32,088 nucleotides of DNA from Bacteroidia bacterium (GCA_025057135.1 JANWXY010000051.1:1-32088), one strand, 5' to 3'. Positions 1-32,088 are shown, counted from the stretch's first letter. The notes: generated by a model from the letters alone, not told the origin. Made by a program: numbers and translations.

Positions 1-1116
1 TGCCTCTGAGGCTCTCTCTATCTCCTCTTCCGTAGTTGGGAGGCCGACCGAGAAGCGCAGCGTTGCTTTCGCCAAGTCAGGGGGGTGGCCCATAGCTAAG
101 AGCACATGAGAGGGCTCTGGTCGGGCTGAGGTACAGGCAGACCCTGTAGCTGCAGCCACCAGAGGCATACGAGCCAAAATATCCGAAGCTTTTATGCCCG
201 GGAAAGAGATGCTCAAAGTATTTGGAAGGCGTGGTGCAGATGCTCCATTTACCATAGAGAGGGGATAAGCAGCCCGAAGGTTAGCCTCAAGTTTGTCGCG
301 CAGAGCAGCTTGCCTATTGTACTCTGTGGGCAGCCTTTGGAGGGATAGCTCAAATGCTTTACTCATCCCTACAATCAATGGTACAGGTAGCGTGCCGCTG
401 CGAAGGCCTCTTTCATGTCCTCCCCCAAAAATCAGTGGCTTCAGAGTCACTCTCGGGGCCCGGCGCTTTACATAGAGAGCCCCGATGCCCTTCGGTCCAT
501 AGAACTTATGCGCTGAGAGCACAGCCATATCCACGTCCAGCTCTACCAGTGTAAAAGGAATTTTCCCCACTGCCTGAGTCGTATCGCACAGAAATAGAGC
601 GCCTGCTTCATGAGCTATTGTGGTCAGCTCTCGTATGGGCTGAATAACGCCGGTCTCGTTATTGGCGAGCATTACCACGACCAGCAGAGTATCTGAGCGC
701 AGAGCGCCTCTAAGCTGATCTGGCGAAATAAGTCCCGCTTTGTCTACCGGGAGGGTCTCTATGGTCCAGCCCCATTCAGAGAGAATACTGAGCGGATCGA
801 GAACGGCTTTGTGTTCCGTCGCAGATACAAGAATATGTCGCCGGGCAGAGGACTCGTATGCTTTGGCTAAACCGAAAATGGCCAGATTGAGCGCCTCAGT
901 AGCCCCACTAGTGAATATGATCTCTTGCGAGCTGACCCCCAAGCCGCTGGCTAAGTTTTGACGGGCGGCTTCTACGGCATCCAGGGCCTCTTTCCCCCAC
1001 AAATGAGGACTGGCTGGATTGCCGAAAAGGTGCATAAAGTAGGGACGCATCGCCTCCCATACTTCGGGAAGTACGGGGGTTGTGGCGTTATAGTCCAGAT
1101 ATATCCCCTGAGGCAT
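1..1116 (-). CDS. Cysteine desulfurase, NifS/IscS class (3' end cut by window)
   Basis: This PLP enzyme takes sulfur from L-cysteine as a persulfide for Fe-S clusters or tRNA thiolation. The 372 visible codons begin MPQGIYLDYNATTPV and show the usual signatures in order: the SATEHKAVL histidine region, NNETG, DTTQAVGK, the PLP lysine in SAHKFYGPKG (K204) and the persulfide cysteine in GSACTSARPEPS (C328). The short loop around C328 fits group I (IscS/NifS) rather than SufS. About 10 to 25 C-terminal residues lie beyond base 1. The ATG overlaps the TAA of the upstream coiled-coil gene by one base (TAATG), so it is probably the last visible gene of the Sia-like operon and translationally coupled. 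Whether it serves Fe-S assembly or tRNA modification cannot be told here. Confidence 0.93.
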   Translation of the reverse strand, partial: MPQGIYLDYNATTPVLPEVWEAMRPYFMHLFGNPASPHLWGKEALDAVEAARQNLASGLGVSSQEIIFTSGATEALNLAIFGLAKAYESSARRHILVSATEHKAVLDPLSILSEWGWTIETLPVDKAGLISPDQLRGALRSDTLLVVVMLANNETGVIQPIRELTTIAHEAGALFLCDTTQAVGKIPFTLVELDVDMAVLSAHKFYGPKGIGALYVKRRAPRVTLKPLIFGGGHERGLRSGTLPVPLIVGMSKAFELSLQRLPTEYNRQAALRDKLEANLRAAYPLSMVNGASAPRLPNTLSISFPGIKASDILARMPLVAAATGSACTSARPEPSHVLLAMGHPPDLAKATLRFSVGLPTTEEEIERASEA

Positions 1117-1658
1117 TATCGGACGGTACGGCTAAGGATAGACTCTACGAGCTCCTCTAATGGTTTGAAGGCAAGCGCTATCAGGGCTTTGAGCCCAAAA
1201 GATATGAAGTTAGCCCACTGGCTGGTAGTACCTGATGCCGTTCGCTCAATGTAGTATTCTATGAGTTCGGTTATCATGAATACTACTATGGCACTAATGC
1301 CGAGTACAGTAAGGGCTTTTCGGCGCCTTTGACTCTCTTGGAGAGCATTTAAGGTTTCTTGAAGTTCGCGGTTTTTTTGGCTGAGCTGTCTATTATACTC
1401 GGCGATTTCTTCATTTTTTCTTGCCAGCTCTTCATTAGCTGCGCGAAGCTTGGCTTGGAGGCGGTCCCCCATCCGGACTAATAGCCGAGCATCTTTGAGT
1501 AGATTGCCGTAGTGCTGCTGTATCTCGCATAGTCTATCTCGTTCGGGAGAGCCTTCGGGGAGCTCTTTTATCCATAGGTTTATTTTTTCCGCTCCCGCCT
1601 CTTCCCGTTCAAAGCTGGCGCTAATCTGAGTGTAGGATTCTCGCCGTTTTTCATTCAT
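1116..1658 (-). CDS. Coiled-coil membrane protein, SiaD-stalk-like
   Basis: The protein has 180 residues and no enzymatic domain that I recognise. Residues 25-66 form an amphipathic helix with the pattern L...Y..LL+.ARLLVRMGDRLQ. From memory, this resembles the segment just before the catalytic domain of SiaD-type diguanylate cyclases and SpoIIE-type phosphatases encoded with SiaB/SiaC. Residues 66-114 are a charged heptad-rich coiled coil. A hydrophobic segment follows at about 115-136, a second weaker one at about 148-166, and then a short basic tail. It overlaps the siaC-like gene by 8 bases and touches the cysteine desulfurase gene. Inference: it is a membrane-anchored docking partner for the SiaC-like protein, in the position where SiaD sits in Pseudomonas. 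The membrane segments and coiled coil are clear; the role is uncertain. Confidence 0.75.
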   Translation of the reverse strand: MNEKRRESYTQISASFEREEAGAEKINLWIKELPEGSPERDRLCEIQQHYGNLLKDARLLVRMGDRLQAKLRAANEELARKNEEIAEYNRQLSQKNRELQETLNALQESQRRRKALTVLGISAIVVFMITELIEYYIERTASGTTSQWANFISFGLKALIALAFKPLEELVESILSRTVR

Positions 1659-2058
1659 CTATCGCTACCAGCTCAAAGGGTACTTTCACAGCGGCTTGAT
1701 AATCCAGTCCAGCATCTTCCATCTCTGTGTCTTCCTGTAAATAAAGCCAGCGTATCTGCATCGCTTGCCCTCGCTCATGTAAAGCTTCAAAGAGCCTGAG
1801 TAAATCCAAAAGAACCTTAGCGGTGCTGGTATTGAAGTATTCTAAGCGTATTTCTATGGTGAGAAGCTTTGAGGAGGGGACGACTTTCTGCGACCAGTTC
1901 TGTACCCATTCAAGTACTGGTCCATAAAACTTCAGTGAGTTTTCAGGGTAAGAATTTCCGCCTATAAAGAAGTAATACGCTTCAGGATCAAATCGTATCT
2001 CAGGTGTAGTGAAGGTGGGCTCTATAATCAGCTTTTCTGAGGTCGTCAGGTCACTCAT
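1651..2058 (-). CDS. SiaC-family regulatory phosphoprotein (DUF1987)
   Basis: A cytosolic protein of 135 residues with the family's hallmarks: TPEIRFDPEAYYFFIGG near the N-terminus, then SYPENSLKFYGPVLEW at 36-51 and EYFNTSTAK at 73-81. In Pseudomonas aeruginosa, SiaC is phosphorylated on a threonine by SiaB and dephosphorylated by SiaA; the unphosphorylated form binds and activates the diguanylate cyclase SiaD. The acceptor here is probably among T77, S78 and T79 of the NTST motif. The gene overlaps the upstream kinase gene by ATGA and the downstream coiled-coil gene by 8 bases, which suggests coupled synthesis. No SiaA-type phosphatase is visible in the window. Confidence 0.88.
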   Translation of the reverse strand: MSDLTTSEKLIIEPTFTTPEIRFDPEAYYFFIGGNSYPENSLKFYGPVLEWVQNWSQKVVPSSKLLTIEIRLEYFNTSTAKVLLDLLRLFEALHERGQAMQIRWLYLQEDTEMEDAGLDYQAAVKVPFELVAIDE

Positions 2059-2603
2059 ATGTTCAGATGAAAAAAAGTAGCTTTGACGGAAAACCAGCTA
2101 TATTCCCCATCTGCAGGGATGAGCTCGTATTCAAATAGGTCAGACTTGAAAAGCACCTGTACGAGGCCAAGCCCCGCTCCGCCACTGTCTGAAAAAGACC
2201 CTTCTGTCAAGGTATTGTAGTGTAGCGCTTCTAAATCTTTACGAGGCATTTGAGTTAGGTTTTGGAGGTAGGTTTGGAGGAAAAGTTCTTGACTGTAATG
2301 AACCAAATTCCTCGCCTCAAGGATGAATCCCTGGTCTGAACGGCTAAGAGCGAGCAGGGGTGGATATTTCTCGTCGTTAGCGCTGTACCTAATGATATTC
2401 TGAGCTAACTCTATCAGGGAGGATACGATTCGTCGCCGAAGGGGGACACGCACAGCTTCCTTCTGAAGAGCTTTGTCTATGTTATGGACAAAATGAGATA
2501 GAACCTCCATGTCTAAAACTCCCTCATGCCTAAATAGAAGGCGATGTTCGTATGATACGGTCATGGGGTACCCTCTTAGCAAAGGTACAAAAATTTTAGT
2601 CAT
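2055..2603 (-). CDS. SiaB-family protein kinase (DUF6272, GHKL-type ATPase)
   Basis: A protein of 182 residues with a GHKL ATPase fold. The N-box is E65-LAQ-N69 followed by IIRYSAN, and the glycine lid is GGAGLGL at 141-147, preceded by EGSFSDS. The length and layout fit SiaB kinases, which phosphorylate the partner SiaC. The start used forms an ATGA overlap with the upstream propeller gene. A second Met at residue 14 (MTVSYEHRLLF) is an alternative start that would give a more typical length. The stop overlaps the siaC-like start by ATGA. Kinase assignment rests on the pairing with DUF1987 and the ATPase motifs; an RsbW-type anti-sigma factor is less likely because the neighbour is SiaC-like rather than an STAS antagonist. 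Confidence 0.85.
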   Translation of the reverse strand: MTKIFVPLLRGYPMTVSYEHRLLFRHEGVLDMEVLSHFVHNIDKALQKEAVRVPLRRRIVSSLIELAQNIIRYSANDEKYPPLLALSRSDQGFILEARNLVHYSQELFLQTYLQNLTQMPRKDLEALHYNTLTEGSFSDSGGAGLGLVQVLFKSDLFEYELIPADGEYSWFSVKATFFHLNI

Positions 2604-4120
2604 GGTGAGACGCTCATACCATATCCTACCAGAGCAAACTCTCGTACAGCTTCTGTCCGAAACGAGGGAATGCTTAAGATATAAAACTTAGCGGGGGCTC
2701 CAGCTATACCACCCAAGTAATGATGAGGAGGGTCTGTGCCAGCTGTATTTTCATAGGATATAAAGAGCTTCTTACGAATAGGGTCTGTGCCGATACCCCT
2801 CGGCAAATGTCCTGCCCCATAAATATGGGTCAAAACCCGAAGCCTCTCTGCATCTATCACTGCGACAGCTCCAAGCTTATCCCCTTGTAGGAGTGGAGCC
2901 TGAGCTTTTAGACAGGCTACAAAAAGAAGTCCATCTTGATAGGTCATTAGTTTAGGAGCTGCGGCGGTCGGAAGCACAGCAACCAGACTGTCATTTGTCC
3001 GGAGAAATACTCGGACCTCATTGGAAGCATCACAGCTTACGAAGTAATACCGTCCCGAAGGTTCGGCTAAAATCTGATATGGTCCCCATCTCTGGTCAAT
3101 CTGAGGTAAAGTCCCTGGAACTAAGGGTATCTGATGGAAATCTATGAAGCGTTGCCTATCTGGGCTGATTTCCACTTTGGTGATATAATTTCCCGCATTT
3201 GCTGTTACATACGCATAGCGGAAATCAGGCGTTATCCATAGGCCGTGAGGGCGCGCCAAAATCTGTGCGAAAGGATCGTGAAGCGTATCTAAAACCCGCA
3301 TATTCTCTGCATCGAGGAGCGTAAGTTTCGTAGGAGCGACATCTGTGAAGTGCGTGATTATGGCGTATTTTCCATCGGCGCTAAACTCTATATGAGCTGG
3401 GTCTGGTCCGACTTCCACGCGTCCGACTTTCTCATAGTTATCGGTACGATACTTCTCCACGGCAGCACCGGCTATAAGCGTCACATAAAAAAATTTCCTG
3501 TCGGGCGATATTTGAATATAGTGAGGGCTCTCTATCTGTCCGGGGCGTATGCCCACTGGAATTTGACGAAGTAAGTGGTAACTATCTAAGTCAAAAACAG
3601 CTACGACATCACTACCAGAAGCACAAACGAAAGACTTACGGCGGGAGCGTGTCAAAGTCTCTCCCCAGGGCAAGCGTCCATCAGCGGCAGGAGCACCACG
3701 AGCGATCCATGAGCGAAGCACTTCTAACTCCTCCCCTGAGAGGAGATTTTTCCTATCAGATGTAGGGGGAGGGCATGTGGGAGTGCTGATAGGGCCCCAA
3801 GTAGAGTCCGGATTTACCTTCCACAAAAGGTGAGACCACTGGGTATCGTAAGGCACCACAAGCGGAATCTCCCGACTTGGACCATAGAAAAGGCTGTCCC
3901 AGCTGGTAAAATCAAGTTCGCTTGAGGCTGACATAGATGCCGGCATAGGGTGAGCGCTCATTGACGCGGGAGAGTTGTCTCTTTGCCCACTATGGCAGCC
4001 TGCGCATCGCCTAAGCAAAATTTTAGCCACTGGCTCTGGGAAGCCACTCTCCTTTGCTAATGGAGGCGGGTTAATCTCCCGGCAGCTGATGACCACTAAA
4101 AGGATAGCCAGTCGCCACAT
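2600..4120 (-). CDS. Haem c/YncE-like beta-propeller lipoprotein
   Basis: A predicted lipoprotein of 506 residues. The first 12 residues are hydrophobic and end in VISC, a lipobox with lipid-accepting C13. A c-type haem motif CAGCH lies at 39-43, in a region like the cytochrome c domain (PSCyt1 type) found in planctomycete and Bacteroidota proteins; it ends in LSGEELEVLRSWIARGAP. Where that domain usually has Met-Pro-Pro, this protein has Cys116-Pro-Pro. From about 150 to the end, repeats such as SPDRKFFYVTLIAG, SADGKYAIITHF and PSGRYYFVSCDAS describe a YncE/YVTN-type beta-propeller. It should act in the periplasm or at the outer membrane. It is the first gene of the Sia-like operon. Substrate and function are unknown. 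Confidence 0.8.
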   Translation of the reverse strand: MWRLAILLVVISCREINPPPLAKESGFPEPVAKILLRRCAGCHSGQRDNSPASMSAHPMPASMSASSELDFTSWDSLFYGPSREIPLVVPYDTQWSHLLWKVNPDSTWGPISTPTCPPPTSDRKNLLSGEELEVLRSWIARGAPAADGRLPWGETLTRSRRKSFVCASGSDVVAVFDLDSYHLLRQIPVGIRPGQIESPHYIQISPDRKFFYVTLIAGAAVEKYRTDNYEKVGRVEVGPDPAHIEFSADGKYAIITHFTDVAPTKLTLLDAENMRVLDTLHDPFAQILARPHGLWITPDFRYAYVTANAGNYITKVEISPDRQRFIDFHQIPLVPGTLPQIDQRWGPYQILAEPSGRYYFVSCDASNEVRVFLRTNDSLVAVLPTAAAPKLMTYQDGLLFVACLKAQAPLLQGDKLGAVAVIDAERLRVLTHIYGAGHLPRGIGTDPIRKKLFISYENTAGTDPPHHYLGGIAGAPAKFYILSIPSFRTEAVREFALVGYGMSVSP

Positions 4121-4125
4121 CTATC

Positions 4126-4133
4126 TAAATATA
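4126..4133 (-). promoter_or_regulatory. Probable -7 element of the propeller/Sia operon
   Basis: The minus strand reads TATATTTA here, one mismatch from the Bacteroidota -7 consensus TAnnTTTG. It ends 5 bases before the ATG of the propeller gene. The mRNA would then begin at or next to the start codon. No convincing -33 TTG is at the ideal distance. Confidence 0.4.
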
Positions 4134-4207
4134 AGCACAAGTCCCCATATCAAAATGTGTAGTTAAGGTAGCGGGCCCTCAGGCTTTCGTGACTGATACC
4201 CCAGCCG

Positions 4208-5455
4208 TCACGGTAAGGATTTTTTTACATATTCCTCTATCACTTCCAGGGCTCGTTCCAGCTCGGTTGGCTCGCTACTCAAAGCCGGCAGGGTATAGGC
4301 TACATTTCCCAGTGGTCGCAGATATACCCCTCTTTCCATTCCGAAGGCTTTTAGGGCGGTGCGATGTGGAGCGAAGTATCCCTTTTCTCCTGATGGCAGT
4401 TCTATCGCTAAGACGAGCCCTAAATGCCGTGCAGGTATGGAGGGATGAAGACCTTTCCATTGATTGGCCAGCTCTTCTTGTTTCTTTGTGAGTATTCTGA
4501 GCTTTTCTAAGGTTTCGGCTCTTTGCCAGAGTTCCAGGTTGGCGGCGGCGGCGGCGGCGGAGAGCGCATTTCCTGTATAAGAATGGCCGTGATAAAGAGC
4601 TTTTTCCTTTTGGGGTGAATGGAAAGCGGAAAAAATTTTCTCACTGACCATCGTCAGGCCCATGGGTAGGAATCCTCCAGTCAAGCCCTTTGATAGACAC
4701 AATATGTCGGGTTTCTCCTCGCACTGCTGAGTAGCAAAGAGAGTACCCGTCCTTCCGAAGCCTGTGAAGACTTCATCTGCGATGATTATTGCTCCCGTGC
4801 TTCGTACTACTCGGACGATGGCATCCCAATAATGAGCAGAGAAGGTTCGCATACCTGCTGTACCTTGTAGGAGTGGTTCGCCGATAAATGCGGCGATGTC
4901 CTTCCTTTGACTGAGGCTTCGCAAGGTAGTCTCTAAGTGCTCATGGTTTTCGGGGGAAGGAAAAGGCAGCCACTCTACGGAAAAGAGATACTCATCAAAT
5001 GCTGCCGTAAATGGGCTTCGGGCGGATACGCTCATGGCGCCGAAAGTGTCGCCGTGATAAGCCCCTTCCAATGCGAGGATGAAGCGGCGCGTTTCGCCTC
5101 GGTTGCGGAAGTACTGGATGGCAACCTTAAGAGCTACTTCCACGGCTGTGGAGCCGTCGTCTGAGAAAAATGCCCACGGGAGCCCAGTTAGCCTACCCAG
5201 TTCGTCTGCTACCCATTCCGCCGCTGGATGGGTGAAGTCTGCAAATAGTACCTGCTCAATGGTATGCGCTTGACGAGCTATGGCTTCGGCGATGTAGGGA
5301 TGGCAATGTCCGTGTACAGTCACCCACCATGCACTGACACCATCCCAAAAAGTCCGCCCATCCTGAGCGTATAAATAAGAGCCTTGTGCCCGTACGATCA
5401 TCGGCGGTATAGGGGCTCCGTCGTAATGAGAAGTATAAGGTCGCCATATAGGCAT
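4208..5455 (-). CDS. bioA: Adenosylmethionine--8-amino-7-oxononanoate aminotransferase
   Basis: BioA makes 7,8-diaminopelargonate in biotin synthesis, using S-adenosylmethionine as amino donor. The 415 residues match the family length. Signatures in order are GVSAWWVTVHGHCHP (the paired Trp typical of BioA), DDGSTAVEVALK, GAYHGDTFGAMSVS, DEVFTGFGRTG and the PLP lysine in SKGLTGGFLPMG (K256). The pair of Trp residues and the SKGLTGG context separate it from other class III aminotransferases. It appears monocistronic; no other biotin gene is in the window. The start codon lies 3 bases after a promoter-like TAACCTTGC. A run of six GGC triplets on the plus strand (4541-4560) codes for the alanine-rich helix after TGNALS. 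Confidence 0.94.
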   Translation of the reverse strand: MPIWRPYTSHYDGAPIPPMIVRAQGSYLYAQDGRTFWDGVSAWWVTVHGHCHPYIAEAIARQAHTIEQVLFADFTHPAAEWVADELGRLTGLPWAFFSDDGSTAVEVALKVAIQYFRNRGETRRFILALEGAYHGDTFGAMSVSARSPFTAAFDEYLFSVEWLPFPSPENHEHLETTLRSLSQRKDIAAFIGEPLLQGTAGMRTFSAHYWDAIVRVVRSTGAIIIADEVFTGFGRTGTLFATQQCEEKPDILCLSKGLTGGFLPMGLTMVSEKIFSAFHSPQKEKALYHGHSYTGNALSAAAAAANLELWQRAETLEKLRILTKKQEELANQWKGLHPSIPARHLGLVLAIELPSGEKGYFAPHRTALKAFGMERGVYLRPLGNVAYTLPALSSEPTELERALEVIEEYVKKSLP

Positions 5456-5458
5456 GCC

Positions 5459-5467
5459 GCAAGGTTA
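5459..5467 (-). promoter_or_regulatory. Probable bioA promoter, -7 element
   Basis: The minus strand reads TAACCTTGC, one mismatch from TAnnTTTGC, followed by GGC and the bioA ATG. A TTG at 5490-5488 sits 20 bases upstream, the spacing expected for the Bacteroidota -33 element. This suggests a leaderless bioA mRNA. Confidence 0.5.
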
Positions 5468-5572
5468 CAGCTTCTGCGATATGCTTCCAACGCTACAAGT
5501 ATCGCCATGGTCATAAGCGCTTATCCTGATACGATCGCAGGGGTGTGTGGTGTCCCTCAGCGAAGCATTTTC

Positions 5573-5581
5573 TACATTTGC
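5573..5581 (+). promoter_or_regulatory. Probable prpCDB promoter, -7 element
   Basis: TACATTTGC is a perfect match to the extended Bacteroidota -7 element TAnnTTTGC. It ends 8 bases before the prpC ATG, so the 5' leader would be a few bases at most. It shares the 134-base intergenic region with the divergent bioA promoter. No clear -33 TTG. Confidence 0.6.
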
Positions 5582-5589
5582 TCTGGCTC

Positions 5590-6702
5590 ATGAAAGAGGA
5601 TAGATATAGCCCTGGATTAGAAGGTATCATCGCCGCGGAGACGCGCATCTCTTTTCTAGACACGGAGCATGAAGAAATCGTCATTCGCGGCTACAACCTT
5701 TTAGAGCTCATTCGCAAAGTGAGCTATGAAGCCGTAGTCGGCCTGCTTTTAGATGAAAAGCTACCTGATGGTAGCAGGCAGCGCGAGCTTTCTCAGGCTA
5801 TGGTGCAAGCCCCAGTGCCAGCACCTGTGTATGATATACTACGCAAACTGCCCGCTTCCATGCACGCTATGGATCGCTTGCGCACGGCAGTGTCAGCGCT
5901 CGCTGGGTTTGACCCCGAAGCTAACTCCACCTCTCCTGAGTCGGAACGCCTTCGCGCCCCCCGGATGATTGGACAGATCGCTCAGATCGTTGCCAACCTC
6001 ACGCATATCGCAGAGGGAAGAGAGCCTCAGGGGTTTTTCCCTGAGTATAGCTTCTCAGAAAACTTCCTTCGCGCTATCGTTCGGCGGGATGTCAGCGCCC
6101 CAGAGGTCCGAGCTTTTGAACAAAGCTTGATTGCTTATGTGGAACACGAGCTGCCCAACTCTACTTTTGCAGCGCGAGTGGTAGCTTCTACGCTATCAGA
6201 TGCCTACGGCGCACTCACAAGTGCCGTTGCTTCTCTAAAAGGTCCCCTACATGGCGGAGCAAATGAAGCCGTCATGTATATGCTCCTGGAAGCCAAAGAT
6301 GTAAGCGGCTTGGACCAGCTTATCCGAAGGAAACTATCGCAGAAAGAGCGCATCATGGGGTTTGGGCACAGGGTATATATGCGGCGAATGGACCCTCGGG
6401 CGCAGCTCCTCAAGGAGGTACTGCACGAGCTTATCAGCGCACGCGGAGAAGGTCAAGTGTATGCCGACATGTGTCAGCGTGGGGAGGATATCATGCGGAC
6501 CGAGAAAGGATTGTATCCTAACTTGGACTATTACGCCGCTCCTGTATATTACCTTTTGGGTATCCCGATAGAGTTATACACGCCCATATTCTTTGCTGCG
6601 CGAAGTGCAGGTCTTTTGGCTCACATTATAGAGCAGCATCGAGAAAATCGTCTTTATCGCCCCCGCGTTTTATACACAGGCCCCAGAGGTTTGAGCATAT
6701 GA
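5590..6702 (+). CDS. prpC: 2-methylcitrate/citrate synthase
   Basis: The enzyme condenses propionyl-CoA (or acetyl-CoA) with oxaloacetate. At 370 residues it has the short form typical of 2-methylcitrate synthases. The catalytic triad is visible: H221 in [10 protein letters not shown]260 in MGFGHRVY and D313 in [10 protein letters not shown]. The C-terminus ends [14 protein letters not shown], like other PrpC. The start is placed at the ATG of [12 protein letters not shown] because this sits just after a perfect -7 element; an earlier GTG at 5545 would lie upstream of that promoter and adds an unrelated N-terminus. It overlaps prpD by ATGA. The prpD and prpB neighbours favour the methylcitrate role, but such enzymes usually also accept acetyl-CoA. 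Confidence 0.9.
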
Positions 6703-8153
6703 GTCAGTACGATGCAGTACTACAAGAAATAGCGGATTTCATCATAGACCAGCCAGTTCAGAGTACAGAGGCTATAGAGACAGCTCGTTTGGCTTTGATG
6801 GACTCGCTGGCGTGTGCTTTCATGGCGCTCAGCAAGCCAGAATGCACTAAACTCATCGGCCCGATAGTGCCTGGAACTATTGTCCCAAAGGGTGTCCGAG
6901 TACCGGGTACGGCCTACGTACTTGACCCGGTTCAGGGCGCTTTTGCAATCACAGCACTTATCCGCTGGCTCGACTACAATGATACATGGCTGGCGAAGGA
7001 ATGGGGGCACCCTTCTGATAACTTGGGTGCGCTCCTATCTACCATGGACTATATCAGCCAGCGTCGTCGCTATTTCGGAAAAAAGCCCTACACGATCAGC
7101 GACCTGCTCGCTGCTATGGTCAAGGCCTATGAAATCCAGGGTGTGCTTGCCCTGGAAGTCAGCCTTAATCGGCGCGGCTTTGACCATGTACATTTTGTGA
7201 AAATCGCTTCAGCAGGACTGGCTGCATATTTGCTTGGAGGGGGGAGGGAAGAGGTGCTAAGTGCGCTTTCCCATGCATTTATCGATGGGGCAGCGCTACG
7301 TACGTATCGCCATTTTCCTAACACAGGACCCCGTAAATCTTGGGCAGCAGCTGATGCTACCAGCCGAGCAGTACGATTGGCGCTATTCGCCGTAGCTGGG
7401 GAAACAGGGTATCCCACGGCGCTCACGGCACCTACCTGGGGCTTTGATGCAGTGGTAATGGGCGGCAATCCCGTCAAGCTCGCCCGTCCTCTCAGTAGCT
7501 ATGTCATGGAGAATGTCCTTTTCAAAGTATCCTATCCTGCGGAGTTTCATGGGCAGACAGCCGTTGAAGCAGCCCTCAAGCTCCATCCTCAGGTAGGTCA
7601 TCGTTTGGAGGAAGTGGAACGCATTATAATCGAGACCCAAGAGTCCGCTGTGCGGATTATAGATAAACGAGGACCCTTCCGCAATCCAGCCGATCGCGAC
7701 CATTCTTTGCAGTACATGACGGCGGTCGGGCTCATTTTCGGTGAGCTTACGTACGCTCATTACGAAGAACCGATTGCTTCTGATGAACGGATACATTCGC
7801 TCATCGCCCGGATGGAGGTCCGAGAGAATCCTACTTTTAGTCAAGACTACTTAGACCCCGAAAAGCGCTCTATCGCTAACTCTGTCCAAGTCTTTTTCAA
7901 AAATGGCGACAGTACCGAAAAGGTTACCGTAGAATACCCCGTCGGCCATCGCCGTCGTCGTCAAGAGGCGATCCCACTTTTGAGAGAGAAATTTTCAGAA
8001 GCTCTAAAAAAAGTCTACCCCGCCAAAAAAGTCCAGCGACTCTATCATCTGGTAGCAGAGTCATCAGCGTTCTACGAAATGGACGTAGATGAGTTTTTAG
8101 AGCTTATGATGCATCCCGGCGATAGTGGGGCTTATGGACGCGTGGCTTCTTAA
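6699..8153 (+). CDS. prpD: 2-methylcitrate dehydratase (MmgE/PrpD family)
   Basis: PrpD dehydrates 2-methylcitrate to 2-methylaconitate in propionate breakdown. The 484 residues match the length of classical PrpD. The stretch [25 protein letters not shown] at about 88-112 is the family's strongest signature, and [17 protein letters not shown] near 270 is also conserved. The N-terminus lies in the cytosol with no signal. It starts inside the prpC stop (ATGA overlap) and its own end overlaps prpB by about 20 bases, so the three enzymes are translationally linked. No aconitase-like AcnD or PrpF isomerase is in the window, which fits the PrpD version of the cycle. Confidence 0.92.
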
Positions 8154-9039
8154 GTCTCCTACTGCACAGCCCGAACTTTCAGCCCTCTTTCTAAGAAAAG
8201 TCAAAGGTGGTCGGCTAATCTTACCCGGCGCTCATGACCCCCTCACGGCTTTGTTGGCACGAAAGGCAGGATTCTCTGCGCTTTATTTGTCGGGCGCGGC
8301 GTTTTCTGCAAGTATGGGAATGCCTGATTTGGGCCTTTTCACTTTACAAGAGCTCGTTGAACGGGCTCGGGCGATTGTCCGCGCCACAGCGCTGCCTTTA
8401 CTTGTAGATGCGGATACAGGATTTGGTGAAGTCTTAAATGTTGTGCGTACGGCTCGGGAGTTGGTAGAAGCCGGGGTAGCGGCTATTCAGTTAGAGGATC
8501 AGCAGATGCCTAAAAAGTGCGGACATCTCAGTGGCAAACAGCTGGTTCCCCCTGAGGCTATGGCAGAAAAGATTTATGCTATCAAAGCCACTTACCCTTC
8601 TTTGGTCATTGTGGCGCGTACGGATGCCCAAGCCATAGAAGGAATAGAAGGAGTTCTAAATAGAGCACAGCTTTATGTGAAAGCTGGCGCCGATATTATC
8701 TTTCCCGAAGCCCTTACTACGGCTGAGGAGTTCCGTCAGGTGCGTCAAGCGGTGTCCGTCCCCCTTTTAGCCAATCTCACTGAGTTTGGTAAAACGCCTC
8801 TCGTGTCCGCTGAGGAGGTTTTCGCTTTGGGGTATGAAATAGCTCTCTTCCCTGTATCTGCTCTCCGTATCGCTGCCCAAGCCGTAGAAAAGTTTTATAT
8901 GCACCTGATAAAAACGGGAAATGCCCAAGCTCTACTTTCTGAGATGCAAACTCGCAAAGAGCTTTACGAACTTATAGCTTACACCGACTACGAGCGATTT
9001 GACAAAAGTGCAGCCGAAAGCGTGCAGAACCTTATATAA
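8134..9039 (+). CDS. prpB: 2-methylisocitrate lyase
   Basis: PrpB splits 2-methylisocitrate into pyruvate and succinate, the last step of the methylcitrate cycle. It belongs to the ICL/PEP mutase family. The catalytic loop KKCGH lies at 127-131 (C129), after the metal-binding DADTGFG and [25 protein letters not shown] and [16 protein letters not shown] near the N-terminus are typical. At 301 residues the length matches. I chose ATG 8134; a GTG at 8125 in the same frame is possible and would add three residues. The start lies inside prpD. The gene ends the operon and faces the convergent prmC unit 135 bases away. Confidence 0.93.
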
Positions 9040-9174
9040 CCCACTTACTAATACAGGTTCCTCGCTAACTTGGACTGCCTTCCCTGCGGTTAGGGCCCTG
9101 CGCTGAGGTAGAAAGGGACACGCTGGGGTGGGGGGTAATCAGAGCTAATCTGGCTTACAGCGCTACGGCTTCTC
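9040..9174. other. Intergenic region between convergent prpB and prmC
   Basis: 135 bases lie between two genes that end towards each other. I find no open reading frame, tRNA or clear stem-loop with a T-run, so transcription termination here is not explained by a recognisable intrinsic terminator. Confidence 0.5.
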
Positions 9175-10056
9175 TTAGGGAGGGGAGAGATGTCTAATTT
9201 TCGCCTCTATCCAGCGCAGCCGCTCTTGACTATCCTTGTAGAGTGCAGTGTGCAATCCATAGGCTTCCCATAATGAGGCTACGGCTTCTGCGTCGGGAGG
9301 GAAAAGTTCGGCAGCTATGATGCCGCCGGGCGATAGGTGTTTAGTCGCCATCTCTGCCAGTTTTTCATAAAGAGACAATCCCGAGCAAAAAATAGCATCA
9401 GGCGGCTCGTATAGTCTGACATTCAAGCCTGTCTCCGCATAGTTTATCCACGGCACATATGGCGGATTACACACGATGAGATCCCATTTATGAGGAAAGT
9501 AGGTAGGTAAAGGGGATGCACCAAAGGTTACTTGTTCTACACGGATAGAGCAGCTATTCAGAAAGGCATTTTTGCGAGCAAGATTTACAGCTTTGGGGCT
9601 TTTGTCTATCGCATAAACCATAGAATATGGAAACTCTTTGGCAAAAAATATAGCCAACGCCCCGGACCCTGTGCCTATGTCTAAAATAGTCTTCGGAGGA
9701 CTTTTGCTCAGCATTTGTCTCAGTCTGTAAGCCCATTCTTCTGTTTCTGGACGAGGGATAAATACACCAGGAGTGATTTCCAGTCGTATTGAGCCGAAGG
9801 CTACTTCTCCAATGATATAGGCGAGTGGCTCATGACGTAGAAGTCGGGCTATGGCGTTTTCCCAACGAGGGAGTAGCTCTTCTGGGAAAGGTGCTTGCCC
9901 ACTTGAAGCCAGCCACACTTTTGGCCATTCGGGTATAAAGTGGCTAAATAGAGCCCTTATGATGGACTCTGACTCGCTCAGGGAATATACTTCCCTCAGG
10001 CGATAGATTGCTTGCTTGCGCAGCTCTGCCAGAGAGATTATCGGCTTGCCACCCAC
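9175..10056 (-). CDS. prmC: Release factor glutamine methyltransferase
   Basis: PrmC (HemK) methylates the glutamine of the GGQ motif in release factors RF1 and RF2. The 293 residues have the N-terminal helical domain, EPLAYIIGEVAFG, the linker FIPRPETEEW, the SAM-binding DIGTGSGALAIFFA and the catalytic NPPYVPW. The NPPY motif together with the PRPET linker distinguishes it from other NPPY methyltransferases. The GTG start at 10056 overlaps the end of the EnvC-like gene by 19 bases. It is the last gene of the six-gene minus-strand unit. In many bacteria prmC follows prfA; here it does not. Confidence 0.93.
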   Translation of the reverse strand: MGGKPIISLAELRKQAIYRLREVYSLSESESIIRALFSHFIPEWPKVWLASSGQAPFPEELLPRWENAIARLLRHEPLAYIIGEVAFGSIRLEITPGVFIPRPETEEWAYRLRQMLSKSPPKTILDIGTGSGALAIFFAKEFPYSMVYAIDKSPKAVNLARKNAFLNSCSIRVEQVTFGASPLPTYFPHKWDLIVCNPPYVPWINYAETGLNVRLYEPPDAIFCSGLSLYEKLAEMATKHLSPGGIIAAELFPPDAEAVASLWEAYGLHTALYKDSQERLRWIEAKIRHLSPP

Positions 10057-11219
10057 TCTAAGGGATTTACGGGCGATTTTCCCTTGTAAATGAGAAAGTA
10101 TAACTGCGGGGGCTCGTTGCCTACATTATTTCCAAGGCGTCCGATTGGGGTAAGGATGCCCACAGATTGCCCTGGCTGCACAAAGGTCTCTTGCAGTCGC
10201 GCATAAACGGTTCGGTAAGGGCCATGCTGAATGATGACGACTTTTCCTTGGCCTGGGATGGTAGTTACAGCTGTGACCTTTCCGGAGAAGACCGCTCGCA
10301 CTTCTGCTTCGGGAGGACCTGCTAAATAGACACCTTGGTTTGTGATTAGCCCTCCGCTTTCATCTTCTACCGTGCCGAAGGGGCTTGTGACGACTAATTT
10401 ATCGGAGGCGATGGGCCACGGCAAATTGCCTTTATTTTGCTCAAATGCTCCTGCCAAGCGGCGTTCAGCTGCTGTGAGGCTAGTTCGCTGCGCTTGCTCT
10501 ACTTCGGAGCGAATCAGCTCATCTATTCGCTTTTGTATTCTCTCGAGCTCTTTCCGCGACTGGGCGAGACGCTGGCGATAAGAAGACTCTTTTTGGCGGA
10601 GAGACCGATATACTTCTTTCTTTTCAAGTTGTGTCTGATGTAAGGCCTGGGTCTGCTGCGCATACAATAAGAGCAGGTTGTTTTTCTCTAACCGGGTTTT
10701 TCTCAGGGCTTCTGAACGGCTCAGGAGGAAGCGCTGCGTACGCTCTATGAGCTGGAGCTGCTCTTGACGAAACCGGGAGACTGCTCGGAAATAAAAGAGT
10801 CGCTCATAGGCTTGGCGGAAAGACTCTGCGCTAAGTACCCATATCCATGGGCTGATATGCCTTTGAGTTTTGTCAAGTAAATACAGCGTCCAAATGTAGT
10901 TCCGATAGAGGCGACGCAGGTCGCGCTCCAAAGCTTGATTAATAGTAGCGAGCTGGTAGATATCCTGTTCCAGCAAATTTAGCTCCTGTTGCAAGCTGTA
11001 TAAGAGCTTCTCTCGCAGGGTGATTTGGCGCCGCAGTAGGGACAGTTCTACTAAGGAGCGCTGCTTTTCCTTTCGCGTTTGCTGTAGAAGCTCCTGAGAT
11101 TGTCTGAGTTCTGCTTCTATTTGCTGGCGGCGGCGCTCTAAACGCTTCCGCTCAGCGGCAAAGTCTGTTACCTTCGTTTGTGCCCATATCAGTCCCCATA
11201 CAATCAGCCAACCCGTCAT
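10038..11219 (-). CDS. EnvC-like murein hydrolase activator (degenerate LytM/M23)
   Basis: A secreted protein of 393 residues. A 14-residue signal peptide ends at WAQ. Residues 20 to about 255 are a long coiled coil rich in Arg, Gln and Leu. From about 285 to the end is a LytM/M23 domain with [28 protein letters not shown] and GQSVG. The zinc ligands of active M23 peptidases are missing: the first HxxxD is NQGVYL, YAHL is YARL and HLHFE is QLYFLI. Such inactive proteins (EnvC, NlpD) bind and activate N-acetylmuramoyl-L-alanine amidases at the division site. The gene overlaps mnmG (ATGA) and prmC. The partner amidase is not in the window. Confidence 0.85.
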
Positions 11220-13093
11220 CGCCCCAAGTAAGTTAGCAGCACTGCAATATCAGCAGGACTTACGCCACTGATCTGGGCAGCTTGTCGGATTGTGCGAGGG
11301 CGATACTTCATGAGTTTTTCTCTTGCTTCGTAAGAAAGCGATGCTAACCGCATATAGTCAAAGTTCTCTGGGAGAGAGATATCCTCCAGCCTTTGGAGCT
11401 TTTCAGCTTGTAGACGCTCTTTTTGGATATAACCTGCGTATTGCACTTCTATCTCCGCAGTAAGCACAGCGGTGGGGTCCAGTTCCGCCATCAGAGCTCT
11501 GAGGGGTGGAGATATTTCGGATAGTTTTTCCAAGGACATACGCGGACGCACAAGAAGGGCGGATAAGGAGACTTTATGAGAAATAGGACTTTCCCCATGG
11601 AGCTCCAACCAGCGATTGACTTCCTCAGGGCTTACTTTCGCTTCCGACAAAAACCGTATCAACTGTTGTACTTGCTCCCGTCTGCGCCTCATGCGAGTAT
11701 ATCTACTTTCTGTCGCCAGACCGATACGGTATGATTTTTCAGTCAGTCGTAGGTCTGCGTTATCTTGACGCAGCATGAGGCGAAATTCTGCTCGCGAGGT
11801 GAACATTCGGTAGGGCTCATCTACCCCTTTGGTAATCAGGTCGTCTATGAGCACGCCGATATACGCCTCTTCTCGTCCCAGCGTGAAAGGGGGTAGCCCT
11901 TTGACTTTGGCAGCGGCATTTATGCCAGCAATGATGCCTTGGGCAGCTGCCTCCTCGTAGCCTGTGGTTCCGTTGATTTGTCCGGCGAAGAATAAATTTT
12001 CCACCAGATGGGTCTCTAAGGTATGCTTGAGCTGATAGGGCGGGAAAAAGTCATATTCTATGGCATAGCCCGGGCGAAACATACGGGCATTCTCTAAGCC
12101 AGGTATGTGCCGAAGCGCTTCGGCCTGGATATGCTCCGGTAGAGAGGACGAGAAGCCGTTCAGATACATTTCCACGGTATGTCGTCCTTCTGGTTCTAAG
12201 AAGAGCTGATGCCTCTCTCTCTCAGAAAAGCGGACTATTTTGTCTTCTATGGAAGGACAATATCGGGGGCCGATACCTCTAATGACACCCGTAAAAAGGG
12301 GCGATTCAGAGAAGCCTTGGGCTAATATATCATGCACTTTGGGGTTTGTATAAGTAATCCAACATGGGAGCTGATTTTCGGGGAGAGGGGTATCCTCGTA
12401 AGAGAAGCGACCGGGCGGTTCGTCTCCTGGCTGAATTTCCATGCGGCTGAAATCTACGGTCCGTCCGTCTATTCGCGGGGGCGTGCCAGTTTTCATGCGC
12501 CCTGTTTCAAAGCCTATTTCTACCAGTTGAGCAGTGATACCCTGAGCCGAGGGTTCTCCGATGCGTCCTCCTGTCTGCTGAGACAGACCGATGTGGATGA
12601 CGCCCCCCAAAAATGTACCCGTTGTAAGGACTACGGCTTCTGAGGTAAAGGACTTACCCGAGCGGGTATAGACGCCATTCACGCGCTTTTTGTCAGAGGA
12701 AAGAATAAGACCGATGACGGCATCTTGCCAGAAGAAGAGATTAGGTATTTGCTCCAAATGCCAGCGCCATCGGGCAGCGAAGAGGGCTCGGTCATTCTGG
12801 GCGCGCGGGCTCCATAAAGCAGGCCCCTTAGACTTATTGAGCATGCGAAACTGTATCATGCTCTCATCTGTAATCCGACCAGAGAGCCCGCCCAGAGCGT
12901 CTATTTCTCGTACGAGCTGCCCCTTGGCGATACCTCCCATGGCTGGGTTGCAGGACATTTGACCGATTTTGGTCATGTCCATCGTAATGAGCAGTACTCG
13001 GCACCCCATATGGGCGGCAGCCGCAGCAGCTTCGTTCCCCGCGTGTCCCGCTCCGACGACGATTATGTCAAAGTCTTTGGGGGAGTGTTTCAT
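11216..13093 (-). CDS. mnmG: tRNA uridine-5-carboxymethylaminomethyl(34) synthesis enzyme
   Basis: MnmG (GidA) works with MnmE to modify U34 of several tRNAs and uses FAD. The protein has the dinucleotide motif [15 protein letters not shown] at the N-terminus, then [37 protein letters not shown], the signature [15 protein letters not shown] and GYEEAAAQG. With the start at ATG 13093 it has 625 residues, a normal length. That start forms an ATGA overlap with the ybeY stop. Upstream in-frame starts at 13111 (ATG) and 13123 (TTG) would add 6 or 10 residues. The start codon itself lies within a parS-like palindrome. The gene overlaps the EnvC-like gene by ATGA. Confidence 0.95.
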
Positions 13094-13101
13094 GTGAAAC
13101 A
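13086..13101. promoter_or_regulatory. parS-like ParB-binding site
   Basis: TGTTTCATGTGAAACA matches the widely conserved parS consensus TGTTTCACGTGAAACA at 15 of 16 positions; the mismatch is in the central CG. It overlaps the mnmG start codon and the ybeY stop. Chromosomal parS sites cluster near oriC, and mnmG (gidA) is often an origin neighbour. No parA or parB is in the window, and the site is inside coding sequence, so binding is unproven. Confidence 0.45.
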
Positions 13102-13530
13102 GTTTTTCCATTCCTCCAAGCAAAAATCTTCAATGTGACGCATAGCTTCCTGTGCGCTTTCCTCCGAGTCATCAAATCCCAGCATGTGTAGGACGCCATG
13201 GATCATTACGCGTCTCATCTCCATAGCAAAGGTAGTCTGGTATCTTTGAGCATGTTCTCTGATTACAGAGGGGCATATGAATATCTCTGCGCTTTCGCCA
13301 TAATCAAAGGTGAGAATGTCGGTCTCCCTATCATCACTCAGAAATTTCTTATGTAAGTCTGAGATGGTTTCTCGCGAGACGAAGTAGTAGTCTATGCGCT
13401 GTACATCTCGTCGCAGGCTGAGTTGTTTCCAGCAGTGGAGTAGCCAGTGGCGATGCTGGTGAGCATGCCGAAGTTTCCCCCCATCTGGTGCATGAAAGCG
13501 TATTATAGGTAAAACTTCAGCTCTACGCAC
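13090..13530 (-). CDS. ybeY: Endoribonuclease YbeY (16S rRNA maturation)
   Basis: YbeY is a zinc-dependent RNase for 16S rRNA 3'-end maturation and ribosome quality control. At 146 residues it shows [15 protein letters not shown] and the metal motif [11 protein letters not shown], with H111 and H115. The third ligand, His in Escherichia coli (HxxxHxxxxxH), is D121 here. As far as I recall, other Bacteroidota YbeY proteins also lack that His. The GTG start at 13530 lies 28 bases inside the upstream ATPase gene; no ATG gives a complete protein. Its stop overlaps the mnmG start by ATGA. Confidence 0.9.
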
Positions 13531-13931
13531 GTGCCATTGTGCTGAAACTCCACAGAGTCTGCTAAGTTCCGCATAAGGAATATGCCGCGTCCAGACTCGC
13601 GCAGTAGATTTTCAGTAGCGGTAGGGTCGGGTAGAGTGGCGGGATTGAAGCCAGTGCCCTCATCTTGTATTTCGGCTGTCAGAGTGCGGGTCTCAGGACT
13701 CCAACTGAAGCGCATTCGTACCACTTTATCTTTCTGTTGGCGATTGCCATGTACGATAGCATTGCTGAGTGCTTCGGTAACTGCTACGATGAAAAGAGGT
13801 GTGCGCTCCTCTGAAAGCCCAGCCATAGAGGCAACCTCCGTCAGAATAGGCTCCGCACGCAGAAGCTCGTCAAGGTCGCTTGATAAAATCTCCTCTCGGA
13901 AAAATCCCTGAGATGTGATTGGCGAGCTCAT
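13503..13931 (-). CDS. RsbW-like ATP-binding protein (anti-sigma/HATPase_c)
   Basis: A small GHKL ATPase of 142 residues with no other domain. The N-box is E53-ALS-N57 followed by AIVHGN. The G1 box is DEGTGF at 90-95 and the G2 box is GRGIFLMR at 114-121. This is the layout of RsbW/SpoIIAB-type serine kinases, which bind sigma factors or phosphorylate STAS-domain antagonists. No sigma factor or STAS gene is beside it. It sits 6 bases after the DUF4175 gene and overlaps ybeY by 28 bases, an order I recall as common in Bacteroidota. The target is unknown. The name anti-sigma factor is a family label only. Confidence 0.85.
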   Translation of the reverse strand: MSSPITSQGFFREEILSSDLDELLRAEPILTEVASMAGLSEERTPLFIVAVTEALSNAIVHGNRQQKDKVVRMRFSWSPETRTLTAEIQDEGTGFNPATLPDPTATENLLRESGRGIFLMRNLADSVEFQHNGTCVELKFYL

Positions 13932-13937
13932 CTCTGT

Positions 13938-16900
13938 TTATTTGAAGTATGCTTCTATGAGTCGCTGATAAGTAGGCTGATAAAGCCACAGGGCAGGCGT
14001 GGGACGAGGCGAAAAGGCGTTTATCTCTGGCGTGGGATAGCTGCCCGTAGTTCTTTGAAAAAATTGCTGCGCCGTGCGCGACTCCCGGGTCATGTCTAAC
14101 TCCCGTTCCTGTTGGGAGCGCTCGTATTCTAATAGGCGAGTAAGTATAGCTTGCTGACGCATGAGTCTTTCTCTGGTGATGGCGCCGATGAGCAAGTCTT
14201 TCTCAGCTTTCTGCATCTCTTCTATTAGACTTTGCAGCTTGCCTGCATCGCCAGGATTTTGTCGTATCAGCTCCTGCAGCCGCAAGCGAATCTGCTCTTG
14301 CTGAGCGGAGAGACGGGCTCGCTCATCTGGCGTGAGGCCCCCTGGCGTCTCAGCAGAAGGATTTGGGGTCATGGCTTTTTCTAAGGCATCATTGAGCTGC
14401 TGTTGGAGCTGGTGGGGTGAGGGCATTTGAGCGTTTTTCTGGGAGGGCTGTGGGGTGGGGCGTTGTCCTTGACGCCCTTGGGATGGTGTGGCTTGCGCCG
14501 AAGGACTTTTACGGCGAACTTTGAACGGTTTCCGGCAAGCCCCCCCTCCTTGCTGCTGCTGATTTCTCTGGCTTTCTTCCAGCTGCGCCAGAAGCTCTGT
14601 CATTAGATTGGCTAACCGATTGAGCCCCTGCAGGATGTACTGCTGACGCCGAATCAGCAGCTCTGACTCAGAAAAAGTCATATTTTGAAAATAGCGCTCG
14701 ATTTCCCGCAAAAGGTCCAAGATGGGTTCTTCTACAGCTGGGGACCTTTTAGCTATAGCAAAAAGGCTATCGTGTATCTGCCGATAGTCCCGTCGGATAT
14801 TGGTCTGTTCATTAATCAATGGCTGCGCCGCTGCGGTGAAAGAGCTCGCTTCTTGGGCTTTTTTCCGAGCTTGCTCTTGACGGAAAGAGAGCGAGAGGAT
14901 GCCTTTGAGTAAGAGGCGCAAGGCTTCATACTCTTCGGCTTCCTCTTCGGCGGAAGACTGTTGCATGCCTGAATCCATCGCTTGAAGGGCGCGGTCGAGA
15001 GCATCGGCGGCTTTTTGCTGAGCTGATTGTGGTGAGGCGCCTTGCTGCATATTTTCCAAGGCTTTTTGCATTTGCTCGGATGCTTCACGGAGGGCTTCGC
15101 TGGCTGAGCCGAGACTGTCTTTCATCGGCCCTGAGCCAAGGCGCCCGCGCAGAGAATCCACTTCTCTACGAAGCTGCTGCGTTTGTGCTTCTATGCGCGA
15201 TTGAAGGTTTTCCGTCCCCTTGCGAGCTGAGTCGCTAAGTTGGCTAAGCTGACGCTGTTGCTCTGCGATTTCCGCTAAACGCGTCATGAGCTGCTCTATA
15301 TCCCGTCTCTGCTGATACTGTGGTAGAAGCGCTTCCATCCGAGCGAGTTTCTCTTGCCATTCTTCAAAAGCGCGGCGCAGTTCTTCAAGCGTTTGGTCTA
15401 AGTGAGAAGTGTCTCGCAACGGCGTTTTCATAAGCAGCTGTTCAGGCTTCTGAGGGTCGGTAGATTCTAAGAGTTTTTGGAGCTGTTCCATTTGTCGTAG
15501 AAGCTCTGGGGTGAAAAGCTGCTGCTCAGCAGCTAACCGTTGAAGGGAACGGAGCTCGCTACGAATAGCCCGAAACTGTTCTGAAAGCTGCGTAGCTTTC
15601 TGGGCATTCTGCGCGATGTCTTTTTCCGCCAGGAGGGATTGAATCTCTCGGCGAATGGCGCTCAACTGCTGGAAAAGGGAGTCCTGCAACTCAGAGAAAA
15701 CTTCCTGTCGTCCAACATCATTCATCGGCTCGAGAGTATAAGTAATGCTACGACTGGATTTTGGCCCTGCAATGGCATCGTTATCCCAAACCTCTACATA
15801 GTACTCTACCTTATCTCCTGGCTGTACGCCTACCTTGCGCCAGTCCTGACGAAAGGATGCTTCTTGGGTGGCGTCGCTTGAGATGGGCAGTGGAATTGAA
15901 CTAAACTGTGCTTGTCCCCGTCCAGGTGCAGTCCCTTCTACTATGCGATACCACAGAACCGCCCGAGTAAAACCGTAGTCGTCCATCAAGCGTAATTTGA
16001 GCTGCTGCTCCCATGTATCTGGATTGAACCATTCTGCAAAGAGCTGTACCGAAGGATGTAAATCAGGATAGCTTTCTACCTGTATGAGTAAGGATTCCGC
16101 AAAGAAAGCATCAGAAATCTGTACTTTGTAGAAAGTGTCGCCACGCACAGTTATCATGCCATTCCAGCCCTCTCTCTGATTTGAGAGAGAAAACCCCTGA
16201 GCCCTTAGCTCGTAAGGCCGCTCGTTTTCTATTGAAAAGGAAACGAGAAGCACACTGCCTCGCAAGGCTCTAACTGCAGGCTGCGAAAAAGTATCGGTTC
16301 CCATGCGCGTATAGGGGGGATACTGGCATATTATCGTGAAGTCCTTAATCATAGGCGGGTGAAGGACCTCAATCGGAAGACTACGCAAAATCTGTCCGTT
16401 CGCTTCTATATTTAGCGTGAAGCTCTTATGAAGGTTGGGAATAGACAGTCCGTATTCCCTGATGGAGTTTTTTTCCAGGGAAAGCGGGCCAGCCTCGGTA
16501 TAAGCCGAGAGGGTCGTAGGGAGTTTTTCACCGCTTAGGTAAAGTCGCAAGGTAAGAGTTTCTCCTTGACGATAAGGGGATTTCAAGCCTTCTATGTGAA
16601 GGGTAAAGGGTAGAGGGCGCGCAAAAGCCTGATTAGGGCGGAGGAAGCGATGTGCTCCTTGGCGAAAAAGATGAGGACTGCCCACCCATAATAGTCCCCC
16701 AAGGCCTATCAGCCCGAGTAGAAAGAGGGCATATCGTTTGACTTCTCGATGAGGAAGGGCTATTTCCCAAGGAATGATAGAGAGCTGGCGCATGCGCTCT
16801 TCTATGGCGAGGGCTATGGCCGAGTTTATGGAGGGAGTCTGCTGGGCAAGCTGAAGAGCGTTCAAGAGTTTGTCCCGAACTTCGGGTATTCTTTGCCCGA

Positions 16901-17186
16901 TCCATCGGGCGGCTTCCTCATCAGACAGATATCCACGCAGTTTGAAGCCATATTGAAGCAAGGGAAAAATAACTTGCCAGCTCAACCAGATTAGCGCCCC
17001 TCCAAGCCAAATAATCCACATAAACCGTCGTACAGGTACATCCCACCAGAATATCCCTTCCGTAAGGGAAAAAAGCATGAACATCAAGCCGCTCCAGAGC
17101 AGAACAAGAAGAAGCCCCCGTACAATCTGCACACGGTAGTATGCCGCTCTAAAAGCAATCAGCCGCTCCCGCAAACTGCTTATCAT
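13938..17186 (-). CDS. Large coiled-coil membrane protein, DUF4175 family
   Basis: A protein of 1082 residues. Two membrane helices lie at about 21-42 and 53-78 and a third at about 150-168. The rest is probably periplasmic: a beta-rich part at about 190-470 (immunoglobulin-like in feel), then long Gln/Glu/Arg-rich coiled coils at about 480-900, and a low-complexity Pro/Gln/Ser stretch near 885-935 before the final helices. The helices before residue 170, followed by repeated QQ- and LRRE-type heptads, are typical of DUF4175 proteins of Bacteroidota. No catalytic motif is visible. It is the first gene of the six-gene unit ending in prmC. Its function is unknown; a cell-envelope role is an inference from topology. 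Confidence 0.8.
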   Translation of the reverse strand: MISSLRERLIAFRAAYYRVQIVRGLLLVLLWSGLMFMLFSLTEGIFWWDVPVRRFMWIIWLGGALIWLSWQVIFPLLQYGFKLRGYLSDEEAARWIGQRIPEVRDKLLNALQLAQQTPSINSAIALAIEERMRQLSIIPWEIALPHREVKRYALFLLGLIGLGGLLWVGSPHLFRQGAHRFLRPNQAFARPLPFTLHIEGLKSPYRQGETLTLRLYLSGEKLPTTLSAYTEAGPLSLEKNSIREYGLSIPNLHKSFTLNIEANGQILRSLPIEVLHPPMIKDFTIICQYPPYTRMGTDTFSQPAVRALRGSVLLVSFSIENERPYELRAQGFSLSNQREGWNGMITVRGDTFYKVQISDAFFAESLLIQVESYPDLHPSVQLFAEWFNPDTWEQQLKLRLMDDYGFTRAVLWYRIVEGTAPGRGQAQFSSIPLPISSDATQEASFRQDWRKVGVQPGDKVEYYVEVWDNDAIAGPKSSRSITYTLEPMNDVGRQEVFSELQDSLFQQLSAIRREIQSLLAEKDIAQNAQKATQLSEQFRAIRSELRSLQRLAAEQQLFTPELLRQMEQLQKLLESTDPQKPEQLLMKTPLRDTSHLDQTLEELRRAFEEWQEKLARMEALLPQYQQRRDIEQLMTRLAEIAEQQRQLSQLSDSARKGTENLQSRIEAQTQQLRREVDSLRGRLGSGPMKDSLGSASEALREASEQMQKALENMQQGASPQSAQQKAADALDRALQAMDSGMQQSSAEEEAEEYEALRLLLKGILSLSFRQEQARKKAQEASSFTAAAQPLINEQTNIRRDYRQIHDSLFAIAKRSPAVEEPILDLLREIERYFQNMTFSESELLIRRQQYILQGLNRLANLMTELLAQLEESQRNQQQQGGGACRKPFKVRRKSPSAQATPSQGRQGQRPTPQPSQKNAQMPSPHQLQQQLNDALEKAMTPNPSAETPGGLTPDERARLSAQQEQIRLRLQELIRQNPGDAGKLQSLIEEMQKAEKDLLIGAITRERLMRQQAILTRLLEYERSQQERELDMTRESRTAQQFFQRTTGSYPTPEINAFSPRPTPALWLYQPTYQRLIEAYFK

Positions 17187-17198
17187 AATATGGCTTTA

Positions 17199-17206
17199 CA
17201 AATATA
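17199..17206 (-). promoter_or_regulatory. Candidate -7 element (proximal) of the DUF4175-prmC unit
   Basis: The minus strand reads TATATTTG, a full match to TAnnTTTG, ending 12 bases before the DUF4175 ATG. It is one of two candidates for this unit. Confidence 0.45.
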
Positions 17207-17217
17207 CATTTTCCTCG

Positions 17218-17226
17218 GCAAATGTA
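17218..17226 (-). promoter_or_regulatory. Candidate -7 element (distal) of the DUF4175-prmC unit
   Basis: The minus strand reads TACATTTGC, a full match to TAnnTTTGC, 31 bases before the DUF4175 ATG. It would give a leader of roughly 25 bases. It lies in the 126-base divergent region shared with the M1 aminopeptidase gene. Confidence 0.5.
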
Positions 17227-17300
17227 GCATAGAAATGTTTCTGAGGCATATTTACGGGTAGGTGCGATTTCCTGCGGTTCAGCTTCTGGGCGCGCTGTGG

Positions 17301-17309
17301 TAGCTTTGC
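17301..17309 (+). promoter_or_regulatory. Probable promoter of the M1 aminopeptidase gene
   Basis: TAGCTTTGC is a full match to TAnnTTTGC and is followed by only TTC before the ATG at 17313. Transcription from it should begin at about the start codon. Confidence 0.6.
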
Positions 17310-17312
17310 TTC

Positions 17313-19697
17313 ATGTTTAGACTCGTCGCGTGCATAGCTATATTGTGGGCCCAGCAGAGCACCCCACGAGAACGCTATGTAGATATGGAACACATGCGGC
17401 TACAAGTGCGCTTTGCGCCTGAGCGTGGGACTGTCTACGGGCTCGTCACACATGTATTTAGTGCTCTCAGACCCGACATTGATAGCGTAGTTTTAGATGC
17501 GGTGAAAATTGATGTGGAAGAGGTGCGACACCGAGACCAACCAGTTACATTTCGAAATACAGGGGAGCATCTAATAGTAAGATTTGCGAAACCACTGGCT
17601 CCTGGCGTGCGCGATTCCATCACCATCCGATACATGGCTATGCCTAGGAAAGGGCTCTACTTCATTGGTTGGAAAGACAAAACTGGTCGCGCGCGGAAAC
17701 AAATCTGGACACAAGGGCAAGGCATTGACCATAGACACTGGATTCCTGCTTACGACGACCCTAATGATAAGCTCATTACAGAGACCATCATCACTTTTGA
17801 TGCAAAATATCAGGTCCTCTCTAATGGTACTCTCATAGACACAGTGCGAAATCCCGATGGTAGCCTGACATGGCATTATCGCATGCAGAAGCCGCACAGC
17901 CTGTACCTACTAATGCTTGCAATCGGCGAATATGGAATTGAACGCCGACAGACCAGTAAAGGTTTGCCTTTACTTCTGTACTATTATCCCGACCGGCGTG
18001 AGTGCTGCTTGGAACCGACCTATCGCTATAGTGTGGAGATGGTAGAAAAGTTGGAAGAAGAGCTCGGCGTGCCTTTTCCCTGGGAAAAGTACGCACAAGT
18101 GCCCGTGGCAGACTACATCTATGGGGCTATGGAGAATACCACGGCTACGATATTCGGAGACTTTTTCCACATAGATGACAGAGGATATTTAGACCGTAGC
18201 TATGTAGAAGTGAATGCGCACGAACTCACTCATCAGTGGTTCGGGGATTATGTAACCGCCCGAAATACGGCGCATATTTGGCTTCAGGAGAGTTTCGCAA
18301 CGCATTATGCTCGCTTCTTCATGGGGCTAACTTTTGGTGAAGATGCATATGCTTGGGGGCGACGGACCGAACATACCCTCGCCTTATCAGCAGGACAGAA
18401 AGACAATCTCCCGATTGTTCATCCAAACTCTGGGTATGCTCGGATTTATCAAAAGGGCTCTAGCGTACTGGATATGATGCGCTATACTTTCGGCAATCAA
18501 GTGTATCGCAAAGTCATTACCCACTACCTCAAAAAGCATCCTTACGATGTGGTGGAAACCAACGATCTCTATCAGGCATTCCAAGATGCAGCGGGATTGA
18601 GCCCGGATTGGTTTTTTCAGCAGTGGCTCTACCGAGGCGGAGAACCGCATTATCGCGTTCGTTATCAGAGCATAGAACGAGAAGGCAAAGCATACACGCA
18701 GGTCATCGTGGAGCAGATACAAGACTCAAGTATCGGGCTTTTCAAGATGCCAATAGTTTTTGCTGTTCATTATCAGGATGGGAGCTATGATACCCTTCGG
18801 ACTTGGATAGAGGACCAACGGGAAATCGTGGAGGTACCTAATCCCGGCCGAAAAGCAATTGCTTTTGTCCTGTTTGATCCGGGCGGGTGGATACTCAAGC
18901 AGGTTACCTTTGAGAAGCAGACAGCGGAGCTCTTGGCGCAGTTGCGGGGGGCGCCAGCGATGTTAGACCGGTACGACGCGCTCGTAGGGTTGCGGAAAGT
19001 GCCTATCACCGCTAAGCGTGAAGCGCTCAAGGCAGCATATCGCCGAGAAAAATTCTGGGGTATGCGGGCAGAGATCGCTGCACAACTCGCTGCAGATCCC
19101 ACCAGTATAGATTTCATCAAGGAGGTTCTTACAGACCCTCATCCTCAAGTGCGTTTTGCGGCCTTAGCTAACCTGAATCCTATCCCTGCGACTCTCCGAC
19201 CCGAGTTAGAAAAGCTCCTTCTAGATTCTTCATATGTGGTTCAAGCCTACGCTTTGGAGAGACTAAGCGAGGCTTTTCCTCGGCGGGTGCCAGATTATTT
19301 GAAGCTGACAGCTAATGCTCTGGGTATTGTCGGTCATAATGTGCGTATCAAGCATTTAGAAGTAGCTGCACTCAGTGGAGACAAATCGGCGATGGAGAAG
19401 CTGGTAGATTATGCAAGTCCTGCGTTTGAGTTCCGTACGCGTCAGAATGCTCTCAAAGCGCTTAAGTCCCTGAATGTTTTGCCACCATCTCTACTGCCCC
19501 ATCTTTTTGAGGCGCTTACCTCTCCTAACAATCGTCTTTCTGCCGTAGCCAAGGAGGTTTGTGAATACTGGCTGCAGCAAACCCGCTATCGCCAAACGCT
19601 GGTGGATTACTATCAGCGTCAGAGCTGGGGCCCTACTGAAAAGGGTATTTTGGAGCCCCTTTTCGGGCATAAGCCCGCTACTTTCTACCAGCGCTGA
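17313..19697 (+). CDS. Secreted M1 family aminopeptidase with C-terminal HEAT-like repeats
   Basis: A zinc metallopeptidase of 794 residues that removes N-terminal amino acids from peptides. A 14-residue signal peptide ends at WAQ, so it is exported. The exopeptidase motif GAMEN is at 271-275 and the zinc site is H303-ELT-H307 with E326 (LQESFATH). The N-terminal beta-saddle spans about 20-215 and the thermolysin-like domain about 215-445. From about 560 to 780, repeats such as DPHPQVRFAALANL and DSSYVVQAYALERL look like HEAT repeats, as in TAF2-like M1 proteins; this replaces the usual ERAP1-type C-domain. Its divergent neighbour is the DUF4175 unit. Substrates are unknown; general peptide scavenging is likely. 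Confidence 0.92.
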   Translation: MFRLVACIAILWAQQSTPRERYVDMEHMRLQVRFAPERGTVYGLVTHVFSALRPDIDSVVLDAVKIDVEEVRHRDQPVTFRNTGEHLIVRFAKPLAPGVRDSITIRYMAMPRKGLYFIGWKDKTGRARKQIWTQGQGIDHRHWIPAYDDPNDKLITETIITFDAKYQVLSNGTLIDTVRNPDGSLTWHYRMQKPHSLYLLMLAIGEYGIERRQTSKGLPLLLYYYPDRRECCLEPTYRYSVEMVEKLEEELGVPFPWEKYAQVPVADYIYGAMENTTATIFGDFFHIDDRGYLDRSYVEVNAHELTHQWFGDYVTARNTAHIWLQESFATHYARFFMGLTFGEDAYAWGRRTEHTLALSAGQKDNLPIVHPNSGYARIYQKGSSVLDMMRYTFGNQVYRKVITHYLKKHPYDVVETNDLYQAFQDAAGLSPDWFFQQWLYRGGEPHYRVRYQSIEREGKAYTQVIVEQIQDSSIGLFKMPIVFAVHYQDGSYDTLRTWIEDQREIVEVPNPGRKAIAFVLFDPGGWILKQVTFEKQTAELLAQLRGAPAMLDRYDALVGLRKVPITAKREALKAAYRREKFWGMRAEIAAQLAADPTSIDFIKEVLTDPHPQVRFAALANLNPIPATLRPELEKLLLDSSYVVQAYALERLSEAFPRRVPDYLKLTANALGIVGHNVRIKHLEVAALSGDKSAMEKLVDYASPAFEFRTRQNALKALKSLNVLPPSLLPHLFEALTSPNNRLSAVAKEVCEYWLQQTRYRQTLVDYYQRQSWGPTEKGILEPLFGHKPATFYQR

Positions 19698-19805
19698 GGG
19701 AGAAAAAGCTGTTTGGGAAGCCCTATACGCTGCATAGGCATATCCTGCTATTGCTGAGGTTTTTTACCTATAGTTCTACTTGAAAGGGCTGTGAAGCAAC
19801 CCGGG

Positions 19806-19814
19806 TACTTTTGC
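19806..19814 (+). promoter_or_regulatory. Candidate upstream promoter of the GT-C-like gene
   Basis: TACTTTTGC is a full match to TAnnTTTGC, 23 bases upstream of a second match at 19829. It could give a short leader of about 20 bases. Confidence 0.35.
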
Positions 19815-19828
19815 CTTTCGCTTCTGTT

Positions 19829-19837
19829 TATATTTGC
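19829..19837 (+). promoter_or_regulatory. Probable proximal promoter of the GT-C-like gene
   Basis: TATATTTGC is a full match to TAnnTTTGC, ending two bases before GTG 19840. This helps to decide the start, because the alternative TTG at 19834 lies inside the element. Confidence 0.5.
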
Positions 19838-19839
19838 TT

Positions 19840-21363
19840 GTGCGATTTCGGCTTGGGAAGCCTTATCAGTGGAGTCTCTTAGCGTTTCTAACTACGGTGG
19901 CTTACTGGCCCCTCACGCTGAATAAGCGAGATTTGCTCTACAGCTCCCCTGAACAGATTGAGCACTGCCAGGAAAATCTGTATTGCAGGCATAATCTGCT
20001 TCTTTTTCCTATTCAGCTCGTCGCAGAGCATGGAGATACTTGGAGTTATATCTATCCCATAGAGTACCTTTTCAAACAGGGGGTTTACTGGGATGATTAC
20101 AGGACGCCGGGGTACGGTGCACCTTATGCTTTGTTTAGGCTGCTTACCAGAAGTCCAGAGGTATCCTTATGGCTATTAGCGCTTTTTCAGCTCATCGTCT
20201 GGTCTATTGCCGTGGGGCTGACTTTGTACGAGCTTCAAAAGCGTGGTATACCTGCCATATGGATTTTAGGTTTGAACTTTCTGCTCTGTTTCTCTCCCGT
20301 AGCTTATCATACCCGGCTATTAGGGACGGAGAGCTTAACGACCGCCTTAACCCTCCTCGGTGCTGTTTTCTTGCTGAGAAAGAAGTTTTTCCTTTCTGGG
20401 TTAGCTTTCACCTGGGTCTTTTTCCTTCGCCCAGCGAATGGCATATATATCCCATTAGTTGGGGTGTGGATTATTTATACGGAGAGGAAACTACTGACCA
20501 GAGGTCTAATCTACTTTTCATTGCCATTCATCATTTTGGAAGGCGCATGGGTGTATAGAAACCTTGCTTTTCATGGGGATTTTAGACCATTTTTCGGTTC
20601 TAAGAGCCTAAACTATCCATTTCTGCTTGCGAGAAGTGACATTTACATTTTGAGATATGCATATGCGATTGGCGAAGGGGAAATATCGAAGCGATCAGAG
20701 CATGGCAATATTCATAACATTCTTACTTGCCACAGTTTCACACCAGCTTCTCTCCAGATGATTAGAGAAGCCGTACCGCCTTGGGCATTTGGGGAGGGAT
20801 GTACACCAGAAAGCCTTCAGAAGGCCTCGGTATTGGGGTGTTATTTAGCCCATTCGGCTACTTACTCTATTGATCCGCCAGAGACCTTGTATCATGGGAA
20901 AGTTTATAAAGATTTGGAGTATGTAGTTACACATTTTGCTCCTAATGCCGATGACTGCGAAAAGGAGCTTCAAATGATACAGATACTTGATCGCTGTACT
21001 GCCTGCGCCGAAAGGAATTCAAAATCACTCAAAGTTTGGGCTGAGAAATGGCTCAGGATGCTCAAGGAAATTGCATATAGGCCCGGATTTTCAGATCAGA
21101 TAATGGACAAAAAACGCCTTTTTGTGAAGAAAGTCTACTATAACATCTACTTTTTGGTCAGCTTGTTTGCGATTTTTGCGGCTGTATTTATGATCTTCAA
21201 GGACCGTAATGGAGCGTTATTGGGGATATTGTATTTAGCGCCGATAGTGACCCATTTAGCTCTGGGATATTTTGAGAGAAGGTACCTTGATATTTTATTT
21301 CCAACCGGAGTTTTCTGCATAGGGCTCTTCATGGTATGGTGGCGACGCAGGGGGGCGACTTGA
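19840..21363 (+). CDS. Polytopic membrane protein, GT-C glycosyltransferase-like
   Basis: About 507 residues with roughly nine to eleven membrane helices, in two groups split by a soluble loop of about 160 residues (about 255-415). After the first helix, the loop contains WDDYRTPGYGAP (about 84-95), an Asp pair followed by R-x-P-G-Y, as in lipid-linked-sugar glycosyltransferases of the GT-C fold. The large loop has several cysteines, including CTAC. No named family can be assigned. I chose GTG 19840 because it directly follows the promoter-like element; TTG 19834 is the alternative. By eye the gene is clearly poorer in G+C than gap or pgk beside it, which may mean acquisition. A surface-glycan role is inferred. 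Confidence 0.65.
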   Translation: MRFRLGKPYQWSLLAFLTTVAYWPLTLNKRDLLYSSPEQIEHCQENLYCRHNLLLFPIQLVAEHGDTWSYIYPIEYLFKQGVYWDDYRTPGYGAPYALFRLLTRSPEVSLWLLALFQLIVWSIAVGLTLYELQKRGIPAIWILGLNFLLCFSPVAYHTRLLGTESLTTALTLLGAVFLLRKKFFLSGLAFTWVFFLRPANGIYIPLVGVWIIYTERKLLTRGLIYFSLPFIILEGAWVYRNLAFHGDFRPFFGSKSLNYPFLLARSDIYILRYAYAIGEGEISKRSEHGNIHNILTCHSFTPASLQMIREAVPPWAFGEGCTPESLQKASVLGCYLAHSATYSIDPPETLYHGKVYKDLEYVVTHFAPNADDCEKELQMIQILDRCTACAERNSKSLKVWAEKWLRMLKEIAYRPGFSDQIMDKKRLFVKKVYYNIYFLVSLFAIFAAVFMIFKDRNGALLGILYLAPIVTHLALGYFERRYLDILFPTGVFCIGLFMVWWRRRGAT

Positions 21364-21369
21364 GTATGA

Positions 21370-22425
<1,056 letters not shown>

Positions 22426-22428
22426 GGT

Positions 22429-23613
22429 ATGCAGCGCCTACCTTCGCTGAGAAATGCCTCCCTGAAAGGCAAACGGGCTTTTGTGCGTGTAGATTTTAAT
22501 GTGCCGATTGAAGATGGAAAGATAACGGACGATAGACGGATACGTGGCGCTCTACCTACGATAAATTACCTCTTGGAGTCTGGAGCCGGAGTAGTGCTTT
22601 GTTCCCATTTAGGACGACCTAAAGATGGACAACCAGACCCCAAGCACTCCCTCGCGCCGGTGAGAGCGCACTTAGAAACTTTACTACGGCGCACCGTTGG
22701 CTGGATTGAAGACCCTTTTAAGCCTTTTGCGGTTCAGCCGGGCGAGGTATACTTGATGGAAAACATCCGATTTTTTCCTGGGGAGACGAAAAACGATACC
22801 GAACTGGCGCGGGCTCTGGCCGAATGGGCGGACCTATATGTAAGTGATGCTTTCGGCTCTTTGCATAGAGCACATGCCTCCGTGGAAGCTTTGGCCCGCT
22901 TTCTACCTGAAAGGTATGCGGGTTTCCTTGTAGAAGCTGAATGGGAAAATGCCCAGCGCGTTCTTACTCAGATACAATCTCCATACCTCGTCGTAGTTGG
23001 GGGGGCAAAGGTTAGCGATAAACTGCCGCTCCTTCAAAACCTTTTACCCCGTTTGGATAGATTGCTTATTGGCGGCGGGATGAGTTATACTTTTCTATTT
23101 GCTCTGAACCAGCCCATCGGACGTTCATTATTGGAGAAAGAGCAAGTGGAGGCGGCTCGTCATATTCTCGCCGAAGCTGAACGGCTTAGCAAAAAAGTTT
23201 TGCTTCCAGTAGACTCGGTGGCTGCGACCGAGTTCAGCGCAGGAGCGCCTGCTCGGGTTTTTCGGCATGATGATGGTACATTTCCGGAGGAGTACATGGG
23301 GCTGGATATTGGTCCTGCTACTATTCAAGCTGCCGCTCAGTTCATTACTGGTAGCCGGACTATTCTATGGAATGGTCCTATGGGAGTATTTGAATGGGAG
23401 GCATTTCGGCAAGGCACGCAGAAAGTGGCTGAGTTCATCGCTGCGGAAACTGCTACCGGAGCATATAGCCTCGTCGGGGGAGGCGATACTGCTGCCGCCG
23501 CTGAAGTCGTCGGGGTCACAGAAAAAGTAAGCTTCATTTCCACTGGGGGAGGAGCTTTGTTAGAGCTTCTCAGCGGAGAAACTCTCCCTGGCATCGCTGC
23601 TCTTCTGTCATGA
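22429..23613 (+). CDS. pgk: Phosphoglycerate kinase
   Basis: PGK transfers a phosphate from 1,3-bisphosphoglycerate to ADP. The 394 residues match the bacterial monomeric enzyme. Visible signatures are RVDFNVPIEDGKITDDRRI at about 20-38, SHLGRP, ENIRFFPGETKND, the nucleotide-binding GGAKVSDK, NGPMGVFEWEAF and VGGGDTAAA close to the C-terminus. It starts three bases after the gap stop and its TGA overlaps the ATG of the thioredoxin-like gene (ATGA). Confidence 0.96.
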   Translation: MQRLPSLRNASLKGKRAFVRVDFNVPIEDGKITDDRRIRGALPTINYLLESGAGVVLCSHLGRPKDGQPDPKHSLAPVRAHLETLLRRTVGWIEDPFKPFAVQPGEVYLMENIRFFPGETKNDTELARALAEWADLYVSDAFGSLHRAHASVEALARFLPERYAGFLVEAEWENAQRVLTQIQSPYLVVVGGAKVSDKLPLLQNLLPRLDRLLIGGGMSYTFLFALNQPIGRSLLEKEQVEAARHILAEAERLSKKVLLPVDSVAATEFSAGAPARVFRHDDGTFPEEYMGLDIGPATIQAAAQFITGSRTILWNGPMGVFEWEAFRQGTQKVAEFIAAETATGAYSLVGGGDTAAAAEVVGVTEKVSFISTGGGALLELLSGETLPGIAALLS

Positions 23614-24104
23614 GACTCTGGCAAATAGTCGGACTTTTAGCACCGCTTTATGCCCAGATTCTCTGGCAGGAAATAAATACTGCTTTCCAACGAGCTCAGG
23701 TCCTGGACCGCTTACTGCTTATTTATATCTATACGCCCTGGTGCAGTCTATGTAAAATGATGGAGCAGAATACATGGGAGCATCCAACTATCGCCGTATT
23801 TGCTACGAAAAATTTCCACTGTGTACGGTTGAATGCCGAAGCTCGGGATTCTATCTTCTTCAAGGGAACTTACTTTCCCTACTTGACAGAACTGCATGCC
23901 AATCAGCTGGCATACCTTTTGCTAAATGGCAAGATGGAATATCCGGCGCTCGTGATTATGGAGCCTTCTGGAAACGTGTTACTGACCATAAATGGATACA
24001 TTTCCCTCCGTTTGATGGATGAGATACTTCGCTATTTCGGAGCTGGATTTTATCGCAGGATGTCGTGGGAAGAGTTTCAAAAAACTTATCCATCTCAGCT
24101 ATGA
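23610..24104 (+). CDS. Secreted thioredoxin-fold protein
   Basis: A protein of 164 residues. A signal peptide of about 15 residues ends in LYAQ. The thioredoxin-like active site is W44-C45-S-L-C48-K, preceded by LLLIYIYTPW, a beta strand leading into the CxxC. The cis-Pro region is probably YPALVIMEPSG. The layout resembles thioredoxin-7/DUF255-type proteins with a CxxC at the helix start. It should work in the periplasm, as a disulfide reductase or oxidase. It is linked by ATGA overlaps to pgk and grpE, an odd place for an exported redox protein; the link may be no more than operon packing. Confidence 0.82.
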   Translation: MRLWQIVGLLAPLYAQILWQEINTAFQRAQVLDRLLLIYIYTPWCSLCKMMEQNTWEHPTIAVFATKNFHCVRLNAEARDSIFFKGTYFPYLTELHANQLAYLLLNGKMEYPALVIMEPSGNVLLTINGYISLRLMDEILRYFGAGFYRRMSWEEFQKTYPSQL

Positions 24105-24673
24105 CAGAACGAGAGTTTGCTGACGCCCAAGTGCCAATTCAAGAGTCTCCTCCCGAGGAGTCGGTAGTGAGCGAAGTCTCGCCAGCCGATACCCACGAGG
24201 CGGAAAAGCCTCTGTATGCTGAGGAAATCTCTCGGTTACAGGCAGAAGTTGAAAGCTGGAAAGATAAAGCCCTGCGTACAGCGGCTGAACTGGAAAATTA
24301 TCGTCGGCGCGTTCAGCGAGACCTGCCTCATCAGCTCCTCCAAGCCCAAATGGATATTTTGCGTCCTTTGCTCTCTGTGTTGGATAATCTTGAACGAGGT
24401 TTAGCCGCAGCTCAGGAAGCACCAGATTTAGAACGGCTTAAGGAAGGAGTGGCGCTCATTCATCGGCAGTTTCATCACACACTCCAGAAGCTTTCTGTGG
24501 AGATTATCCGTCCAGAAGTAGGGGCTCTGCCTGACCCGCGATATCATGAGGTCCTTTCTACTATACCGGCCTCGGAGGGTGTGCAGCCGCACACCATAGT
24601 AGAAGTGGTAGAGCCAGGCTACTTGTATCATGGACAGCTTCTGCGTCCTGCTCGTGTCATTACTACGGAATGA
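24101..24673 (+). CDS. grpE: Nucleotide exchange factor GrpE
   Basis: GrpE releases ADP from DnaK. The 190 residues start with an acidic disordered tail, followed by a coiled coil (about 40-75) with [18 protein letters not shown] and then [25 protein letters not shown] and [12 protein letters not shown]. The C-terminal beta domain ends in [15 protein letters not shown], as in other GrpE. The start at 24101 gives an ATGA overlap with the thioredoxin-like gene; an earlier in-frame start at 24065 would lie deep inside that gene and adds a non-conserved N-terminus. The dnaJ gene overlaps its stop by ATGA. The partner dnaK is not in the window. Confidence 0.95.
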
Positions 24674-25782
24674 AGAAGGATTATTATGCTATTTTAGGTG
24701 TCAGTAGGGATGCTGATGCCGAGACTATCAAGCGCGCTTATCGTCGGCTTGCATTGGAATATCATCCAGACCGCAATCCTGGCAATAAGCAAGCAGAGGA
24801 GCGTTTCAAAGAAATCGCTGAAGCTTATGAGGTCCTAAGTAATCCTGAAAGGCGTCGTCAGTATGATCTTTTTGGCACGTCAGGTGGAGGGGTAGGCGTG
24901 GAAGCAGAGACCATATTTTCTCAGACTGTTGAAGAGTTTATCAGCAGCTTCTTTGGAGGAGGGAGAAGGGGGCGACGCCCTCAAGAAGTTACTGGCGAAG
25001 ATGTTCGCATTCTGTTAGAGTTGTCATTGGAGGAGGTTGCGAATGGCGCTGAAAGAGAAGTAGAGTATCTGCGCGACGATATATGTGAAACCTGTGGAGG
25101 CACAGCCAGCTCGAGCAAACGTCCTCCCCAAACTTGTCCCACCTGTGGCGGTACAGGTCAGGTAGCCTATCGGGTGGGCGGAGGATTTTTCCAGCAGATA
25201 GTGTATCAAACCTGTCCCGATTGTCGAGGATCCGGCATGCGGATCATAGACCCCTGTTCAGCCTGTGGAGGTACAGGCCTTCGGAGAAAGCTCCATAAGC
25301 AGCTTGTACAGATACCTCCTGGGGCTGCTGGCGGGATGACATTGGCTCTGAAAGGTGCAGGTCATCGCGGCCCATGGGGAGGGCGTGCGGGTGATCTTTT
25401 GATCGAGATTCAGGAAAAGCCTCACCCTGTATTTAGCCGAGAGGGTGACAATCTTATCTACGAAACTTGGGTTTCTTATCCAGAACTTGTACTTGGAACG
25501 ACCCTGAACATACCTACCTTAAGTGGGGAAAGCACTTCTCTCCGAGTGCCGCCGGGCACACATTCAGGAGAGATTTTTAGATTACAGGGTAAGGGACTCC
25601 CTCGATATAGTAGTCGCAAACGAGGTGATATGATAGTTCAAGTACATGTATGGGTCCCCCCCAAGGTCGGTAGTGAGGAAAAGCGTTTATTAGAGACTAT
25701 GCGTGACACCAAGGCTTTTCAGCCTACCGAACGCAAACCCGAAAAGCACTTTTGGAGGCGGGTGAAAGATTTATTCAAATAG
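24670..25782 (+). CDS. dnaJ: Chaperone DnaJ
   Basis: DnaJ delivers unfolded proteins to DnaK and stimulates its ATPase. The 370 residues have the full type I layout: J domain with HPD at 32-34, a Gly/Phe-rich linker (about 70-105), four CxxCxGxG zinc repeats ([32 protein letters not shown]) and a C-terminal substrate domain. The first repeat ends in GTA instead of GxG. It closes the gap-dnaJ unit. The next gene (aminotransferase) is convergent, 38 bases away, without a convincing terminator. Confidence 0.96.
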
Positions 25783-25820
25783 TAGGAAATGCCCGAGCCT
25801 ATTTGTCTGCCTGTAGTATC

Positions 25821-27032
25821 CTACAAGATGGGCACCTGTTCCCGAGCGTAAATGTTTAGAGCTGTGCGTAAGATTTCTACTGCCTGCTCCAGATAGGAGT
25901 TTTCCAAGACATAAGCAATGCGGACTAAGTTTCGCCCTTTATCTGGGTTGGAGAAAAATCCGGTTCCCGGAGCAATCATGACAGTGGTCCCGTCTATATC
26001 AAATCGTTCTAACAGCCACTGAGCGAAGGCATCGCTATCAGCAACGGGCAGCTTAGGCATTAGATAAAAAGCCCCTTGGACCGTAGCGACGGTCACCCCT
26101 GGTATGGAGCGTAGCCCTTCTGTCAGAGTGTCGCGTCGCTTTTGAAAAGTATCTCTGACGTAATCGTAATGCGCTTTCGGCAAAGAAAGCAAGGCTAATC
26201 CCCCGATCTGTCCTAAGGTAGGGGGGGCAAGACGGGCTTGTGCCCACTTTAGTGCAGCGTTGATTATATCTGTATTGCGGGAAACCAGAGCCCCTATCCT
26301 TGCGCCGCAGGCAGAGTAGCGCTTAGAGAGTGTATCTACGACGACTACGAAGTCTTCCGCCCCTTCTACTTCCAGTGCCGAGAAAAACTTTTCACCGTCA
26401 TAACAGTAATCACGATAGGACTCATCACTGAGAAGGTATAGGTCGTGGCGGCGACAAATGTCGGCGATTTTTCGTACCTCAGCTTCTGAGTAAAGCTTTC
26501 CCGTGGGGTTTGAAGGATTGCAGAGGAGAATCCCCCGGGTGTACTCATTTATAGCTGCCTCTAAGGTCTCTGGTGCAGGTAGAGCAAAGTCATCTTCAAT
26601 ATAGCTCTGAATGGGACGGAGGGTAACCCCCGTCGCCCACCCCAGTCCGATGTAGTTTGCGTAGGTAGGCTCTATTACGATTACTTCATCATTAGGGGAG
26701 AAAAGGGTGAGAAAAGCAAATAAAAGGGCCTCAGACCCCCCTGTGGTAGTGAGAAAATGCTGCGCCTCCAAAGGAATGTTGTAAATCTCGTTATAAAAAC
26801 GGGCATACGCTTCTCGGAAAGCAGGCATTCCAGCAGACTCGGTATAGTCCAGAACCTTAATCTGTGCTTTTTGGATAGCAGTCCAGAATTCAGATGGGGT
26901 CGGTAAGTCTGGTTGCCCGATATTTAGGTGGAGGACCTTTTTCCCACGCGACTTAGCGGCAGTCGCATAAGGAACTAACTTTCTGATCGGTGAAGGAGGG
27001 ACTTTTTCTGCGCGCTCTGATAACTTGTACAT
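25821..27032 (-). CDS. Class I/II pyridoxal-phosphate aminotransferase (aspartate aminotransferase-like)
   Basis: The protein has 403 residues from the chosen start, MYKLSERAEKVPPSPIRKL. It has the fold type I signatures: HLNIGQPDLPTP, SEALLFAFLTLFSPNDEVIVIEPTYANY, CNPSNPTGKLYSEAEV and the PLP lysine K237 in DTLSKRYSACGARIGALVS. This SKRYSACGARIG group is usually annotated as aspartate aminotransferase-like; the substrate cannot be fixed from sequence. I placed the start at ATG 27032 because a promoter-like TACCTTCG lies five bases upstream; ATGs at 27074 and 27056 are possible but lie before it. It is probably monocistronic, 72 bases after pyrG. Confidence 0.88.
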   Translation of the reverse strand: MYKLSERAEKVPPSPIRKLVPYATAAKSRGKKVLHLNIGQPDLPTPSEFWTAIQKAQIKVLDYTESAGMPAFREAYARFYNEIYNIPLEAQHFLTTTGGSEALLFAFLTLFSPNDEVIVIEPTYANYIGLGWATGVTLRPIQSYIEDDFALPAPETLEAAINEYTRGILLCNPSNPTGKLYSEAEVRKIADICRRHDLYLLSDESYRDYCYDGEKFFSALEVEGAEDFVVVVDTLSKRYSACGARIGALVSRNTDIINAALKWAQARLAPPTLGQIGGLALLSLPKAHYDYVRDTFQKRRDTLTEGLRSIPGVTVATVQGAFYLMPKLPVADSDAFAQWLLERFDIDGTTVMIAPGTGFFSNPDKGRNLVRIAYVLENSYLEQAVEILRTALNIYAREQVPIL

Positions 27033-27037
27033 ATCAA

Positions 27038-27045
27038 CGAAGGTA
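27038..27045 (-). promoter_or_regulatory. Candidate promoter of the aminotransferase gene
   Basis: The minus strand reads TACCTTCG, one mismatch from TAnnTTTG, five bases before ATG 27032. If correct it excludes the longer starts. Confidence 0.4.
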
Positions 27046-27104
27046 TAACAAATCATGTAAGTGGGTAGAGGCATATAAGCTGGCTTCGGTCCCTTTACCC
27101 AAGA

Positions 27105-28700
27105 TCACCCTTTGGCGCTTGCCTCTACGAACGCTAAAAAGAGTGGATGTGGCTCCTCTACCCGGCTCTGAAACTCTGGATGAAACTGAACTCCAATGAA
27201 GAAAGGATGAGCAGGGAGCTCTATAATCTCCGCTAAGTCTTTGTCTGGATAGTAGCCCGTCACCTGTAAACCTGCGGCTTCTAATGCGGCTCTGTAGGCG
27301 TTATTTAGTTCGTAGCGGTGACGATGACGCTCGTAAATCAGAGACTTCTGATAGATGCGCCACGCAAGAGTCCCTTCCTTTATTGCGCACGGGTATGCCC
27401 CTAAGCGCATCGTTCCTCCTTTTGTAGAGATAGCCCGCTGCTCGGGCATAAGGTCAATAACTGGATAGGGCGTGTCGGGGGCGATCTCAGTGGAGTGAGC
27501 ATCGGCCCAGCCGAGTACATGGCGCGCAAACTCCACGACGGCCATCTGCATCCCGAGGCAAATACCCAAAAAGGGTATCTGCCGTTCTCTTGCATGACGA
27601 ACTGTAGCGATCTTCCCTGGAATGCCGCGTTCGCCAAACCCTGGCGCTACCAGAATCCCCTGTACTCCTTGGAGTTTGCGTTCTACATTTTCGGCGGTTA
27701 TTTCGGTGGAATGAACCCACCGAATATCTATCTCATAACCTTGCCATCCTGCCGCATGGATGAGGGCTTCGTGGATAGATTTGTAAGCGTCATGCAGCTC
27801 TACATACTTGCCAACAAGGGCTATTGGCACTTTACGCTTAGGATGCCGCAGTCCATGTAAGAAAATTTGCCAGCGCTCCAAGTCAGGTTCGCCTCGAGAG
27901 GGTAGTCTAAACCGCCGTAAAACTACCTCATCCAGCTTTTCTTTCCTAAGTTGAAAAGGCACTTCGTAAATCGTGGGGACATCCAGAGCCTGAATGACAG
28001 CATTCTTTGGGACGTTTGTGAGCAAAGCTATTTTGGAGCGCATTTCTTTGGAGAAAGGTCTGGGGGTACGGCATACCAATATGTCAGGCTGAACCCCCGC
28101 CCGTTGCAGCTCGCGTACTGAGTGTTGGGTAGGTTTGGTTTTGAGTTCTTGGGTGGACTCTAAATACACTATTAGAGTCAGGTGGATGAAAAGTACCCGT
28201 AGGGGACCAAGCTCGTAGTGAAGCTGTCTTGCAGCTTCTATGTAAGGGAGCGATTCTATATCGCCGACAGTGCCGCCGAGTTCGGTGAGGATAATATCGT
28301 AAGGTTCATTTTGGGACAGTAGGGTAAAGCGTCGTTTAATTTCATCTGTCACATGAGGTATAACCTGCACTGTCTTGCCTAAGTATTCCCCGGCGCGTTC
28401 GCGTTCTATGATGGTTTGATAGATTTTTCCGGTGGTTACATTGTGATGACGCGTGGTCTGAATACCGAGGAAACGCTCATAATGTCCCAAGTCCATGTCT
28501 GTTTCGGCGCCATCATGGGTAACGAATACCTCCCCATGTTCGTAAGGATTTAGGGTGCCGGGGTCTACATTTAGGTAGGGGTCAAACTTTTGGAGTGTAA
28601 CCCGATAGCCGCGGGCTTGCAGGAGCTTCGCCAGGGAAGCCGCTAAAATGCCTTTTCCCAAAGAGGAAACCACGCCCCCCGTAATGAAGATATAGCGCAT
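27105..28700 (-). CDS. pyrG: CTP synthase
   Basis: PyrG aminates UTP to CTP with ammonia from glutamine. The 531 residues contain both domains. The synthetase part has FITGGVVSSLGKGILAAS at the N-terminus, then TLNPYEHGEVFVTHDGAETDMDLGHYERF and ELGGTVGDIESLP. The glutaminase part has the nucleophile C381 in GICLGMQ and the His-Glu pair in FHPEFQS near the C-terminus. It starts five bases after the BtuF-like gene stop and so belongs to the ligase-btuF-pyrG unit. No promoter-like element is immediately upstream. Confidence 0.96.
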   Translation of the reverse strand: MRYIFITGGVVSSLGKGILAASLAKLLQARGYRVTLQKFDPYLNVDPGTLNPYEHGEVFVTHDGAETDMDLGHYERFLGIQTTRHHNVTTGKIYQTIIERERAGEYLGKTVQVIPHVTDEIKRRFTLLSQNEPYDIILTELGGTVGDIESLPYIEAARQLHYELGPLRVLFIHLTLIVYLESTQELKTKPTQHSVRELQRAGVQPDILVCRTPRPFSKEMRSKIALLTNVPKNAVIQALDVPTIYEVPFQLRKEKLDEVVLRRFRLPSRGEPDLERWQIFLHGLRHPKRKVPIALVGKYVELHDAYKSIHEALIHAAGWQGYEIDIRWVHSTEITAENVERKLQGVQGILVAPGFGERGIPGKIATVRHARERQIPFLGICLGMQMAVVEFARHVLGWADAHSTEIAPDTPYPVIDLMPEQRAISTKGGTMRLGAYPCAIKEGTLAWRIYQKSLIYERHRHRYELNNAYRAALEAAGLQVTGYYPDKDLAEIIELPAHPFFIGVQFHPEFQSRVEEPHPLFLAFVEASAKG

Positions 28701-28705
28701 TTAGG

Positions 28706-29575
28706 TTAGAGGAGTGAAGCCCAGAGCTTTCCTATGTGTTGATTGTACCGATAGGAAGGGGTATGGAGAAGCTCATATATCCCCTCAGCAGCAGAGATGG
28801 TAAGCGGACTTGGATAAAATAATCCAGCAGTTCCCATGAATGCATAGAGGCGTTTTTGGCGGAAAGCGCTCAGCCCTTGTACATGAGGGAGGCGTGCCCA
28901 CTGCGCTAATGCTTCTCCTGCTTTTCTCAGAGTACCTCCCCTTACAGATAAGACGATTACTTCTGGGTCTATGCGCAAGAGCTCATCCAGAGAAATGCGC
29001 CCCCCCTCTTTATGCAGGGGCGCTCCACCACTCCACGCACAGATTTGAGTACTCCATGACCCTATGATGGTTAGTGGCGTTGTCGGCTCAATAAATGCAA
29101 CAGCGGGCTTGTGAATAATGCGTTGAGCGAGCGAGGCGAGCTTACTTAGCTTACGTTTCTGCTCATCAAACCAACGTTCAAAATCACGACCGCCGGAGAG
29201 GGCGGATTTTATCTTCTGAAATAGCGCTTCATATTCGTTCCAGTCTCGGGCTCTAATAGGCATCAGCTGTACAGGATGGCCGATGGCTTTTTGAAATAGG
29301 CTATAAAGCTCACTTTCGGACAGATCTACGGGGGGCTCCTCGGCGAGAAAAGCTACACCCGTCAGGCGAAGCGTAGACAAGACACCGTAGTCCGGAGCAT
29401 AAGGACCAAGGTAAAGTTCCCACCCCTCTCGATGAGCATTTGGGCGTGTGCAAATCGGGAACTTCTGAATAGCAGGGGGCGTCGTGCAGAGGTGACTGCG
29501 TCCCGCCAAAGCTTGCATCCCCTTCGCCGTGAGTATCCAGAGGGTAGCCTCAGGCGCAAGTGAGGCCCAGCGCAT
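28706..29575 (-). CDS. BtuF/TroA-like cobalamin-binding family protein, no signal peptide
   Basis: A protein of 289 residues of the periplasmic-binding-protein-like fold (class III, BtuF/FhuD). The start MRWASLAPEATLWIL corresponds to RIVSLxPSxTE in BtuF, followed by GRSHLCTTPPAIQKFPICTRP, very like the GxSHECDxPPEVxxLPxxTRP of soluble cobalamin-binding proteins. A long helix lies at about 120-150, and the C-terminal lobe contains DPEVIVLSVRGG and the LPHVQGLSAFRQKRLYAF pattern. There is no signal peptide or lipobox, so it is probably cytosolic, or a scaffold with another use. It lies between the O-antigen ligase-like and pyrG genes, with no transporter permease or ATPase nearby. The ligand is unproven. 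Confidence 0.78.
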   Translation of the reverse strand: MRWASLAPEATLWILTAKGMQALAGRSHLCTTPPAIQKFPICTRPNAHREGWELYLGPYAPDYGVLSTLRLTGVAFLAEEPPVDLSESELYSLFQKAIGHPVQLMPIRARDWNEYEALFQKIKSALSGGRDFERWFDEQKRKLSKLASLAQRIIHKPAVAFIEPTTPLTIIGSWSTQICAWSGGAPLHKEGGRISLDELLRIDPEVIVLSVRGGTLRKAGEALAQWARLPHVQGLSAFRQKRLYAFMGTAGLFYPSPLTISAAEGIYELLHTPSYRYNQHIGKLWASLL

Positions 29576-29580
29576 GCCCC

Positions 29581-29588
29581 CAAAGCTA
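29581..29588 (-). promoter_or_regulatory. Internal promoter for the BtuF-like gene and pyrG
   Basis: The minus strand reads TAGCTTTG, a full match to TAnnTTTG, ending five bases before the ATG 29575. Its TAG is also the stop codon of the O-antigen ligase-like gene. It would allow btuF-pyrG expression independent of the ligase. Confidence 0.45.
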
Positions 29589-30824
29589 CGATTTACTCTG
29601 CGTAAGCTGAGCCCATAATATGCCTGTACCCCACAGAAACGATGTAATCCCTATTTGGCGCTCTAAAAATGCCTCCACCTGCATAAGGAGGAACCAGTAA
29701 ATCAACCACCCTACCCAGAATAATCCCAGCGGCTCACGCGCAGCCTTTATCCAGAATACCAGGAATACGCTGAGACCGATTATGCCGAATCCTAAGGTAT
29801 ATTCCACAAACTGATTGTGAGGTAGAATGTAGGCCTTTTTATCCCAGCGATAAGGGAGCTTCGGTATTTCTGCAAAGACCGCGGCTTGATTATCAGCGAT
29901 CCCCACCCCCCAAAAAGGAGAGTGCCAGAAGGCTTTCCAGCTCGCTTCTAAAGCCGCAAGGCGACGAGCTATGGATGAATAGGTAATCTCTCCTCCCGGC
30001 TTATATGTAGCTAAGTCATCAAGCACGTGGTACCAGCGGCGCTTCATAGGAGGAAAGCATTTCACCATACTTACAAGTCCCAATCCAAAAGCCATAACTA
30101 CCAAACTTGTCCAAATCCAACGAGCCGGCTTACGAAAGGTCCAAAAAATAAGCATCAGCAAAACAGTCCCATAACCTGCCGCTAAACCTGTACGCAGTGC
30201 TAATGTATGCAGTATCAGCATATGGAGGCCTGTAAGTAAAAGGCGCCATTTGAGGGCTGCAAACCCCGGCAGTGTCCAAAGAAAAAAGATACCGACTCCA
30301 ACCAAACCCGCATAATAAATGTGCGATATGCCCCCTACCATCGGAATATATCGCCCTTGCCGCATTTCCTCTAAACCCCATGAGATATTCGTAAAAAACC
30401 GCCATAAAGTCCCTATCCCGACTATGAGAAGTCCCAGGTGGAAGGCTAAGTGAATGAGCTTTTTTTCTCCCTCCGAGGCGCTCATCCATGTAGCTACGGT
30501 CGCAGGTAAGAGAAATAGCATGGGCAGCTTGATTCGCATTTCTGTAACCCACTGGGCTTTATCAGTCGTGTAGAACCATGAGAGGCCATGCAGAATGTAA
30601 AGAAACAAGAAGGGTAAATACAAACTGCGCCAACTGAGAGATGAATTCCGAAGGGCAAGCCGAACCGAAGGGTGCCCTATAAAGCCGATTAGCAGTGTCC
30701 CCACACCGATGCTAATCAGACTATGTGATAAGCTAAGTCCTATGGCTATGCATAGCATTCCTATAATGGGCAGCATATTTACAAGCTGCCGGATACTATC
30801 GGTCATAGCTACGAATACTTTCAC
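29586..30824 (-). CDS. O-antigen ligase/polymerase-like membrane protein (Wzy_C/WaaL)
   Basis: A protein of 412 residues with about ten membrane helices, for example at about 18-36, 66-80, 95-115, 165-190 and 335-360. Before one of the last helices comes the conserved periplasmic motif LPHNQFVEYTLGFGIIGLSVFL, like the HNxFLxxLxExGxxGL of the O-antigen ligase family. Earlier, a loop contains SIARRLAALEASWKAFWHSPFWGVGIADN, typical of the same family's RxxxW...P..G.G segment. It should join polysaccharide to a lipid or protein at the outer face of the inner membrane. The start is a GTG six bases after a promoter-like element; the ATG at 30806 is an alternative. It is first in the unit with the BtuF-like gene and pyrG. 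Confidence 0.82.
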   Translation of the reverse strand: MKVFVAMTDSIRQLVNMLPIIGMLCIAIGLSLSHSLISIGVGTLLIGFIGHPSVRLALRNSSLSWRSLYLPFLFLYILHGLSWFYTTDKAQWVTEMRIKLPMLFLLPATVATWMSASEGEKKLIHLAFHLGLLIVGIGTLWRFFTNISWGLEEMRQGRYIPMVGGISHIYYAGLVGVGIFFLWTLPGFAALKWRLLLTGLHMLILHTLALRTGLAAGYGTVLLMLIFWTFRKPARWIWTSLVVMAFGLGLVSMVKCFPPMKRRWYHVLDDLATYKPGGEITYSSIARRLAALEASWKAFWHSPFWGVGIADNQAAVFAEIPKLPYRWDKKAYILPHNQFVEYTLGFGIIGLSVFLVFWIKAAREPLGLFWVGWLIYWFLLMQVEAFLERQIGITSFLWGTGILWAQLTQSKS

Positions 30825-30830
30825 GCAGAA

Positions 30831-30839
30831 GCGAATGTA
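30831..30839 (-). promoter_or_regulatory. Candidate promoter of the ligase-btuF-pyrG unit
   Basis: The minus strand reads TACATTCGC, one mismatch from TAnnTTTGC, six bases before GTG 30824. Confidence 0.4.
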
Positions 30840-31030
30840 AGCAGGCGCGAGTGATAGAGGGGTAGGTGGTGGTGCTTATCTTCGTTTTGGATCGCCCTCA
30901 GGACTCTGATAGTATGCTTGTCTTGAGAGGTGAGAGGGGATGGGAAGGATAGCGTAAAAATAAAATCCAATCACAGGTCAGCCGAGAGCAAAAACTCTTT
31001 GATATAAAGCTATTTAGTGAGAGACTTACA
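30840..31030. other. Divergent intergenic region, ligase-like/FkbM
   Basis: About 190 bases lie between the two candidate promoters. It is A+T-rich towards its right end and contains no supported gene, tRNA or repeat. Confidence 0.5.
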
Positions 31031-31038
31031 TACATTTG
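31031..31038 (+). promoter_or_regulatory. Probable promoter of the FkbM-like gene
   Basis: TACATTTG is a full match to TAnnTTTG, ending five bases before ATG 31044. It argues for that start rather than the GTG at 31017, which lies upstream of it. Confidence 0.5.
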
Positions 31039-31047
31039 TACAAATGT
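31032..31047. repeat. Perfect 16-base palindrome over the FkbM start
   Basis: ACATTTGTACAAATGT is its own reverse complement. It covers most of the -7 element, the spacer and the start codon, so it could be an operator. A 16-base palindrome is expected about once in two windows of this size by chance, so weight is low. Confidence 0.35.
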
Positions 31048-31838
31048 CAGTCGCTCCGAGTCTCTGCAAAAGCTTGATTCATCATATTCAGCAGATGGGA
31101 ATACTAAGCTTTGATGGCGAGCAGAGCTTGGGTATAAGGCTATTGCGGGTATTTGATCTTCTAAAGAATTCCAAAAAAGCTCAGAAGGTAGTTCCCCTCC
31201 TTCCTACGATGTGGCGACTATTATTGGGAAAAAACCATCATACTTTATACCTAACCCATCCCGTCAAAATGCATATTCTTCCGAGTAACCTGATATCTCT
31301 CATATACCTGTGGGGCAATCTTCCTTGCGAGAGAATAGAGCCCGAGCAGAACGTGATCGTGTGGCAACTCGCCCCAGGGTGCCTCCTAAAGAGTCTGACG
31401 AATGAAGGTACTGAGCTAACTGTACTGGTTGAATTGCTTATCCGTAAGGAGTACGGGACTAACTATCAAGGACTAAAAGTGTTAGATATCGGGGGGTACT
31501 TTGGAGAGTCAGCTATCTTTTTTGTATCCGCTGGAGCTGAAAGTGTAGTGTGCGTAGAACCTTATCCCCCAGCTCTTAGAAGAATTTCAGAAAATCTAAA
31601 ACTGTCAAGCATAAAAGACCGAGTGAAAGTTATTGCTGCAGCCGTAGGACCTGAAAGGGGGGAAGGACTGCTGCTTGTGTCTAAGGCTGATCCAATGGGT
31701 AATGCCCTTCAAGGGTTAGAGGGCCCGAAAGTAGTCACGAATTCTTCTTCCGCAGTCAAAGTGCCTACACTTACCTTTGAGGATGTTCTAAATGAAGCGA
31801 ACTGGGAAGTGGTGGATGTAACAAAGCTTAGACTGTGA
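31044..31838 (+). CDS. FkbM-family methyltransferase, N-terminal part as read in frame
   Basis: This is the SAM-dependent methyltransferase family that commonly modifies sugars of surface glycans. A non-conserved N-terminal part of about 140 residues is followed by GLKVLDIGGYFGESAIFF (D148-IGG, SAM-binding motif I), then CVEPYPPALRRISENLKLS with the acidic residue at the end of strand 2, and VKVPTLTFEDVLNE. The family then needs a V-D-x-x-K-x-D-C-E-G-x-E motif. Here the frame reads VVDVTKLRL and stops at 31836-31838. The correct motif continues in another frame from 31831. Start at ATG 31044, next to a -7 element; GTG 31017 is an alternative. The gene is A+T-richer than the housekeeping genes, like the GT-C-like gene. 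Confidence 0.72.
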   Translation: MSVAPSLCKSLIHHIQQMGILSFDGEQSLGIRLLRVFDLLKNSKKAQKVVPLLPTMWRLLLGKNHHTLYLTHPVKMHILPSNLISLIYLWGNLPCERIEPEQNVIVWQLAPGCLLKSLTNEGTELTVLVELLIRKEYGTNYQGLKVLDIGGYFGESAIFFVSAGAESVVCVEPYPPALRRISENLKLSSIKDRVKVIAAAVGPERGEGLLLVSKADPMGNALQGLEGPKVVTNSSSAVKVPTLTFEDVLNEANWEVVDVTKLRL

Positions 31839-32037
31839 GGGGTGTGAGTATGCGATTTTTTCTACCGTATCGGATGAGAATCTCCGGCGTGTGAAAGTGT
31901 GGATTATAGAGTTTCATGATGGGGCGGAGCGCCTTTTACAGCGTCTGCGGCACCTGGGTTACCAGACAAGGTGCCACCAGCGGCCGAATAAGACTGGAAT
32001 TATCTGGGCGTGGCTTCCAGAAGCAACTCTGCCGTGA
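31831..32037 (+). pseudogene. Displaced 3' part of the FkbM methyltransferase gene (+1 frameshift)
   Basis: From 31831 a second frame reads DCEGCEYAIFSTVSDENL, then WIIEFHDGAERLLQRLRHLGY and GIIWAWLPEATLP, and stops with TGA at 32035-32037. This is the expected continuation of an FkbM protein after VDVTKL. It is 68 residues long and has no start codon of its own near its beginning. Joining the parts needs one base (A31830, in CTT A GAC) to be skipped, giving a protein of about 330 residues. Causes could be a real inactivating insertion, a sequencing error, or +1 ribosomal frameshifting; the first two are more likely. Confidence 0.8.
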
Positions 32038-32046
32038 CTTTCCCCT

Positions 32047-32054
32047 TAGGTTTG
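32047..32054 (+). promoter_or_regulatory. Possible -7 element near the window end
   Basis: TAGGTTTG matches TAnnTTTG ten bases after the FkbM stop. No downstream start codon is visible in the remaining 34 bases, so this is only a candidate. Confidence 0.2.
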
Positions 32055-32088
32055 ACAGGGAGTCGGCCCAAGCCTCTGACAGGAGAGA

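Follow-up and report, generated by a model that had tools for sequence, protein, structure and literature searches.

A Sia-type partner switch in a Bacteroidia genome with a putative membrane-hairpin effector in place of an enzyme

What could a Sia partner switch act on when the gene that follows siaB and siaC encodes no enzyme? In Pseudomonas aeruginosa, SiaB phosphorylates SiaC and SiaA reverses this modification, and only unphosphorylated SiaC binds the stalk of SiaD, which makes the active dimer (PMC7647112, PMC8457831). No published function of SiaC (DUF1987) outside Pseudomonas was found in the open-licence literature. The question is raised by a window of 32,088 nucleotides, the whole stretch of DNA analyzed here, which makes up one entire contig of a Bacteroidia assembly of 2.08 Mb (completeness, 98%); the nearest named relatives of the genome are the MAGs SKYB116, SKW77, and KatS3mg026, also of Bacteroidia. 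Five genes on the minus strand each overlap the next. Three of them, for a GHKL kinase, a DUF1987 protein, and a coiled-coil/membrane protein, had been reported in a preliminary description; they lie at the positions given there, and the families of the first two are borne out by Pfam. The features are as follows.

2600-4120, minus strand: beta-propeller protein (YncE/cytochrome-D1-like), 506 aa, with an N-terminal CAGCH haem-type motif
2055-2603, minus strand: siaB-like GHKL protein kinase, 182 aa (PF19788/DUF6272, E 1.2e-19)
1651-2058, minus strand: siaC-like phosphoprotein, 135 aa (PF09345 SiaC, E 1.6e-34)
1116-1658, minus strand: candidate membrane-anchored SiaC receiver (the stalk gene), 180 aa, a coiled coil with two C-terminal hydrophobic segments
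1419-1493, minus strand: putative SiaC-docking motif of the stalk, residues 56-80 (DARLLVRMGDRLQAKLRAANEELAR), aligned to SiaD R74-E98
1116-1325, minus strand: membrane-hairpin module, residues 112-180, with predicted TM1 at about 113-133 (E131), an external loop, and TM2/amphipathic helix (K157, K165-P166)
1-1116, minus strand: class-V aminotransferase (cysteine-desulfurase type), its start codon overlapping the stop of the stalk gene

The overlaps amount to 4 bases between the propeller gene and siaB, 4 bases between siaB and siaC, 8 bases between siaC and the stalk gene, and 1 base between the stalk gene and the aminotransferase gene. The genes flanking the siaBC-stalk unit vary between genera and name no common target of the hairpin. 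The beta-propeller gene with the CAGCH motif (haem c type), upstream of siaB and overlapping it, is retained only within the genus, and a gene of aminotransferase size 3' of the stalk gene is likewise found within the genus only.

The first two proteins of the unit can be assigned with confidence. The SiaB-like protein scores 70.8 bits against PF19788, above the gathering score of 26.6, and 81.7 bits (E 4.4e-23) against the NCBIfam model SiaB_fam_kinase, marginally below the cut-off of 85; it possesses an N-box ELAQN at residue 65 and a glycine-rich GGAGLGL at residue 141. The product of 2055-2603 is thus confirmed as a member of the SiaB family, with predicted kinase activity. The SiaC-like protein scores 118.5 bits against PF09345 (gathering score, 24.5) and 89.2 bits against the SiaC equivalog NF038265, below the cut-off of 150, and is matched to P. 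aeruginosa SiaC (6kko/6k4f/7e6g) by phmmer at 2.7e-18; by these scores it is classed as a SiaC family member and not as the P. aeruginosa equivalog. Its putative phospho-site is N76-T77-S78-T79. At the start of helix 2, Y-F-N76-T77-S78 aligns with Y-L-N67-T68-S69 of P. aeruginosa SiaC, and because the Y-x-N-T-S stretch is in register, T77 probably corresponds to the phospho-acceptor T68. Stand-alone proteins encoded away from siaB in two other loci (L040, 5379-5810, plus strand; L041, 6991-7446, minus strand) resemble SiaC only over their first two thirds, matching positions 1-77 and 1-80 of the 120-position SiaC profile and diverging afterwards.

No SiaA-type PP2C phosphatase is encoded in the operon, and none of the 16 SpoIIE-type phosphatase matches in the genome lies on the window contig, so that the module is locally incomplete. 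One of the 16 adjoins a second Sia cluster on another contig. For a genome of 2.08 Mb, 16 SpoIIE matches and five SiaC proteins are a large set. A domain search of the 98% complete assembly found zero GGDEF domains, and the classical SiaD read-out is therefore absent from the organism as far as the assembly shows.

Neither Pfam nor NCBIfam matched the third protein above cut-off; its sequence is rich in heptads, and many coiled-coil entries of Pfam match it weakly. Of its two hydrophobic segments, the first is strong (residues 115-133, mean hydropathy 2.33), and the second is weak in the window protein (best 19-mer, 1.35) and reaches up to 1.5 in some relatives. An AlphaFold model (mean pLDDT, 84.7) contains helices at 7-32, 38-141, and 146-178, of which the second is predicted to span the stalk and TM1 without a break and the third contains the second hydrophobic segment. 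A Foldseek comparison of this model with the PDB returned no meaningful fold relative (best E, 1.7). The RRRK stretch ahead of TM1 and the basic C-terminus suggest that both ends of the protein are cytoplasmic.

Whether this stalk could receive SiaC was judged from its likeness to SiaD. The motif core, R62-M-G-D-R-L-Q68, corresponds to R-I-S-D-R-Y-Q in SiaD; R66 and Q68 (SiaD R84 and Q86) are invariant across 25 homologues, and D65 and L67 are conserved in at least 90%. A full-length stalk-TM profile searched against the PDB recovered generic coiled coils only and not SiaD, whereas a stalk-only profile built with the wider family placed SiaD third among 177,635 PDB sequences (E 0.26), over its motif 2. 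With a position matrix (PSSM) built from Bacteroidota stalks alone, SiaD excluded, motifs 2 and 1 of SiaD were outscored by just 11 and 12, respectively, of 100,000 of their own shuffles, and 35 of 134,001 sequence windows from the proteins collected here reached the motif 2 score, all but about 3 of them from the stalk family. With an HMM from a broader stalk set, motif 2 was exceeded by 1 of 19,904 shuffles and motif 1 by 83 of 19,731. Alignment of the stalk with SiaD by hhalign gave the same register as the profile search (probability 13%, P 0.0021). The match is short, and scores of this size would carry little weight in a blind search but are good where the target had been chosen beforehand.

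The SiaD positions that contact SiaC, as named in PMC8457831, were used to tabulate SiaC/stalk pairs. The contact between SiaC E110 and stalk R84 is retained as Asp-Arg in hairpin-type pairs, that between SiaC D79 and stalk R74 becomes Arg facing Asp, Glu, Gln, or Thr, and that between SiaC D114 and stalk K77 is lost on both sides. The SiaC interface residues are nearly invariant within each clade, the charge swap being a single clade-level difference from Pseudomonas, and the pattern is consistent with a retained SiaC-stalk interface. S82 of SiaD, which bonds T68, is G64 in the window protein and Ser in several relatives, and the window stalk contains one clear docking motif versus two in SiaD. 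The resemblance of the segment to a Sia effector stalk, suspected in the preliminary description, is thus upheld by the shuffle tests and the PDB ranking, and the presence of a SiaD-type docking motif, a putative SiaC-binding site, in the third protein is confirmed at the level of sequence. A PAS-SpoIIE phosphatase with a SiaA-like catalytic domain (L061, 3751-5496, plus strand) also scores 12.0 on the stalk matrix at residues 169-193, a SiaD-like score; this motif-like stretch, which has no independent support, may be a chance match.

A gene-neighborhood survey collected 27 stalk-hairpin loci, 11 from the genus, 1 from the family, 1 from the order, 13 from other Bacteroidia (10 genomes), and 1 from another class. 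The stalk-hairpin gene lies directly 3' of siaC, with siaB preceding, in 23 of the 27 (the window and 22 others), which bears out the expected conservation next to siaBC in relatives. At one exception (L042), siaBC is missing from the contig; the other three (L113, L115, and L120, from three genomes of one genus) are extra copies directly after the gene for a PD40-OmpA envelope protein, and each of these genomes holds another copy next to siaBC. Across 295 Bacteroidia genomes, the 49 strong stalk matches are all short ORFs of 141-265 residues, and all of those that were inspected end in membrane segments. The adjoining siaC in 23 of 27 loci and the lack of GGDEF in the genome indicate that the window stalk gene is not a truncated enzyme effector, and the lack of any Pfam match in the protein agrees with the earlier statement that no enzyme domain follows the stalk. 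A Sia effector without an enzyme is therefore well supported, on the basis of sequence and synteny. A clear stalk was found in 21 of the 295 genomes and SiaC in 173, which indicates that the stalk is one partner of SiaC among several.

The membrane part itself proved to be more than the "only membrane" of the preliminary description: no enzyme is present, as stated there, but the tail is a conserved module that occurs on other proteins. Matches to the final 70 residues of the protein are found at the C-terminus of response-regulator (REC) proteins (L049, E 3e-16 in a local search; L144, E 3.5e-11), of TPR proteins (L101, L102, L103, L138/L141, and L139; E 1e-11 to 6e-6), and of a Reg_prop/Y_Y_Y (two-component propeller) protein (L104, E 1.4e-5), with weaker matches to the TPR hairpins of L105-L111 (E 2e-5 to 2e-3). 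In L107 (5463-10266, minus strand), three tandem TPR proteins have hairpin ends similar to that of the window protein, and L105, L106, and L108-L111 each encode a single such protein. In several architectures of this kind, a kinase, phosphatase, or DNA-binding domain is usual at the place taken by the hairpin. The hairpin has no Pfam entry, and a tail-only profile matched few genomes across the phylum, the module not being widespread at that threshold. Among congeners, mean amino acid identity is 0.84 for TM1, 0.82 for TM2, and 0.79 for the docking motif, with low dN, and E131, K157, K165, and P166 are invariant in the homologue alignment; these values point to strong purifying selection on the hairpin. 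Its presence on REC, TPR, and propeller proteins argues for a portable membrane module and not a random anchor.

The stalk, too, is found in other settings. In another class of the phylum, it is fused to enzymes, usually directly after siaB-siaC: to PP2C/SpoIIE phosphatase domains in L146, L147, L148, L149, and L151, to HisKA-HATPase domains in L150 and L161 (also in L159 and L160, where siaBC is not close by), and to a class III nucleotide cyclase in L157 (1381-2451, plus strand; PF00211, E 1e-64), directly after siaB-siaC. A further match, L184, was rejected as a probable flavoprotein false positive. Read from these architectures, the stalk is a swappable, predicted receiver of SiaC whose outputs are of five kinds or more, counting the GGDEF domain of SiaD and the membrane ends. 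Two other operons contain the stalk gene together with a phosphatase. In L044, the order is a propeller-SpoIIE protein, siaB, siaC, and the stalk gene. In L140, the genes for SiaC and the stalk-hairpin protein come after one for a protein with REC, SpoIIE, and SiaB domains, and behind them lie flagellar genes, among which a rod protein, fliF, and fliI were identified; phosphatase, kinase, phosphoprotein, and membrane effector thus stand in one row. The combination of REC, SpoIIE, and SiaB domains in one protein occurs at 9162-11039 on the minus strand of that locus.

The second Sia cluster of the genome (L039, contig C44, 4837-12363) consists of genes for CheR, CheB, a PEBP-family protein, a PAS/GAF-SpoIIE protein, SiaB, SiaC, SiaB, SiaC, and two stalk proteins. 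These stalk proteins are short and have a single C-terminal TM, different in kind from the window hairpin. The SiaBCBC-stalk part is kept within the genus and also present in distant Bacteroidia (L055, L128-L131, and L135). Two unrelated membrane ends on a Sia stalk in one genome suggest that membrane effectors are a theme in the class, and the single-TM type argues that anchoring may suffice for that type.

A possible mechanism can be proposed from these observations. SiaB would phosphorylate SiaC on T77, and a SpoIIE phosphatase encoded elsewhere in the genome would remove the phosphate. Unphosphorylated SiaC could then dock on the third protein at residues 56-80, in the way that it binds the stalk of SiaD, and hold two stalk copies in a parallel coiled coil, and this docking may set the dimer state or the helix register of the two-helix membrane hairpin, which would be the output module. 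Transmission to the hairpin is suggested by the predicted stalk helix, which runs unbroken into TM1. We consider it probable that the locus encodes a Sia-type partner switch with a membrane-protein effector of this kind, in which docking on the stalk is passed to an output hairpin. Of the earlier proposal of a Sia module that signals at the membrane without an output enzyme, the enzyme-free effector stands, and action at the membrane, put forward there as recruitment or remodelling, is the part that we infer.

The hairpin could instead be a plain anchor, the protein serving as a dock that keeps unphosphorylated SiaC at the membrane or withdraws it from another partner, with no change passed into the membrane part. 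This would agree with the absence of an enzymatic domain and with the several SiaC paralogues of this genome and with its second type of stalk protein, which has one unrelated TM (L039). However, conservation of TM1 and TM2 is no lower than that of the docking motif (0.84 and 0.82 vs 0.79), four hairpin residues (E131, K157, K165, and P166) are invariant, and an arbitrary anchor would not need a hairpin common to REC, TPR, and propeller proteins; we therefore regard this account as unlikely, although it is the strongest of the alternatives. A role on the input side, for example as a scaffold to deliver SiaC to a membrane phosphatase of the SpoIIE type, with the proteins of L146-L149 as equivalents of SiaA, appears more doubtful still. 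A SiaC stalk is indeed joined directly to PP2C after siaB-siaC in another family, and in P. aeruginosa it is the phosphatase SiaA that acts on SiaC (PMC7647112), but the stalk-hairpin operons of L044 and L140 possess a separate SpoIIE phosphatase, and on the same stalk there are also histidine kinase and cyclase domains, which look like outputs.

Least probable of all is that the similarity of the stalk reflects generic convergence of coiled coils and that the third gene has no part in SiaC binding. The heptad-rich sequence, its weak likeness to many coiled coils in Pfam, and an E-value for SiaD of just 0.26 in the PDB profile search would fit such convergence; against it stand the operon conserved in 23 of 27 loci, R66 and Q68 invariant at SiaD contact positions, the shuffle tests with the PSSM and the HMM, and the enzymes to which this stalk is fused in siaBC operons.

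If the preferred reading of a SiaC-driven membrane effector is extended, the Sia stalk may be a general SiaC receiver that is plugged into GGDEF, PP2C, histidine kinase, class III cyclase, or hairpin outputs, and the hairpin a portable, undescribed output domain driven by REC, TPR, propeller, or Sia inputs; we advance this wider view tentatively, as a possibility that falls somewhat short of an even chance. Hitherto, SiaC has been associated with a single effector, in a single organism, and the receiver motif described here would link it to several outputs and supplies a testable rule for finding SiaC effectors. SiaC-family proteins occur in 173 of 295 Bacteroidia genomes, and the motif opens their role in Bacteroidota to direct tests. 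The membrane hairpin is a candidate for an output domain, and the Sia switch may be a more general signalling part than previously known.

Compared with the SiaABCD system of P. aeruginosa (PMC7647112, PMC8457831), the window module shares a SiaB-family kinase, a SiaC with an N-T-S phospho-site, the gene order siaB-siaC-effector, and an effector after siaC whose helical stalk contains an R-I/M-S/G-D-R-x-Q docking motif. In contrast, its effector has no GGDEF domain and ends in a membrane hairpin, the genome encodes no c-di-GMP cyclase, and the phosphatase gene lies outside the operon, although it is present in the operons of the relatives L044 and L140. The diguanylate cyclase SiaD (PDB 7e6g) is matched, by sequence and prediction, in the docking motif and the long stalk helix. 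Unlike SiaD, the window protein is predicted to be membrane-bound, has no catalytic domain, and differs in its N-terminal part. The STAS-domain partner switches SpoIIAB/SpoIIAA and RsbW/RsbV follow a logic of GHKL kinase, small phosphoprotein, and PP2C phosphatase that the Sia system resembles; SiaC, however, is only structurally related to STAS, once phosphorylated it no longer binds an effector stalk, and the window system shows no sigma factor. Finally, Bacteroidota TPR proteins that resemble the sensory half of FimS (NF053520) share the linker and/or the membrane hairpin with the window protein (L101-L103 and L106), whereas they possess a TPR input and no SiaC stalk and are without the kinase domain of FimS.
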